Positions 1 through 64,000 of a stretch of DNA of 64,000 bases are shown piece after piece. A program made the translations under genes and the position numbers. Below the pieces are notes generated by a model that was given only the letters and a program-made list of their open reading frames with translations, ran no database searches and had not been told where the DNA came from. Position 1 is the first letter of the stretch. The number at the start of each line of letters is the position of its first letter. Origin of the DNA: Stutzerimonas stutzeri (GTDB lineage: Bacteria; Pseudomonadota; Gammaproteobacteria; Pseudomonadales; Pseudomonadaceae); contig NC_015740.1 in assembly GCF_000219605.1 (NCBI RefSeq), forward strand, positions 2,728,001 through 2,792,000, in the 5' to 3' direction.

Positions 1-834
1 GTTGCCGGAACCGCCGTCGACCTGCTGCCTGGCGCGTTCGATGCCGCCGCGGATGGCTTCGCGAGAAGGATCGTTCTCGGGCAACGCAGCCACCAGCTGC
101 TCCCAGAAGCGCACGGCATCCTGATAGCGACCTTCCTCGTATGCCGCGATACCGAGCAGGCCGAGACTGGTCAGTTCCTGCGGATCGGCCTGCAGCGCCT
201 CATCGGTAAGCGCCTGCAGCTGTTCCGACCACTGCCGATCGCCGGCGAAGTATTGCGCCTGAGCCCACTGGCCAAGCAGTTCGGGCTGGCGTCCGGCAAG
301 CTCTACCACGCGCGCGAATGCCTTGGCCGCATCGGCCGGGCGCTCTTGATTCATGTAGGTGCGCCCGAGGAAGTACCAGGCTTCGGCCGAGTCGGGCTGC
401 TCCTTCACGGCCTGCTCAAGATGAGCCGTCATTTCTTCGACGGTGCGTGGCTGCTCCGAGAACTGACGAGCCATCTGCACCTTGTCGCTGGCACCCCAGT
501 GCATGTACAGCCCATAGCCCACCAGGGGCACCAGCACGGCTGCGATAAGCGGCACGCTACGACCCAACTTGGCGATTTTGGGGCTGTCGCTGTTTTCGGT
601 GTCTTCCAACAACTCGCGCGCCGCGTCCGCACGCCCCGCTTCGAGCTGGGCATCGCTCAGTGTTCCCGCCGCATGCTGGGCGGTGAGTTCAGCCAGGCGC
701 TCCTCGTAGAGCGCAACGTTGAGCGCCGTACGGTCTTCTTCGGCCTGGGCACGACGACCACGCAGGATGGGGAGCAGCAGGAAGGCCAGCGCCACCAGCA
801 GCAAAGCGCTGGCGGCTATCCAGAAATCGGTCAT
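1..834 (-). CDS. ccmI: Cytochrome c maturation protein CcmI (3' end outside window)
   Basis: I translated this frame by hand from the ATG at 834, which overlaps the ccmH stop (ATGA-type overlap). It stays open to the window edge, 278 codons. The protein starts [12 protein letters not shown] and has membrane helices at about residues 4-24 and 93-110. A basic/acidic cytoplasmic loop lies between them, and a TPR-like periplasmic part begins near residue 140 ([14 protein letters not shown]). This is the CcmI/CycH layout. In this family the TPR part holds apocytochrome c and delivers it to the CcmF/CcmH heme lyase. It is the last gene of the ccm operon seen here; its C-terminus is not visible. Confidence 0.9.
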
Positions 835-1304
835 GAGTCTTTTTTATCCAGCAGCTTGGCGAGACGCTCGCGCTCGGTCTCGGAAAGGGTGTTCGATGCA
901 GGCGCCTTCTCGACGCGGCGGCGACGTACCAGGATCACGGCCAGCACACCAAAGCCCAGCACCAGCAGGCCCGCCGGGCCGTACCAGAGCAGCAGGGTCT
1001 TCGCATTCACCGGCGGGTTGTAACGAACGAAGTCGCCATAACGGTCCACCAGGTAATCGACGATCTGGTCGTTGCTCTGCCCCTCCTCCAGCATGCGGAA
1101 GATTTCCTGGCGCAGATCCATCGCGATGGGCGCGTTGGAATCGGCGATGTTCTGATTCTGGCACTTCGGACAACGCAGCTCTTCGGTCAACGTCCGGTAG
1201 CGCTCGCGTTCGGCCTCATCGCGAAACTCGTAGGTGTCGATCGCTGCCTGGGCCGTGGAAACCAGGAACAGCCCCAGCAGCGCAGCGTGGATCAATCGTT
1301 TCAT
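831..1304 (-). CDS. ccmH: Cytochrome c maturation protein CcmH (CcmL/NrfF type thiol oxidoreductase)
   Basis: 157 residues. A signal peptide (about 1-20) is followed by the family motif LRCPKCQNQ with the redox cysteines C45 and C48. One transmembrane helix lies at about 103-125 before a basic cytoplasmic tail. The protein is the short form of CcmH; its TPR half is the separate downstream gene ccmI, as in other pseudomonads. It works in the periplasm to reduce the CXXCH cysteines of apocytochrome c before heme attachment. The start overlaps the ccmG stop by 4 bases, so the genes are probably translationally coupled. Confidence 0.95.
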
Positions 1305-1831
1305 TCGTCCACCAACTCCTGATAGAGCGCTGCGAGCTGCTCGCGCCAGACACGATCATCGATCACGCCGACGAACTTGTGACGGATGACGCCCTGCTTG
1401 TCGACCAGGAAGGTCTCGGGCGCGCCATATACGCCCAGGTCCAGGCCCAGGCTGCCGCGCTCGTCACGAATGTTCAGCTGGTAGGGATCGTGAAATTCCT
1501 TCAGCCATTTCCGCGCCGCTGCGTTGTCATCCTTGTAGTTGACGCCATGGATGACCACGCCCTGCGCGGCCAGGCGATTGAGTACCGGGTGTTCGACCTT
1601 GCAGGCGACACACCAGGTTGCCCACACGTTGACCAGTGCGGGTTTGCCCTTGAGATCTGCGTCGGTGATCAGGCGCTGCTCATCTTCCACCGAGGGCAGC
1701 GAGAACGCGGGCAGCGGCTTGCCGATCAGCGCCGAAGGCAGCTCGGACGGATCGAGAAAAAGCCCCCGGTAGAGGAACACTGCCACCACCAGAAAGATCG
1801 CCAGTGGCAGCAACATCAGCAGTCTTTTCAC
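1301..1831 (-). CDS. ccmG: Periplasmic thiol:disulfide oxidoreductase CcmG/DsbE
   Basis: 176 residues with an N-terminal membrane anchor (about 4-22) and a thioredoxin fold. The active site is WATWCVACK with C74 and C77. The CcmG-specific acidic surroundings (VWATWCVACKVEHP) and the GVNYKDD and GVYGAPETFLVD segments are present. It takes electrons from the DsbD/CcdA route and keeps the apocytochrome thiols reduced, together with CcmH. It lies between ccmF and ccmH with almost no spacing. Confidence 0.95.
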   Translation of the reverse strand: MKRLLMLLPLAIFLVVAVFLYRGLFLDPSELPSALIGKPLPAFSLPSVEDEQRLITDADLKGKPALVNVWATWCVACKVEHPVLNRLAAQGVVIHGVNYKDDNAAARKWLKEFHDPYQLNIRDERGSLGLDLGVYGAPETFLVDKQGVIRHKFVGVIDDRVWREQLAALYQELVDE

Positions 1832-1832
1832 A

Positions 1833-3806
1833 TCAGGCTCCTTGCGCCGCCATACCCAATGCTTCGCGCACGCGGGTCTTTACCTTGACACGATAACGAC
1901 GATCACTGGCGGCCAGGGCACCGCCCAGGCCCATCATCAGCGCACCCAACCAGATCCAGCGCACGAACGGCTTGATATGCACGCGCACTGCCCAGGCACC
2001 GTCGCCCAGCGGCTCGCCGAGGGCCACATAGAGGTCGCGAGTGAAGCCGGCGTCGATGCCCGCCTCGGTCATCGGCATCTGCTGCACGGTGTACAGGCGC
2101 TTCTCCGGATGCAGGGTGGCGATCTGCTTGTCACCGTCGAAAACCCGGATGGTGGCCTTGTCCGAGGTGAAGTTCGGCCCCTCGTGGTGCACCGCCCCCT
2201 CGAAGACGAACTCGTAGCCACCCAGCGACAGCGACTCGCCCGGCGCCAGGCGCAGGTCACGCTCGGAGCTCTGATGGCTGGTCAACACCACACCGATCGC
2301 ACAGACAGCGAGGCCCAGGTGCGCCAGGTGCATGCCCCAATAACTCGGTGCAAGGCTCCGTGCCCCCTTCAACAGGCCCTTGTGACGGGTCTTGTCGAGC
2401 AGATCGCGGACGCTGGCGATAACCACCCATGCCGCCAGCAGGGATACCGCCAGCACGGCCCAGTTGAAGTCACCGAACAGCAGCGAGCCGAGCCCGCCGA
2501 GTACCACGCTGGTGATCAGCACCGGCGTGAGCATGCCGAGCAACCACTTCACCGGCGTGTCCTTCCAGCGCACCATGATCCCGACACCCAGCGTAAGCAT
2601 CAGCGCGGCCATCAACGGCACGAACATGGCATTGAAGTACGGCGGCCCCACCGACAGCTTGGCACCAGACAGGGCATCCAGCAGCAGCGGATACAGCGTA
2701 CCCAGCAGGATCATCGCGGTCGCCACGACGAGCAGCAGGTTATTGACCAGCAGCAGGGTTTCGCGCGACCAGAGGCCGAAGCCGACCTGACTCTTGACCA
2801 CCGGCGCGCGCAGGGCGAACAGGGTCAGCGAGCCACCGACCACCATCAGCAGGAACACCAGGATGAACACGCCGCGCTCGGGATCGGTAGCGAAGGCGTG
2901 AACGGAAGTGAGTACACCGGAGCGGACGAGGAAGGTGCCGAGCAGGCTCAACGAGAAGGCCGCGATCGCCAGCAGCACCGTCCAGCTCTTGAAGACGCCG
3001 CGCTTCTCCGTAACGGCCAGCGAGTGGATCAACGCGGTACCGACCAGCCAGGGCATGAACGAGGCATTTTCCACCGGGTCCCAGAACCACCAGCCACCCC
3101 AGCCGAGCTCGTAATAGGCCCACCAGGAACCCAGCGCGATGCCCAGACCGAGGAACGCCCAGGCCACCAGCGTCCATGGACGGGACCAGCGCGCCCAGGC
3201 GGCATCAAGACGCCCGCCGAGCAGCGCGGCGATAGCGAAGGCGAAGGCAACCGAGAAACCGACGTACCCCATGTAGAGCATCGGGGGATGCACGATCAGA
3301 CCGAAGTCCTGCAGAAGCGGGTTGAGGTCCCGGCCATCCATCGGCACCTGCGGCAGCAACCGCTCGAACGGATTGGAGGTGACGATCAGGAACAGCAGGA
3401 AACCGATACTGATCAGGCCCATCACACCGAGCACGCGCGCCAACATGTCTTCCGGCAGCTGACGGGAGAAGATCGCCACCGCGAAGGTCCAGCCGGCGAG
3501 AATGAAGGCCCACAGCAGCAGCGAACCTTCGTGGGCACCCCACACGGCACTGAACTTGTAGTACCAGGGCAAGGCGCTGTTGGAGTTGTGCGCCACATAG
3601 GCGACGGAGAAATCGTCGACCATGAAGGCGTAGGTCAGGCAGGCAAAGGAGAAACCGAGAAACGCGAACTGCCCCCAGGCCGCCGGCTGCGCCAGGCCCA
3701 TCCATTGCCGGTCACCGCGCCAGGCACCGATCAGCGGCAGCGTGGCCTGGACCACGGCCAGGCACAGGGCCAGAATCATTGCCAGATGGCCGAGCTCCGG
3801 AATCAT
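1833..3806 (-). CDS. ccmF: Heme lyase subunit CcmF
   Basis: 657 residues, highly hydrophobic with many transmembrane segments. It carries the tryptophan-rich heme-handling motif [13 protein letters not shown] at about 235-247 and the HPPMLYMG segment at about 173-180, both typical of CcmF. Length agrees with the family. It is the core of the CcmF/H/I complex that joins heme from holo-CcmE to apocytochrome c in the periplasm. The start overlaps the ccmE stop by 4 bases. Confidence 0.97.
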
Positions 3807-4270
3807 TTCGCGTACTCCTGCTTGCCGCCCTCGTAATGCTTCATCATGCCGCTCTTCTCCAGCGCCTGGGTCACTTCCGGCGGCATGTAGTTCTCATCGT
3901 GCTTGGCCAGGACCTCGTCGGCGACCAGCACGCCGTCGGCGTTGACCCGGCCCAGTGCGACGATACCCTGCCCTTCACGGAACAGATCCGGGAGGATGCC
4001 TTGATAGGTGATGGTGATCGCCTGAGCGCCATCGGTGACACGGAAGGCGACGCTGAGCGAATCGTTGGTGCGCTTGACCGAACCCTCTTCCACCAGCCCT
4101 CCTGCGCGGATTCGGGTGCCCTCCGGCGCTTCGCCGGCAGCGATCTGGGACGGCGTGTAGAACAGGTTGATGTTCTGCTGTAGGGCGGACAACGCCAGCG
4201 CCACGGCGATACCGACACCGGCGAGAATCGCCAGGACGATGAAAAGACGCTTCTTGCGCACCGGATTCAC
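3803..4270 (-). CDS. ccmE: Heme chaperone CcmE
   Basis: 155 residues. The start is GTG and overlaps the ccmD stop. There is one N-terminal membrane helix (about 9-29), then the beta-barrel OB fold. The heme-binding motif [12 protein letters not shown] contains the covalent heme ligand H124 and the following tyrosine. CcmE takes heme at the outer face of the inner membrane from CcmABCD and passes it to CcmF. The operon position between ccmD and ccmF is the standard one. Confidence 0.97.
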
Positions 4271-4443
4271 TTCGACTCCTCCCGGCGCAAACGACGCGCC
4301 TCATCTTGCAGGTAACGCCGACGCGCCAGTACGGGCAGCGCAACGTTGAGAATCAGCACCGCCAGGCTGATGCCGTATGCGGTCCAGACGTACACGCCAT
4401 GATTGCCCATGGCGATGAAATCGGCGAAGGATGAAAAGTTCAC
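4267..4443 (-). CDS. ccmD: Heme exporter protein CcmD (58 residues)
   Basis: A short gene found by reading the space between ccmC and ccmE. A GTG at 4443 overlaps the ccmC stop, and the frame runs to a TGA that overlaps the ccmE start. The product begins [20 protein letters not shown], has one membrane helix (about 17-40) and ends in a strongly basic/acidic tail ([18 protein letters not shown]). Both features are typical of CcmD, which is 50-70 residues. CcmD is needed for release of holo-CcmE from the CcmABC complex. Its length, position and both overlaps support it. Confidence 0.93.
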
Positions 4444-5195
4444 GAGTTATTTCCCACCAGAGCCTTGACCTCGTTCTTCACCCAGCTTGCACGCGACTCG
4501 CGGCGCAGCACTTCCAGGCGCATGCGCATCAGCAGCACCGCGGTGAAGAAGCAATAGAAGCCGATCACCATCACCAGCAGCGGCAGCCACATCTCCATCG
4601 GCATGGCCGGTTTCTCGGTCACCTTGAAGGTCGCTGGCTGGTGCAGCGTGTTCCACCACTCCACCGAGTACTTGATGATCGGGATATTCACTACGCCGAC
4701 GATCGCCAGCACCGCACAGGCCTTGGCCGCGCTGTCACGGTTACTGATTGCCTGGCCCAGCGCAATGATGCCGAAGTACAGGAACAGTAGGATCAGCATC
4801 GAGGTCAGCCGCGCGTCCCATACCCACCAGGCGCCCCAGGTCGGTTTGCCCCAGACCGCGCCGGTGAGCAGTGCGATGAAAGTCATCCACGCGCCGATCG
4901 GCGCCGCCTGCTGCAGCGCAACGTCAGCCAGCTTCATCTTCCAGACCAGCCCCACCACGCCGGCGACGGCGAGCATCACGTAGATGGACTGGGCCAGGAA
5001 TGCGGCGGGGACATGAATGTAGATGATCCGGAAGCTGTTGCCCTGCTGGTAGTCCTCGGGAGCGAACGCCAGGCCCCAGACCACGCCGGCGCTGACCAGC
5101 AACACGGCTGCCCAGGCCAGCCAGGGCAACCAGCGCCCGCTGATCTCGTAGAACCACTTCGGTGAGCCCAGCTTGTGAAACCATGTCCAGTTCAT
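4440..5195 (-). CDS. ccmC: Heme exporter/handling protein CcmC
   Basis: 251 residues, six predicted membrane helices. It contains the WWD-type heme motif [14 protein letters not shown] (about 120-134). The two expected periplasmic heme-iron histidines are at H61 (YIHVPAAF) and H185 (NTLHQ). CcmC binds heme and attaches it to the CcmE histidine. It is separated from ccmB by 88 bases that hold a nested inverted repeat, a rare gap in this otherwise overlapping operon. Confidence 0.96.
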
Positions 5196-5219
5196 CGGAT
5201 GACTCGTCGTCCAGCGAGG

Positions 5220-5278
5220 CCCAGATGGATCAGGCCTCGAAATTCGTTACATCGACCGGCACATGCCGGCCATCTGGG
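5220..5278. repeat. Nested inverted repeat between ccmB and ccmC
   Basis: The outer arms CCCAGATGG (5220-5228) and CCATCTGGG (5270-5278) are perfectly complementary. Inside them lies a second palindrome, CCGGCACATGCCGG (5256-5269). The element fills most of the only sizeable gap in the ccmA-I operon. It has no T-tract, so it is not a normal intrinsic terminator. It could shape mRNA processing or translation of ccmC. Confidence 0.5.
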
Positions 5279-5283
5279 TATCG

Positions 5284-5955
5284 CTATTCGCCGACGCTGA
5301 TCTTCAGCCCGGCGGCTATCGCAAAGGGTGCAAGAGTAACGGCCAGCGCGGTCAGGCTGGCCAGCCAGAGCAGGTGTCCGACCGCAGGCAGGCCTTGCAG
5401 CGCCGCCTGCAGTGCACCACTGCCAAGGATCAGTACCGGGATGTAGAGCGGCAGGATCAGCAGCGCCAGCAGCAAACCGCCGCGCTTGAGCCCAACCGTA
5501 AGCGCCGCACCGACCGCACCGAGCAGGCTGAGGATCGGCGTTCCCAGCAGCAGCGATACCAGCAACACCGGGATGGTCCCAAGCGGGAGGCCGAGCATCA
5601 ACCCCAGCAGGGGCGCCAGCAAGACCAACGCCAAGCCGGAAAATGCCCAGTGTGCCAGCACCTTGGCGAGCACCAGAAGCGCGAGCGGGTGCGGCGAAAC
5701 GACCCACTGCTCCAGGGAACCATCCTCGAAATCGCTGCGGAACAGGCCATCCAGTGAAAGCAGAACCGCAAGCAGCGCGGCAACCCAGACCAGTCCCGGC
5801 GAAATCGTCTGCAGCAATTGCGTTTCCGGCCCGACCGCCAGAGGAAACAGCGCGATGACGATGGCGAAGAAGACCAGCGGGTTGGCCAGTTCGGCTGGGC
5901 GGCGGAACAACAGGCGAGTCTCGCGCGCCAGCAGGAGAGTGAAGACGCTGCTCAT
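5284..5955 (-). CDS. ccmB: Heme ABC transporter permease CcmB
   Basis: 223 residues, six hydrophobic segments, with CcmB-type sequence near the N-terminus ([22 protein letters not shown]). With the ATPase CcmA it forms the ABC part of CcmABCD, which powers release of holo-CcmE rather than simple heme export. The start overlaps the ccmA stop by 4 bases. Confidence 0.95.
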
Positions 5956-6599
5956 GCGGCCCGCTGCCCCAGATCCAGCTCACGATAGCCGATAGGCTTC
6001 TCCGTCAGGCTGTGGTGGGTGGTCAGCACGACCAGCCCGCCCTGCTCGCAATGGGCTGCCAGATGCCGTTCCAACTGCGCCACGCCATGCTTGTCGAGCG
6101 CGGTGAAGGGTTCATCGAGGATCCACAAAGGCGGCGGCGAGAGATACAACCGTGCCAGGCCGACGCGACGCTGCTGACCGGCGGACAGGGTGTGACAGGG
6201 CACGTCTTCGAAGCCCCGCAGTCCTACCTCGGCAAGGGCTTGCCAGATCGCGTCGCGGCCCGCGGGTTGATGCAGAGCGCAGAGCCAGGTGAGATTTTCT
6301 TCCGCAGTCAGCAGCCCCTTGATTCCGGCTGCATGACCGATCCACAACAGGTTGCGCGCCAATTCGCCACGCTGGGCATCCAGCGGCTGCCCCTGGAGCC
6401 GCACCTCGCCGGAGGTCGGCTGCATCAAACCGGAAAGCAGGCGTAGCAGGCTGGTCTTGCCGCTGCCGTTGGGGCCCGATATCTGCAGCATCTCGCCGCG
6501 CTCGAGACGGAGATCGAGCTTGTCGAACAACAGCCGCCAATCCCGCTCGCAGGCGAGCGCTACAGCTTCGAGAAAGGGAGTTGACACGGCTGGCGACAC
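5952..6599 (-). CDS. ccmA: Cytochrome c biogenesis ATP-binding protein CcmA
   Basis: 215 residues, an ABC ATPase. The Walker A motif is GPNGSGKTS (42-50), the signature [14 protein letters not shown], and Walker [13 protein letters not shown]. First gene of the ccm operon. The start is GTG; a second in-frame GTG lies four codons in (6587), and neither has a clearly better ribosome site, so the N-terminus may be 4 residues shorter. Energises the CcmABCD complex. Confidence 0.95.
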
Positions 6600-6655
6600 C
6601 TCAAGATGAAAAAGGCCCGGCCGCTATACTCAGGCATCAGGGCCAGGCGGGCGGA

Positions 6656-6661
6656 ATTATA
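6656..6661 (-). promoter_or_regulatory. Candidate -10 box for the ccm operon
   Basis: On the minus strand a perfect TATAAT lies 57 bases before the ccmA start. No good -35 hexamer is visible at 16-18 bases. The 124-base gap between ccmA and the divergent fliK-like gene must hold promoters for both. Only this half-site is recognisable. Confidence 0.35.
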
Positions 6662-6723
6662 CATGGCAACCCCAGGTGCCGAGGGCCGCAAACGCGAAAG
6701 GTTGTAAGAGCATTTGAGGAAAG

Positions 6724-8250
6724 ATGACCGAGATCAAGAGTACCACTGCCCTGCCCCCGACCAGCGCGACACGTCCGGCTGTAGCGGCACAGGATCTCGC
6801 CCTCAAGGTGCTGCAACCGATGCAGAACCTGCTGGCAGCTGGCGAGCAGATCGAAGCCGAAGTGGTCAGCATCAGGGAGGCCGCCGAAGCGTTCCGCCTG
6901 GTGTTGCGCCTGACCATGGGCAGCGGACGCCAGGCCACGGTAGAAGTCAGCAGCAACAAACCCGCCGCGCCCGGCACGGCGCTGGTCGTCACCGCATTGT
7001 CCGATACCCGTCTGCTGGCCACGCCGCAAGCGGCCGGACGTCAGCCGGCCTCGATGATCGATCTGCAGCAGCTTTCGGTAGGCAGCGTGATCCAGGGCCG
7101 CGTCGTGGCGACCAGCCAGCAGCGCACGGAGGACGGGCAAACGTCTTTCAAGATCGTTGTCAGCCTGCTCAACTCACCCGTTGCCGGGCAGAAACTCAGC
7201 ATCGAATCGGCCAACCCGCTGGCGCTCGGCAGTCTTTTGACGGCGCAGGTCAAGGACAGCCAGTCCCTGGCGTTTCTGCCACTGAGCGGTCGGCTCGATC
7301 AACTGCATGTCGGTGAGCAACTGGGCGCGCAGCAGAACCGACAGGCTTCGCTGGAAGGATTGTTCAGGGCGCTGCAGGGCGCGCCGGGCGCGCTCCCGGA
7401 AGGGCTGCGCGGCGCGGCGGAGAAGCTGCTCGGGCTGATCCCGGAGATGCAGCAGCTGGGCGACGCCAAGGCGCTGGCAGCAGCGCTGGCTCGGAGCGGC
7501 GTGTTCCTGGAGGCCCGCCTGCTTGCCGGCCATACCGATGGACTGCAAGGTGACCTCAAGGCCGGACTGCTGCGCCTGCTGGCGCAGATGCCCAATCTGC
7601 CGGGCAGTACGCCATTGGGGGGAGCGCAGGCCGGCGCCATCGGCCAGGCACTGCCTGCCTTCGCGCGGCATGCGCTGGGCTCGCTGGCGCAGAACAGTCC
7701 GCGTCAGCTCGCGCTCGGCTTTCCGCTGCCGGCCAGGTTACCGCCCGGTCTCGAGGAAGAAGCCGATCTGGAAATGCTGCTCAAGCTCGCTGCCGCTGCC
7801 GTATCGAGGCTCCAGACCCACCAGCTTTCCAGCCTGGCGCAGACACAGGTCGGGCCCGACGGCACTATGGTCACCACCTGGCAGCTGGAATTGCCGATGC
7901 GGGACCACCGCGACATCGTGCCACTGCAGATCAAGCTGCAGCGCGAAGATCAGCCGAAACGACAGGAAAAGGAGCGCGGCGATCCGCTGTGGAAGATCGA
8001 ACTGGCGTTCGACGTCGCTCCGCTCGGGCCGTTGCAGGTTCAGGCCCAATTGACGCGCGGAACGCTGTCCAGCCAGCTCTGGGCCGAGCGCAGCGCCACC
8101 GCCCAGCTGGTCGCCAAGGAACTAGCTCATCTGCGCGAGCGCTTGCAAGCGGCCGGGCTGAGCGTAGGCGAACTGAGCTGCCGCCAGGGCACACCGCCGC
8201 AGGGTCCCAGCACCACGCTGGAACAACGTTTCGTGGACGAAAAAGCATGA
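6724..8250 (+). CDS. FliK-like flagellar hook-length control protein (first of two)
   Basis: 508 residues. A long N-terminal part rich in Ala, Gln and Leu is followed by a C-terminal hook-length-control (Flg_hook) domain at about 400-485 (LWKIELAFDVAPLGPLQVQ ... LWAERSATAQLV), the fold that recognises the FlhB export switch. A normal fliK exists at 30856-32085, so this is a second, divergent family member. It overlaps the next gene, which encodes a stand-alone FlhB-C-like domain; this pairing recurs in pseudomonads and also in Bacillus (ylqG-ylqH). Its precise role is not known to me. Confidence 0.8.
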   Translation: MTEIKSTTALPPTSATRPAVAAQDLALKVLQPMQNLLAAGEQIEAEVVSIREAAEAFRLVLRLTMGSGRQATVEVSSNKPAAPGTALVVTALSDTRLLATPQAAGRQPASMIDLQQLSVGSVIQGRVVATSQQRTEDGQTSFKIVVSLLNSPVAGQKLSIESANPLALGSLLTAQVKDSQSLAFLPLSGRLDQLHVGEQLGAQQNRQASLEGLFRALQGAPGALPEGLRGAAEKLLGLIPEMQQLGDAKALAAALARSGVFLEARLLAGHTDGLQGDLKAGLLRLLAQMPNLPGSTPLGGAQAGAIGQALPAFARHALGSLAQNSPRQLALGFPLPARLPPGLEEEADLEMLLKLAAAAVSRLQTHQLSSLAQTQVGPDGTMVTTWQLELPMRDHRDIVPLQIKLQREDQPKRQEKERGDPLWKIELAFDVAPLGPLQVQAQLTRGTLSSQLWAERSATAQLVAKELAHLRERLQAAGLSVGELSCRQGTPPQGPSTTLEQRFVDEKA

Positions 8251-8579
8251 CCGACAAGCAGCCGCGCCAAGCCATCGCCCTGAGCTACGACGGCGTCAAC
8301 GCGCCGAGCCTCAGCGCTAAGGGTGACGATGAGTTGGCCGAGGCGATTCTTGCGATCGCTCGGGAACATGAAGTGCCGATCTACGAGAACGCCGACCTGG
8401 TAAAACTGCTGGCGAGACTGGAGCTGGGCGACGAGATTCCCGAGGCCCTGTACCGGACCATCGCCGAGATCATCGCGTTCGCCTGGTACCTCAAGGGCAA
8501 GTGCCCACCCGGTTTTCAGGCAGCGTCCGACTCCGGTTCTGCGGCGAATCTGCCGCTGCTCAGTGGGCCTGGGCATTGA
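8247..8579 (+). CDS. FhlB-type protein, stand-alone FlhB C-terminal domain
   Basis: 110 residues starting MTDKQPRQAIALSYDG. The ATG at 8247 overlaps the TGA of the FliK-like gene; an earlier in-frame start would lie inside that gene and is not supported. The sequence matches the part of FlhB that follows the NPTH autocleavage site (ALSYDG ... IPIYE-like VPIYENADLVKLLARLELGDEIPEAL), with no membrane region and no NPTH motif. In B. subtilis a similar protein can stand in for the FlhB C-domain in export. The 3' end overlaps the convergent rhodanese gene by 20 bases. Confidence 0.85.
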   Translation: MTDKQPRQAIALSYDGVNAPSLSAKGDDELAEAILAIAREHEVPIYENADLVKLLARLELGDEIPEALYRTIAEIIAFAWYLKGKCPPGFQAASDSGSAANLPLLSGPGH

Positions 8580-9000
8580 GCGTGGCGGCCGCCCGGTCTT
8601 CTCCGGTGACCTGCGGGAAATCGTGCAGCTGCCAGGCAAAATAGCCCGAGCGGAAGTAGAACACCCGCGTGTAGCCCCAGCTGACAGCCATGCGCGCCGC
8701 TTCCGCGCTGCGCGGGCAGACTTCGCTGTCGCAGTAGATCACCAGCGGCAGCTCGCGGGGCCATTCCGGCCCGGCCAGGCTCACGAAGTCACTGGCGAGA
8801 TCGAAATGTACGGCGCCTTCCACATGTCCCCACAGCCATTCCCGATCAGCACGGACGTCAATGAACACTGCGCCCAGCTCGTGCAGTCGCTTGGCCTGAA
8901 AGACGTTGACGGTCATCGCCCCGTCGACATTGTCCGGGGCCTCGGCAGCATGCGCGCCAAACGAAACCACGACCAACAGCACAACCAGTATGCGCCGCAT
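8560..9000 (-). CDS. Periplasmic rhodanese-like protein
   Basis: 146 residues from the ATG at 9000, chosen because GGAGGG stands six bases upstream. A signal peptide covers about 1-19. The rhodanese domain shows FIDVRADREWLWGHVEGAVHF, and the active loop starts at C90 (CDSEVCPRS), so the catalytic cysteine is present and transferase activity is possible. A second cysteine (C95) in the loop could allow a disulfide. The substrate is unknown. Last gene of the chemotaxis strand, 124 bases beyond the DUF2802 gene. Confidence 0.8.
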   Translation of the reverse strand: MRRILVVLLVVVSFGAHAAEAPDNVDGAMTVNVFQAKRLHELGAVFIDVRADREWLWGHVEGAVHFDLASDFVSLAGPEWPRELPLVIYCDSEVCPRSAEAARMAVSWGYTRVFYFRSGYFAWQLHDFPQVTGEDRAAATLNAQAH

Positions 9001-9124
9001 CTTTGCCCTCCTCGTCCCAGGCCGGGACATGGATGCGCTCAGCTAAGCCAAGCCGATACGGTGTTGGAATATGGGGGATTCAGGAGGTTCCGATCAGGCC
9101 GACGAGGGGCTCGATCAGCCGGGA

Positions 9125-9538
9125 TCAGGGCTTCTGACGGGCCTTGTGCAGCTTGCTCATCAGCTCGGCTTCGGACTGCGACAGCCCACAGGACTGGGTC
9201 AGGTCGTCGATGCTGGCGCCCATGCCGACCAGCTTGGCGGCCTGGGACAGCGCGAAGTTGTTGGGATCGCGCTGCTCCAGCTGAGTGAGCTTGTCCGGCA
9301 ACGGGGCAACGGTACGGCTCAGTTCGCGTAGCTCGTCGCCCATGCGCAGGCTGCCCTCCAGATAGGCATCCAGACGGCTGCTCAGCTCCTTGATTCGCTT
9401 GTCCCTGCTGGCGTCACGCTGCTGCTGTTGCTCGGCCAGCAGGCGCTGCCGTCTGAGCAGCCACAGGCAGAACCCCAGCAGTCCCAGACAGCAGAAGGCC
9501 AGCGCAACCAGCGATGCGACCAGCGACGCGATCAGCAT
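9125..9538 (-). CDS. DUF2802 domain protein
   Basis: 137 residues. One N-terminal membrane helix (about 3-28), a coiled-coil stretch rich in Gln, Arg and Leu, and a C-terminal helical part (KLVGMGASIDDLTQSCGLSQSEAELMSKLH) that looks like a small helix-turn-helix fold. In Pseudomonas this family always follows cheW at the end of the chemotaxis operon. Its function is not established. Three bases separate it from cheW. Confidence 0.8.
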   Translation of the reverse strand: MLIASLVASLVALAFCCLGLLGFCLWLLRRQRLLAEQQQQRDASRDKRIKELSSRLDAYLEGSLRMGDELRELSRTVAPLPDKLTQLEQRDPNNFALSQAAKLVGMGASIDDLTQSCGLSQSEAELMSKLHKARQKP

Positions 9539-9541
9539 GTA

Positions 9542-10021
9542 TCAGATGCTCTCAAGCTCGGCCCATTCTTCTTCGCTCATCATCTTGTCGAGTTCGACCA
9601 GAATCAGCAGCTCGCCGTTCTTGTTGCAAACGCCCTGAATGAACTTGGCGGATTCGTCGTTGCCCACGTTCGGCGCGGTTTCGATCTCGGACTGGCGGAG
9701 GTAGACCACCTCGGCAACGCTATCGACCATGATGCCGATGACCTGGCGGTCGGCTTCGATGATCACGATGCGGGTGTTGTCCGACACCGGCGCCGGCTCC
9801 AGACCGAAGCGCTGGCGGGTATCGATGACCGTGACCACGTTTCCGCGCAGGTTGATGATGCCCAGCACATAGCTAGGTGCACCCGGCACCGGAGCGATCT
9901 CGGTATAGCGCAACACTTCCTGAACCTGCATCACGTTAATGCCATACGTCTCGTTGTCCAGACGGAAGGTCACCCATTGCAGAACAGGATCTTCGGAACC
10001 CTGCGCAGACGTCATCTTCAT
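9542..10021 (-). CDS. cheW: Chemotaxis coupling protein CheW
   Basis: 159 residues starting MKMTSAQGSEDPVLQWVTF; the ATG at 10021 follows a GAAGGTGGG ribosome site, and upstream in-frame codons are not supported. The CheW fold shows FRLDNETYGINVMQVQEVLRYTEIAPVPGAPSYV, GIINLRGNVVTVIDTR and IGIMVDSVAEVV. CheW links chemoreceptors to CheA in polar arrays. It follows the larger CheW-domain protein. Confidence 0.95.
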   Translation of the reverse strand: MKMTSAQGSEDPVLQWVTFRLDNETYGINVMQVQEVLRYTEIAPVPGAPSYVLGIINLRGNVVTVIDTRQRFGLEPAPVSDNTRIVIIEADRQVIGIMVDSVAEVVYLRQSEIETAPNVGNDESAKFIQGVCNKNGELLILVELDKMMSEEEWAELESI

Positions 10022-10102
10022 AGTCCCACCTTCTCTAGTTACCGCTTTGGCGGTCGATTCTATCGTGGGGCCGCGCAAAGCACGGCCCCCTCGTTGGTTG
10101 TG

Positions 10103-10933
10103 TCAATGTGTTTTCGGCTTCGCCGCGTCGTGCATATGCTTGACCGCACCGCTGGCAATCAGCTCGGCCAGCGCAGTCACGTCGACCAGTGCGCACATGT
10201 GTTCGATCACCGTGCCGGCCAGCCAGGGGCGCTGATGACGCTGGGTGCGCCACTTCACCTCGCTAGGGTCCAGACGAATCGAGCGGCTCACCTGGTGCAC
10301 CGCCAGCCCCCACTCGTAGCCCTGGACAGAGATCACGTACTGCAGGCCCTCACGAAAATCGTCGCGATAACGGTCCGGCATCACCCAACGCGCGGTATCC
10401 AGTACTTTGAGATTGCCCGCCTGGCTCGGCAGTATGCCAAGAAACCAGCTGGGCTGACCGAACAGTGGGGTCAGTTCCTGCCCTGCCAGCGGATAGATGG
10501 AACCCAGACACACCAGCGGTACCGCCAGCGTCAGGCCGGCGACATCGAACAGCAGGCACTCGAAGGGCTCATCACCCCAACCCGGATGTGCTTGTGCCGG
10601 AACCTCCAGCGGTTCGCTGGCAGGCGGCGGTGCCACCAGCACTTCTACGACCGGTTCGGGGGCCGCTGGCGCCGCTACTGCTTCGGCAACGACCAGGGTC
10701 GGAGCGACAGGAGCCGTCTCGGGGACGGCAACCGGCGGCGCGGACGGCACGATTTCCAGCCGCGGAGGTTGGCTTTGCCGGATATCGCGCAGCTGCTCCT
10801 CGAGCACCGCGGCCTTGAATTCATCCTGACTGACCGAATCCGCCAGCTCGATGGCAGCATCCTGCAGCAGCCCATCGAGATAGGACTGCAGCGCCTGCTG
10901 GGATCGGGTTTCGGTGAGAACGGTGCGGTTCAT
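10103..10933 (-). CDS. CheW-domain protein, ParP-like array localisation factor
   Basis: About 276 residues starting MNRTVLTETRSQQ; an alternative in-frame ATG at 10975 adds 14 residues, and neither start has a clear Shine-Dalgarno. An N-terminal helix precedes a Pro/Ala/Val-rich linker (about 60-125), then a CheW-like domain (FDVAGLTLAVPLVCLGSIYPL ... LGILPSQAGNLKVLDTARWV). Together with the ParA-type ATPase encoded just upstream this fits the ParC/ParP pair of polar flagellates, where ParP binds CheA and receptor tips to hold arrays at the pole. The ParP assignment rests on context. Confidence 0.7.
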   Translation of the reverse strand: MNRTVLTETRSQQALQSYLDGLLQDAAIELADSVSQDEFKAAVLEEQLRDIRQSQPPRLEIVPSAPPVAVPETAPVAPTLVVAEAVAAPAAPEPVVEVLVAPPPASEPLEVPAQAHPGWGDEPFECLLFDVAGLTLAVPLVCLGSIYPLAGQELTPLFGQPSWFLGILPSQAGNLKVLDTARWVMPDRYRDDFREGLQYVISVQGYEWGLAVHQVSRSIRLDPSEVKWRTQRHQRPWLAGTVIEHMCALVDVTALAELIASGAVKHMHDAAKPKTH

Positions 10934-11019
10934 GGAGCGAACTCGTGATGAGAATCTGAACAGGCTATCGGCCATGTGCGCGACAAACTTGAGCCATCAG
11001 CCGCCGAGCGGCATGCCAT

Positions 11020-11808
11020 TCATGCCACCTGCGGTGAGGCTTGCGACGCCAGCAGATGCTTGAGCAGCGCACGATAGGCAATCACCGCCCGGCTGGCCGG
11101 GTCGAACTGCGACGGCGTCAGGCCGGCGCGGCTGGCATCGCGCAGGCGAGTATCGACCGGGATGAAGGCCGGCCACAGGTGATCGGCATAACCGGCACGC
11201 AGCACCTTGAGCGTGTTCATCGACGCCTGGGTCCGGCGATCGAACAGCGTCGGCACGATGGTGTACGGCAGCGCCTGCTTGCGCGACCGGTTGATCATCG
11301 CCAGCGTACTGACCATCCGCTCCAGCCCCTTCATCGCCAGGAACTCGGTCTGTACCGGAATCACCAGCTGCTGGCTCGCCGCCAGGGCATTGACCATCAG
11401 CACGCCAAGCAGTGGCGGACTGTCGATGATCGCGTAATCGAAATCCTGCCAGAGCTGAGAAAGACTCTTGGCGATCACCAGCCCGAGACCGTTCTGCCCC
11501 GGGGACTGGCGCTCCAGTGTCGCCAGCACGGTGCTCGACGGCATCAGCGAGATGCGCTCGTGGCTCGTGGCCAGCAGTAACTGCCAGGGCAGCCCCTCCG
11601 GAACGGTCCCCTGATGCTGGAACAGGTCGAATACGCTGTGCTCCAGATTGTCGGGATCGTGACCGAAATAGCTGGTCATCGAACCATGCGGGTCCAGATC
11701 CAGCACCACGACCCGTTTACCGGAGTCCGCCAGCAGACCTGCCAGCGCGACCGACGTGGTGGTCTTGCCCACTCCACCCTTTTGATTGGCTACAGCCCAG
11801 ACTCTCAT
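11020..11808 (-). CDS. ParA/Soj-family ATPase (ParC-like, polar chemotaxis positioning)
   Basis: 262 residues. Deviant Walker A motif KGGVGKTT at 10-17, switch region VVVLDLDPHGSMTSYFG, and Walker B-like YAIIDSPPLLG. No parB lies nearby; instead it sits between motD and a CheW-domain gene, the arrangement known from Vibrio and Pseudomonas ParC, which guides chemotaxis arrays to the old pole. This sets it apart from the chromosome-partition ParA. Confidence 0.85.
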   Translation of the reverse strand: MRVWAVANQKGGVGKTTTSVALAGLLADSGKRVVVLDLDPHGSMTSYFGHDPDNLEHSVFDLFQHQGTVPEGLPWQLLLATSHERISLMPSSTVLATLERQSPGQNGLGLVIAKSLSQLWQDFDYAIIDSPPLLGVLMVNALAASQQLVIPVQTEFLAMKGLERMVSTLAMINRSRKQALPYTIVPTLFDRRTQASMNTLKVLRAGYADHLWPAFIPVDTRLRDASRAGLTPSQFDPASRAVIAYRALLKHLLASQASPQVA

Positions 11809-11894
11809 TGCTTATCCACCCGGCGAATGGACCGGAACGGCTCCGCCTGAAAATGGCAGAGCGACGGTGTTTTGACGACTGCGCCCGGAAGCGC

Positions 11895-12731
11895 TTACAT
11901 GGACCCGGCTGGTGCAGATTGTGTGCCAGCACGACGCAAGGCTTCGTTCGGCCGGGCGTTGCCGCTGCCTACGCCGGTCACACTGCGCCGCACATCGAGA
12001 TTGCGCGACACTACCAGCACCACACGGCGATTCCGTGCCCGTCCCTCGGCAGTCGCATTGTCCGCCACAGGCTGAAACTCACCATACCCCACCGCGGCCA
12101 ACCTGGACGGATTGACGCCCTGTGCCGCCAGCATTCGAACCACGCTGCCGGCACGCGCGGCAGACAGCTCCCAGTTGGTCGGAAACTTGTCGGTACTGAT
12201 GGGCAGATTGTCGGTGAAGCCTTCGACGTGGACCGGGTTGTCGAACGGAGCCAGAATTCCGGCAACCTTGTCGATCAGCTGGAACGCCTGATCGTTGGGC
12301 AACGCATCGCCGCTGGGAAACAGCAGGCTGGAGCTGAGCTCTATCTCGATCCACAGCTCGTTGCCCCGAATCGTCAGCTGGTCATTGGCGATCAGCTCGC
12401 CGAATGTCTCACGCATGCTCTGTGCGATGCGCTCCAGCGGATCGAGCGTCGGCTCCCCGGAGCCGGGACCGGTGAGATCCTCGACCTGCGAAACGTCGGG
12501 CTCGGTGGTGCGCGGTCGCTCTTCACCGATGGGAATGGGCTTGACCGAACGGTCGACCTGGTTGAACACGCCGACCAGCGAATCGGAGAGGATCTTGTAC
12601 TTGCCTTCGTTGATCGAGGAAATGGAATACATCACCACGAAAAAGGCGAACAGCAAGGTGATGAAGTCAGCATACGAGACCAGCCAACGTTCGTGGTTCT
12701 CGTGCTCTTCCGGCGCTCTGCGTCTGGCCAT
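11895..12731 (-). CDS. motD: Flagellar stator protein MotD (MotB family)
   Basis: 278 residues. A short basic N-terminus precedes one membrane helix with the proton-path aspartate D22 (SYADFITLLFAFFVVMYS), the MotB plug region, and a C-terminal OmpA-like peptidoglycan-binding domain (LLFPSGDALPNDQAF ... EGFTDNLPIST ... NWELSAARA). MotCD is the second stator pair of pseudomonads, needed for swarming and high load. Five bases after motC. Confidence 0.95.
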   Translation of the reverse strand: MARRRAPEEHENHERWLVSYADFITLLFAFFVVMYSISSINEGKYKILSDSLVGVFNQVDRSVKPIPIGEERPRTTEPDVSQVEDLTGPGSGEPTLDPLERIAQSMRETFGELIANDQLTIRGNELWIEIELSSSLLFPSGDALPNDQAFQLIDKVAGILAPFDNPVHVEGFTDNLPISTDKFPTNWELSAARAGSVVRMLAAQGVNPSRLAAVGYGEFQPVADNATAEGRARNRRVVLVVSRNLDVRRSVTGVGSGNARPNEALRRAGTQSAPAGSM

Positions 12732-12736
12732 GGCGC

Positions 12737-13477
12737 TCAGTCCATGAAGCCTTGCAGCTTCATCTCGATGGAGCGCGGGTTCTCACCCTCGGCGATCGAC
12801 AGGACCCCCTCCAGCAGCATCTCGCGGTAGGCCGTCTGCCGCTGGACGATGCTCTTGAGCTTATTGCCGACCGGCAACACCAGCAGGTTGGCAAAGGCGA
12901 CGCCATAGATGGTGGCAACGAACGCCACGGCGATACCGCTGCCCAGCTGACTGGGATCGGCAAGGTTGCCCATCACATGGATCAGCCCCATCACCGCACC
13001 GATGATTCCGATGGTCGGCGAGTAGCCGCCCATGCTCTCGTAGACCTTGGCGGCGCGCAGGTCGCGGCCCTCCTGGGTATAGAGATCAACCTCGAGAATG
13101 CTGCGGATCACCTCCGGCTCGGCGCCGTCGACCAGCAGTTGCAGGCCTTTGCGCGCGTACGGATCGGGCTCGGTCTCGGCGACGGGCTCGAGGCCGAGCA
13201 GCCCCTCCTTGCGTGCCGTGTTGCTCCAGGTGGTCACCATGAGAATGCCGCGCGCCAGATCGATGCGCGGCGGAAAGAAGATCCAGCGACCGATGCTCAT
13301 CGCCCGCATGAACACCGCGATCGGCGTCTGCAGCAACACCGCGCCCAGCGTACCGCCCAACACGATCAATGCTGCCGGTCCGTTGAGCAACGCCGAGATA
13401 TGGCCGCCCTCGAGAAAGTTGCCCCCGACGATGGCGACGAACGCAAGCAACAGCCCGATAAGGCTGAGGACGTCCAT
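12737..13477 (-). CDS. motC: Flagellar stator protein MotC (MotA family)
   Basis: 246 residues with four membrane segments, two early (about 3-22, 33-50) and two late in PTIGIIGAVMGLIHVMGNL and GSGIAVAFVATIYGVAFANLLVLP, as in MotA/ExbB/TolQ proteins. The start overlaps the cheB stop by one base. Forms the ion-conducting stator with MotD. Confidence 0.95.
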   Translation of the reverse strand: MDVLSLIGLLLAFVAIVGGNFLEGGHISALLNGPAALIVLGGTLGAVLLQTPIAVFMRAMSIGRWIFFPPRIDLARGILMVTTWSNTARKEGLLGLEPVAETEPDPYARKGLQLLVDGAEPEVIRSILEVDLYTQEGRDLRAAKVYESMGGYSPTIGIIGAVMGLIHVMGNLADPSQLGSGIAVAFVATIYGVAFANLLVLPVGNKLKSIVQRQTAYREMLLEGVLSIAEGENPRSIEMKLQGFMD

Positions 13478-14595
13478 CAGATGCAGGCCTCGGCCAGATT
13501 GCGGCCGATGTCATCCAGACCGTACACGGCGTCGCTGAGGTTGGCCTTCACCACCGCCATCGGCATGCCGTAGATCACGCAGCTGGCTTCATCCTGCGCC
13601 CACACCTGGCTGCCGCTCTGCTTGAGCAGACGCGCGCCTTCACGGCCATCGGAGCCCATGCCGGTCAGCACCACCGCCAGCACCTTGTCGTGGAACGACT
13701 TGGCCGCCGAGCCGAAGGTCACGTCGACACAGGGCTTGTAGTTCAGGCGATCATCGCCGGGCAGGATGCGCACGGCGCCGCGCCCGTCGATCATCATCTG
13801 TTTGCCGCCGGGTGCCAGCAATGCGAGCCCTGGGCGCAGCACATCGCCGTCCTCGGCCTCCTTGACGCGAATACGGCAGAGCTTGTCCAGGCGATCGGCG
13901 AAGGCCTTGGTGAAAGCCGCCGGCATGTGCTGGATCAGCACGATCGGCGCGGGAAAGTTGGCCGGCAGCTGGGTCAGCACACGCTGCAGCGCCACCGGGC
14001 CACCGGTGGAAGTACCGATCGCCACCAGCTTGTAGGCCTTGCGCTTGGGCGCGGGAGAGCGGCTGGCCGCAGGCGCAGGCGTTGCCGCTGCGCTGCCCGC
14101 ACGAGGCGCAGTCGAAGCGGGCAGCGCCGAAGCCGTGCCACGCGGTGAAGTCGAAGGCGTAGCAACGCTCGAAGAGCAGAAGGTGCTGTAGCGACGGTTA
14201 CTGCGCGAGACGGTATGCACCTTTTCGCACAGCAGCTGCTTGACCTTGTCCGGGTTGCGCGAGATGTCCTCGAAGTTCTTCGGCAGATAGTCCACCGCGC
14301 CGGCATCCAGCGCATCGAGGGTGACCCGCGCGCCTTCGTGCGTCAGCGAGGAAAACATCAGCACCGGCGTGGGACAGCGCTGCATGATCTGCCGGACCGC
14401 GGTGATGCCGTCCATCATCGGCATCTCGTAATCCATGGTGATGACGTCCGGCTTCAGCGCCAGCACCTGATCGATCGCCTCACGCCCGTTGGTGGCGGTG
14501 CCGACGACCTGGATATTGGGATCAGAGGAAAGGATTTCCGAGACACGCCGGCGAAAGAAACCGGAATCGTCGACGACCAGGACCTTGACTGCCAT
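13477..14595 (-). CDS. cheB: Protein-glutamate methylesterase CheB
   Basis: 372 residues. Receiver domain 1-125 with phosphoacceptor D55 ([13 protein letters not shown]), an Ala/Ser/Pro-rich linker (about 143-185), then the methylesterase domain with the catalytic triad S196 (GTSTGGP), H223 (LIQHMPAAF) and D316 ([10 protein letters not shown]). Removes methyl groups from chemoreceptors and is activated by CheA. Lies 50 bases downstream of cheA. Confidence 0.97.
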
Positions 14596-14645
14596 ACATC
14601 ACTCCTAGCGACAGCGCCGCACACAGGCGGCGCTGCCTGACCGAA

Positions 14646-16874
14646 TCAAACCCTGCGCGCGTACCGCTTGAGCATGCTGGGCACATCGAGAATCAGAGCG
14701 ATGCGGCCATCGCCGGTGATGGTCGCGCCGGACATGCCGGGCGTACCCTGCAGCATCTTGCCCAGTGGCTTGATAACCACCTCTTCCTGGCCAACCAGCT
14801 GATCGACGACGAAGCCGATGCTCTGGTTGCCGACGCTGAGAATCACCACGTGACCTTCGCGCTGCTCTTCCTGAGCGGCGTCATGGACCAGCCAGCGCTT
14901 GAGGTAGAACAACGGCAGCGCCTTGTCGCGCACGATCACCACTTCCTGACCGTCGACGACGTTGGTACGCGACAGGTCCAGGTGGAAGATCTCGTTGACG
15001 TTGACCAGCGGGAAGGCGAACGCCTGGTTGCCAAGCATCACCATCAGCGTCGGCATGATTGCCAGGGTCAGCGGCACCTTGATCACCACCTTCGAGCCCT
15101 GGCCCTTGGTGGAGAACACGTTGACCGTACCGTTGAGCTGGGAAATCTTGGTCTTGACCACGTCCATGCCGACGCCGCGGCCGGACACGTCGGAAATCTC
15201 GGTCTTGGTCGAAAAGCCCGGCGCGAAGATCAGGTTGTAGCACTCCAGATCGCTCAGGCGGTCTGCGGCATCCTTCTCCAGCATGCCCTTTTCCACAGCC
15301 TTGGCACGCAGGATGTTGGCATCCATACCCTTGCCGTCATCACTGATGACCAGCAGGATATGGTCGCCTTCCTGCTCGGCAGACAGCACCACTCGACCGG
15401 TACGCGGCTTGCCGGCGGCCTCGCGCTCCTCCGGCATCTCGATACCGTGGTCGACGGCGTTGCGCACCAGGTGCACCAGCGGATCGGCCAGGGCCTCGAC
15501 CAGGTTCTTGTCGAGGTCGGTTTCCTCGCCCACCAGCTCCAGGTTGATCTCTTTCTTCAGGCTGCGCGCCAGATCGCGAACCAGTCGCGGGAAGCGACCG
15601 AACACTTTCTTGATCGGCTGCATGCGGGTCTTCATCACCGCGCTCTGCAGGTCGGCGGTGACCACGTCGAGGTTGGAAACGGCCTTGGCCATCGCCTCGT
15701 CGCCGCTATTGGAACCCAGGCGCACCAGGCGGTTACGGACCAGCACCAGTTCGCCGACCATGTTCATGATCTCGTCGAGGCGCGCGGTATCGACACGCAC
15801 GGTCGTCTCGACTTCGGCCGGAGCCTTGTCCGCCGCGGCCGGTGCCGGAGCGGCCGCCTTGCTTGCTGCCGCGGCCGGCTTGGCTGGCGCAGCGGCACGT
15901 GCGGGCTCCGCCTTGGGTGCCGCCTTTGCCGGGGCTGCCGCAACGGGCTCGGCCGGGGACGCATCGGCGACCGCCGGCTCGAACTTGCCCTTGCCGTGCA
16001 GCTGATCGAGCAGCGCTTCGAACTCGTCGTCGGTTATTTCGTCGCTGGACGCCGCGGGCGCACTGTCCTTGGCGGACTCGGCGCCGGCCGCTTCGGCCGA
16101 CGAGCCGGCGACCGAGCCGACTGGCTCGAACTTGCCCTTGCCGTGCAGCTGGTCGAGAAGTGCTTCGAATTCCTCATCGGTGATTTCATCACCGGTCTTT
16201 GCAGCGGCTGCATCTGGCGCAACAGGTACCGCAGGCGCTGCGGCGCTAGCCGGTGCCGAGAACTGGCCCTTGCCATGCAACTGATCGAGCAGCGACTCGA
16301 ATTCGTCGTCGGTGATCTCGTCGGTGACGGGGCCGTGTTCGGCCTCGCTCGCAGCCGTCTCGCTCGCAGCCGGCTGGATCGCGTCGAGCAACTGCTCGAA
16401 CTCGCTATCGGCGCCAGCGGGCTCGGCCTCAGGCTCGGCGACCACCTGCGGGGCAGCCGGAACGACTGGCGCCGCATCGGCGGAAGCGGGCTCGGCGAGG
16501 CGCGCAAGCGCAGCCAGCAGCTCGGGTGAGGCTGGCGTCGGCTCGACGCGTTCGCGGACCTGACTGAACATTTCGTTCACGGCGTCCAGCGCCTGCAGAA
16601 CGACATCCATCAGTTCGGAATCGACGCGACGCTCACCCTTGCGCAGGATGTCGAAGACGTTTTCGGCGATATGGCAGCACTCCACCAGCTCATGAAGCTG
16701 AAGGAAGCCTGCACCGCCCTTGACCGTGTGGAACCCGCGAAAAATCGCATTGAGCAACGCCATGTCATCGGGGCTGCTTTCCAGCTCCACGAGTTGCTCG
16801 GACAATAGTTCGAGAATCTCGCCGGCCTCTACCAGGAAGTCCTGGAGGATTTCTTCATCGGCGTCGAAGCTCAT
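14646..16874 (-). CDS. cheA: Chemotaxis histidine kinase CheA with triplicated linker motif
   Basis: 742 residues. The Hpt domain covers about 1-105 with phospho-H49 (FHTVKGGAGF). A long low-complexity linker follows (about 110-355) where a P2 domain is expected. Then come the dimerisation helices, the ATPase domain (N box VRNAVDHGIE, G1 DDGKGMD, G2 GRGVGMDVV) and the CheW-like regulatory domain. In the linker three near-identical 21-residue units (185-205, 229-249, 278-298; core DEFEALLDQLHGKG) and one degenerate copy (157-165) resemble CheY-binding peptides. The ATG is retained, but an IS630 insertion has replaced everything upstream of it, including the native ribosome site. A weak AGG at the IS end, five bases from the ATG, may serve instead. 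Confidence 0.96.
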   Translation of the reverse strand: MSFDADEEILQDFLVEAGEILELLSEQLVELESSPDDMALLNAIFRGFHTVKGGAGFLQLHELVECCHIAENVFDILRKGERRVDSELMDVVLQALDAVNEMFSQVRERVEPTPASPELLAALARLAEPASADAAPVVPAAPQVVAEPEAEPAGADSEFEQLLDAIQPAASETAASEAEHGPVTDEITDDEFESLLDQLHGKGQFSAPASAAAPAVPVAPDAAAAKTGDEITDEEFEALLDQLHGKGKFEPVGSVAGSSAEAAGAESAKDSAPAASSDEITDDEFEALLDQLHGKGKFEPAVADASPAEPVAAAPAKAAPKAEPARAAAPAKPAAAASKAAAPAPAAADKAPAEVETTVRVDTARLDEIMNMVGELVLVRNRLVRLGSNSGDEAMAKAVSNLDVVTADLQSAVMKTRMQPIKKVFGRFPRLVRDLARSLKKEINLELVGEETDLDKNLVEALADPLVHLVRNAVDHGIEMPEEREAAGKPRTGRVVLSAEQEGDHILLVISDDGKGMDANILRAKAVEKGMLEKDAADRLSDLECYNLIFAPGFSTKTEISDVSGRGVGMDVVKTKISQLNGTVNVFSTKGQGSKVVIKVPLTLAIMPTLMVMLGNQAFAFPLVNVNEIFHLDLSRTNVVDGQEVVIVRDKALPLFYLKRWLVHDAAQEEQREGHVVILSVGNQSIGFVVDQLVGQEEVVIKPLGKMLQGTPGMSGATITGDGRIALILDVPSMLKRYARRV

Positions 16875-16875
16875 A

Positions 16876-17982
16876 TTAACCTGGCAAATAAATAGGGCAT
16901 ATTAGATAATCTGTCTCCATGAAAATAGATGCCCGTAAACTCAGCCCCCAAGAACAACGTGAAAAGCGCTCCACGGCCCTACGCATGCGTGAGCAGGGTT
17001 ACACCTACAAGGCTATTGGCGAAGCGGTTGGTGTTCACCCCCGCACTATTGCTCACTGGGCGCAGGTCGCAGAACATAAAGGCGAAAAGGCTGCCATTGC
17101 CGGCGGCCAGCGTGGTGTGCGCCAGGGTGATCGCCGCAGTTTGAGCTCCAGCCAGGAAGTGCTGATTCGCACCTTGATGACCGATAAGATGCCCGACCAA
17201 CTCAAGCTCGGCTTTGCGCTCTGGACGCGTGATGCGGTGCGAGAACTGATCCGCCAGCGCTGTGGTTTTCTCATGCCGGTTCGAACGGTTGGTGAATACC
17301 TCAAGCGTTGGGGCTACACCCCGCAGCGCCCACTGCATCGGGCTTATCAGCAGAAACCTGAAGTGGTTCAGCACTGGCTGGATAATGAATATCCACGCAT
17401 CGCACAGCGGGCCAAGGCTGAGAATGGTGAGATTCAGTGGGGCGACGAAACCGGTATGCGCAGTGACAGCCATGCTGGCCGCAGCTACGCCCCTATTGGC
17501 GAAACGCCGGTGCGCCTGGTCAGCGGCAGTCGTTTTTCCACCAACATGATTTCCACCGTGACCAATCGGGGCAAACTGCGCTTCATGCTGTATCGGGAAA
17601 CGCTGACAGCCCCAGTGCTGATTCGCTTCCTGAGTCGCCTGATTCGCGATGCTCAGGGCCGCAAGGTGTTCCTGATTCTCGACAACCTGCGCGTACACCA
17701 CAGCAAAAAGGTGAGCGCCTGGGTTGGCGACCGCAAAGAGCAAATCGAACTGTTCTTCTTGCCGGCCTACGCCCCGGAGTTGAACCCTGACGAGTATTTG
17801 AATTGTGATTTGAAACATCAGGTTCGCACGGGCTTGCCGGCGCGTAATCAGGACGAACTGGAAAGGCGTGTTCGCTCGGTCATGAGACGATTGCAATTAC
17901 GCCCTCAAAGAATCCGTTCTTATTTCCGGCATCCACGTATCGCCTACGCAGCATGATTTGGTGTATTTGATTGCCGGGTTAA
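16876..17982 (+). mobile_element. IS630-family insertion sequence, 1107 bp, between cheZ and cheA
   Basis: Terminal inverted repeats at 16876-16894 and 17964-17982 (TTAACCTGGCAAATAAATA and the complement of TTAACCCGGCAATCAAATA) match at 16 of 19 positions. A TA dinucleotide flanks both ends (16874-16875 and 17983-17984), the target duplication expected for IS630/Tc1 elements. The element carries one transposase gene, on the strand opposite to the che operon. Joining the flanks restores an operon-like junction in which the cheZ stop is followed, 11 bases on, by the cheA ATG with an AGGGGAAG site. Confidence 0.93.
16919..17956 (+). CDS. IS630-family transposase
   Basis: 345 residues, apparently intact. 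The N-terminal helix-turn-helix (YTYKAIGEAVGVHPRTIAHW) is followed by a second DNA-binding part. The DDE catalytic core has WGDETG, LDNLRVHHS and the acidic pair in NPDEYLN. Length agrees with full IS630 enzymes, and no frameshift is seen. No Shine-Dalgarno precedes the ATG; a GATAAT box ends only 8 bases upstream, which suggests a leaderless message. Codon use and base composition are a little less GC-rich than in the flanking che genes. Confidence 0.93.
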   Translation: MKIDARKLSPQEQREKRSTALRMREQGYTYKAIGEAVGVHPRTIAHWAQVAEHKGEKAAIAGGQRGVRQGDRRSLSSSQEVLIRTLMTDKMPDQLKLGFALWTRDAVRELIRQRCGFLMPVRTVGEYLKRWGYTPQRPLHRAYQQKPEVVQHWLDNEYPRIAQRAKAENGEIQWGDETGMRSDSHAGRSYAPIGETPVRLVSGSRFSTNMISTVTNRGKLRFMLYRETLTAPVLIRFLSRLIRDAQGRKVFLILDNLRVHHSKKVSAWVGDRKEQIELFFLPAYAPELNPDEYLNCDLKHQVRTGLPARNQDELERRVRSVMRRLQLRPQRIRSYFRHPRIAYAA

Positions 17983-17994
17983 TATTCACTTCCC

Positions 17995-18789
17995 CTAAAA
18001 GCCCAGGCTTGAAAGCAGATCATCGACATCGTCCTGGCCGGAAACGACATCTTCACGCATATCGGCATGCATCTGCGGACCTTCACCGTTGGAAGGCATT
18101 TTTTCTTGTTTTTTCTTCTCTTGCTCGGCGCGCATGGCATCGCGGTCGTGCTGGATGCCGGCAACGCGGTCCACCTGCCCCGCCATGAGGACGAGATTGA
18201 GCAGGTTGCTTTCAAGCTCGGTGATCAGTCGGGTCACCCGCTTGATCACCTGGCCGGTTAGATCCTGGAAGTCCTGGGCCAGCATGATCTCGCTGAGATT
18301 CTGCGAAAGCTGGCTGCCATCGTTCATGCTGCGCTGCAGGTACTGGTCGATGCGCTTGACCAGATCGCGGAACTGCTCGGCATTCATGTCACGGCGCATG
18401 AAGCGCTGCCAATCGGCCGTCAGGCTCTGGGCCTCGTAGCTGACATAGTTCACCAGCGGGGCCGATTCCTCGACCAGGTCCATGGTGCGATTGGCGGCTT
18501 TCTCGGTCATTTCCACCACGTAGGACAGACGGTCAGTGGCATCGGTGATCGGTGACGGGTCGCCGCCCGTGGCGCAGGTGTCCATCTCGAGCTTGACGAT
18601 GGCGTTGTGCAGCTCGCGCGTGAGCTTGCCCACTTCCTGATAGAGCCCGTTGTTGCGCACCTGATTGAGCTCGTTGAACATCTGCGTCGCTTCATCGAAG
18701 CGGCCTTGCTGCAGGCTTTCAATCAGGCGGGGTGCATTGGCCTTCAGAGTCGCTTCGAACTCTGCCAGGCTTTGGTCTGCTTGCGTCAT
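17995..18789 (-). CDS. cheZ: CheY-P phosphatase CheZ
   Basis: 264 residues, mostly helical. The catalytic stretch is MLAQDFQDLTGQVIKRV, with the acidic and Gln residues that attack CheY-P. The C-terminal helix GQDDVDDLLSSLGF is the CheY-tethering peptide known from E. coli CheZ. Located between cheY and the inserted IS; before insertion its stop lay 11 bases from the cheA start. Terminates the signal by dephosphorylating CheY at the pole or motor. Confidence 0.96.
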   Translation of the reverse strand: MTQADQSLAEFEATLKANAPRLIESLQQGRFDEATQMFNELNQVRNNGLYQEVGKLTRELHNAIVKLEMDTCATGGDPSPITDATDRLSYVVEMTEKAANRTMDLVEESAPLVNYVSYEAQSLTADWQRFMRRDMNAEQFRDLVKRIDQYLQRSMNDGSQLSQNLSEIMLAQDFQDLTGQVIKRVTRLITELESNLLNLVLMAGQVDRVAGIQHDRDAMRAEQEKKKQEKMPSNGEGPQMHADMREDVVSGQDDVDDLLSSLGF

Positions 18790-18812
18790 AGTGCCCTCGC
18801 GGCGTTACTGCT

Positions 18813-19187
18813 TCAGCCGTTGACGCGCTCGAAGATCTTCTCGATCTTTTCCTTGAGCACCTGGGCGGTGAAGGGTTTGACCACATAGCCATTGACCCCG
18901 GCCTGGGCCGCTTCGATGATCTGATCGCGCTTCGCCTCGGCGGTCACCATCAGTACCGGCAGATGCTTGAGGCGCTCGTCCGCGCGCACTGTGCGCAGCA
19001 GATCGATACCGCTCATGCCCGGCATGTTCCAGTCGGTGACCAGGAAATCGAAGCTGCCGCTTTTCAGCATCGGCAGTGCGGTGGTGCCGTCGTCCGCCTC
19101 GGCGGTGTTGGTGAACCCCAGATCACGCAAGAGGTTCTTGATGATTCGTCTCATCGTCGAGAAGTCATCGACGATGAGGATTTTCAT
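18813..19187 (-). CDS. cheY: Chemotaxis response regulator CheY
   Basis: 124 residues from the ATG at 19187, giving [15 protein letters not shown] as in known CheY proteins. Key residues are D7/D8, phospho-D52, T82, Y101 and K104 (VKPF). Phosphorylated by CheA, it binds FliM/FliN to change motor rotation. An in-frame TTG at 19199 stands five bases after a GGAGG, a better ribosome site than the ATG has, and would add four residues (MDKN). Which start is used is open. Confidence 0.96.
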
Positions 19188-19261
19188 GTTCTTGTCCAAG
19201 TCGACCTCCGTAAGTCCCAAAATGCCTCAGCAAACCGAGCACGTCATACCGCAAACAATTG

Positions 19262-20008
19262 TCAATTGGCGCGCCATTCGCCGAGGCGTGCACGCAAGCG
19301 CGCAGCACACTGGCTATGCAACTGGCTCACACGCGACTCGCTGACTCCCAGCACCTGACCAATTTCCTTCAAGTTCAACTCTTCGTCGTAATACAGCGAC
19401 AGCACCAGCTTCTCGCGTTCGGGCAGATTACCGATGGCATCGGCCAGCGCCTGCTGGAAACGCTCGTCCTCCAGATCGCGAAACGGTTCCGGATGGGTGC
19501 TGCTCGCGTCTTCCTGCAGTTCGCCGTGCTCGCCTTCCTGCAGCAGATCGTCAAAGCTGAAGAGGCGGCTGCCCAGCGTGTCGCCGAGAATGGCGTAATA
19601 CTCGTCGAGGCTAAGCTTAAGTTCGGCCGCAACCTCGTGATCTTTAGCGTCACGCCCGGTTTTCGCCTCGATGGCGCGGATCGCCTCGCTGACCATGCGC
19701 GAGTTGCGGTGCACCGAGCGCGGCGCCCAGTCCCCCTTGCGAACTTCGTCGAGCATGGTGCCGCGGATGCGGATACCGGCGTAGGTTTCGAAACTGGCAC
19801 CTTTGCCGGCGTCGTATTTCTTCGCTGCTTCCAGCAGTCCGATCATTCCAGCCTGGATCAGATCGTCCACCTGCACACTGGCAGGCAGGCGCGCCAACAG
19901 GTGGTAAGCGATTCGCTTGACCAACGGGGCGTACTGATCGATCAGGCGGTACTGCGCATCCTTTGCCTGAGCCTTGCTGTAATACATAGCGGATCCGGCA
20001 CCTGTCAT
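19262..20008 (-). CDS. fliA: Flagellar sigma factor FliA (sigma-28)
   Basis: 248 residues starting MTGAGSAMYYSKAQ; this ATG overlaps the fleN stop (ATGA), and longer in-frame extensions are not supported. Sigma regions 2 (LIDQYAPLVKRIAYHLLARLPASVQVDDLIQAGMIGLLEA), 3 and 4 (LPEREKLVLSLYYDEELNLKEIGQVLGVSESRVSQLHSQ) are complete. Directs late flagellar and chemotaxis genes. Here it is co-transcribed with fleN and lies directly before cheYZ. Confidence 0.96.
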   Translation of the reverse strand: MTGAGSAMYYSKAQAKDAQYRLIDQYAPLVKRIAYHLLARLPASVQVDDLIQAGMIGLLEAAKKYDAGKGASFETYAGIRIRGTMLDEVRKGDWAPRSVHRNSRMVSEAIRAIEAKTGRDAKDHEVAAELKLSLDEYYAILGDTLGSRLFSFDDLLQEGEHGELQEDASSTHPEPFRDLEDERFQQALADAIGNLPEREKLVLSLYYDEELNLKEIGQVLGVSESRVSQLHSQCAARLRARLGEWRAN

Positions 20009-20832
20009 TCGTGGCTGGGTGAAGCGGGGCTGATGAGGCGCTCTACGAAGAATTCGAGATGGCCCCGCGGTGTCGCCGGCAGCGGCCAGGTATCGACCTT
20101 CTGCGCGATCGCCTTGAAGGCTAGTGCACATTTCGAGCGCGGATACGCTTCATAGACCGCACGCTGTTTCTGTACCGCCTTGCGCACGGCCTCGTCGTAA
20201 GGCACGGCGCCGACGTACTGCAATGCGACATCGAGAAACCGTTCGGTAACCTTGGTCAGTTTGGCGAACAGGTTGCGACCTTCTTGCGGCGCATGGGCCA
20301 TGTTGGCCAGCACGCGGAAGCGGCTGATGCCGTAGTCACGATTGAGCAGCTTGATCAGCGCATAGGCGTCCGTGATCGATGTCGGCTCGTCGGTGACCAC
20401 CAGCAGCACCTCCTGCGCGGCGCGCACGAAGCTGACTACCGAGTCGCCGATACCGGCCGCGGTGTCGATGATCAGCACATCGATCTCGTCGCCCATCTCG
20501 CTGAATGCCTGGATCAGCCCTGCGTGCTGCAGGGACGACAGTTGCACCATGCTCTGGGTACCGGACGCTGCCGGCACGATGCGAATGCCACCTGGCCCCT
20601 GGATGAGCACGTCACGCAGATCGCACTCGCCGGCGATTACGTCGGCCAGGGTGCGCTTGCTGGTCAGACCCAGCAGCACGTCGACGTTGGCCAAGCCGAG
20701 GTCGGCGTCGAGCAGCACCACGCGCCGACCGAGATCGGCCAGGGCCAGCGCCAGATTGACCGACACGTTGGTCTTGCCGACGCCACCCTTGCCGCCGGTC
20801 ACCGCAATCACCTGTACGGGATGCATACCCAT
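20005..20832 (-). CDS. fleN: Flagellar number regulator FleN (FlhG), MinD-like ATPase
   Basis: 275 residues from the ATG at 20832 (MGMHPVQVIAVTGGKGG), chosen by similarity to known FleN starts; upstream in-frame codons exist to 20889. Deviant Walker A GGKGGVGKTN at 13-22, then VVLLDADLGLANVDVLLGL and VLIIDTAAGIGDSV. FleN restrains the activator FleQ and limits polar flagella to one, working against FlhF. Lies between flhF and fliA. Confidence 0.95.
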   Translation of the reverse strand: MGMHPVQVIAVTGGKGGVGKTNVSVNLALALADLGRRVVLLDADLGLANVDVLLGLTSKRTLADVIAGECDLRDVLIQGPGGIRIVPAASGTQSMVQLSSLQHAGLIQAFSEMGDEIDVLIIDTAAGIGDSVVSFVRAAQEVLLVVTDEPTSITDAYALIKLLNRDYGISRFRVLANMAHAPQEGRNLFAKLTKVTERFLDVALQYVGAVPYDEAVRKAVQKQRAVYEAYPRSKCALAFKAIAQKVDTWPLPATPRGHLEFFVERLISPASPSHE

Positions 20833-20923
20833 GTTCACACGCCTATATCTTGCTGGGGCCTTTCGGCCGGCGATGCGCACGCGGGGCACGCATCTGATTC
20901 ATTCTGGTACCGCTGTCGGCACA

Positions 20924-22216
20924 TCATCCAGCCCGCCGTGACGAACCGTTGTACAACCCGGCGAACATATCGGCCATGGTTTCCTCGCTCGGTTCCTCGC
21001 CGGATTGCAAACTCACCGCACGGCTCACCAGCTGATGGCTACGCGGCAGATGCAGGTCGTCCGGAATGCGCGGGCCGTCCGCGAGGTAGGCTATCGGCAA
21101 GTGCTGGCTGATTGTGAGCCCGAGCACATCACCGAGGCTGCCCGCCTCATCCAACTTGGTCAGAATACAGCCAGCCAGGCCGCAACGACGATAGTTGTGC
21201 CATGCCGCCTTGAGCACCTGGCTCTGGCTGGTTGCCGCCAGCACCAGGTAATTCTTCGATTTGACACCCTTGTCCGAAAGCGCCTGCAGCTGCATGCGCA
21301 GCGTCGGATCGCTGGCGGGCAGGCCGGCAGTGTCGATCAGGATCACCCGCTTGCGCGCCAGCGAAGCCAGTGACTTGCTCAGAGGCTCGCTCGGATCGAG
21401 TTGCAGCACCGGTACGTCGAGGATGCGGCCAAGCGTCTTGAGCTGCTCCTGGGCGCCGATGCGGTAGTTGTCCATGCTCGCCAGAGCGATGCTCTGCGCG
21501 CCGTACTTCAGCACATAGCGAGCGGCAAGCTTGGCCAGCGTGGTGGTCTTGCCAACGCCCGCGGGCCCGACCAGGGCAATCACCCCGCCCTCTTCCAGCG
21601 GCTCGTTCTTGCTGACCTTGATGGCCTGCGCCAGATGCGCCAGAACCATGCGCCAGGCCTGACGCGCATCAGTGATGGCGGCGACCTTGTCCAGCAGGCT
21701 GCGCGACAGTTCCGCCGGCAGACCCAGACGCTGCAGGCGACGCCACAGGCCTGCCTGCTGCGGGCGGCGGCTCTGCTCCTGGCCCCAGGCGATCGAACCG
21801 AGCTGCACTTCGATCAGCTCGCGCAGGCCGTGCAGTTCCGAATACATCGCCTCGATCGCGCGGGCGTCCACCGCAGCGGCTGGCTCGGCCACCGCGGCAG
21901 GTTGCGGCTTGCTGGCCGCAGCGGCTGGCTTCTCGTCAACCAGTTGACGATCCTGCATCTTCGCGCGGGGTGCGGCACTCAGCTCGGCATGGGCACTGGC
22001 CAGGCGCGACTGCGTCTTGCGCAATTCGGCCTCCAGCGCGGCATTCGGCTTGGCTGCCGCCGGCGCGGACTGCATCGGGTAGTCGAGGACAGCCGTCAGC
22101 TCGACGCCGCCGGCGACCCGGCGATTGCCGATGATCACGGCATCGGCGCCCAGCTCGTCACGCACCATTTTCATGGCGATGCGCATATCGGCGGCGAAGA
22201 AACGTTTGACCTGCAT
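20924..22216 (-). CDS. flhF: Flagellar polar placement GTPase FlhF
   Basis: 430 residues from the ATG at 22216 (MQVKRFFAADMR), with GAGGG eight bases upstream; a GTG three codons earlier is a less likely start. An N-terminal B domain with Ala-rich linker, an N domain, and an SRP-type GTPase domain with G1 GPAGVGKTTT, G3 region LIDTAGL and G4 TKLDEAGSLG. Recruits the first flagellar components to the cell pole. Fifteen bases after flhA. Confidence 0.95.
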   Translation of the reverse strand: MQVKRFFAADMRIAMKMVRDELGADAVIIGNRRVAGGVELTAVLDYPMQSAPAAAKPNAALEAELRKTQSRLASAHAELSAAPRAKMQDRQLVDEKPAAAASKPQPAAVAEPAAAVDARAIEAMYSELHGLRELIEVQLGSIAWGQEQSRRPQQAGLWRRLQRLGLPAELSRSLLDKVAAITDARQAWRMVLAHLAQAIKVSKNEPLEEGGVIALVGPAGVGKTTTLAKLAARYVLKYGAQSIALASMDNYRIGAQEQLKTLGRILDVPVLQLDPSEPLSKSLASLARKRVILIDTAGLPASDPTLRMQLQALSDKGVKSKNYLVLAATSQSQVLKAAWHNYRRCGLAGCILTKLDEAGSLGDVLGLTISQHLPIAYLADGPRIPDDLHLPRSHQLVSRAVSLQSGEEPSEETMADMFAGLYNGSSRRAG

Positions 22217-22231
22217 GGCCTGCACCCTCGG

Positions 22232-24352
22232 TTAATTCTGACCCACCGTCGAGACGATGGTGACCTGCTTGTTGTCCGGTATTTCCTGGTAGGCCAGAAC
22301 ATGGATGTTCGGCACCGCCAGACGCGCAAATCGCGACAGCATCGCCCTGACCGGGCCGGCCACCAGCAGAATCGCTGGCTTGCCGAGCATTTCTTGACGC
22401 TGTGCCGCTTCTACCAGGGACCGTTGCAACTTTTCGGCCATTCCGGGCTCGAGCAAAATGCCGTCGTCGGAGCCCTGATTGGCCTTCTGCAAGCTATTGA
22501 GCAAGATCTGTTCCAACCGGGGCTCGAGGGTGATCACAGGGAGCTCCGGCTCTAGTCCCACAACGTTTTGCACGATTGCGCGCGACAGCGCGACACGGAC
22601 CGCGGCCACCATTGCGGCGGGATCTTGACTCTTGGCGGCCACGTTAGCGATGGCCTCGGCGATGGTGCGGATGTCGCGTACCGGCACCTGCTCCTGCAGC
22701 AGCGCCTGCAGCACCTTGAGCAGCGTCGAAAGCGACACCATGCCCGGCACCAGCTCCTCGGCCAGCTTGGGCGAACTCTTGGCCAGCAGCTGCAGCAGCT
22801 GCTGAACCTCTTCATGCCCGAGCAGCTCATGGGCATGCTTGTGCAGAACCTGGTTGAGGTGCGTGGCGACGACGGTACTCGCATCCACCACGGTATAGCC
22901 GAGCGACTGCGCCTGGTCGCGCTGGCTCGCTTCAATCCAGACAGCCTCCAGACCGAACGCCGGATCCCTAGCGGCGATACCGTTGAGCGGACCGAACACC
23001 TGCCCTGGGTTGATCGCCAGCTCGCGATCCGGGTAGACCTCGGCTTCGGCCAGGCTCACACCCATCAGCGTCAGTCGATAGGCGTTGGGCAGCAGATCGA
23101 GGTTGTCGCGGATATGCACCGACGGCATGAGAAAACCCAGATCCTGCGAAAGCTTCTTGCGAACGCCCTTGATACGCGCCAACAGCTGGCCACCCTGGTT
23201 GCGATCCACCAGCGGAATCAGGCGATAACCCACTTCCAGACCGACCATGTCCACCGGAGTCACATCGTCCCAGCCAAGCTCCTTGGTCTCGGCCGCGCGC
23301 TGGGCCGGCAACATCTCCTGCTGCTTCTGCACTTCCTGCTCGGTCTTCTTGACCGCCTGCTTCTGCCGATGCCAGATCCAGTAGGCGCCAGCCGCGGCAG
23401 CCGCCCCGAGACCCAGAAAGGAGAAATGCGGCATGCCCGGCACCAGGCCCATCGCGATCATGATCGCCGCCGACACCGCCAGCGCCTTGGGGGAAGCGAA
23501 CATCTGCCGCTGCACCTGCTGCCCCATGTCCTCGGAACTGGTCACGCGGGTAACCATGATCGCCGCCGCCGTCGACAGCAGCAGCGATGGAATCTGCGCC
23601 ACCAGACCGTCACCGATGGTCAGCAGCGCGTACACCTGGCCGGCTTCGCTGAAGCTCATCTGGTGCTGCGCGATACCGATGGCGATACCACCGATGAGGT
23701 TGATGAACAGGATCAGCAGGCCGGCGATGGCGTCACCGCGGACGAACTTCGACGCACCGTCCATGGAACCGTAGAAATCAGCTTCCGAGGACACTTCGGT
23801 ACGGCGCTTCTTGGCTTCTTCCTGGTCGATCAGGCCGGCGTTGAGGTCGGCGTCGATCGCCATCTGCTTGCCAGGCATGGCATCGAGGGTGAAACGCGCG
23901 CTGACTTCCGAGATGCGGCCGGCACCCTTGGTCACCACGACGAAGTTGATGATCATCAGGATCGCGAACACCACGATACCGACGACGTAGTTGCCACCGA
24001 TCACCACATTGCCGAAGGCTTCGATCACATGGCCGGCAGCGGAGCCGCCTTCATGGCCGTTGATCAACACCACCCGCGTCGACGCCACGTTCAACGCCAG
24101 ACGCATCAGCGTGGCGACCAGCAGAATCGTCGGGAACACCGCGAAATCCAGCGGGCGCAACGCATAGACGCTGACCAGCAGCACGACGATTGACAGCGCG
24201 ATGTTGAAGGTGAACAGCAGATCCAGGAGGAACGGCGGCACCGACAGCATCATCATGCCCATCATCACGAGCAGCAGCAGCGGCACGCCGAGGTTGCCGC
24301 GCCCCGCGCCCGTCAGGCCATTGCGAATATTGATGAGTTGCGTGCGATCCAA
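22232..24352 (-). CDS. flhA: Flagellar export apparatus protein FlhA
   Basis: 706 residues if translation starts at the TTG at 24352 (LDRTQLINIRNG), which aligns with the MDRTQL start of Pseudomonas FlhA; the frame is open 54 codons further but that extension looks unlike FlhA. Eight membrane helices are followed by the FHIPEP linker region (ALRPLDFAVFPTILLVATLMRLALNVASTR) and a large cytoplasmic export-gate domain. The gate protein of the flagellar type III system. A candidate sigma-54 promoter lies 60 bases upstream. Confidence 0.95.
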   Translation of the reverse strand: MDRTQLINIRNGLTGAGRGNLGVPLLLLVMMGMMMLSVPPFLLDLLFTFNIALSIVVLLVSVYALRPLDFAVFPTILLVATLMRLALNVASTRVVLINGHEGGSAAGHVIEAFGNVVIGGNYVVGIVVFAILMIINFVVVTKGAGRISEVSARFTLDAMPGKQMAIDADLNAGLIDQEEAKKRRTEVSSEADFYGSMDGASKFVRGDAIAGLLILFINLIGGIAIGIAQHQMSFSEAGQVYALLTIGDGLVAQIPSLLLSTAAAIMVTRVTSSEDMGQQVQRQMFASPKALAVSAAIMIAMGLVPGMPHFSFLGLGAAAAAGAYWIWHRQKQAVKKTEQEVQKQQEMLPAQRAAETKELGWDDVTPVDMVGLEVGYRLIPLVDRNQGGQLLARIKGVRKKLSQDLGFLMPSVHIRDNLDLLPNAYRLTLMGVSLAEAEVYPDRELAINPGQVFGPLNGIAARDPAFGLEAVWIEASQRDQAQSLGYTVVDASTVVATHLNQVLHKHAHELLGHEEVQQLLQLLAKSSPKLAEELVPGMVSLSTLLKVLQALLQEQVPVRDIRTIAEAIANVAAKSQDPAAMVAAVRVALSRAIVQNVVGLEPELPVITLEPRLEQILLNSLQKANQGSDDGILLEPGMAEKLQRSLVEAAQRQEMLGKPAILLVAGPVRAMLSRFARLAVPNIHVLAYQEIPDNKQVTIVSTVGQN

Positions 24353-24411
24353 CCTAGCCCCCGGGGATACAGAACGAATTCTTGACGCGACAAGCGTCCT
24401 GCCGGGGTTAT

Positions 24412-24428
24412 AGCAAGAAGGAGTCCAA
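24412..24428 (-). promoter_or_regulatory. Candidate sigma-54 promoter of flhA
   Basis: Minus-strand TTGGACTCCTTCTTGCT keeps the GG and GC pairs at the required spacing and the TTGCW -12 box, but departs from consensus YTGGCACGRNNNTTGCW in the middle of the -24 box. Sixty bases before the flhA TTG. flhA is RpoN/FleQ-dependent in P. aeruginosa, which supports the call. Confidence 0.55.
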
Positions 24429-24573
24429 CTTCGACGGCCCGTCGCAGAGCCCGCCGCACGGTCTGCCCCCAGGCCATACCCACGAGCCGCCGCACCAGCG
24501 AACGCCACCGACAACTGGCAGTCACACTAGCAACCGGCGACAGCCCGTCGCCGTTTGTACAAAGGAGCTTCAG

Positions 24574-25095
24574 ATGAAACAGTGGATCATCGCCGCGCTG
24601 GCCGGCTGCACTGCCGTCGCCGTTCAGGCTGAAACATTGAACGTCAAGGTGAACACCGTGACGGCCCAGGGCGTCGGCGAATCGGTCGGCAGCGTCAAGA
24701 TCGAAAGCAGTGACTACGGGCTGGTTTTCCGTCCCGAGCTATCAGGCCTGCAGCCTGGAGCCCATGGCTTTCACGTTCACGCCAAGGGCAGTTGCGAGCC
24801 GGCCGAGATCGACGGCAAGCAGACCCCGGCTGGCGCTGCGGGCGGTCACTGGGACCCGAAGAACAGCGGCAAGCATGGCGAACCCTGGGGTGACGGCCAT
24901 ATGGGCGACCTCCCGGCGCTGTACGTCGACAGTGAAGGCAAAGCCAGTCAGCCGGTGCTGGCGCCGCGACTGAAGAGCCTCGGCGATATCAAAGGGCTGG
25001 CGTTGATGGTCCACCAGGGCGGAGACAACCATTCCGACCATCCGCAACCCCTCGGCGGCGGCGGTGCGCGGGTCGCCTGCGGCGTCATCGAGTAA
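24574..25095 (+). CDS. sodC: Periplasmic Cu/Zn superoxide dismutase SodC
   Basis: 173 residues from the ATG at 24574, preceded by AAGGAG. A signal peptide covers about 1-19. Metal ligands are all present: H67 and H69 (GFHVHAKG), H92 (GGHWDP), H101, H109, D112 and H147 (MVHQGGDNH). The structural disulfide pair is C74 and C169. Length and numbering equal the enterobacterial monomeric SodC. Converts superoxide in the periplasm. It is encoded on the opposite strand between flhA and flhB, a non-flagellar gene inside the flagellar cluster. Confidence 0.96.
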
Positions 25096-25138
25096 CGCTG
25101 GGACACACGGCGAGCCGGCGACCACCGCGAGCTAGGCC

Positions 25139-26275
25139 TCACTCGTCGCGGCGCAGGTCCGGCGGGATGGGCACATCGTTCAACGGATCCGGTCGCCGTC
25201 CCTTGCCGGCACGGTACTGGCGCAGCTGATAGACGTACGCCAGCACCTGCGCCACCGCCAGGTAGAGACCAGCCGGGATTTCCTGGTCAAGTTCGGTGGA
25301 GTAATACACCGCCCGCGCCAGCGCCGGCGATTCCAGCACCGTCACCTTGTGCTCCTGGGCGATTTCACGAATCTTCAGCGCCACGAAGTCGCCACCCTTG
25401 GCCACTAGCCGCGGTGCACCGCCCTTGTCGCCGTCGTATTTCAGCGCGACGGCGAAGTGCGTCGGGTTGGTGATCACCACGTCGGCCTCGGGCACCGCCT
25501 GCATCATGCGCCGCTGCGCAGCCTCGCGCTGCAGCTGGCGAATCCGCGACTTGACCTCCGGCTTGCCCTCGGAATCCTTGTATTCGTCCTTGACCTCCTG
25601 CTTGGTCATCATCAGCTTCTGCTTGTTGTCCCAAAGCTGGAACGGCACGTCCACCGCCGCAATGATGATCAGCCCGCAGGCCATCCACAGGGCGCACCAG
25701 CCGACGATCTCGACGCTGTGCATGATGGCCAGGTCCAGCGGCTGCTTGGCGATGGACAGCAGGTCATCCTGATACGCCGACAGCACCAGCAGCGCAACGC
25801 CGAGCACGACGAGAAACTTGCCCAGCGCCTTGAGCAGCTCCACCAGCGCCTTGGTGGAGAACATCCGCTTGAGGCCGGCGGCCGGGTTCATCCGGCTGAC
25901 CTTGGGCGCCATCGCCTTGGCCGAAAACAGCCAGCCACCCAGCGCTACCGGGCCGACGATCGACGCGATCAGCAGCGCGATCAACAGCGGCATGATCGCC
26001 TCCAGCGCCATAAGCCCGCTGCCCATCAACAGGCGCACCATGGCGCCCTCGTCCAGCAGCGTTTCCCGGCTGAGTTCGAAGGTGCCCTGCATCATCGCCA
26101 TCAGGGTTTGCGCCAGGCCGCCACCGGACGCCAGCAGCCCGCCGATGCCGCCCAACGTCACCGCCACCGTACTGAGTTCGCGGGAACGCGCCAGCTGCCC
26201 TTTCTCGCGGGATTCGCGCAGCCGTTTCTCTGTGGGTTCCTCGCTTTTGTCGGCGCCGCTTTCGCTCTCAGCCAT
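25139..26275 (-). CDS. flhB: Flagellar export switch protein FlhB
   Basis: 378 residues. Four membrane helices, then a cytoplasmic domain with the autocleavage motif N270-P271-T272-H273 (ITNPTHFAVAL). The N-terminal EEPTEKRLRESREKGQ is typical. Switches export from rod/hook to filament substrates on contact with FliK. Follows fliR in the same direction. Confidence 0.97.
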   Translation of the reverse strand: MAESESGADKSEEPTEKRLRESREKGQLARSRELSTVAVTLGGIGGLLASGGGLAQTLMAMMQGTFELSRETLLDEGAMVRLLMGSGLMALEAIMPLLIALLIASIVGPVALGGWLFSAKAMAPKVSRMNPAAGLKRMFSTKALVELLKALGKFLVVLGVALLVLSAYQDDLLSIAKQPLDLAIMHSVEIVGWCALWMACGLIIIAAVDVPFQLWDNKQKLMMTKQEVKDEYKDSEGKPEVKSRIRQLQREAAQRRMMQAVPEADVVITNPTHFAVALKYDGDKGGAPRLVAKGGDFVALKIREIAQEHKVTVLESPALARAVYYSTELDQEIPAGLYLAVAQVLAYVYQLRQYRAGKGRRPDPLNDVPIPPDLRRDE

Positions 26276-26308
26276 GAGCGACCTCCGTCAGGTGCAGGGC
26301 ACGGCTCA

Positions 26309-27085
26309 TCAGCGCGCACCCGCCAGCTCGCGCAGCATCATCAGCGCCTCGCTGACGAATATCTGGTACTGCGCGAAGATATCGGCCATGCCGATCCAGA
26401 CGATGATCAGACCGAGCACCAGGGTCAGCGGAAAGCCGATGGAGAAGATATTCAGTTGCGGCGCGGCCCGGGTCATCAGACCGAACGCCAGGTTAACCAC
26501 CAGCAGCGCGGTGATCGCCGGCAGCACCAGCAGCAACCCGGCGCCCAGCACCCAGCCCAGCTTGCCCGCCACTTCCCAGAAGTGATTGGTCGACAGACCT
26601 CCCCCCACCGGCAAGGTGACGAAGCTCTCGGCGAGGATCTCCAGCACCACCAGATGACCGTTGACCGAGAGGAACAGCAGGATCACCAGCATGTTGAAGA
26701 ACTGGCCGAGCACCGGCACCGAGATGCCGTTGGCCGGGTCGACCATGGAGGCGAAGCCCAGGCCCATCTGCATGGCGAGCAGCTGACCCGAGACGATGAA
26801 GACATGGAAGAACAGCTGCAGGACGAAACCGAACATCACGCCGATCAGCAGCTGTTCGGCGATCAGCAGCAGCGAAGCCAGGCTCAGGGATTCGACCACC
26901 GGCATCGGCGGCAGGGTCGGCACCAGAACCAGGGCGATGGCCAGCGCCAGATACAACCGCACGCGCACCGGCACCAGCTGGGTGCCGATCAGCGGCATGC
27001 TCATCAGCAACGCGGCGATGCGAAACAGCGGCAGGAGGAACTGCCCTACCCAGCCGCCGATCTGCGCATTGCTCAGCTCAAGCAC
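26309..27085 (-). CDS. fliR: Flagellar export gate protein FliR
   Basis: 258 residues, about six membrane helices, FliR-type segments (LPLFRIAALLMSMPLIGTQLVPVRVRLYLALAIA split over two helices, and LGFASMVDPANG). With FliP and FliQ it forms the helical export gate in the basal body. Four bases after fliQ. Confidence 0.95.
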   Translation of the reverse strand: MLELSNAQIGGWVGQFLLPLFRIAALLMSMPLIGTQLVPVRVRLYLALAIALVLVPTLPPMPVVESLSLASLLLIAEQLLIGVMFGFVLQLFFHVFIVSGQLLAMQMGLGFASMVDPANGISVPVLGQFFNMLVILLFLSVNGHLVVLEILAESFVTLPVGGGLSTNHFWEVAGKLGWVLGAGLLLVLPAITALLVVNLAFGLMTRAAPQLNIFSIGFPLTLVLGLIIVWIGMADIFAQYQIFVSEALMMLRELAGAR

Positions 27086-27089
27086 GCGC

Positions 27090-27359
27090 CTACCCGATCA
27101 GCAACGGAATGTTGTGCACGAGGTTCTGGGTGTACTCCATCAGCTCGCGCACCAGCCACGGGCCGGCCCAGATCAGCGTCAACAGCATGACGAGCAGGCG
27201 CGGCAGAAAGCTCAGGGTCTGCTCGTTGATCTGCGTCGCCGCCTGGAACATCGCCACCACCAGCCCGACCAGCAGGCTGGGCACCACCAGCACGCCGACG
27301 ATCATCGCGGTCATCCAGAGGCCTTCACGAAACAGGTCCACCGCCACTTCTGGAGTCAT
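27090..27359 (-). CDS. fliQ: Flagellar export gate protein FliQ
   Basis: 89 residues with two membrane helices and the family sequence MTPEVAVDLFREGLWM and FQAATQINEQTLSFLP. Length is that of FliQ. Twelve bases after fliP. Confidence 0.96.
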   Translation of the reverse strand: MTPEVAVDLFREGLWMTAMIVGVLVVPSLLVGLVVAMFQAATQINEQTLSFLPRLLVMLLTLIWAGPWLVRELMEYTQNLVHNIPLLIG

Positions 27360-27371
27360 CTGCGTCCTTCC

Positions 27372-28151
27372 CTAAAGCGTGCCGAAGCTGCCGGCCAGGG
27401 TGCCGATGATCAGCCCCCAGCCGTCCACCAGCACGAACAGCATGATCTTGAACGGCAGCGAGATGATCAGCGGCGACAGCATCATCATGCCCATCGCCAT
27501 CAGCACGCTGGCCACCACCATGTCGATGATCAGGAACGGAATGAAGATCATGAAACCGATCTGGAACGCTGTTTTCAGCTCGGAGGTCACGAACGCCGGG
27601 ACCAGGATGGTCATCGGTGCGGCTTCCGGCGAGGCGATGTCGGTGCGCTGCGACAGCCGCACGAACAGCTCCAGGTCGCTCTCGCGGGTCTGCGCCAGCA
27701 TGAAGTTCTTCAGCGGTACTTCGGCGCGGGCGATCGCCTCCTGTGCCGGAATCTGCTCGCTCAGATAGGGCTGCAGCGCGTCCTGGTTAATCCGGTCGAA
27801 CACCGGCGCCATGATGAACAGGGTGAGGAACAGCGTCAGGCCGATGAGGATCTGGTTCGACGGCGTCTGTTGCAGCCCCAGCGCCTGACGCAGGATCGAG
27901 AAGACGATGATGATCCGGGTGAAGCTGGTCATCAGCATGACGAACGCCGGGATGAAGCTTAGCGCCGTCATGATCAGCAGGATCTGCAGACTGACCGAAT
28001 ACTCCTGCTGCCCCTCGGCATCGGTGGTCAGGGTGATCGCCGGGATCGACAGCGGATTGTTGCCCTGCGCCAGGATGCCGGAAGGCTCCTGCGCCATGGC
28101 CAGAGGGCCGACCAGCATCAGCGTGGCCAGCAGCAGAATGCGCAACATCAA
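27372..28151 (-). CDS. fliP: Flagellar export gate protein FliP
   Basis: 259 residues. A cleavable signal peptide (about 1-20, ending AMAQ), then four membrane helices with the conserved [27 protein letters not shown] and [13 protein letters not shown] segments. Forms the FliPQR gate. The start overlaps the fliO stop by 4 bases. Confidence 0.97.
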
Positions 28152-28567
28152 GGCTTGTCCTTGTGATCCTTGCCGAGCAGCTCCATCAGACGCTGGGCGA
28201 ATTCAGGGTTGGCCGGCTCGGCATCCGGCAGGTGCACCGGCTCGCGCATCACATGCAGCGGCGTGATGCGCCCGCCACTCAGGCCGACGAGAATCTGCTC
28301 ACCACCGACCTGCACCAGCACCAGCCGCTCACGCGGCCCCAGCGCCTGACTGGAGACCAGCTTGATCACCTGGGCGCCACGCGGATTGAGCTGCTGTACA
28401 CGGCGCAGCAGCCAGGCCAGCACGAAGATCAGACCGATCACCAGCAGCAGGCCGAGCAACAGCTTGCTCAGCTGCGCACCCATGCCCGCGCTGCTCATGC
28501 TCGTTGCCGGCTCCGCCGCCCACACCGGAAGCGACACGAGCGCGGCCAGAATTGCCAGGCCACGCAT
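28148..28567 (-). CDS. fliO: Flagellar assembly protein FliO
   Basis: 139 residues. Signal-like N-terminus, one membrane helix (about 34-54), and the short cytoplasmic FliO domain ([31 protein letters not shown] region). Helps FliP assemble. One base after fliN. Confidence 0.92.
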
Positions 28568-28568
28568 G

Positions 28569-29051
28569 TCAGCGCAACTTCTTGATGCGTTCGGTGGGGC
28601 TGATCACATCGGTCAGCCGGATACCGAACTTCTCGTTGACCACCACCACTTCGCCGTGGGCGATCAGCGTCCCATTGACCAGTACGTCCAGTGGCTCGCC
28701 GGCCAGTCGATCGAGCTCCACCACCGAGCCCTGATTGAGCTGCAGCAGATTGCGGATGCTGATCTCGGTACTGCCGACCTCCATCGAAATCGATACGGGA
28801 ATGTCGAGGATGACGTCCAGGTTCGGGCCGTCCAGCCCCAGCTGCATACCATTGGATTTCGGCGCACTGGCAAAATCCTCCAGCGGCGCGCGCGGCGCCG
28901 CGGGTGCGGCGGGCGCCGCCGCTGCCGGCCCTTGGTTCAGCAGCGCATCGATATCGTCCTGGGAGGCATCGCCCGCCTCGGCCAGGGCCGCGGCCCACTC
29001 GTCGGCCAGCGCCTGTTCCTCGGGGGATGTAGTGTCGCGTTCGTCTGCCAT
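28569..29051 (-). CDS. fliN: Flagellar motor switch protein FliN
   Basis: 160 residues from the ATG at 29051 (MADERDTTSPEEQ). The C-terminal SpoA domain covers about 80-160 (LDVILDIPVSISMEVGSTE ... VVVNEKFGIRLTDVISPTERI). The N-terminal extension holds SQDDIDALL at 30-38, the CheY-binding motif type also seen in FliM. Forms the C-ring with FliM and FliG. Confidence 0.96.
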   Translation of the reverse strand: MADERDTTSPEEQALADEWAAALAEAGDASQDDIDALLNQGPAAAAPAAPAAPRAPLEDFASAPKSNGMQLGLDGPNLDVILDIPVSISMEVGSTEISIRNLLQLNQGSVVELDRLAGEPLDVLVNGTLIAHGEVVVVNEKFGIRLTDVISPTERIKKLR

Positions 29052-29091
29052 CGCTAATCCTCGATCGGCTCGAATTGAGTAAAGGGCTGGT

Positions 29092-30063
29092 TCAGCGTGG
29101 GCGAACCACGGGTTCCAGCACCTGCAATGCCAGGTTGCCCTTGTGGGCACCCAGCTTGACCTTGAAGGCCGGCATGCCATTGGCGCGCATGATCATGTCT
29201 TCCGGCATTTCCACGGGAATCACATCGCCGGGCTGCATGTTGAGAATGTCGCGCAGCTTGAGCTGGCGGCGCACAACCGTCGCACCCAGCGGAACATTGA
29301 CGTCCAGGATGTCCTCGCGCAGAGCCTTGACCCAGCGCTCGTCCTGGTCGCTGACATCGGACTGGAAACCGGCATCGAGCATCTCGCGGATCGGCTCGAT
29401 CATCGAATAGGGCATGGTCACGTGCAGATCGCCGCCGCCACTGTCCAGCTCGATGTGGAAGGTGGACACCACCACCACCTCGCTGGGGCTGACGATGTTG
29501 GCCAGCGCCGGGTTCACCTCTGAGTTGACGTACTCGAAGTTGACGTCCAGCACCGCGTGCCAGGCTTCCTTCAGATCGGCAAAGGCTTGATCCAGCACCA
29601 TGCGCACGACGCGCAGCTCGGTCGGGGTGAACTCGCGGCCCTCGATCTTGGCGTGGCGCCCGTCGCCTCCGAAGAAATTGTCCACCAGCTTGAACACCAG
29701 CTTGGCGTCGAGGATGAACAATGCCGTGCCACGCAGCGGCTTCATCTTCACCAGGTTGAGGCTGGTCGGCACGTACAGCGAATGCACGTACTCGCCGAAC
29801 TTCATCACCTGGACGCCGCCCACCGAGACATCGGCCGAGCGGCGCAACAGGTTGAACATGCTGATGCGGGTATAACGGGCGAAACGCTCGTTGATCATTT
29901 CCAGCGTGGGCATGCGCCCGCGCACGATACGGTCCTGACTGGTCAGGTCGTAGCTCTTGATGGACCCCGGCTCGGAATCGCTTTCGGTATCCACCAGACC
30001 GTCGTCGACCCCGTGCAGGAGCGCATCGATCTCGTCTTGCGAGAGCAGGTCTTGAACAGCCAT
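29092..30063 (-). CDS. fliM: Flagellar motor switch protein FliM
   Basis: 323 residues from the ATG at 30063 (MAVQDLLSQDEIDALLHG). The first 16 residues hold the CheY-P-binding motif SQDEIDALL (8-16). The CheC-like middle domain with the GGxG region (FGGDGRHAKIEGREFTPTE) and the C-terminal SpoA domain follow. Receives CheY-P and transmits it to FliG. Fourteen bases after fliL. Confidence 0.97.
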   Translation of the reverse strand: MAVQDLLSQDEIDALLHGVDDGLVDTESDSEPGSIKSYDLTSQDRIVRGRMPTLEMINERFARYTRISMFNLLRRSADVSVGGVQVMKFGEYVHSLYVPTSLNLVKMKPLRGTALFILDAKLVFKLVDNFFGGDGRHAKIEGREFTPTELRVVRMVLDQAFADLKEAWHAVLDVNFEYVNSEVNPALANIVSPSEVVVVSTFHIELDSGGGDLHVTMPYSMIEPIREMLDAGFQSDVSDQDERWVKALREDILDVNVPLGATVVRRQLKLRDILNMQPGDVIPVEMPEDMIMRANGMPAFKVKLGAHKGNLALQVLEPVVRPR

Positions 30064-30076
30064 CTGCGGCAGCCTT

Positions 30077-30610
30077 CTATTGCAATACGAAGTTGGTGAA
30101 AAGCACTTGCTCGATGGCAAGCTTGCCAATTTCCTTCTGCGCCAGCTCCTGCACGCTGGCAGTCGCCTGCTGACGCAGCATCTCCTTGCCGACCGGCGTT
30201 TTCAACGCCTCGAAATCCTGACTGGACAGCAGCATGACCAGACGATTGCGCAACAGCGGCATGTGCACCTTGAGCGCATCCAGCGCCGCCTGATCACGTG
30301 ACATCAAAGCGATGCTCACCTGCATGTAGCGCTGCCGCCCCTTGTGGTTGAAGTTGACCACGAACGCCGGCATGAGCACCTCGTAGATGGCCGGCTGCTT
30401 GCCGGAAACGGTAGTCGCCGCCTCCTGCGTCTTGCTGCCTTCCAGATCGTCGCCCTTGCTCATGAAGTACAGGGTGCCGCCCACGGAAAGTCCTACGGCC
30501 ACCAACATGGCGACCACGATCAGGATGATGAGTTTCAGTCGCCCCTTGCCCGCTGGCGCCGCATCCGGCCCGGTGGGCGGCACCGCTGCGGGAGCCTGTT
30601 TCTTAGCCAT
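30077..30610 (-). CDS. fliL: Flagellar basal body protein FliL
   Basis: 177 residues. A short Pro/Ala-rich cytoplasmic end, one membrane helix (about 25-48), and a periplasmic SPFH-like FliL domain (YEVLMPAFVVNFNHKGRQRYMQVSIALMSRD split region). Surrounds the stator and supports motor torque. First gene of the fliLMNOPQR-flhB operon, directly behind a strong candidate sigma-54 promoter. Confidence 0.95.
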   Translation of the reverse strand: MAKKQAPAAVPPTGPDAAPAGKGRLKLIILIVVAMLVAVGLSVGGTLYFMSKGDDLEGSKTQEAATTVSGKQPAIYEVLMPAFVVNFNHKGRQRYMQVSIALMSRDQAALDALKVHMPLLRNRLVMLLSSQDFEALKTPVGKEMLRQQATASVQELAQKEIGKLAIEQVLFTNFVLQ

Positions 30611-30660
30611 GCCAAATATCCGTCATCAACAGCGTTTCGTTGTGGGTTTTGCGAGTTCGG

Positions 30661-30677
30661 AGCAACAGCTGTGCCAA
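30661..30677 (-). promoter_or_regulatory. Sigma-54 promoter of the fliL operon
   Basis: Minus-strand TTGGCACAGCTGTTGCT matches the consensus YTGGCACGRNNNTTGCW at all but one defined position. It lies about 50 bases before the fliL start. The fliL operon is a class II RpoN/FleQ operon in P. aeruginosa. Confidence 0.85.
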
Positions 30678-30800
30678 CGTCCTTTCACCGGCACGGCTAC
30701 GCCGCCAGCCAAATACGGCTCGGACAAGGTATCAGGAAATCGAAGACGGCAACCTCTGCGCCAGGCCCGGGACAGCGACAAGCACGACGGGCGGCGACAG

Positions 30801-30829
30801 GCCGGCGCCAGCCTTGAGGCTGCGCCGGC
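30801..30829. repeat. Strong hairpin between fliK and fliL
   Basis: GCCGGCGC (30801-30808) and AGCC (30810-30813) pair with GGCT (30818-30821) and GCGCCGGC (30822-30829), giving a 12-bp stem with one bulged base and a TTGA loop. It lies 27-55 bases after the fliK stop. No T-tract follows on either strand, so it may be a processing or attenuation structure more than a simple terminator. Confidence 0.6.
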
Positions 30830-30855
30830 GTCGGAAGATATTGGCGGGGGGCGCC

Positions 30856-32085
30856 TTAGGCGTAGTAATCCACCAGGCCACGATCGCCCGTGGCCCGGTT
30901 GCTGGCGATCTCGCTGACACCGACCTGCAGTTCTTCTTCGGCCTCTGCCGAAGCTCCGCCGCGGGACGAACCACCCTCGCCACCGCCCTGCCAGCCGCGG
31001 GCCAGGGACTGATCGGAGACGTTGACATCCATCAGGTTCATGCCCTGCTGGGTGAACATTTCGCGCAAGCGCTGCATCTGGCCTTCAAGGGCCTCACGCA
31101 CACCGGCATGAGGGCTGAGGAATGTCACCTGGGCCTGATCCTTGGTCAGATCGATCCGCACTTCCATGCGACCAAGCTCAGCCGGATCGAGCTGGATCTC
31201 GGCGGACTTCAAGTTCTGGCTGGACAGCCACATCACCCGATCCACCACTGCCTCGCTCCAGCCGGCCTGCTGCATCTGCACCGGCTGGCCAGGAACCAGG
31301 GCCGGTCGCTGCGGCTGCTGGACCTGCTGGGCGATGGCCTGGCTCAACGGGTTCAGGCGAGCCGCAGCTGGGTCTGCGGAACTCGAGCTGCGGCTCTCCT
31401 TCGGCCCCTCGAGGCTTTCCAGAAGCTCCTTGGTTGCCAGCTCCAGCTCTGGCTCTTCAGACGTATCGGCGGACTGGCCGGCCAATAGACTGGCGAAACC
31501 GTCATCCGCTTCGGCCTTTGCCTGAGCGTCCGCGAGCGGGTTCTGTGGTTGTGCCTGGACGGCCTTCGGCAGCGCGCTCGACGCTTCGTCCAGCGTCGGC
31601 AGCCCCGCAGAGAGTGTCTCCTCCATCGTCTGATCAATGGCGGCAGCAATCGGCGACTGCGCGGTCGGCAAGCCGGACAGAAGCGTCTCACCGCCTGCAT
31701 CCGTCGCCGGCTGTACGTCTTCCGCGGGCACCAACTGGGCGCCCAGACCGAGCAGCAGCAATGGGTCGAGCTCGCTGTCGGGCGCCTCGTCCGTCACCGT
31801 TTCGGCAGGCAAGGGATTGCCGCTCTCGGCAACCGCCGGCTTTTCGTCACTGGTAGCGCCGGCGGCCTCTTGCCGCCCCTTGTCCTCGACGGACTTGTCA
31901 CGAGCGCCATCGTTGCGCGCGGGTCGGTCGACCGGCTTGGCCTGGCGCTCCTTGGCGTAGACATCGGAAAAGCTGGCGTTGCCGTTGTCCCGACCGTCGC
32001 GCGGCGTATCAGGCGCCTTGGTCGCGGCTTTGGGTCGCGCATCGACGGTCGGGGATTTGAGCAACAGGTCGGGGGAAACGGCCAT
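30856..32085 (-). CDS. fliK: Flagellar hook-length control protein FliK
   Basis: 409 residues. A long Ala/Pro/acidic N-terminal ruler (about 1-260) and the C-terminal Flg_hook domain at about 275-370 (LSSQNLKSAEIQLDPAELG and VTFLSPHAGVREAL). Measures hook length and triggers the FlhB switch. Position next to the fliL operon is the usual one. A second, divergent FliK-like gene lies at 6724-8250. Confidence 0.93.
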   Translation of the reverse strand: MAVSPDLLLKSPTVDARPKAATKAPDTPRDGRDNGNASFSDVYAKERQAKPVDRPARNDGARDKSVEDKGRQEAAGATSDEKPAVAESGNPLPAETVTDEAPDSELDPLLLLGLGAQLVPAEDVQPATDAGGETLLSGLPTAQSPIAAAIDQTMEETLSAGLPTLDEASSALPKAVQAQPQNPLADAQAKAEADDGFASLLAGQSADTSEEPELELATKELLESLEGPKESRSSSSADPAAARLNPLSQAIAQQVQQPQRPALVPGQPVQMQQAGWSEAVVDRVMWLSSQNLKSAEIQLDPAELGRMEVRIDLTKDQAQVTFLSPHAGVREALEGQMQRLREMFTQQGMNLMDVNVSDQSLARGWQGGGEGGSSRGGASAEAEEELQVGVSEIASNRATGDRGLVDYYA

Positions 32086-32124
32086 GAGGAGATTCCGCTA
32101 CGGATGGATCGTGGCGGGAAACGG

Positions 32125-32141
32125 AGCAAGTTCCGGGCCAG
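32125..32141 (-). promoter_or_regulatory. Candidate sigma-54 promoter of fliK
   Basis: Minus-strand CTGGCCCGGAACTTGCT differs from YTGGCACGRNNNTTGCW at one defined position (A to C in the -24 box). It lies 40 bases before the fliK ATG. fliK is RpoN-dependent in P. aeruginosa. Confidence 0.75.
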
Positions 32142-32244
32142 CGTAGCGATGCCCTGTCGGAACAAGCTGAACCGCGCGCTTGACGGGCAGGTTCGGCCGC
32201 ATCGCCTGGCCGGCGACGAGCTGCTGCGTCAGAGAATTGGCCGC

Positions 32245-32595
32245 TCAGCCGTAGCGCTGGCGCTCGGCACGAAACAGGATGCCGATGATGGCGAACTCGC
32301 GCTCGATGGACTCGATGAGCGCCGGCGCCTTGCCCAGCTGCTCCTCCCGAGCCGCCGTTTCCAGCTCCTGACACAATTCGGCCAGCAGGGTCGCACCCAT
32401 GTTGCTGCAGCTGCCTTTGAAACTGTGTGCGGCACGGCGCAGCGCCTCGGCCTGGTCAGCCTGACATGCCTGGCGAAGCAGCCGAACCCGCTCTTCGGAA
32501 TCGGCGAGAAAGGTATCCAGCAGCGCCGGATACTCACTCTCCATTACATCCTGCAGCGTGGCCAGCACGGCGCTGTCGAGATGAGCGTTGGACAC
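32245..32595 (-). CDS. Hpt-domain phosphotransfer protein (HptB-like)
   Basis: 116 residues, a single four-helix Hpt domain with the phospho-histidine H57 in AAHSFKGSCSNMG. It follows an HsbR-like regulator and an HsbA-like anti-sigma antagonist, the same trio that in P. aeruginosa (HptB-HsbR-HsbA, near flgM) links hybrid sensor kinases to flagellar gene expression through FlgM. The HptB equivalence is inferred from the trio. Confidence 0.8.
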   Translation of the reverse strand: MSNAHLDSAVLATLQDVMESEYPALLDTFLADSEERVRLLRQACQADQAEALRRAAHSFKGSCSNMGATLLAELCQELETAAREEQLGKAPALIESIEREFAIIGILFRAERQRYG

Positions 32596-32622
32596 CGCGG
32601 CACTCCAGTCGAAAGCGGTGGA

Positions 32623-34314
32623 TTATGCCTCAGCCTGCCAGACGAACTCCACGCTCAGCCCGCGCCCGTCCGACTGCCAGTCGAATCCGTCGCTCAGCCG
32701 GCGTACCAGATGCAGCCCCCTGCCACTGAAACGATCGGTGCCAAGCTGGACTTGCAGCGCCTTTTTGACATCGAACCCTACACCGCTGTCGTCGATGCAG
32801 ATGCGCAGGCGACCGCCTGTGCTGTCGGTCTTGATCGTCAGCTCGAGATGAACATGCCCGTCCACCAGCGACTGCAAGCGTTGCTGGCGCTGCTCGTAGT
32901 AGCGCTTGAAGCCCTCGGCATCGCACTTGAGGGACGAGTCCAGCCCCAGCACCCCGTGCTCCAGCGCGTTGGAATACAGCTCGCCCAGTACCGTGTAGAT
33001 GGCACCGGCGCGCGAGCGCAGCTGGTTGACCTGTAACAGGATCTGCAGCAGCGAAGGCAGTGGATTGCCGTTGCGCAGGCTCTCGGCCCGCAGCTCGACG
33101 CGGATCGACCAGTCCATTGGCCGGGAGCGATGCGCCGTGGCCGAGACAGTCGGCGGCATAGGGAGCGCGTCCCGGCTCACCACGACCTCGACCAGACTGA
33201 GGTCGTCGTGCGGCTGCCCATGGAAATCCAGGAGCGCCTGTTCGATCTCGTCGAACACCGTCGCGGGATCCCGATTGGCTTCCAGGGCGGCCAGCAGCCG
33301 CTGCTCGCCGAACAGCTCGTCGGCGGCGTTGCGGCTCTCCACCACGCCGTCGGAAAGCAGCAGCAGGCGATCGCCGGGGGCCAGCGGGTAGTGTTCGAAC
33401 TTGTCATCGAGCGCCGTCGCGGACACCACGCCCAGCGGGAGATGCCGGGAAACCAGCGCGGTACGCCGGCCATCGGCCGAAATCAGGTAGCCATCCGGCA
33501 GCCCGCCGTTCCACACGCGCAGGGTGCCCTGCTTGGCATCGATATCCAGCAGCGTGGCGCAGCAGAACATCTCCACCGGGAGGATCTGTTTGAGCTTGGC
33601 ATTGATCTCGCGAAGGATGTCGGTGCTGGAATAGCCCTTGGCGGCCATGCCGTAGAAGGTTTCGGCCAGCGGCATCGCGCCGATCGCCGCCGGCAGGCCA
33701 TGGCCGGTGAAATCGCCGAGCAGCACGAACATCTGCCCAGCCGGCGCGTGGGCCGCCAGCAGCAGATCGCCGTTGAACAGCGCCTGCGGGGACTGCCGGT
33801 AGCGGATGTTCGGCGCACTCAGGCAACCGGCGTGAGCGACCTTGTCGAAGATCGCTTTGGCCGCACGATGTTCGTCGAGCAGCTGCTGGTTGCGCCGGGC
33901 GATCAGATCGCGCTGCTCGAGCACCGTGGCCTGCAGACGGCGCAGGCGATGCATGGCCTGGATCTTGGCTTCGAGGATGATGGGGTTGTACGGTTTGGCG
34001 ATGAAATCGTCACCGCCCGCCTCCAGGCAGCTGACCAATGCCTGGTTCTCGCTGAGCGAGGTGAGAAAGATGATCGGGACCAGTTCGTCCCCGGCCAACC
34101 GCTTGATCTGCCGCGCCGCCTCGAAGCCGTCCATCACCGGCATCAAGGCGTCCATCAACACCAGTTGCGGACGCTCCTGCTGGAACAGGGCCACCGCTTC
34201 CTGCCCATCGGCGGCGGTGAGCACCCGGTGCCCCTGCTTGCCGACGATGGTGGACAGCAGCATCCGATCGACCGGGCTGTCCTCGGCGATCAGGATCGAC
34301 AGCCGCATGGGCAT
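32623..34314 (-). CDS. Response regulator with PP2C phosphatase and anti-sigma kinase domains (HsbR-like)
   Basis: 563 residues in three parts. A receiver domain (1-125) has phospho-D55 (LVLMDALMPVMDGF). A SpoIIE/PP2C phosphatase domain covers about 165-375 (GDFTGHGLPAAIGAMPLAETF, LLSDGVVESRNA). A C-terminal HATPase anti-sigma kinase domain has N box ELYSNALEHG and ATP lid region IDDSGVGFD. Such proteins switch between dephosphorylating and phosphorylating the STAS partner; that partner is the overlapping upstream gene. Phosphate would come from the adjacent Hpt protein. Confidence 0.88.
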   Translation of the reverse strand: MPMRLSILIAEDSPVDRMLLSTIVGKQGHRVLTAADGQEAVALFQQERPQLVLMDALMPVMDGFEAARQIKRLAGDELVPIIFLTSLSENQALVSCLEAGGDDFIAKPYNPIILEAKIQAMHRLRRLQATVLEQRDLIARRNQQLLDEHRAAKAIFDKVAHAGCLSAPNIRYRQSPQALFNGDLLLAAHAPAGQMFVLLGDFTGHGLPAAIGAMPLAETFYGMAAKGYSSTDILREINAKLKQILPVEMFCCATLLDIDAKQGTLRVWNGGLPDGYLISADGRRTALVSRHLPLGVVSATALDDKFEHYPLAPGDRLLLLSDGVVESRNAADELFGEQRLLAALEANRDPATVFDEIEQALLDFHGQPHDDLSLVEVVVSRDALPMPPTVSATAHRSRPMDWSIRVELRAESLRNGNPLPSLLQILLQVNQLRSRAGAIYTVLGELYSNALEHGVLGLDSSLKCDAEGFKRYYEQRQQRLQSLVDGHVHLELTIKTDSTGGRLRICIDDSGVGFDVKKALQVQLGTDRFSGRGLHLVRRLSDGFDWQSDGRGLSVEFVWQAEA

Positions 34315-34315
34315 G

Positions 34316-34621
34316 TCAGGCGATCACGAACAGTTGTTCGAAGTTGGAAACCGAGAGGATCTTGCGTACGTCCGGGCTGCAGTTGAGCAGGCGGATGTCG
34401 GCTTCGTCGCCGCCGGCATGGTCGCGCAACAGCAGCAGCATGCCCAGCGCCGAGCTGTCCATGTAGGTGGTGCCCTGCAGATTGACCACATAACGCTGCG
34501 GGCTCACGTCCTGACGCTGGTAGGCGTCGCGGAAGGCCTGATGCGCATTGAAGTCGAAGCGTCCGCTGATGGCTATGGTCAGCTCCTGCCCATCTGCCGA
34601 AGGCTGCGAGGTAATGGTCAT
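34316..34621 (-). CDS. STAS-domain anti-sigma factor antagonist (HsbA-like)
   Basis: 101 residues from the ATG at 34621, preceded by GGGAG. A complete STAS fold with the phosphorylatable serine in TYMDSSALGMLLLL; S56 lies at the site reported as phosphorylated in P. aeruginosa HsbA. HsbA binds FlgM or the diguanylate cyclase HsbD depending on phosphorylation. First gene of the module; a 262-base gap to fliJ probably holds its promoter. Confidence 0.85.
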   Translation of the reverse strand: MTITSQPSADGQELTIAISGRFDFNAHQAFRDAYQRQDVSPQRYVVNLQGTTYMDSSALGMLLLLRDHAGGDEADIRLLNCSPDVRKILSVSNFEQLFVIA

Positions 34622-34883
34622 GTGGCACTCCCTGATCCGGAACATCTCGACGGCCGCTTCGTTGGCAGCCATCGTTGATTATGCGAGTTGGGCAGCCGCA
34701 CACCGGCTGAAAAGGCAGCGATCCAGGCCAGCGAACTGACAGGGCGGGACCGAACCGCTATTCATAACCCGATCGGCGACCGCCGCGTTGAACGGGTGAA
34801 GATTTATCATTCAAGCCTCGGCGCGGCAAGCACGAATCCCGCCGGAGCCGCCTCGTGCTGCCGCGAAACAGAGCCGGTGCCGC

Positions 34884-35336
34884 TCAGTGTTCCCGTGAAC
34901 GACCGGCCAGACGCTGGGCGAATTCGTCGAGCAGTTTCTGTTCGCGCTTGTCCGCCGCGATACGGGCTTCGCGCTGATAGCTTTCGATGAGCTTGCTCAG
35001 CCCTTCCACCCGCGCGTGCCGCTGGTGCCACTGCTGGCGCACCTTGAGCAGGTTGTCGCGATACCAGTTGACACTACGCTGCTGCTGACCGATGGCCGAC
35101 TCGAGCTGGGACAGGAAGCGCTGGTAGTTCATCAGCCACTGGCCGGATACGCCCTGGCTGCCCTGCTGCATCCACTGTTGCTGATAGTCGCGGAAGTACT
35201 GCTCGAGCTCGGCCAGTTTGCCCTCGGCCTGCGTCAGCTGGGTCTGTGCCTGCCCCAGCAACCGCGCGGCGTCGCGCTCGGCGCGCTCGGCCATCTCGAT
35301 GACCGGCGCCAGGCGCGCTGCCCGACTGGCCGCCAT
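34884..35336 (-). CDS. fliJ: Flagellar export chaperone FliJ
   Basis: 150 residues, almost wholly coiled coil (MAERAERDAARLLGQAQTQLTQAEGKLAEL region; the visible start is MAASRAARLAPVIEM). Acts as the central stalk of the FliI hexamer and delivers chaperones to FlhA. Last gene of the fliEFGHIJ operon, three bases after fliI. Confidence 0.93.
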   Translation of the reverse strand: MAASRAARLAPVIEMAERAERDAARLLGQAQTQLTQAEGKLAELEQYFRDYQQQWMQQGSQGVSGQWLMNYQRFLSQLESAIGQQQRSVNWYRDNLLKVRQQWHQRHARVEGLSKLIESYQREARIAADKREQKLLDEFAQRLAGRSREH

Positions 35337-35339
35337 CGA

Positions 35340-36698
35340 TTAGCCCGCCTGCCGGGGGGCGAACACCGTAGCCAATTGCGCGGCACTCTGGCTCAGCCCC
35401 TCGCTTTCATCGAGCCCCTGACGCAGGTAGCTGACCATTTCGGCCTGGCGTGCAATGGCCATATCGGTCTCCGGATCGCCACCCGGCACGTAGGCGCCGA
35501 CGCTGATCAGATCGCGGCTCTGCTGATAACGGGACCAGAGCTGCTTGAAGCGCTGCGAAGCGCGAACGTGCTCGGCGCTTACCACCTGCGGCATCACCCG
35601 GCTGATGGAAGCCTCGATGTCGATGGCCGGGTAATGCCCCTCCTCCGCCAGCCGACGCGACAGCACGATATGGCCGTCGAGTACACCGCGCGCGGCATCG
35701 GCGATCGGGTCTTGTTGATCGTCGCCCTCGGAGAGCACGGTATAGAACGCGGTGATCGAACCGCCGCCCTGCTCGGCATTGCCGGCGCGCTCGACCAGGC
35801 TGGGCAGCTTGGCGAATACCGACGGCGGATAACCCTTGGTCGCCGGCGGCTCGCCGATGGCCAGGGCGATTTCACGCTGGGCCTGGGCGTAGCGGGTCAG
35901 TGAATCCATCAACAGCAGCACGTTCTTGCCCTTGTCGCGAAAGTACTCGGCGATACGTGTGCAGTACTGCGCGGCGCGCAGACGCATCAGCGGCGCATCG
36001 TCGGCCGGCGAGGCGACCACTACCGAGCGCTTGATGCTCTCTTCACCGAGGATGTTCTCGATGAATTCCTTTACCTCGCGACCACGCTCACCGATCAGCC
36101 CGACGACGATGATGTCGGCCTCGGTGAAGCGCGTCATCATGCCCAGCAGCACCGATTTACCGACACCCGTGCCGGCGAACAGCCCGAGGCGCTGGCCGCG
36201 CCCGACCGTGAGCAGGCCATTGATGCTGCGGATGCCGACATCCAGCGGTTCGCTGATGGGATGGCGCTTGAGCGGGTTGATCACCGGACCATCCATCGGC
36301 ACCCAGTCCTCGGCGCGCATGCCGCCCTTGCCATCCAGGGCGCGCCCAGCGCCATCGAGCACACGACCGAGCATGGACATGCCCATGGGCAGGCGTCCGG
36401 TGTTGACCAGCGGCACGACCCGCGCGCCTGGCGCGATACCGGCCAGGCTGCCGACCGGCATCAGATACAGCTTGCCGCTGGAGAAGCCCATCACCTCGGC
36501 CTCGACCTCGGTCGGGTGATAGCTGTCGTCGTTGATCACCAGGCAACGGCTGCCGACCGCCGCCCGCAGCCCCTCGGCCTCCAGTGTCAGGCCGACCATG
36601 CGCAGCAGGCGGCCCTCAAGCAGCGGTTGGCTGGGCAGCTTGATCGCCGCTTCATAGGTTTCGAAACGTTTGGCGAAACTGACCCGCTCAAGGCGCAT
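35340..36698 (-). CDS. fliI: Flagellum-specific ATP synthase FliI
   Basis: 452 residues from the ATG at 36698 ([16 protein letters not shown]), the start used by relatives; it overlaps the fliH stop by 11 bases. Walker A region [15 protein letters not shown], Walker [18 protein letters not shown], and the [18 protein letters not shown] segment of secretion ATPases. Powers unfolding and export of flagellar substrates. Confidence 0.97.
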
Positions 36699-37464
36699 CG
36701 GACACGTCCAGATCGACATTCAGGTCGGCAGCCGGCGGGTGGGTGGCGTTCTCCCGCTGCTGCTCGAACAGTTGCTTGATGGCCTGGGTCAGGCGCGTTT
36801 CGATGCTGGCATCGATACGGCTGTGCTCGGTTTCGATATGGCAGCCGCCTGGCAACAGGCTGCTGTCCTCAAGGATGCGCCAGCTTTCCTCGTGGCGTTC
36901 GCGCAGCGCCTTGATCAGCTCGAAGTCCTGCGGATTGACGTGGATGCGCACGTTGCTGGCACCCATGGGCAGCAGCTTCAGCGCCTCGCGCAGCACCTGG
37001 CGAATCTGGCTGGAGTCGATCAGCAGATCGCGCTGGATCACCTCACGCGCCATGTGGCTGACCAGCGTGACCATGGCATGCTCGAGGTTGCGGTCCTGAT
37101 CGGCGATCGGTTCGAGCAGCTGCTCCATCAGCCGCTCCAGGCTCTGCAGCCGCGGCGCCAGAGACGCCTCGGCCTCCTGCCGGGCCTTGAGCTGGCCCGC
37201 ATGGAAGCCATCCTTCTCGCCAGTGGCGAAGCCTTCGTTATAGGCCTGCTGGCGAATCGCCTCGAGCTCATCGAGCGTCAGCGGTTTGACTTCCTCGACC
37301 GGCACGTCCTCGCTACGCGCCAACTCTTCGACCGTTTCCTCCACGCTGGGCGCTGACGGCAGCTCCTCTTCCTCGCCCTGCGGGTCGAAACTGGGCAGCG
37401 ACCAGCGATCGAACAGGCTGACGTCTTTCGCGCGAATGAGGTCGCTGGGGTTGTCCTTCGCCAT
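36688..37464 (-). CDS. fliH: Flagellar assembly protein FliH
   Basis: 258 residues. Acidic N-terminus, a Gly/Ala-spaced helical stalk ([21 protein letters not shown]), and a C-terminal V-ATPase E-subunit-like domain ([18 protein letters not shown]). Negative regulator and peripheral stalk of FliI. Nineteen bases after fliG. Confidence 0.94.
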
Positions 37465-37483
37465 GTGTGAGGTGTTGTCCTGG

Positions 37484-38500
37484 TTAGATCATCTCTTCGC
37501 CGCCCTTGGAGCCCAGGACAATTTCCCCGGCCTCGGCCATGCGACGAGCGATGGTGAGAATTTCCTTCTGGGCATTTTCCACGTCGCTGACACGTACCGG
37601 CCCCTTGGCCTCCAGATCGTCGCGCAGCAGCTCACCGGCGCGCTTGGACATGTTCTTGAAGACCTTCTCCTTGATGCCGTCGTCGGCGCCTTTGAGCGCC
37701 ATCACCAGCACGTCGGAGGATACCTCACGCAGCAGCACCTGGATGCCACGGTCGTCGACCTCGGCGAGATTGTCGAAGACGAACATCAGGTCTTCGATCT
37801 GGCTAGACAGGTCCTCGTCCACCTCGCGGATGGCGTCCATGAGCTGACCTTCGATGGAGCTGTCCAGGTAGTTCATGATGTCGGCCGCCCGCTTCACGCC
37901 GCCCAGGCTGGCGCGGCTGGTATTGGTGCTGCCGGAGAACTGCTTCTCCAGGATCAGATTCAATTCCTTCAGGGCGGCGGGCTGCACGGTATTCAACGAA
38001 GACACGCGCAGCACGATGTCCAGGCGCACCTTGTGGTCGAAGTGGGACAGCACCTCGCCGGCCTGATCCGGATCGAGATAGGCCACCACGATGGCCTGGA
38101 TCTGTGGATGCTCGTAGCGGATCACATCGGCCACGGCGCGCGGCTCCATCCACTTCAGGCTGTCCAGACCGCTGGTGTTGCCGCCCAGCAGGATACGATC
38201 GATCAGACCGCCGGCCTTGTCCTCGCCCAGTGCCTGGGTGAGCATCTTGCGGATGTAGCCGTCGGAGCCGACGCCCAGGCTGGTCTGGTCGCCGACGATC
38301 TCGACGAACTCGCTCATCACCTGCTCGATCTGTGCCTTCTGCACGTTGCGCATCTGCGCCATGGCCGTACCGACGCGCTGGACCTCTTTCGGACCGAGGT
38401 GGCGCAGCACCTGCGCCGCATCGGTCTCGCCCAGCGAGAGCAGCAGGATGGCAGCCTTGTCGACCTTGTTGAGCTTGGCTGGAACTCGATTGTCACTCAT
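37484..38500 (-). CDS. fliG: Flagellar motor switch protein FliG
   Basis: 338 residues with N, middle (EHPQIQAIVVAYLDPDQAGEVL) and C-terminal ARM-type domains. The charged torque helix is in the last third (MFVFDNLAEVDDRGIQVLLREV). Interacts with the stators MotAB/MotCD and with FliM. The start overlaps the fliF stop by 8 bases. Confidence 0.97.
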   Translation of the reverse strand: MSDNRVPAKLNKVDKAAILLLSLGETDAAQVLRHLGPKEVQRVGTAMAQMRNVQKAQIEQVMSEFVEIVGDQTSLGVGSDGYIRKMLTQALGEDKAGGLIDRILLGGNTSGLDSLKWMEPRAVADVIRYEHPQIQAIVVAYLDPDQAGEVLSHFDHKVRLDIVLRVSSLNTVQPAALKELNLILEKQFSGSTNTSRASLGGVKRAADIMNYLDSSIEGQLMDAIREVDEDLSSQIEDLMFVFDNLAEVDDRGIQVLLREVSSDVLVMALKGADDGIKEKVFKNMSKRAGELLRDDLEAKGPVRVSDVENAQKEILTIARRMAEAGEIVLGSKGGEEMI

Positions 38501-40277
38501 CGGCGTTGATCCACTCTTTCACCACCTGGGCTACCCGTCCCGGGTCATCGGCCACCAGGTTCTTGATCGCGTTCAGCTGGGCTTCATATCCCTCGCTGGG
38601 GCTTGGCAGCAGGATGTTCTGCGGACCGCTCAGGCTGACCCTGTCGTTGGCCAGGCCGCCATCCAGACCTTCGTCCTCGCCCAGTTCACCGGGCATGCCG
38701 GCCACCTGCAGTTCTTTACCGGCGTTCGGATTGGTCAGGCTCTTGAGCACAGGGCGCAGTACACCGAACACCAGGACCAGGATGAACAGCACGCCGAGCA
38801 CCTGCTTGACGACATCCCAGAACCAGGGCTGCGAGTAGAACGGAATCTCCTCGAAGGTTTCACCGAAGCTGTCAGCGACGAAGGCGGTGTTGATCACGCT
38901 GACGCTGTCGCCGCGGCTGGCGTCGAAGCCAACGGCGTCCTGTACCAGCCGGGTGAAGCGCGCCAGATCGTCGGCATTCCACGGCACGCGCACCATCTCG
39001 CCAGCCGCATTGAGCGACATCTGGTCGTCGACTACCACCGCCACCGACAGGCGGCGCAGGCGGCCATGCTGCTGCTTGGTGTAGCTGATGGAACGATCGA
39101 GCTCGTAATTGCGCGTGGCCTGCTCGCGCTTGTCTGCCGGGAACGGCGCCAGCATCGGCTGGCCGGTCACCGGGTCCATGATCTGCTGACCGTTGGCGTC
39201 CACCAGCGGCTGGCCGGGCGCCACGGCACCGGCGGCCGCAGCAGCCTGATTGGCCTGCTCGGGAGCCGAAGCCGGGCCCGGCGGCTGGTTGCTCAGGGCA
39301 CCCGGCACACCTTGCGGCGGCAGGCTGCTCTGGCGCTGTTCATTGACGCTCTGCTCGCTGCGCAGTGCCGGCTGGTCCGGGTTGAAGGTCTCCGAGGTGG
39401 ATTCAACCGCGCTGAAATCCACATCCGCCGAGACTTCCGCCTTGTAGCGGCCACTGCCAAGCACCGGCTGCAGGATATTGTGCACACGCTGGGTATAGAG
39501 GCTTTCCATGCGGCGGCTGTAGTCGAACTGCTTGCCCGCCATGCTCAGCTCGGTCAGCTCCTGTTGGTCGGAGAGCAGATTGCCCTTCTGGTCGACCACG
39601 GTGATCTGCGACTTGTTCAGCTCCGGCACGCTGGTGGCGACCAGGTTGATGATGGCCATCACCTGACTCGGCTCCAGCGCTCGCCCTGGATAGAGTTCCA
39701 CCAGAACCGAAGCGCTGGGCTTGCGCTCGTCGCGCACGAATACCGAGCTTTTCGGAATCGCCAGGTGCACACGAGCACCCTTGACGTTGTTCAGGCTGGA
39801 AATGGTACGACCCAGCTCACCCTCGAGGCCACGGCGATAACGGGTCGCCTCCATGAACTGGCTGGTGCCGAGGCCCTGATCCTTGTCCAGAATCTCGAAA
39901 CCGATGTTGCTGTCGGCCGGCGCGATGCCGGCGCCTGCGAGCTTCAGGCGGGCACGCGCCAGATCATTGGCCTTGACCAGCAGGGCACCGGAATTGGGTT
40001 CGACGGTATAGGCGATGTCCGCGGCAGCGAGGGTTTCCATCACCTGATTGGCATCCATTCCCGCCAGGCTGCCGAGCAGCGGGCGGTAATCGGGTTGCTG
40101 CGACCAGAGCACCACGGCAAAACCCATCGCCACGCTGGCCGCCAGCCCGACCAACAGGCCGATCTGCCGCAGCATGGACATTTCCGAAAGGTTTTCCAGG
40201 AACGACAGGCCCAGCAAGGGCTTCTTGCCACCCTCGGGGGTTGCCGGCACCGGAACGTTGCTCACCGCTTCAGCCAT
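38493..40277 (-). CDS. fliF: Flagellar MS-ring protein FliF
   Basis: 594 residues. Membrane helices at about 39-58 and 465-485 enclose the periplasmic ring-building domains (RYRRGLEGELGRTISSL, VRVHLAIPKSSVFVRD-like GARVHLAIPKSSVFVRDERK). The C-terminal cytoplasmic tail binds FliG. Builds the MS ring that nucleates the basal body. Confidence 0.97.
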   Translation of the reverse strand: MAEAVSNVPVPATPEGGKKPLLGLSFLENLSEMSMLRQIGLLVGLAASVAMGFAVVLWSQQPDYRPLLGSLAGMDANQVMETLAAADIAYTVEPNSGALLVKANDLARARLKLAGAGIAPADSNIGFEILDKDQGLGTSQFMEATRYRRGLEGELGRTISSLNNVKGARVHLAIPKSSVFVRDERKPSASVLVELYPGRALEPSQVMAIINLVATSVPELNKSQITVVDQKGNLLSDQQELTELSMAGKQFDYSRRMESLYTQRVHNILQPVLGSGRYKAEVSADVDFSAVESTSETFNPDQPALRSEQSVNEQRQSSLPPQGVPGALSNQPPGPASAPEQANQAAAAAGAVAPGQPLVDANGQQIMDPVTGQPMLAPFPADKREQATRNYELDRSISYTKQQHGRLRRLSVAVVVDDQMSLNAAGEMVRVPWNADDLARFTRLVQDAVGFDASRGDSVSVINTAFVADSFGETFEEIPFYSQPWFWDVVKQVLGVLFILVLVFGVLRPVLKSLTNPNAGKELQVAGMPGELGEDEGLDGGLANDRVSLSGPQNILLPSPSEGYEAQLNAIKNLVADDPGRVAQVVKEWINADE

Positions 40278-40290
40278 GATTCAATCCGCC

Positions 40291-40620
40291 TCACACCGGC
40301 ATCTGCATGATGTCTTGGTAAGCCTGAACCAGCTTGTTGCGCACCTGGGTCATGGCCTGAAAGGAAACGCTGGCCTTCTGCGAGGCGATCATCACTTCGG
40401 TCAGGTCGACACCGCCCTGCCCCATCTCGAAGGCAGAGGCGAGCTGGCTCGAAACCTGCTGGGTTTCGTGCACCTTGTTCACCGCCTGGCCAAGCATGTC
40501 GGAAAAGCTCGGCGCGCCGACCTCCTGGGTCTGGACCTCCGGCTTGGAACGCGCCATGGCATCGGTCTGCATGGCCCGCATTTCCAGCATCAAGCGATTG
40601 AATTGAACGCCCTGACTCAT
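40291..40620 (-). CDS. fliE: Flagellar hook-basal body protein FliE
   Basis: 109 residues. Conserved C-terminal part [42 protein letters not shown] in pieces ([17 protein letters not shown]) and [17 protein letters not shown] end. Joins the MS ring to the rod. First gene of the fliEFGHIJ operon, behind a strong candidate sigma-54 promoter. Confidence 0.95.
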
Positions 40621-40678
40621 CTAATCCTCCAACAGCCGCGGTTTTTTTGACGCATCGCGCGGCGAGCAAAGACTAGAT

Positions 40679-40695
40679 AGCAACAAGGGTGCCAG
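40679..40695 (-). promoter_or_regulatory. Sigma-54 promoter of the fliE operon
   Basis: Minus-strand CTGGCACCCTTGTTGCT fits YTGGCACGRNNNTTGCW with intact GG/GC spacing, a perfect CTGGCAC and a perfect TTGCT. It lies 59 bases before the fliE ATG. fliE is a class II RpoN/FleQ operon in P. aeruginosa. Confidence 0.85.
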
Positions 40696-40866
40696 TTCGC
40701 AGGTGAAGCGCCTGGCGGGGCGATGACAGGCAGCAGTCATTGCCGACTGTTACGCCCAACGCGCCTTTGGCTGTACCGGGACGCTGGCCAGCGCAGCCCC
40801 CTAGGCTTGTACCATAGGCCGCGGCAGCCGTCGGCCTCCCATCGCTCAGCAGAAGAACAGCAAAGA

Positions 40867-42054
40867 ATGAACGAAATCAGTCGCAGCGCCCTGCGTCCTC
40901 TGAGCGACAGCTCGCCATCCACTGTCGTCGCCGGCTTCATTGCCATGCTCACCGGCTACACCAGTTCACTGGTGCTGATGTTCCAGGCGGGCCAGGCGGC
41001 CGGGCTGAGCGCCGGACAGATCTCGTCGTGGATCTGGGCGCTGTCCATCGGCATGGCGATCTGCAGCATCGGCCTGTCGTTGCGCTATCGCACGCCCGTG
41101 GTGGTTGCCTGGTCGACGCCCGGCGCCGCGCTGCTGATCACCAGCCTGCCCGGCGTTCCCTATGCCGAAGCGATCGGCGCCTTCATCTTCGCATCGGCCT
41201 TGATCGCGCTGTGCGGCATCACTGGCAGCTTCGACCGCCTTATGCGGCGGGTACCGGCGTCCCTGGCCGCCGCGCTGCTGGCAGGCGTGCTGTTCAACAT
41301 CGGCAGCGAAATCTTCCGCGCCGTTGGTGTCCAGCCGGTGCTGGTGCTCGGCATGTGCTTCAGCTACCTGCTGACCAAGCGCCTGCAGCCACGTTACGCA
41401 GTGCTGGCCGCACTGCTGGTGGGTTGCCTGATCGCCGGGGTTACCGGCCTGCTGGATATCCAGCGCTTCAGCCTGCAGATAGCGGTGCCGGTGTGGACCA
41501 CCCCGGCGTTCTCTTTCGCTGCCGTATTCAGCATCGGCATCCCGCTGTTCGTTATCGCGATGGCCTCGCAGAACATGCCGGGGCTTGCCGTGCTGCGCGC
41601 CGAGGGCTATCAGGTGCCGGCTTCGCCACTGATCTCGACAACGGGCATCGCCTCGGTGCTGCTAGCCCCATTCGGCTCCCACGGCATCCATCTGGCGGCG
41701 ATCACCATGGCGATCTGCGCCGGCCCGGAGGCGCACCCCGACCCAGGCAAACGCTACACCGCAGCAGCCTGGTGCGGCGTGTTCTACGGCATCGCCGGTA
41801 TCTTCGGTGCGACGCTGGCGGCGCTGTTCGCGGCCTTTCCGGCCGCGCTGGTGCTGTCCATCGCGGCGCTGGCCCTGCTCGGCTCGATCGGTTCGGGGCT
41901 GACCCAGGCGATGCAGCAACCCAACGAGCGCGAAGCGGCGCTGATCACCTTCATGGTGACGGCATCGGGGCTGACGCTGTTCGGCATCGGCGCGGCGCTG
42001 TGGGGCTTGATCGCGGGGGTGATCACCTTGCTGATTCTGCGCCGCCGCAACTGA
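40867..42054 (+). CDS. benE: BenE-family benzoate/H+ symporter
   Basis: 395 residues from the ATG at 40867 (MNEISRSALRPLSDSS). About twelve membrane helices. BenE-type segments VVAGFIAMLTGYTSSLVLMFQAG, VVVAWSTPGAALL and ASQNMPGLAVLRAEGY are visible. Members import benzoate or similar aromatic acids with protons. No benzoate catabolic genes lie nearby, so the substrate is unproven. The ribosome site is weak. Confidence 0.85.
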   Translation: MNEISRSALRPLSDSSPSTVVAGFIAMLTGYTSSLVLMFQAGQAAGLSAGQISSWIWALSIGMAICSIGLSLRYRTPVVVAWSTPGAALLITSLPGVPYAEAIGAFIFASALIALCGITGSFDRLMRRVPASLAAALLAGVLFNIGSEIFRAVGVQPVLVLGMCFSYLLTKRLQPRYAVLAALLVGCLIAGVTGLLDIQRFSLQIAVPVWTTPAFSFAAVFSIGIPLFVIAMASQNMPGLAVLRAEGYQVPASPLISTTGIASVLLAPFGSHGIHLAAITMAICAGPEAHPDPGKRYTAAAWCGVFYGIAGIFGATLAALFAAFPAALVLSIAALALLGSIGSGLTQAMQQPNEREAALITFMVTASGLTLFGIGAALWGLIAGVITLLILRRRN

Positions 42055-42099
42055 GCGGCGCTGAAAGGGGTGTCCGGCCTGGCCGCGCCGGGCGCGCCG

Positions 42100-42861
42100 T
42101 CAGATCGCGGTCGCACCACCATCCACTGCCAGGGCGTGGCCCGTGGTGAACGCGGCGCCGTCGCTGCACAGATAGAGCACAGCCGCGGCGATCTCCTCCA
42201 CCTTGCCGATGCGCCCGACCGGGTGCATGGCGGCCGCGAACTCCGCTTTGCGCGGGTCGGCTTCATAGGCGCGGCGGAACATGTCAGTATCGATCACCGC
42301 CGGGCAGACGGCGTTCACGCGAATCTGCTTCTTGGCGTACTCGATCGCCGCCGACTTGGTCAGGCCGATCACCGCATGCTTGGATGCCGCATAGATGCTC
42401 ATCTTCGGCGCGGCACCGAGCCCTGCGACCGATGCGGTGTTGACGATCGCGCCGCCGCCCTGGGCGAGCATGACCGGCAGCTGATGCTTCATGCACAGCC
42501 AGACACCCTTGACGTTGACGCCCATGATCGCGTCGAACTCCGCTTCGCTGCCCTCGGCCAGACGCCCCTGCTCGATCTCGATGCCGGCGTTGTTGAACGC
42601 ATAATCAAGGCGGCCGTACTGCGCCAGCGTCTGCTCGATCAGCGCCTTGACCTGCTCGTCGCGCGTCACGTCACAACGAACGACGATCGCCTCGCCACCG
42701 GCGGCGCGAATGGCCTCGGCGCCGTCGCGTATGCCCGCCTCGTCGATGTCCGCCAGTACCACCTTGAGCCCCTGCTGGGCGAATGCGAGCGCCGTGGCGC
42801 GACCGATGCCGGCCGCCGCGCCCGTCACCAGGGCGACCTGGCCGGAGAATGTCATGCTCAT
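42100..42861 (-). CDS. Short-chain dehydrogenase/reductase
   Basis: 253 residues, classical SDR. Cofactor motif TGAAAGIGRA near residue 13, ADIDEAG at the second strand, NNAGIE, and the catalytic Ser/Tyr/Lys set (TASVAGLG ... YAASKHAV). The C-terminus AVDGGATAI is typical of 3-oxoacyl-ACP-reductase-like SDRs. Two ATGs (codons 1 and 3) are possible starts. The substrate cannot be read from the sequence. Divergent from the oxidoreductase gene at 43079. Confidence 0.88.
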   Translation of the reverse strand: MSMTFSGQVALVTGAAAGIGRATALAFAQQGLKVVLADIDEAGIRDGAEAIRAAGGEAIVVRCDVTRDEQVKALIEQTLAQYGRLDYAFNNAGIEIEQGRLAEGSEAEFDAIMGVNVKGVWLCMKHQLPVMLAQGGGAIVNTASVAGLGAAPKMSIYAASKHAVIGLTKSAAIEYAKKQIRVNAVCPAVIDTDMFRRAYEADPRKAEFAAAMHPVGRIGKVEEIAAAVLYLCSDGAAFTTGHALAVDGGATAI

Positions 42862-43078
42862 GATTGTTCTTCCCGAAGATTTTCGACTCGCTTTGTGCCT
42901 GAAATGACCACGCCAGGCGTCCCGGTCAGACTTATACCCTCATGCGTACGGGCATTTCACCGCCGCCGCGGTCATATCACCGAAGTGGATGCCTGTGCAT
43001 TCCAGCGCTCCGACGTCCCTTGCAGCTGCGCGCCGGGCGAGCTACACCAAACCTTTCGCAACTACGAGGCAAACGTTC

Positions 43079-44083
43079 ATGACCCTGCTCAACCAGCAAT
43101 TCCTGCTCGCCCAGCGACCTGTCGGTGCACCGACCCGCGAGACCTTCGAGTTCGTCGAGAAACCGCTGGGCGAGCCCGGACCGAATCAGATTCTGGTCAA
43201 GGTCGAGTATCTGTCCATCGATCCGGCCATGCGTGGCTGGATGAACGACGCCAAGTCCTACATCCCGCCGGTGGGCATCGGCGAGGTGATGCGTGCACTG
43301 GGCGTGGGCAAGGTGATCGCCTCGCAGCATCCCGATTACAAGGAAGGTGATTACGTCAACGGCGCCCTGGGCGTGCAGGCGTACTACCTTGGCGAGCCGA
43401 AGGGCTTCTACAAGGTCGATCCGCAACAGGCACCACTGCCGCGCTATCTCTCGGCGTTGGGCATGACCGGCATGACCGCCTACTTCGCACTGCTGTCGGT
43501 CGGCCAGCCGAAGGCCGGCGAGACCGTGGTGATTTCCGGGGCCGCCGGCGCGGTCGGCAGCATTGCCGGGCAGATCGCGAAGATCAAGGGCTGCCGCGTG
43601 GTCGGCATCGCTGGCGGCGCGGACAAGTGCCGGTTCCTCACCGAGAAGCTCGGCTTCGATGGCGCCATCGACTACAAGAACGAGGACCTGGCCGCGGCGC
43701 TCAAGCGTGAGTGCCCGAACGGCGTGGACGTGTACTTCGACAACGTCGGTGGCGACATCCTCGACACGGTGCTGCAGCGCCTCAGCGTCGGCGCGCGGGT
43801 AGTGATCTGCGGCGCCATCAGCCAGTACAACAACAAGGAAGCGGTGAAGGGCCCGTCCAACTATCTGTCGCTGCTGGTCAACCGCGCACGGATGGAGGGC
43901 ATGGTGGTCACCGACTACGTTTCGCGCTACCCCGAAGCGATGCGCGACATGGCCGAGTGGCTGGCCAGCGGCAAGCTCAAGAGCAAGGAGGACGTCATCG
44001 AGGGCCTGCAGACCTTCCCCGAAACACTGATGAAGCTGTTCACCGGCGGCAACTTCGGCAAGCTGGTCCTTAAGGTCAGCTGA
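43079..44083 (+). CDS. NADP-dependent medium-chain oxidoreductase (CurA/leukotriene B4 dehydrogenase-like)
   Basis: 334 residues from the ATG at 43079 (MTLLNQQFLLAQRPVG). Zinc-free MDR enzyme with the nucleotide motif GAAGAVGSIAGQIAK, the NADP-site region GIAGGADKCRFLTEKLGFDGAIDYKNED and VDVYFDNVGGDILD. Such enzymes reduce the double bond of enones such as curcumin or prostaglandin derivatives. A hairpin terminator follows. Confidence 0.88.
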   Translation: MTLLNQQFLLAQRPVGAPTRETFEFVEKPLGEPGPNQILVKVEYLSIDPAMRGWMNDAKSYIPPVGIGEVMRALGVGKVIASQHPDYKEGDYVNGALGVQAYYLGEPKGFYKVDPQQAPLPRYLSALGMTGMTAYFALLSVGQPKAGETVVISGAAGAVGSIAGQIAKIKGCRVVGIAGGADKCRFLTEKLGFDGAIDYKNEDLAAALKRECPNGVDVYFDNVGGDILDTVLQRLSVGARVVICGAISQYNNKEAVKGPSNYLSLLVNRARMEGMVVTDYVSRYPEAMRDMAEWLASGKLKSKEDVIEGLQTFPETLMKLFTGGNFGKLVLKVS

Positions 44084-44103
44084 GCGTAACGAGGTGAAGT
44101 CAC

Positions 44104-44127
44104 AGGCCGAGCCCAGTGGCTCGGCCT
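44104..44127 (+). terminator. Rho-independent terminator after the oxidoreductase gene
   Basis: AGGCCGAGCC, loop CAGT, GGCTCGGCCT: a perfect 10-bp stem, followed on the plus strand by TCTCGTT. It lies 20 bases after the oxidoreductase stop and 12 bases before the convergent pyrF stop, so it could serve both. Confidence 0.75.
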
Positions 44128-44139
44128 TCTCGTTCGCGC

Positions 44140-44835
44140 TTACGCCAGCTCGGCTACCACGTTGGCCAGCGCGCTCGCCGGGTCCGCGGCCTGGCTGATC
44201 GGGCGACCGATCACCAGATAATCGGACCCCGCCGCCATGGCCTGAGCCGGAGTCAGAATCCGGCGCTGATCGTCCTGGGCACTGCCCGCGGGCCGGATAC
44301 CCGGTGTAGCCAGTTGCAGCGCCGGGAACTGCGCTTTCAGCGGCACGGCTTCCTGGGCCGAACACACCAGTCCGTCCAGCCCCGCCTGGGCGGCCAGACC
44401 GGCCAGACGCAGTACCTGCTCCTGCGGCGCGACGTCCAGCCCGATGCCGGCCAGATCATCCTGCTCCATGCTGGTCAGCACGGTGACGCCAATCAGCAGC
44501 GGCGTGGGGCCGGACATGCCGGCCAGTGTCTCGCGACAGGCCGCCATCATCCGCAGGCCACCGGAGCAATGTACGTTGACCATCCACACACCCAGCTCGG
44601 CAGCGGCTTTCACCGCCATCGCCGTGGTGTTGGGGATGTCATGGAATTTGAGGTCGAGGAAGACTTCGAAATCCATTGCCTGCAACGCCTCGACAATCGC
44701 CGGGCCGCAGCGAGTGAACAGCTCCTTGCCGACCTTCACCCGACACAGCCGCGGATCGAGCTGCCTGGCCAATGCCAGTGCGGCATCGCGGGAGGGGAAG
44801 TCGAGCGCTACGATAATCGGAGTCTGGCAGGTCAT
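44140..44835 (-). CDS. pyrF: Orotidine 5'-phosphate decarboxylase
   Basis: 231 residues, TIM barrel. The signature [10 protein letters not shown] with catalytic Asp/Lys is present, preceded by VALDFPS and K in RVKVGKELF, and followed by the phosphate-binding TPGIRPAG and VIGRPIS. Last step of UMP synthesis. Complete and single-standing. Confidence 0.97.
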
Positions 44836-44993
44836 GGCATGTCCTCGAGAAATTCGGCACGCATTGTCGCAGAAAATGTCCCATGCGACGAAAGCCTCGG
44901 CGCAGGGTCCAAACAGGCATGATCAGCAAAACGGTGACCGCTCGGGCGCACCCAAGTAAAGTGCGTAAACCGCTCGCCTGTCTGGAGGAACCC

Positions 44994-45161
44994 ATGCCCT
45001 GGTATTTCTGGCTGATTCTGGTCGTCGCGCTCGGCTCGATCGTCGGCAGTCTGTTGATGTTGCGCTCCACGGCCCGGAAAATTCCGCTCACCGACGAGCA
45101 GAAGAAGCGTATTGCCCAGCGCAATGCCGAGGCCGACGCACAGGAGTCGCGCGACCGCTGA
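44994..45161 (+). CDS. DUF2897 small membrane protein
   Basis: 55 residues from the ATG at 44994, preceded by GGAGGAA. One membrane helix (MPWYFWLILVVALGSIVGSLLML), then a polar basic/acidic tail (DEQKKRIAQRNAEADAQESRD). The family is conserved downstream or next to pyrF in pseudomonads; no function is known. Confidence 0.8.
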   Translation: MPWYFWLILVVALGSIVGSLLMLRSTARKIPLTDEQKKRIAQRNAEADAQESRDR

Positions 45162-45275
45162 GCGCCGACCGATGCCGGGCGCAGGTACCGGCAGACGTTT
45201 ACAGATGCCCGCCGCACTCAATAGTGGCACTATGCCCGTTTGCCGCGATCATGCAGTTCTGGCAGGACTTTCTTA

Positions 45276-47843
45276 ATGCAATCTCCCCTCCCCGTTGACG
45301 GCCCGACCAACCCGAAGGCCAAGGCGATCTTTGCCCGTCGCATTCTCCCCGGCATGGTCGCGCTGCTGGTGGCGGCAATCGTCGCGGCCGCTTTCGCGGT
45401 CGTTCATATCGCCCGCAAGATCGACCAGGACGCCCTGCAACAGAGCCGTTTTCTCGCTGGCAAGGCGCTGCAGGCACAGCACGAATGGATGAACCGCTCC
45501 ATCGTCGACTACGCCTTCTGGGGCGACGCGTACGTGCACCTCAATCAGCAGGTCGATGTGAACTGGGCATTCACGCAGGCCAATCTTGGCCCTTCGCTGT
45601 ACAAGGATTTCGACTACGAGGCGGTACTGGTGATCACCCCGACGGGCGAAACCCCGTACGCCGTCATCCAGGGCAAGCTGCAGTCGGTGGATGCGTTCCA
45701 GTATCTGCAACACGGCTTGCCCGAGCTGCTGACGCGGGCCCGTGCTGCGGCTGAGAATGACGCTGGCGCTTCGGCCCTGCTCTGGGTCGACGGGCAACCC
45801 GCGGTGGTCGCGGCTGCGTCGCTGGCCACGGGTGGGGCAGATATCGAAGAGCACGAAGGACCACCATCCACGCTCGTCTTCGTCGATGTGCTCGACACGG
45901 CGCGGTTGGAAGCTATCGGCGGGCAGTACGCTGTGGAGCAGTTGCGATTGCTCGTCGACCCGTCGGACCAGACCGGGCCGATCATCAGCCAGGCGCTGGA
46001 GGATGGAACAGCCGTCCACTTCACCTGGACGGCGCCACAGCCGGGGCGCCTGCTGCTTCTGGTCACCCTGCCCGTTCTCGGCGCCGTGGCACTCGGCCTA
46101 GGGCTGCTGGCCTGGCTGCTGGTGCGCCATGCGCTGCGCGTGATGCACCTGCTCGACGTCAGCTACGCACGACTCGCCTCCAGCCGCTCAGCGCTGGCCG
46201 AGAGCGAGGAGCGCTTCCGCGATGTGGCGGAAGCGGCCTCCGACTGGATCTGGGAGACCGACGAACAAGCCCGCCTGACCTTCCTTTCCAACCGTTTCCG
46301 GCAGATCACCGGCCACGAACCGGCACAGTGGCTGGGCCGCCCGCTGCTGGAGCTGCTGATCACCGACAGCGCGGCGCTGCAAAATTGGCTAGAGGCGCCC
46401 CACAGCGCACCGCTGCGCAGCAGCTACCGCGCCGCCGATGGCTGCGAGCGCTATTGCCGGCTGGCTGCGCGCACCATCCAGCACGACGGCAAGCTGCTCG
46501 GCTACCGCGGCACCGCCAGCGACGTGACCGAGGAGACCCGGGCACAGGCGCGGGTTCAATACCTGTCGCAGCATGACGCACTGACCGGGCTGCCCAACCG
46601 CAGTCGCCTGCGTGATTACCTCGAGCAGAACCTGGCCTCGCTGCGTAGCGGCTCGACCCTGACGCTGCTGTATATCGACCTCGACCGCTTCAAACCGGTG
46701 AACGACACCCTTGGCCATGCGGCCGGCGACGAGGTGCTGATCGGCGTCGCGTCACGTCTGCGCGAGCGCACCCGCGATGGCGACCTGGTGGCGCGCCTGG
46801 GCGGCGGCGAGTTCGTCGTCGTGCTCCATCGCATGGGCGAAGACAACGATATCGATCGTCTGTGCAACCGAATCATCGATGCGCTGAGCGCTCCGTTCAT
46901 CTACGAGGATCAGCAGATCAGCATCGGCGCCAGCATCGGCGTGGCGCTGGCACCGACCGACGCCAACCAGGCCAATGAACTGTTGCGCTGCGCCGACATC
47001 GCGCTCTACCAGGCCAAGGACGCCGGCAGAGGCACCTGGCGCGCCTACGGCCGGGAGATGGATCAGCGCCTGCATGAAAGGCTGCGCCGCGAAGAGGAAC
47101 TGCGCGTGGCGATCACCGAGCAGCAGCTCGAGGTGCACTACCAGCCGCGTTACCAGAGCCAGGGCCTGTACATCATTGGCGCTGAGGCACTGGTGCGCTG
47201 GGATCATCCGCAACGCGGCATGCTGTTACCCGAGCAGTTCATCCCGCTGGCCGAGGAAACCGGGCTGATCATCCCGCTCGGCCGCTGGGTGTTGCGTCAG
47301 GCCTGCCAGCAGGCGGCGCGCTGGCCGGGCGACACGGTGGTATCGGTCAATCTCTCACCGCTTCAGCTGCATGATGATCGGCTGCTGGAAGAGATCACCC
47401 AGGCACTGGCGGACAACGGCCTTGCCGGCAACCGCTTGGAACTGGAGGTGACCGAGAGCGAACTGCTGCGCGAAACCCAGAACACCCTGGAGTTGCTCAA
47501 GCGCATCAAGGCGCTGGGTGTTCGCCTCGCGGTGGACGACTTCGGCACCGGCTATTCGTCCCTGACCACCTTGCGGCACTACCCCTTCGACGTGATCAAG
47601 ATCGACAACAGCTTTGTCGCCGGCATCGGCCAGTCCATCGAAGATCACTCCATCGTCCGCGCCCTGATCGAGCTGGGCCGTGGCCTGCGGATGCGGGTGA
47701 CGGCCGAGGGCGTGGAAACCGAAGAACAGCTGCGCCTGCTGACCGACGACGGCTGCACGGAGGTGCAAGGTTTCCACATGAGCCATCCGCTGCCTGCGCA
47801 GGACCTATGGACGATGTTGCATGCAGCGGAGCGCCAGAGCTAG
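45276..47843 (+). CDS. CHASE4-PAS-GGDEF-EAL signalling protein, GGDEF degenerate
   Basis: 855 residues from the ATG at 45276 (AGGA upstream). Membrane helices at about 22-46 and 252-285 enclose a CHASE4 periplasmic sensor. A PAS domain (about 300-420) and a GGDEF domain follow. The GGDEF active site reads GGGEF (509-513), so the metal-binding Asp is lost, while the inhibitory RxxD site (RDGD) just before it is kept. The EAL domain (about 610-850) is complete: E637-A-L, VSVNLSP, LEVTES, DDFGTGYSS, KIDNSFV, AEGVE. Predicted as a c-di-GMP phosphodiesterase, possibly controlled by nucleotide binding to the inactive cyclase domain. Confidence 0.92.
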   Translation: MQSPLPVDGPTNPKAKAIFARRILPGMVALLVAAIVAAAFAVVHIARKIDQDALQQSRFLAGKALQAQHEWMNRSIVDYAFWGDAYVHLNQQVDVNWAFTQANLGPSLYKDFDYEAVLVITPTGETPYAVIQGKLQSVDAFQYLQHGLPELLTRARAAAENDAGASALLWVDGQPAVVAAASLATGGADIEEHEGPPSTLVFVDVLDTARLEAIGGQYAVEQLRLLVDPSDQTGPIISQALEDGTAVHFTWTAPQPGRLLLLVTLPVLGAVALGLGLLAWLLVRHALRVMHLLDVSYARLASSRSALAESEERFRDVAEAASDWIWETDEQARLTFLSNRFRQITGHEPAQWLGRPLLELLITDSAALQNWLEAPHSAPLRSSYRAADGCERYCRLAARTIQHDGKLLGYRGTASDVTEETRAQARVQYLSQHDALTGLPNRSRLRDYLEQNLASLRSGSTLTLLYIDLDRFKPVNDTLGHAAGDEVLIGVASRLRERTRDGDLVARLGGGEFVVVLHRMGEDNDIDRLCNRIIDALSAPFIYEDQQISIGASIGVALAPTDANQANELLRCADIALYQAKDAGRGTWRAYGREMDQRLHERLRREEELRVAITEQQLEVHYQPRYQSQGLYIIGAEALVRWDHPQRGMLLPEQFIPLAEETGLIIPLGRWVLRQACQQAARWPGDTVVSVNLSPLQLHDDRLLEEITQALADNGLAGNRLELEVTESELLRETQNTLELLKRIKALGVRLAVDDFGTGYSSLTTLRHYPFDVIKIDNSFVAGIGQSIEDHSIVRALIELGRGLRMRVTAEGVETEEQLRLLTDDGCTEVQGFHMSHPLPAQDLWTMLHAAERQS

Positions 47844-47862
47844 GCGCGCCGATAAAGCAGCA

Positions 47863-48378
47863 TCAGCGCTTGAATTCGAACTGGATTTCCGCACCTTCGA
47901 TCAGCGATTCGTCATCGTCTTCGCCCGAGATCAGGCGACCGCCGATCTGCATCGAGCGTGACGGTTTCGCCGCGTCGAAAAGCGGCGGCAGCAGGCGGGT
48001 GGATTCGCTGCTTGGCGCAGGCATCAACTCTTCGGCCAGCTCTTCCGGCAGGCGTAGGTCGAGCACCGGCTCGACGAGCTCGACTTCGGCCGGCTTCTCC
48101 GGCTGCTTGGCTGGCGCGGGGCGCGGTCGAGCCGCGGGCTGAGGTTCGGGCTCCGGAATGCTGATCTGCACAGGCGGTGGCTCGGTTTCCGCTGCCTGCT
48201 CCACCGGCGCCACCTCGATATCCAGATCAGGCGGCGCCTGTGCCTCGTCAACGGGCTCCGCTGCCGGTTGCTGCGACTGTGGCGTTTCCCGTTCGGCATC
48301 CCGAGGTTGCTCCTCGCGCTCGCATCCACCGAGCAAGGCCAACAACAGCAACAACAGGGGCGGCCTCGGCATCGGCAT
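47863..48378 (-). CDS. Pro/Glu-rich lipoprotein of unknown function
   Basis: 171 residues. Signal peptide with lipobox LLGGC (cysteine at 19), then a low-complexity part rich in Pro, Glu, Ala and Gln (about 20-110), and a more ordered C-terminal 55 residues (LDLRLPEELAEELMPA ... MQIGGRLISGEDDDESLIEGAEIQFEF). I recognise no domain. The ordered end may be periplasmic with the linker spanning from the membrane. The start may be codon 1 or 3. Confidence 0.7.
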   Translation of the reverse strand: MPMPRPPLLLLLLALLGGCEREEQPRDAERETPQSQQPAAEPVDEAQAPPDLDIEVAPVEQAAETEPPPVQISIPEPEPQPAARPRPAPAKQPEKPAEVELVEPVLDLRLPEELAEELMPAPSSESTRLLPPLFDAAKPSRSMQIGGRLISGEDDDESLIEGAEIQFEFKR

Positions 48379-48408
48379 CTTTCCTCACGGCGAACGACTC
48401 AGGAGCGT

Positions 48409-49839
48409 CTATTGTGCGTCCCGGCACAGCTCCGACGCCAGTTGCCCGAGCGTACGCAGCGCCCGCTCGGTTTCATGATTCCACGGCAGGCCACAGTTGA
48501 GCCGTATGCAGTGGTTGAACTGCTCGGTGTTGCTGAAAATCAGACCCGGCGCGATGCTGATGCCCTGCTCCAGCGCCCTCACGTGCAGTTCCTGAGTATT
48601 GACCCGCACCGGCAGACTGACCCAGAGAATGAAGTTGCCCTTGGGCCGCGTCATCTGCGTGCCTTCCGGGAAATAGCGCTGCACCGCCAGCTGGAAAGCG
48701 CTGAGGTTCTTGCGGTACTCCTGGCGGATGGCCCGCAGGTGTCGATCATAGCCACCATTCTCCAGGTACGCGGCCACCGCCATCTGCGTCACGCTGCAGG
48801 CCGAGTGGGTACTGAAGGTCTGCAGGCGCTCGATCTCCGGTTGATGGCGTCCGGCGATGATCCAGCCGATACGCACACCGGGTGACAGGGTCTTGGAAAA
48901 ACTCGAGCAATAGATGACCCGCCCGTCCCGGTCGTTGGACTTCAGCGCCTTGTACTGGTCCTGCTCGAACATCAGCTCACCGTAGATATCGTCCTCTACG
49001 ATCTGGATGTCGAACCGGGCCGCGAGGTTCAGCAATTGCTTCTGCCGGTGGTCGGGCATGCTCACACCCAGCGGGTTGCTCAGCCGCGCCGTGAGCACCA
49101 GCGCCTTGATCGGCCATTGCCCGGCCGCCAGCTGCAGCGCCTCGAGGCTCATGCCGGTATCCGGATCGCTGGGAATTTCGATGACCTTGAGCCCCAGCAG
49201 GTCCGCCAGTTGCAGCAGGCCGTAATAGGTTGGCGATTCGGCGGCGATCAGATCACCGGGCCGGGTCAACACCCGCAGCGACATTTGCAGTGCATCGACG
49301 CAACCATGGGTGATGACGATCTCGCCGGGATCGACCACCACGCCGGCGTCGCGCATGCGGATCGCCACCTGACGACGCAACGGCTCGTAGCCGGGACTGA
49401 ACATGTAGCTGAACGCCCGTGGGCTCTGGAAGCGCGTGACCTTGGCAAGTTGCTGGTGCAAAGCCCTGACCGGCAGATAATCCACATGCGGCACGGCGGC
49501 ACCCAGCGGAATCAGCCCTTCGCGACGGGACTCGCTGAGCACCTGGTTGATGATGCTGCTGCGCGTGACCAGCGTGGGTCGCTCGACCCGGGCGATATCG
49601 GGTGTCGGCGCGGTGAGGACCGGCGTCTGGTGGACATAGAAGCCGGACTGCGGACGCGCCCGGATCATGCCCTGATCCTCCAGGTTGGCGTAGGCCTGCA
49701 GCACCGTCGCGTGACTGACGCTCAGCTGCCGGCTCATCTTGCGCACCGAAGGTACACGTTCGCCAGGCCGATACACTCCCCGCCGGATGTCCTCGGCGAG
49801 CTGCTGGGCAATGCGTTGATAGAGCAACAGATTGGTCAT
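48409..49839 (-). CDS. MocR/PdxR-type GntR-family transcriptional regulator
   Basis: 476 residues from the ATG at 49839 (MTNLLLYQRIAQQLAED). A winged helix-turn-helix domain (about 1-70, PGERVPSVRKMSRQLSVSHATVLQAYANLEDQGMI) joins a class I aminotransferase-like domain with the PLP lysine in SSFSKTLSPGVRIGW. Members bind an amino acid or PLP adduct to control metabolism genes. The target is not evident from neighbours. Confidence 0.9.
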   Translation of the reverse strand: MTNLLLYQRIAQQLAEDIRRGVYRPGERVPSVRKMSRQLSVSHATVLQAYANLEDQGMIRARPQSGFYVHQTPVLTAPTPDIARVERPTLVTRSSIINQVLSESRREGLIPLGAAVPHVDYLPVRALHQQLAKVTRFQSPRAFSYMFSPGYEPLRRQVAIRMRDAGVVVDPGEIVITHGCVDALQMSLRVLTRPGDLIAAESPTYYGLLQLADLLGLKVIEIPSDPDTGMSLEALQLAAGQWPIKALVLTARLSNPLGVSMPDHRQKQLLNLAARFDIQIVEDDIYGELMFEQDQYKALKSNDRDGRVIYCSSFSKTLSPGVRIGWIIAGRHQPEIERLQTFSTHSACSVTQMAVAAYLENGGYDRHLRAIRQEYRKNLSAFQLAVQRYFPEGTQMTRPKGNFILWVSLPVRVNTQELHVRALEQGISIAPGLIFSNTEQFNHCIRLNCGLPWNHETERALRTLGQLASELCRDAQ

Positions 49840-49945
49840 CTCGCCGGTCTCCCGCCAACTGAACCGTAACAGTAGCTCAGCGGACCACCAGCGGACCAAT
49901 ACAGTTACGCAGCATGTGGGCGAAACAGTCTATCCAGACGGGGCG

Positions 49946-50743
49946 CTAGCGGTCCGGGCCGAGATTGCCCGCTGCATCGGAAAACAGTATTTCCACGCGC
50001 CGATTCTGCGCGCGCCCGCGTGCAGAGGCGTTCTCGGCGATCGGAAAGCGCTCGCCGTAGCCGCGCACCTCGACGCGCTCGGCTTCGATGCCCAGGCTGA
50101 TGAGCAGGTCGGCCACCGTTTGCGCCCGCGCGCGCGATAGTTCGAGATTGGCTTGCGGATCGCCACGGCTGTCGCTGTAGCCTTCGATGCGTACCTTGCG
50201 CTGCGGATTGAGCTGAAGAAAGTGCACCAGCTTGAGCAAGGTTCGGTTGGCCGAGTTGCCAAGCTCGGCACTGTCAGGGTGGAAAAGCACGTCCCCCAGG
50301 GTCATCACCAGACCTCGGTCGGTCTCGCTGGCGGCCAGGCTCATCATCTGGTCTTCCAGCCAGCGCCCCTGCTGTTCAGCGGTCATCAGCTGGGCATCCT
50401 GCAGCATGCGCCGCAGTCGGTCGCGCTCCATCTCCAGACGCGCCACCTGCTCCTGATGCTGCAACAGTTCGCCCTGCTGCGCGGCGATCTCGCTGTAGCG
50501 TCGGCTCAGGTAAGCGTAATGGCGAGCGTCTTCGGCTCCCCCCCAGTAGTCATTGAAGCGTTCGGCGCGCTGCAGGGTCTCCAGCGCTCGCTGCAGGTCC
50601 TTCGGCGCACCGCGCTGAACCATGCCGTCAGCCTGAATGCGCTCCAGCGCGGCCGACGCCTGGGCGAGCTCATGCTCAGTGTCCTGGCTCGAGCAGCCGG
50701 CCAGTGCCAGCGCGGCCATGACGAGGAAGAAACGCATGTTCAC
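49946..50743 (-). CDS. OmpA-family lipoprotein with DUF4398 region
   Basis: 265 residues. Lipobox LALAGC (cysteine at 17), an N-terminal helical DUF4398-like part (about 20-110), a coiled coil, then an OmpA C-terminal domain (about 145-255: LVMTLGDVLFHPDSAELGN, RIEGYSDSRGD, NLELSRARA, GYGERFPIAEN ... NRRVEI). Likely an outer-membrane lipoprotein bound to peptidoglycan. Overlaps the upstream DUF4398 gene by 4 bases. Confidence 0.88.
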   Translation of the reverse strand: MNMRFFLVMAALALAGCSSQDTEHELAQASAALERIQADGMVQRGAPKDLQRALETLQRAERFNDYWGGAEDARHYAYLSRRYSEIAAQQGELLQHQEQVARLEMERDRLRRMLQDAQLMTAEQQGRWLEDQMMSLAASETDRGLVMTLGDVLFHPDSAELGNSANRTLLKLVHFLQLNPQRKVRIEGYSDSRGDPQANLELSRARAQTVADLLISLGIEAERVEVRGYGERFPIAENASARGRAQNRRVEILFSDAAGNLGPDR

Positions 50744-51096
50744 CGGACCTCTCCCAACTGCTGGCGTAGACGCTGGATGCGTCGATTCAGATCGTCGATC
50801 TGTGCCTGGCGCTGATCCTTCAGCACACGCGCCTCCGCCAGGCGGGCATCCAGCTCCGCCTGCTCGGCCAGCATGCGGGCCTGACGATTGTCACCGGCTT
50901 GCAGCGCTGCACGCGCAGCGCTCAGCTTGCTTTCGGCCAGTGCCAGTTCCTCATGGGCCCTGGAGGCCTCCATGGAGCGGGCCTGCGCCACGGCCTGCTC
51001 GCTCAGCTGCAGCTGAGCGGTCGGTGCGGGATCGCTGGCACATCCGGCCAGCATGAAGAAGGCCAGTGATGCGCTGGGGAAGAGACGTTTCAACAC
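50740..51096 (-). CDS. DUF4398 lipoprotein
   Basis: 118 residues. Lipobox MLAGC (cysteine at 19), then a helical, Ala/Arg/Glu/Gln-rich domain (QLSEQAVAQARSMEASRAHEELALAESKLSAARAALQAGDNRQA in pieces) ending in a coiled coil. It pairs with the next gene, which repeats the same domain before an OmpA module. Function unknown; envelope location is clear. Confidence 0.85.
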   Translation of the reverse strand: MLKRLFPSASLAFFMLAGCASDPAPTAQLQLSEQAVAQARSMEASRAHEELALAESKLSAARAALQAGDNRQARMLAEQAELDARLAEARVLKDQRQAQIDDLNRRIQRLRQQLGEVR

Positions 51097-51104
51097 GCTG
51101 AATC

Positions 51105-51929
51105 CTACTTTTTCGAAGCCTTTGGCCGCTCCGCCTGCTGGTTTTTCCAGACGGTCAGGTTGTGCGCCACCAGCTGTTCCGGCACACCTGCGGCGCGCAA
51201 TTCTGTCATTTTCCGCGCCAGTTGTCCGCGCAGCCAGGGATCGTTGCAGGCCGAATCGTGCGAGATGGCCAGGTGCATGTCCCGCCCGACCACTGGCGGA
51301 TCAAGCCGCTGAATCTTGTCCAGCAAGCCCGATGCATCCGCCGCGGCAACCGTGCTGTAGCGCTCGTGCAACAGGTAATCACTGCCGCCGGCGACCAGTC
51401 TCTGCAAGCCCTGGTCGAGGCTGTTGACCTGCTGCAACTGCAGGCTGCTCTTGGCGAAGGCATCGAACTCGCTGCCGAAACGCCCGGCGCCAACGGTCAG
51501 CCCGCCGTGCCCCTTCAGGTCCTCGCGGCTGGCATAGAAGAAGCCCGGCTCGTTACGTACCCAGGCGACGGTCTGCAGCTGGATGATCGCCGGGTGCACG
51601 AAATCCAGCTCTTCCAGGCGCTGCACGCTGAGGGTCGCATCGGCCAGCACGTCGACCCGACCGCTGCGTACCTCGTCGAGCGCCTTCGCTCGATCGCCCG
51701 TATAGAGCAGATCCAGCTTCAGTCCGAGGGAATCGGCAATCTGCCCGAGCAGATCGGCATTGGCACCGATCAGCCGTTTGGGGTTCTGCGGATCCCGCCA
51801 GAGAAACGGCGGGTTGTCCGCGGCACCGGTTGCCACCAGGCGATCACATTTTCCCGCGGCCGTTGCCGTGAGCGGCGTCGCCAGGGCCAACGCGATCAAG
51901 GCCGATTTCAACGCAAAGGCGAAACGCAT
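51105..51929 (-). CDS. Periplasmic solute-binding protein (SBP_bac_3 type)
   Basis: 274 residues from the ATG at 51929 (MRFAFALKSALIALALATPL). Signal peptide about 1-25, then a two-lobe binding fold (TGAADNPPFLWRDPQNPKRLIGANADLLGQIADSLGL region, RSGRVDVLADATLSVQR, and the hinge). No permease or ATPase is adjacent; the gene leads an operon with two envelope lipoproteins. The ligand is unknown. Confidence 0.82.
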   Translation of the reverse strand: MRFAFALKSALIALALATPLTATAAGKCDRLVATGAADNPPFLWRDPQNPKRLIGANADLLGQIADSLGLKLDLLYTGDRAKALDEVRSGRVDVLADATLSVQRLEELDFVHPAIIQLQTVAWVRNEPGFFYASREDLKGHGGLTVGAGRFGSEFDAFAKSSLQLQQVNSLDQGLQRLVAGGSDYLLHERYSTVAAADASGLLDKIQRLDPPVVGRDMHLAISHDSACNDPWLRGQLARKMTELRAAGVPEQLVAHNLTVWKNQQAERPKASKK

Positions 51930-52006
51930 GAAAATCCTCTTAGTGCGGTTGAGCGGGTGCGAAACGGTTGCGCCGATGGTACACCGACGAACCCGCTGAC
52001 CGCCCA

Positions 52007-52032
52007 TGAAAAAACCCGCTACATGAGCGGGT
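52007..52032 (-). terminator. Rho-independent terminator after etfA
   Basis: On the minus strand AACCCGCT, loop CATGT, AGCGGGTT is followed by TTTT. An 8-bp perfect stem about 20 bases beyond the etfA stop. Separates etfBA from the binding-protein operon. Confidence 0.9.
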
Positions 52033-52052
52033 TCTTTCGACAGCGATCAGCT

Positions 52053-52982
52053 TCAGACGAGCCGTTCCAGCTCCGGAATGATCTCGAACAGATCGCCGAC
52101 CAGGCCATAGTCGGCAACCTGGAAGATCGGGGCTTCCTCGTCCTTGTTGATCGCGACGATCACCTTGGAGTCCTTCATGCCGGCCAGGTGCTGGATGGCA
52201 CCGGAGATACCGACGGCGATGTACAGCTGCGGTGCGACGATCTTGCCGGTCTGGCCGACCTGCATGTCGTTCGGCACGAAGCCGGCATCGACCGCGGCGC
52301 GGGATGCACCGACCGCGGCGCCGAGCTTGTCGGCCAGCGAGTACAGGTGCTTGAAGTTGTCACCGTTCTGCATGCCGCGGCCGCCGGAAACGACGATCTT
52401 GGCAGCGGTCAGTTCGGGACGGTCGGACTTGGCCAGCTCTTCGCCTACGAACGCGGACTTGCCCGCATCGCCAGTACCGGAGATCTGCTCAACCGCAGCC
52501 GAGCCACCAGTGGCGTTCACGGCATCGAAACCGGTCGAACGCACGGTGATCACCTTGATCGGCGCGCTGGATTGCACGGTGGCGATGGCGTTACCAGCGT
52601 AGATCGGGCGCTTGAAGGTGTCCGGGCTTTCCACCGAGATGATCTCGGAGATCTGGTCGACGTCCAGTTGCGCGGCAACGCGCGGCAGGAAATTCTTGCC
52701 GTTGGTGGTGGCAGCGGCCAGTACATGGCTGTAGTTCTTGGCCAGATCAGCGATCAGCGGCGCGACGTTCTCGGGCAGCTGGTTGGTGTAAGCCGCATCG
52801 TCGGCGACCAGTACCTTGGCTACGCCTTCGATCTGTGCGGCTGCTTCGCCGATGGCACCGCAGCCACTGCCGGCTACCAGCACGTGGATGTCGCCACCGA
52901 TGGCCTTGGCGGCGGCGACGGTGTTCAGGGTAGCGGCCGCGAGGACGGCGTTGTTGTGTTCAGCGATAACCAGGATAGTCAT
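52053..52982 (-). CDS. etfA: Electron transfer flavoprotein alpha subunit
   Basis: 309 residues. ETF alpha C-terminal FAD domain with [40 protein letters not shown] in pieces and [16 protein letters not shown]. Accepts electrons from acyl-CoA dehydrogenases with EtfB and passes them to EtfQO. The ATG follows the etfB stop directly (TAA-ATG). Confidence 0.97.
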
Positions 52983-53732
52983 TTAGATTACCTTCGCCTC
53001 GTTCTTCAGTTTCTCGACCAGTTCAGCCACGGACTTGACCTTGATGCCGGCGCTGCGGGCAGCCGGTGCTTCGACTTTCAGGGTCTTCACGGTGGACGTG
53101 GTGGCGACGCCCAGCGCATCCGGGGTCAGCACTTCCAGCGGCTTCTTCTTGGCCTTCATGATGTTCGGCAGCGACGCGTAGCGCGGCTCGTTCAGACGCA
53201 GGTCGGTGGTGACGATCGCCGGCAGGTTCAGCGCGACGGTCTGCAGGCCGCCGTCGATTTCGCGGGTGACGTTGACCTTGTCGCCAGCCACTTCCACCTT
53301 GGAGGCGAAGGTGCCCTGGGCATAGCCGGTCAGCGCGCCGAGCATCTGGCCGGTCTGGTTGTTGTCGCTGTCGATTGCCTGCTTGCCGAGGATCACCAGT
53401 TGCGGCTGCTCCTTGTCGACCACGGCCTTGAGCAGCTTGGCAACCGCCAGGGAGTTCAGTTCGTCGTTGGACTCGACCAGCACAGCACGATCGGCGCCCA
53501 GCGCCAGTGCGGTGCGCAGCTGCTCCTGGGCAGCGGTCGGGCCGATGGAGACGACAACGATTTCGCTCGCCACGCCCTTCTCTTTCAGGCGAACCGCTTC
53601 TTCCACGGCGATCTCGCAGAAGGGGTTCATCGACATCTTGACGTTGGCGAGGTCAACGCCGGAGTTGTCCGCCTTGACGCGAACCTTGACGTTGTAATCG
53701 ACCACTCGTTTGACAGCTACAAGAACCTTCAT
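52983..53732 (-). CDS. etfB: Electron transfer flavoprotein beta subunit
   Basis: 249 residues. Starts [20 protein letters not shown] and has the AMP-binding DRAVLVES region and the ETF-beta signature near [25 protein letters not shown] (in pieces). Heterodimer with EtfA. The leader to the candidate promoter is about 180 bases. Confidence 0.97.
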
Positions 53733-53912
53733 GGATTCCTCGTTACTCTCCGGTGAATAGAATTCCGCCGAGGCGAACCGAGCCTTGCTCGTGGCTTGGG
53801 GTTTCGATAGCCGCTGCCCTGTTCGGCGAGTGCAAACCGTCCGTATCTTGACCGCAGGCCGCAGACGGGGTCAACAACGCATATGACCCGTCATAACCTC
53901 GCGGTTCGGCCG

Positions 53913-53940
53913 ATTCTAACAGGCTTCCAGAAAATTCAAA
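53913..53940 (-). promoter_or_regulatory. Candidate sigma-70 promoter of etfBA
   Basis: Minus-strand TAGAAT (53913-53918) with TTTGAA (53935-53940) 16 bases upstream. The -35 element overlaps the palindrome that is proposed as PsrA operator. It lies about 180 bases before etfB; no closer promoter with both boxes is better. Confidence 0.4.
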
Positions 53941-53951
53941 CAAACGTTTGT
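53937..53951. promoter_or_regulatory. Candidate PsrA operator shared by etfBA and etfQO
   Basis: CAAAC (53937-53941), four bases, GTTTG (53946-53950) fits the published PsrA rule (G/C)AAAC-N2-4-GTTT(G/C). An overlapping perfect palindrome ACAAACGTTTGT covers 53940-53951. It adjoins or overlaps the -35 boxes of both divergent promoters. PsrA is the fatty-acid-responsive TetR regulator of beta-oxidation and etf genes in Pseudomonas; psrA itself is not in this window. Confidence 0.65.
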
Positions 53952-53952
53952 A

Positions 53953-53981
53953 TTGGACCGATTCGAGCGTCTATATATAAT
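53953..53981 (+). promoter_or_regulatory. Sigma-70 promoter of etfQO
   Basis: TTGGAC (53953-53958), 17-base spacer, TATAAT (53976-53981). The -10 is perfect, the -35 matches at three of six positions. Transcription would start about 75 bases before the etfQO ATG. The 331-base etfB-etfQO gap holds this promoter, the opposite one and the operator; nothing else was recognised there. Confidence 0.7.
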
Positions 53982-54063
53982 GCGCCGGCCCGGCTCGGTC
54001 AGGGGCCGATCACAGCCCTCCACCACTTATATAACAACCAAGCCCTGAGTAGGAGAAAGCCTA

Positions 54064-55719
54064 ATGGAACGCGAATACATGGAATTCGACGTTGTCATCG
54101 TCGGCGCCGGCCCTGCAGGCCTATCCGCAGCCTGCCGCCTGAAGCAAAAAGCCGCCGACGCTGGTCAGGAAATCAGTGTATGCGTCGTCGAGAAAGGCTC
54201 CGAAGTAGGTGCCCATATCCTGTCCGGCGCGGTCTTCGAACCTCGTGCGCTGAACGAACTGTTCCCCGACTGGAAAGAACTCGGCGCCCCGCTCAACACG
54301 CCGGTCAAGCGTGACGACATCTATCTGCTGAAGACCGCCGAAGCGGCCAGCAAGCTGCCCAATGCGCTGGTCCCCAAGACCATGCACAACGAAGGCAATT
54401 ACATCATCTCCCTGGGCAACCTGTGCCGCTGGCTCGCCCAGCAGGCCGAGAACCTGGGTGTCGAGATCTACCCGGGCTTCGCCGCCCAGGAAGCGCTGAT
54501 CGACGAAAACGGCATCGTGCGCGGTATCGTCACCGGTGACCTGGGCGTCGATCGCGAAGGCAACCCGAAAGAAGGCATGTACACCCCAGGCATGGAGCTG
54601 CGTGCCAAGTACACGCTGTTCGCCGAAGGCTGCCGCGGACATATCGGCAAGCAGCTGATCAACCGCTTCCAGCTCAACGCCAATGTCGACCCGCAGCACT
54701 ACGCCATCGGCATCAAGGAGCTGTGGGACATCGACCCCGCCAAGCACGAGCAAGGCCTGGTCGTGCACACCGCGGGCTGGCCGCTGAACGACGAGAACAC
54801 TGGCGGCTCGTTCCTCTATCACCTGGAAAACAATCAGGTCGTGGTCGGCCTGATCGTCGATCTGTCCTACAGCAACCCTCACCTGTCGCCGTTCGACGAG
54901 TTCCAGCGCTACAAGCACCACCCGGTGATCAAGCAGTACCTGGAGGGCGGCAAACGCGTTTCCTACGGCGCCCGCGCCATCGCCAAAGGTGGCCTGAACT
55001 GCCTGCCGAAGATGGTCTTCAACGGCGGCGCACTGATCGGCTGCGACGCCGGGACCCTGAACTTCGCCAAGATCAAGGGCAGCCACACCGCGATGAAGTC
55101 CGGCATGCTGGCCGCCGAAGCTGCGGCGGACGCGCTGCTGGCCGGTCGCGAAGGTGGTGACGAGCTGAGCGCCTACGAAGAAGGCTTCAAGAACAGCTGG
55201 CTGTACGACGAGCTGTACAAGAGCCGCAACTTCGGCGCTGCCATTCACAAGTGGGGCGCAATCAAGGGTGGCGCGTTCAACTTCATCGACCAGAACATCT
55301 TCGGCGGCAAGATTCCCTTCACGCTGCACGACACAAAGCCGGACTACGCGTGCCTCAAGCCGGCCGCCGAGTCGAAGAAGATCGAGTATCCGAAGCCGGA
55401 CGGCAAACTGAGCTTCGACAAGCTCAGCTCGGTGTTCCTCTCGAACACCAACCATGAGGAAGACCAGCCGGTTCACCTCAAGCTGACCGACCCAAGCATC
55501 CCGATCGACAAGAACCTGCCGCTGTACGACGAGCCGGCTCAGCGCTACTGCCCGGCAGGCGTCTACGAAGTGGTCAGCAACGACGATGGCAGCAAGCGCT
55601 TCCAGATCAACGCGCAGAACTGCGTGCACTGCAAGACCTGCGACATCAAGGACCCGGCGCAGAACATCACCTGGGTCGCGCCGGAAGGTACCGGCGGGCC
55701 GAACTACCCCAACATGTAA
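54064..55719 (+). CDS. etfQO: Electron transfer flavoprotein-ubiquinone oxidoreductase
   Basis: 551 residues. N-terminal FAD motif VIVGAGPAGLSAA, the membrane-associated quinone domain in the middle, and the C-terminal 4Fe-4S ligands CPAGVYE and CVHCKTCDIKDP. Passes electrons from EtfAB to ubiquinone. AGGAGAAAG precedes the ATG. Divergent from etfBA. Confidence 0.97.
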   Translation: MEREYMEFDVVIVGAGPAGLSAACRLKQKAADAGQEISVCVVEKGSEVGAHILSGAVFEPRALNELFPDWKELGAPLNTPVKRDDIYLLKTAEAASKLPNALVPKTMHNEGNYIISLGNLCRWLAQQAENLGVEIYPGFAAQEALIDENGIVRGIVTGDLGVDREGNPKEGMYTPGMELRAKYTLFAEGCRGHIGKQLINRFQLNANVDPQHYAIGIKELWDIDPAKHEQGLVVHTAGWPLNDENTGGSFLYHLENNQVVVGLIVDLSYSNPHLSPFDEFQRYKHHPVIKQYLEGGKRVSYGARAIAKGGLNCLPKMVFNGGALIGCDAGTLNFAKIKGSHTAMKSGMLAAEAAADALLAGREGGDELSAYEEGFKNSWLYDELYKSRNFGAAIHKWGAIKGGAFNFIDQNIFGGKIPFTLHDTKPDYACLKPAAESKKIEYPKPDGKLSFDKLSSVFLSNTNHEEDQPVHLKLTDPSIPIDKNLPLYDEPAQRYCPAGVYEVVSNDDGSKRFQINAQNCVHCKTCDIKDPAQNITWVAPEGTGGPNYPNM

Positions 55720-55725
55720 GCAACG

Positions 55726-55752
55726 AAAAAGGCTCCCTCGGGAGCCTTTTTT
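55726..55752 (+). terminator. Rho-independent terminator after etfQO
   Basis: AAAAAGGCTCCC, TC turn, GGGAGCCTTTTTT. The arms with A and T tracts are symmetrical, so it may also end transcription of the convergent DUF1285 gene (stop at 55781). Confidence 0.92.
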
Positions 55753-55780
55753 ATGCCGTTGAAACCGGTATACCGCGACG

Positions 55781-56347
55781 CTACTCGGTACGTCCTATGG
55801 GAAAGAACACACCGCCGCTCCACACGCCGAGCCAGCTCTCGCCGTCCACATCACCCGGCACGGCCAGATCCACCAGCTGATAGAACACGTTGCGATGAAC
55901 CAGCGCCTCGAGATTGGCGCGCACGTGAATGTACGGCGATGGTCCCTGAGTCTGCGGGTCGAGGCTGACGCGCAGCGGATGCTCCTGACCGGCCTCCACC
56001 ACATCGTCGACATTGGTGACGAAACGCAGCAACTGCGCTTCGCCCTCCCCGCTCACGTCCAGCCGCACCGCGACGAAGGGCGCATCTTCGACCTGGATCC
56101 CGACCTTTTCCACCGGCGTAACCAGGAAGTAATCATCGCCGTCGCGTCGAATCACTGTGGAGAACAGACGAACCATCGCCGGACGTCCGATAGGCGTGCC
56201 CTGGTAAAACCAGGTACCGTCTCGTGCGATACGCATGTCGAGGTCGCCGCAGAATGGCGGGTTCCACAAATGCACCGGCGGCAGCCCCTTCTTCTCGCCC
56301 GCCGAGAGCTGGGCCAGCAGGTCTCCCGCCTTGCCTGTCTCGTTCAT
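55781..56347 (-). CDS. DUF1285 protein
   Basis: 188 residues, soluble. The family core is clear ([41 protein letters not shown] in pieces, then [22 protein letters not shown]). The fold is two small beta-barrel-like domains in solved relatives; its role is unknown. Next to etfQO in pseudomonads generally. Confidence 0.85.
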
Positions 56348-56397
56348 CCCGTTCTCCTCGCTTCGCAGCTATGTCGGCTTCGATACTGCCACATCCC

Positions 56398-57012
56398 TCA
56401 GCGTGACAGACCCAGTAACCGACGAGCATAGTCCTGCAAAGGCGGCCGCAGGAGATGCTCGGGTCTGGCATCGTAAATGCCGAGCAGCCCGCCACGGCTG
56501 CGAATGCGCGCGGTATCGACCAGATAGTGCGTGCCGGTTTCGATCAGCATCAGTTGCACCACGCCGGAATCCACGCCAAGCCGATCCAGTGCGCGCTGCT
56601 CGTTCAGCTCGTCGAAGCTGCCGATGCGATCGTCCGCCGCTGCGTAGCGCAGATACAGAAGGTAATGGGCGCCGACCGCAGAGGCCTGCGTCATGGCTTC
56701 CTCCAGCCCGGCCGGCTCGCGAGCGCGGCGCACCAGCGGGAAATATTCGACGAAGCCATTGAAGGCTTCCTCCGCCACGACATTCGGCCGCGGATAGACA
56801 TCACCGGGGGGTACGAAATGGCCCTGCGCAATATAGATGAAGGAATCCGGCTGCAGACGCCATGAACTGGCCCGGCGTGTCTCGCTGTGATCGAGAATAC
56901 CGGCATCCCTCAGGTGGTAGCGGGTGCCCTCGGCCATGTCGCTGACTTTCATGCAGCCAGCCAGGGCAAGCAATACCAGCAAACCTGGCACGCCTACTAA
57001 TAGAAAACGCAT
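56398..57012 (-). CDS. DUF4823 lipoprotein
   Basis: 204 residues from the ATG at 57012 (MRFLLVGVPGLLVLLALAGC), lipobox cysteine at 20. The upstream in-frame extension is not protein-like. The domain (GTRYHLRDAGILDHSE ... GAHYLLYLRYAAADDRIGSFDELNEQ) is DUF4823. Envelope lipoprotein, function unknown. Downstream of the radical SAM gene. Confidence 0.8.
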   Translation of the reverse strand: MRFLLVGVPGLLVLLALAGCMKVSDMAEGTRYHLRDAGILDHSETRRASSWRLQPDSFIYIAQGHFVPPGDVYPRPNVVAEEAFNGFVEYFPLVRRAREPAGLEEAMTQASAVGAHYLLYLRYAAADDRIGSFDELNEQRALDRLGVDSGVVQLMLIETGTHYLVDTARIRSRGGLLGIYDARPEHLLRPPLQDYARRLLGLSR

Positions 57013-57121
57013 GGATTTCACCCTCCAGAGGCCGGTGACGGAAAACCGGCAATCGCACCGGCAATGCAGCATCCACGCCAGGTCGGCCGGCCGATGGCGC
57101 TGGTACCAGCGCGTCTGCCGC

Positions 57122-58018
57122 TCACAGCCCGCGCTGCCACTCCTGGCGCAAAGGCGCGGCACGGGGATCGTCGATCGCCTCGCGCAGCTGGCGCATCAGG
57201 CGCGGCTTGTCGGCTCCCAGCGTGCCTTTGAGCACCAGATAGTTGGAGGCGTGGTCGCTGCGGAACACCGTGTCACGCAACTGGAGATCGCCCAGCAGCC
57301 ATTCCAGCTCAACAAGCAGGTCGGAAAGCGGTAGCGGCTCGAAGTCTTCATATCCCTGGCGAAAACGCGCATAACCCTGCGGGAAACTGACCACCAGCGT
57401 GGAAAGAAACTCGGGCTGCGCTGCGTTCATCAGGCGTGCCGAATTGCGCGCATGCTGCCGGCTCAGCGCCCGCCCGCCAAGGCCATTGAGGATCATCACC
57501 GAACGGGTGATTCCCGCCTGGCCAAGCTTGTCCAGCGCGCTCAGGGTCGACTCGTAGGTTTCGCCCTTGTTGACCCGCGCCAGCACCTCGTCGTCACCGG
57601 ACTCCGCGCCAACGTAGGCCATGCCAAGCCCGGCGTCCGCCAGCTCACGCAGCTCCTGGACCGACTTCTTGCGCAAATTGCGTGGCAGGCAGTAGCTGGA
57701 CACGCGCTGCACCTCCGGCAGGCACTGGCGAATCTGCTCCAGGATCTTCAGCAGCCTGCGAGTCGGCAGCACCAGCGCATCGCCATCGGCCAGAAACACC
57801 CGCTGAACGATCAGCTGCTCGCCGCAGCGGCGAATCTCTTCGAGCACTTCCACCTCATCGCGGGCGCGGAATTTCTTCTGCGGCGCGGTGTACATCTCGC
57901 AGAACGTGCAGGCGTTCCACGAACAGCCGTTGGTCACCGGCAGGATCAGTGAATGCGCTTCGCTCGGCGGCCGGAAAACCGGCTCGATATAGCGGACGGG
58001 AAACTCGCTCATGCTCAT
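57122..58018 (-). CDS. Radical SAM protein with CX4CX2C cluster motif
   Basis: 298 residues. The iron-sulfur motif is CSWNACTFC (residues 32-40), spacing C-x4-C-x2-C, one residue longer than the classical CX3CX2C. The SAM-binding barrel follows (VFLADGDALVLPTRRLLKIL, YVGAESGDDEVLARVNKG). No auxiliary cysteine cluster is obvious. The substrate is unknown. Start at codon 1 or 3 (MSMSEFPVRYIE). Followed by DUF4823 and preceded by a TetR gene. Confidence 0.85.
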   Translation of the reverse strand: MSMSEFPVRYIEPVFRPPSEAHSLILPVTNGCSWNACTFCEMYTAPQKKFRARDEVEVLEEIRRCGEQLIVQRVFLADGDALVLPTRRLLKILEQIRQCLPEVQRVSSYCLPRNLRKKSVQELRELADAGLGMAYVGAESGDDEVLARVNKGETYESTLSALDKLGQAGITRSVMILNGLGGRALSRQHARNSARLMNAAQPEFLSTLVVSFPQGYARFRQGYEDFEPLPLSDLLVELEWLLGDLQLRDTVFRSDHASNYLVLKGTLGADKPRLMRQLREAIDDPRAAPLRQEWQRGL

Positions 58019-58039
58019 TGTGCTTCGCCTGCGCCGACG

Positions 58040-58660
58040 TCAATCACGCTTGCGCTTGTTGCCCATGCGCACACCGATATCCATCAGGAACTGGAAGAAT
58101 CCGTCCTGATCCTCCAGCACATTGCTCCAGAACGGCGAGTGATACAGCGCGACCGCGCCGTGCACCAGAGCCCAGGCGGCGCAGTAATGGAAATACGGTG
58201 GCACGTCTTCGAGCTTGCCCTCGGCGATACGCCCCTTGATCAGCTGGGTCAGGTGTTCGAAGTTGGATGCGCGGATGCTGTGCAGCTGCTCGACCATCTC
58301 CGGGACCTGGTTGCCCTTGACCACTTTCTCCTCGAGGCGGTCGAACAGACGGTAACGCTGCGGGTCGCGCATGCGGAACTCGAAATAGGCGCGCGAAAGC
58401 GCTTCCTTGTCGCGATCAAGATCCGGGGAATGCAGCAGCTGATTCAGGTCGCGCTCGTAGTCGAGCATCAGCCGCAGGTAGATTTCGGCCTTCGACTTGA
58501 AGTGCTTGTAGATGGTGCCTTTGCCGATGCCCACCGCATCGGCAATCATCTCGACCGTGACGCTATCCTCTCCCTGGTCGAGAAAGAGCTGCAACGCGGT
58601 ATCGAGGATTTCCTGTTCGCGGCGACGAAATTCGCGGACCTTACGGGGTTCATTCTGCAT
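58040..58660 (-). CDS. TetR/AcrR-family transcriptional regulator
   Basis: 206 residues. N-terminal helix-turn-helix (ILDTALQLFLDQGEDSVTVEMIADAVGIGKGTIYKHFKSKAEIYLRL in pieces) and a helical ligand domain. The same gene occupies this place in P. aeruginosa. It is not PsrA, whose gene lies near lexA. Probably controls itself and the divergent aminotransferase gene. Confidence 0.92.
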   Translation of the reverse strand: MQNEPRKVREFRRREQEILDTALQLFLDQGEDSVTVEMIADAVGIGKGTIYKHFKSKAEIYLRLMLDYERDLNQLLHSPDLDRDKEALSRAYFEFRMRDPQRYRLFDRLEEKVVKGNQVPEMVEQLHSIRASNFEHLTQLIKGRIAEGKLEDVPPYFHYCAAWALVHGAVALYHSPFWSNVLEDQDGFFQFLMDIGVRMGNKRKRD

Positions 58661-58688
58661 AGGAGGCTGCTTAGATGAGAAATCGAGG

Positions 58689-58712
58689 CGGTCATTATGC
58701 CTAACCGGTCAT
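58689..58712. repeat. Direct repeat CGGTCAT in the TetR/aminotransferase gap
   Basis: CGGTCAT occurs at 58689-58695 and 58706-58712, 17 bases apart start to start, in the 74-base divergent gap. It is the only repeated sequence there and a possible operator for the TetR regulator. TetR operators are usually palindromic, so support is limited. Confidence 0.35.
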
Positions 58713-58734
58713 CAAATGCACGGGGCATCCAGCG

Positions 58735-59868
58735 ATGATTCACATAAATGACGAATTTCCGCAAATAGTCGGTTTGCGATATCTCAACCATGCTGCCGTC
58801 GCGCCCTGGCCTCGGCGAGCCGCCAGTGCCGTCAGTGCCTTTGCCGAGCAGAACGCTACCCTCGGCGCACGTGACTATCCGCAATGGCTTACGGTCGAGC
58901 GCAGCCTGCGCCAGCGCCTTACGCGCCTGCTCAACGCACCGACCAGCGCCGACGTGGCACTGGTCAAGAACACGTCCGAAGCACTGTCGTTTGTCGCCTT
59001 TGGCCTGGACTGGAAAAGCGGTGATCGCATCGTCATCAGCGATGAAGAATTTCCATCCAACCGTGTCGTCTGGGAGGCGCTGCAGCCATTCGGCGTGGAG
59101 GTCGTTCAAGTCAGCCTTAAGGGTGCCGATCCGGAAGGCGACCTGCTGGCGGCCTGCGGGCCGCGGGTACGACTGATGGCGATCAGCGCGGTGCAGTACG
59201 CCAGCGGCCTGCGCCTGGATCTTGCACGTCTGGGCGAAGGCTGCGAGCAGCGCGGTGTGCTGCTGTGCATCGATGCGATCCAGCAGCTTGGCGCCCAGCC
59301 CTTCGATGTGCAGCAGAGTCGCTGCGCTTTCGCCATGGCCGACGGCCACAAGTGGATGCTCGGCCCCGAGGGGCTCGGCGTCTTCTATTGCCGGAGCGAC
59401 CTGCGCGATCAGCTGAAGCTGCACGAGTACGGCTGGCACATGCTGGAACACGCCGGCGATTACGATCGCACGGACTGGGAACCGGCCCGCAGCGCACGAC
59501 GCTTCGAATGCGGCAGTCCCAATCTGCTCGGGGCGATGGCGCTCGAGGCCAGTCTTTCCTTGCTGGAGGAAGTGGGCATGGAGCAGGTCGCCGCAGCCCT
59601 CGACGAACGCGTCGAATGGCTGTGTCGGGGATTAGGCGATCTGGGGGGAGTCGACATCCTGTCGCCGACAACAGCCGAGCGTCGGGCCGGCATCCTCACC
59701 TTCCGCCTGCATGGCTGGGACAATGCAGCGCTCTTCGAGCGGCTGAAGGCGGCGCAAGTCGTCTGCGCCTTGCGTGGCGGCGGCATTCGCTTCTCTCCGC
59801 ATTTCTACACGCCGCAGCGCGTCATCGATGAAACCCTGGCGCTTCTGCATGAGCTGGCAAGTCACTGA
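58735..59868 (+). CDS. Class V aminotransferase (cysteine desulfurase-like fold)
   Basis: 377 residues. PLP lysine in ADGHKWMLGPEGLG, cofactor contacts KNTSEALSFVAFGLDW and DEEFPSNRVVWEAL, SAVQYASG, and DAIQQLGAQPFD before the lysine. No mobile cysteine loop of true IscS/SufS enzymes is evident, so the substrate is uncertain. Divergent from the TetR gene. Confidence 0.88.
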   Translation: MIHINDEFPQIVGLRYLNHAAVAPWPRRAASAVSAFAEQNATLGARDYPQWLTVERSLRQRLTRLLNAPTSADVALVKNTSEALSFVAFGLDWKSGDRIVISDEEFPSNRVVWEALQPFGVEVVQVSLKGADPEGDLLAACGPRVRLMAISAVQYASGLRLDLARLGEGCEQRGVLLCIDAIQQLGAQPFDVQQSRCAFAMADGHKWMLGPEGLGVFYCRSDLRDQLKLHEYGWHMLEHAGDYDRTDWEPARSARRFECGSPNLLGAMALEASLSLLEEVGMEQVAAALDERVEWLCRGLGDLGGVDILSPTTAERRAGILTFRLHGWDNAALFERLKAAQVVCALRGGGIRFSPHFYTPQRVIDETLALLHELASH

Positions 59869-59948
59869 CGGCGATCAGCCAGCGAGACATGTATTCCAAA
59901 TGCGTTTAAAAAGCGCGGAAATCCGCCAGCAGACCGCTAATGCAGCGT

Positions 59949-59955
59949 TAATACT
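59949..59955 (+). promoter_or_regulatory. Candidate -10 box of the small RNA gene
   Basis: TAATACT, near the RpoS-type -10 CTATACT, stands 6 bases before the inferred RNA start and has no clear -35 box, as is common for stationary-phase promoters. P. aeruginosa rgsA is RpoS-dependent. Confidence 0.4.
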
Positions 59956-59960
59956 TGAGT

Positions 59961-60068
59961 CACTGGCTAGGCAATCCCCCCACTGCCTGGCCAGATGAGG
60001 TCGCCTGGATTGCGATTTCATACTCCTAATGGTCTTGGCCCGGTTTCTCAGGAATCCGGGTTTTTTTT
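59961..60068 (+). ncRNA. rgsA: Small RNA, probable RgsA/P16 homologue
   Basis: No open frame of interest is present, but two structures are. Stem TGGCTAGGCA (59964-59973) pairs with TGCCTGGCCA (59984-59993) with one G-U, closing a ten-base loop with six consecutive C. A terminator follows: CCCGG, TTTC, TCA loop, GGAA, T bulge, CCGGG, then eight T (60039-60068). The RNA would be about 108 bases. The place, between this aminotransferase region and tatD, is where P. aeruginosa has rgsA (about 120 nt). Identity rests on position and structure, not on alignment. Confidence 0.7.
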
Positions 60069-60085
60069 GCGCGCTCGTAAACCGA

Positions 60086-61480
60086 TCAAGTCGACGCAGC
60101 ACCGACGCGCGCCCGCAACCGGAAACACAGCCAGAGGAAGCCGACCCAGAACGGAATGGCGAATACCGACAGACGAATGCCGGGAATCCACAGCATGATC
60201 ACCAGGATACCGCTGACGAAGGCCAGGCACAGGTAATTGCTGAGCGGGAACCAGAACGCCTTGAAGCTCGGTACCACACCCTTGCGCTGCATTGCCCGTC
60301 GGAATTTCAGGTGGGCCAGGCTGATCATCGCCCAGTTGATCACCAGCGCGGCAACCACCAGCGACATCAACAACTCCAGCGCGCCCCGTGGCAGCAGATA
60401 ATTCACCAGCACGCAGAGCAGCGTCACCACAGCCGAGACGCCAATGGCGAGCACCGGCACACCACGAGCGTTGATCTTCATCAGACTGCGCGGCGCATCG
60501 CCCTGTTCGGCCAGGCCGTAGAGCATGCGGCTGTTGCAATACACGCCACTGTTGTAGACCGACAGCGCGGCGGTGAGCACCACGAAATTGAGCAGATGCG
60601 CGGCCGTATCGCTGCCGATCAGCGAGAAGATCTGGACGAAGGGACTGCCGCTGTAGGGATCACCCGCCGCCCCCAACGTCTGCAGCAGCGCATCCCACGG
60701 ATAGAGCGCTAGCAGCACGGTCAGAGCACCGATATAGAAGATCAGGATGCGGTAGACGACCTGATTGATCGCCTTCGGTATCACCGTCTTCGGATCGGCC
60801 GCCTCTGCCGCCGTGATGCCGACCAGCTCCAGACCACCGAAGGAGAACATGATGATCGCCAGCGCCAGCACCATGCCGCTGAAACCGTTGGGAAAGAACC
60901 CGCCGTGGCTCCAGAGATTGCTGATGCTCGCTTGCTCGCCGCCCTGCCCGCTCACCAGCAGGAACAATCCGAGCAGGATCATGCCGATGATGGCGGCGAC
61001 CTTGATGATGGCGAACCAGAACTCGGTTTCACCAAACGCCTTCACGTTGCTCAGGTTGATCAGATTGATCAGCACGAAGAACGCCGCGGCAGTCGCCCAG
61101 GTGGGCACGTCCGGCCACCAGAACTGCACGTACTTGCCCACCGCGGTCAGCTCTGCCATGCCCACGAGCACATAAAGCACCCAGTAGTTCCAGCCGGACA
61201 GAAAGCCTGCGTAGCCTCCCCAGTACTTGTGCGCGAAATGACTGAAGGAACCGGCTACCGGTTCTTCGACGATCATTTCCCCCAGCTGACGCATGATCAG
61301 AAAGGCGATGAAGCCGCCGATGGCGTAGCCCAGGATCATGGACGGGCCGGCGCTCTTCAGCACCCCGGCGGACCCCAGGAACAAGCCGGTGCCGATCGCC
61401 CCGCCTAGGGCAATCAGCTGGATATGGCGGTTTTTCAGGCCTCGTTGCAACGGCCCGGTATGCAGCGTCTCAGCGGTCAT
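60086..61480 (-). CDS. Amino-acid permease, AAT (APC) family, aromatic-type
   Basis: 464 residues, twelve membrane helices. AAT family start LQRGLKNRHIQLIALGGAIGTGLFLGSAGVL (in pieces) and the GGLELVGITAAEAADPKTVIPKAI segment. Resembles AroP/PheP and the D-Ser/Ala/Gly carriers; the substrate is not certain. It lies between the small RNA and tatD; P. aeruginosa lacks a gene here, so it is a lineage-specific gain. Confidence 0.88.
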   Translation of the reverse strand: MTAETLHTGPLQRGLKNRHIQLIALGGAIGTGLFLGSAGVLKSAGPSMILGYAIGGFIAFLIMRQLGEMIVEEPVAGSFSHFAHKYWGGYAGFLSGWNYWVLYVLVGMAELTAVGKYVQFWWPDVPTWATAAAFFVLINLINLSNVKAFGETEFWFAIIKVAAIIGMILLGLFLLVSGQGGEQASISNLWSHGGFFPNGFSGMVLALAIIMFSFGGLELVGITAAEAADPKTVIPKAINQVVYRILIFYIGALTVLLALYPWDALLQTLGAAGDPYSGSPFVQIFSLIGSDTAAHLLNFVVLTAALSVYNSGVYCNSRMLYGLAEQGDAPRSLMKINARGVPVLAIGVSAVVTLLCVLVNYLLPRGALELLMSLVVAALVINWAMISLAHLKFRRAMQRKGVVPSFKAFWFPLSNYLCLAFVSGILVIMLWIPGIRLSVFAIPFWVGFLWLCFRLRARVGAAST

Positions 61481-61560
61481 TACGCCACCTTGCGGATAAA
61501 GTACGAAGTGCGCAGCGCGCGGCAGATCAGGCAGGTTGCAAGCACGGAAACCGCGACCTT

Positions 61561-62346
61561 TCAGCCGCGAACCCGGGCAAGCGGAAAAAGCGACCTGAAG
61601 TTGGCGGTGGTCTGCTCCGCCAGCTGTTCGAAAGAAACACCCCGCAGCGGCGCCAGGAACTCGGCCACCTCGCGCACGTACTGCGGCAGATTGGCCTTGC
61701 CACGGTGGGGAATCGGTGCGAGATAGGGCGAATCGGTCTCCACCAGCAGGCGATCGGCAGGGACCTGCCGGGCGACGTCACGCAGCGCGTCGGCATTACG
61801 GAAGGTGACGATGCCCGAAAGCGAGATGTAGAAACCAAGATCCAGAGCGGCCCTGGCCATCTCCCAATCCTCAGTGAAGCAATGCAGCACCCCGGCCTGG
61901 GGCAAGCTGGCTTCACGCAACAGCGCCAGGGTGTCTGCGCGTGCCTCGCGGGTGTGCACGATGACCGGCTTGCCGGTCAGTCGGGCAGCCTCCAGATGCA
62001 GGCGGAACGACTGCTGCTGGAGTTCGGCCGCCTCGGGCTCGTAGTGGTAGTCCAGCCCGGTCTCGCCGATGGCAACGGCATGCGGATGCTGCAGCTCGCT
62101 CAGCAGCCAGTCCAATGCCGGCTGACTGGTCGGCTCCAGATCGAGCGGGTGTACACCGATGGAACAGTCAACATCGGCGTAACGCTCGGTCAGCGATTTG
62201 ACCGCCGACGCGTTGTCGGCGCTGACCCCGATGCACAGGAAGTGTCCGACCCCTCGCGCTCGGGCAGCATCGAGCGCTGCATCGAGCGACCCGTCATGGG
62301 CGGTCAGGTCGAGTCGGTCAAGGTGACAGTGGGAATCTACCAGCAT
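61561..62346 (-). CDS. TatD-family deoxyribonuclease
   Basis: 261 residues. Metal site DSHCHLDRLD, then IGVHPLD, GETGLDYHY, VIVHTREAR, HCFTEDWEMA and TDSPYLAP, all the TatD/YcfH signatures. Metal-dependent DNase or hydrolase. Last gene of the tmk-holB-pilZ-tatD group. Confidence 0.95.
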   Translation of the reverse strand: MLVDSHCHLDRLDLTAHDGSLDAALDAARARGVGHFLCIGVSADNASAVKSLTERYADVDCSIGVHPLDLEPTSQPALDWLLSELQHPHAVAIGETGLDYHYEPEAAELQQQSFRLHLEAARLTGKPVIVHTREARADTLALLREASLPQAGVLHCFTEDWEMARAALDLGFYISLSGIVTFRNADALRDVARQVPADRLLVETDSPYLAPIPHRGKANLPQYVREVAEFLAPLRGVSFEQLAEQTTANFRSLFPLARVRG

Positions 62347-62459
62347 GGAGGGCGCAACTTGCTATCGCGGAAAGGGGGCGATTGTAGAGCAAATGGCGGG
62401 GAATCAGAAAAGGTAGGCGGTACAACGACGCCTGACGTACGGCACCGGGACGCCGACCC

Positions 62460-62816
62460 TCACATGGTATGGGTAGGACGATCGGACTTCAGCGCGCCGG
62501 CCAGATAGGTTTCGATCTTGTTGCGCGCGGTGTTGTCACCCTCGTTGAACTGCACGCCGATGCCTGCGGCACGACTGCCCTGGGCGCCCTTGGGGGTGAT
62601 CCAGACCACCTTGCCAGCCACCGGAATCTTCTCCGGCTCGTCCATCAGGTTCAGCAGCATGAACACTTCGTCGCCGAGCTTGTAGCTCTTGTTGGTCGGA
62701 ATGAACAACCCACCATTCTTGATGAAGGGCATGAACGCGGCATAGAGCACCGACTTGTCCTTGATGGTCAGGGACAGGATGCCGTTACGCGGACCAAGAT
62801 TTGCTGGCAGGCTCAT
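62460..62816 (-). CDS. pilZ: Type IV pilus protein PilZ
   Basis: 118 residues, a single PilZ domain (MSLPANLGPRNGILSLTIKDKSVLYAAFMPF in pieces, GGLFIPTNKSYKLGDEVFMLLNL, VVWITPKG, GIGVQFNEGDNTARNKIETYLAG). It lacks the RxxxR and DxSxxG c-di-GMP motifs, as does the founder protein PA2960, which acts with FimX/PilB in pilus assembly. Position between holB and tatD is conserved. Confidence 0.95.
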   Translation of the reverse strand: MSLPANLGPRNGILSLTIKDKSVLYAAFMPFIKNGGLFIPTNKSYKLGDEVFMLLNLMDEPEKIPVAGKVVWITPKGAQGSRAAGIGVQFNEGDNTARNKIETYLAGALKSDRPTHTM

Positions 62817-62847
62817 GCGGTGTTCCTAACGAAAGTTCCGGTCGATT

Positions 62848-64000
<1,153 letters not shown>

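Follow-up and report, generated by a model that had tools for sequence, protein, structure and literature searches.

The chemotaxis kinase CheA encoded in a 64,000-nucleotide stretch of Stutzerimonas stutzeri DNA (the window, hereafter) contains three near-identical 21-residue units and one worn unit in the linker between its Hpt domain and P3. These repeats are a real feature, nearly universal in this class of CheA and unremarked as far as we searched the literature. Sequence comparisons favor a reading in which they form a multivalent dock for CheY in place of the P2 domain, to which we assign a probability of roughly 0.55. CheY docking is the likeliest job of the repeats and docking of ParP its main rival, and both jobs together are possible.

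The full copies read DEITDDEFESLLDQLHGKGQF (residues 185-205), DEITDEEFEALLDQLHGKGKF (229-249), and DEITDDEFEALLDQLHGKGKF (278-298), with the first base of residue 185 at 16322 and the last base of residue 298 at 15981. Both the letters and the coordinates bear out the initial annotation, which had reported the three repeats at 15981..16322 together with a worn copy, SEFEQLLDA, at residues 157-165. This worn copy is likewise present and is recognized by a motif matrix, built from 53 linkers including that of the window. The matrix scores the four copies, worn copy first and then copies 1-3, at 21, 70, 69, and 73, while shuffled linkers top out at -1.3 (1,060 shuffles, 20 for each of the 53 linkers). 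A chance origin of the repeats is ruled out by these shuffled linkers and by 58 linkers outside the matrix. Any two full copies share 18-20 of 21 residues but only 51-55 of the 63 bases, and each such pair differs by 6-8 synonymous codons. Because the full copies differ mostly by synonymous codons, it appears that selection at the protein level keeps the repeats, and recent DNA duplication was rejected as their origin on the same ground.

Table 1. Positions in the window of cheA, its linker repeats, and the genes and peptides discussed with them
Feature	Position	Strand	Basis
cheA, 742 aa	14646..16874	-	Hpt 8-100, linker about 110-355, P3 357-416, HATPase, CheW domain; Pfam
Worn repeat copy, residues 157-165 (SEFEQLLDA)	16380..16406	-	matrix score 21; low-confidence AlphaFold2 helix 157-165
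Repeat copy 1, residues 185-205	16260..16322	-	motif matrix; AlphaFold2 helix 189-199
Repeat copy 2, residues 229-249	16128..16190	-	motif matrix; AlphaFold2 helix 233-244
Repeat copy 3, residues 278-298	15981..16043	-	motif matrix; AlphaFold2 helix 282-292
cheY, proposed partner	18813..19220	-	Pfam Response_reg; basic alpha5: K117, K119, K122, R126 (E. coli numbering)
CheZ C-terminal peptide QDDVDDLLSSLGF, CheY-binding type	17998..18036	-	sequence; CheZ by Pfam
FliM N-terminal peptide SQDEIDALLHG, residues 8-18, CheY-binding type	30007..30039	-	sequence
FliN N-terminal FliM-like peptide SQDDIDALL	28938..28964	-	sequence
parC, ParA-type ATPase	11020..11808	-	Pfam AAA_31; name by gene order and literature
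parP, N-terminal peptide and CheW-like domain	10103..10975	-	Pfam CheW; name by gene order and literature

The gene lies in a minus-strand row of cheY, cheZ, cheA, cheB, motC, motD, parC, parP, and cheW, in which the names without Pfam support are presumptive, assigned by gene order and recall. An IS630-type element (DDE_3) is inserted between cheZ and cheA at 16866-17992, with terminal inverted repeats at 16866-16894 and 17964-17992. One end of the element adjoins the start codon of cheA, so the DNA just upstream of this gene is apparently derived from the element.

The search for CheA covered 115 genomes from the order and 185 from the class; a match of at least 420 bits, taken to define the same CheA class, was reached in 119 genomes besides that of the window. 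The 119 CheA rows analyzed comprise the window and 118 of these genomes, G165 being excluded because its CheA is divided between two contigs. Complete linkers number 111, with L069, L088, L096, L099, L110, L156, L165, and L176 left out of the counts. Counting copies across relatives had been proposed with the initial annotation, and this count finds the repeat in 110 of the 111 complete linkers at 1-8 copies each: one copy in 7 linkers, two in 28, three in 46, four in 28, and eight in one. Linker L116, scored zero by the matrix, holds two degenerate copies on reading. Among linkers that did not contribute to the matrix, 57 of 58 contain a copy. The units follow the consensus DEITDDEFEALLDQLHGKG, in which E-F and LL are nearly invariant. 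In a 35-row alignment, identity to the window is 65-79% for the full copies, 48% for the worn copy, and 12-29% for the spacers; the spacing of repeats varies, with a median of 42 and a maximum of 73 residues. SHOCT labels placed on CheA in databases coincide with the repeat motif (residues 230-243 of the window CheA) and are probably misleading.

The window-type unit is also found in P. aeruginosa, in Aeromonas caviae, and, as one clean copy, on a plasmid of Photobacterium toruni, the Photobacterium and Aeromonas CheAs having been taken from plasmid records. The Photobacterium plasmid (L263, NZ_CP101697.1) encodes cheY-cheZ-cheA-cheW plus one more chemotaxis protein, and its annotation shows neither cheB nor parC nor parP next to these genes. 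A P. aeruginosa record given as an 847-kb plasmid (L265, NZ_CP131792.1) contains the region flhA-flhF-fleN-fliA-cheYZAB-motCD-parA. The eight-copy linker, L095, spans 584 residues of a 1,073-aa CheA frame and also contains a long AAPAKP tract. In the order of G220, none of the matches listed exceeds 395 bits, so none of these is a CheA of this class. We call the class F6 on the basis of gene content and of PMC7184735 and PMC7534058 rather than of published class models.

The repeat appears to be specific to CheA of this class. It is present in 0 of 20 CheAs of other classes (best matrix score -9.6), a set hand-picked from second-tier matches and including two short proteins without the Hpt pattern. 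Motif matches better than E 0.001 occur in 24 of 29 genomes, in each of them all within a single frame of 717-775 aa, and for the seven of these genomes in which the position of CheA is known, the matches all fall inside CheA. The remaining five genomes, in which a CheA match is absent or low-scoring, have no motif match better than 0.4. We considered whether the motif is common to other proteins of the genome and ruled this out, as nothing outside CheA-sized frames scores better than E 0.001 and the next match is at 0.0096. A stand-alone or receiver-fused motif protein was also sought; among the matches listed (120 of 459), all look like pieces of CheA, as judged from names and domains and from seven sequences that were read.

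No Pfam model of P2 or of a CheY-binding domain matches the window CheA, any of 35 CheAs of this class, or any of 10 in another set, Photobacterium and Aeromonas CheAs among them. These models are insensitive, matching only 4 of the 20 other-class CheAs, as is stated also in PMC10542144, so the absence of P2 rests also on one structure model. In this AlphaFold2 model of the window CheA (35 rows), the only helices of the linker are at residues 117-126, 157-165, 189-199, 233-244, and 282-292. Averages over blocks of ten residues reach 74-81 in the full copies against 54 in the worn copy, long stretches between the repeats fall below 50 pLDDT, and the linker contains no larger folded domain. The repeats are predicted to be isolated short helices within a disordered linker. 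A linker without a globular P2 at about residues 110-355 is what the initial annotation had described; a folded P2 was looked for by Pfam and by AlphaFold2, none was found, and a hidden P2 was rejected on both grounds.

FliM and CheZ peptides bind CheY. Peptides of this type in FliM (SQDEIDALLHG), FliN (SQDDIDALL), and CheZ (QDDVDDLLSSLGF) had been noted from the window alone, and all three are present as written. The accompanying claim that the repeat core resembles them holds for FliM and is weaker than implied for CheZ. Comparison of the CheA repeat with the FliM N-terminus by hhalign gives a probability of 68% (E 4.8e-5), compared with the 80.5% (E 1.3e-5) obtained for the known pair of FliM and CheZ, while the CheZ C-terminus gives a profile probability of 18%. 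Controls against the ParP peptide reach 6 and 9%; ParP has a conserved N-terminal peptide of its own, ALxxYLDxLL, without a profile match to the CheA or FliM peptides at these values. The FliM N-termini conform to DLLSQDEIDALLHG with little variation (36 read), and the CheZ end is the same as in the window in nearly all loci having CheZ. When a FliM decapeptide was used as a probe, the median best score was 28 for CheA and 29 for CheZ. A score of 28 was reached by 10 of 6,025 other open reading frames, comprising three FliM proteins, one N-terminal piece of a motif-bearing CheA, one other CheA, and five unrelated proteins, one of them a ParP. Shuffled linkers reached it in 3 of 5,550 cases (0.05%), and the 20 other-class CheAs score at most 27. 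On these comparisons the likeness of the repeat to the FliM N-terminus appears to be more than chance. As FliN also carries such a peptide near its start, CheY may find two sites on the motor.

The proposed partner is encoded close by. Within the locus stretches, 111 of 119 loci have cheY next to cheA; of the eight loci without it, most are short or truncated where a contig ends, but one, L082 (12.7 kb), has cheA and none of the other genes sought. The CheY alpha5 helix is basic in an alignment of 109 CheYs, with K or R at position 117 in 94, K119 in 109, and R126 in 109. Position 117 is non-basic in the other 15, among them the CheY of L062, which has E117 beside two intact motifs. In E. coli, the F7-type CheA has P2 and the FliM N-terminus is presumably unchanged. 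A further alignment places E at position 117 in Salmonella CheY. According to PMC7184735, a CheY recruited from a class F6 to a class F7 CheA acquired K117E and three P2-facing changes. The K117E shift would fit a change of dock from acidic peptides to P2, provided that the FliM N-terminus is the same in F7 species; L062 is a counterexample.

The repeats also persist where other candidate partners are missing. CheZ was not found in G135, G282, G214, or G261 (in the last of which a search did detect FliM), and 1-3 repeats are kept in these genomes. G147, one complete contig in which neither FliM nor FlhA was found, keeps three. The draft G018, where FliM was not found and FlhA is present, was not counted as a motorless case. 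Persistence of the repeats without detectable ParC and ParP (below), CheZ, or FliM points away from each of these as the only partner. The che cluster of G147 (L152, L036) is of this type, includes ParC/ParP, and apparently serves a chemosensory array without a flagellum. Next to the degenerate repeats of L116 (G138), CheY is the only one of the 109 that lacks F124, and it has A at position 117, while the start of FliM is normal; this is one event and proves nothing. Two further considerations count against CheY docking: the conserved DQLHGKG tail of the repeat could serve another partner, and convergence can make acidic N-capped helices resemble one another.

If the repeats are a CheY dock, the P1-P3 linker would be a disordered tether studded with short amphipathic helices, acidic and N-capped, that belong to the FliM N-terminal type. 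Each would bind CheY in P2's stead, probably on its alpha4-beta5-alpha5 face, and jointly they may raise the local concentration of CheY near the P1 phosphohistidine, with a presumed effect on phosphotransfer. Peptides of related type could then let kinase, motor, and phosphatase pass CheY among themselves, and the repeats may show a preference for CheY in one of its states. The dock may be open to CheB as well, and at least one copy may additionally serve ParP. A wider proposal, for which we would give somewhat less than even odds, is that a multivalent array of peptides like those of the motor has taken the place of P2 throughout the class of Pseudomonas, Aeromonas, Photobacterium, and others. 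Kinase, motor, and phosphatase would in that case hold CheY by related peptides, copy number would set its local concentration, and for polar anchoring ParP would draw on some of these peptides as well.

The main rival equates the repeats with the LID of CheA: they would dock the CheW-like (AIF) domain of ParP, which tethers the array to the pole through ParC, and would not bind CheY. It takes this place because reviews locate a ParP-binding LID of Vibrio CheA, between P2 and P3, in the stretch that holds the repeats, and the reviews (PMC7534058 and PMC5706961) also state that the LID occurs only with ParC and ParP. We consider it unlikely, though it is the strongest of the competitors. Within the stretch concerned, nothing is more conserved than the repeats, which, like the LID, lie shortly before P3 of an F6-type CheA, the last one ending 39-80 residues before P3 in most rows and up to 135 in a sampled list. 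In 87 of 111 loci, parC is within the locus, and copy number is higher there, with a mean of 3.05 (n = 87) versus 1.8 in genomes without detectable ParC/ParP (n = 9, G138 included; Mann-Whitney p 0.0009, uncorrected for kinship); the lower number leaves room for a role of ParP, alone or shared. The restriction to genomes with ParC and ParP, of which the ParP half is the weaker test, does not hold for the repeats: eight genomes (G009, G018, G123, G115, G135, G282, G139, and G267) keep 1-4 of them with neither protein detectable. The best ParC-like matches in these eight reach 111-131 bits (31-35% identity) and do not exceed the second, ParA-type matches in ParC-bearing genomes (133 in G270, 131.5 in G180), whereas ParC proper scores at least 201 bits. 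Matches to the ParP profile stay at or below 30 bits over the CheW-like part, with none in G267, and the window genome's own CheW scores 22 bits. Among nine ParC-bearing genomes, the same profile reaches at least 40 bits in six, 30.7 in G169, and 22.2 in G125 and finds nothing in G277, so the profile could overlook a ParP that has diverged. A quick tree covering 100 of the 119 rows needs eight changes of the ParC/ParP label, five or more of them forced, in a count that takes gains and losses together. ParP docking also leaves the likeness to FliM unexplained.

Less probable still is that the helices find their docking site within the array, be it P1, P4, or P5 of CheA itself, CheW, or the receptors, and thereby adjust the activity of the kinase or the packing of the array. 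Such partners are present in any working system, and the linker connects P1 to the kinase core, but AlphaFold2 shows isolated helices with disordered flanks in an output without contacts, 1-8 copies at variable spacing fit a fixed intramolecular site poorly, and the likeness to FliM would be chance. A dock for CheB in place of CheY, bringing the methylesterase to the kinase, seems to us very improbable. P2 docks both CheY and CheB according to PMC10542144, and CheB is encoded in all eight genomes checked; the peptides that the repeats resemble, however, are known CheY binders, and cheB was not seen in 12 of 119 loci within the stretches covered, L062 and L091 being uncut 20-kb stretches among these with intact motifs. 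We give least credence to the repeat being a SHOCT-like short self-association helix unrelated to response regulators. The SHOCT model matches 27 of 35 CheAs at E 0.01 or better (best 3.8e-9), and the label is precomputed for many relatives, but the window CheA scores 21.4 bits against a Pfam cut-off of 27, the family is named for a C-terminal place, and CheA dimerizes already by P3. CheY docking is the reading that we prefer over all of these.

A search of open full texts for the string EFEALLD returned no paper, and among titles and abstracts on CheA, P2, CheY binding, and FliM-like peptides, we found no description of such CheA repeats, subscription papers lying outside this search. Nearly 52% of CheA proteins lack P2 according to PMC10542144, and what, if anything, replaces it there is the question that the repeats address. 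If they are a dock, the question could be tested with short peptides in common laboratory pseudomonads, and a folded docking domain and a multivalent linear-motif array would be interchangeable. Direct competition for CheY among kinase, motor, and phosphatase would also be predicted, and part of the Vibrio LID could be recast.

Among known systems, SHOCT (PF09851) shares with the repeats a short helix of the type ITxEEFExL, from which the CheA repeats differ in being internal and multiple. The CheA-LID of Vibrio, known here from its published description, occupies the same stretch before P3 in the same chemosensory class, often with ParC/ParP adjoining, and differs in being reported only together with them. 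P2 (PF07194, PF09078) has the same position between Hpt and P3, that of a response-regulator dock, and on our reading would do the same job; it is a folded domain, present as a single copy in most CheAs (PMC10542144), whereas the repeats are 1-8 short helices. The FliM and CheZ peptides occur once, at a chain end, while the CheA repeats are internal and mostly repeated, have F where FliM has I, and end in a conserved DQLHGKG tail with no full counterpart in FliM or CheZ. The FliM core LSQDEIDALL nevertheless aligns without gaps with the CheA repeat ITDDEFEALL, each of them an acidic N-capped helix.
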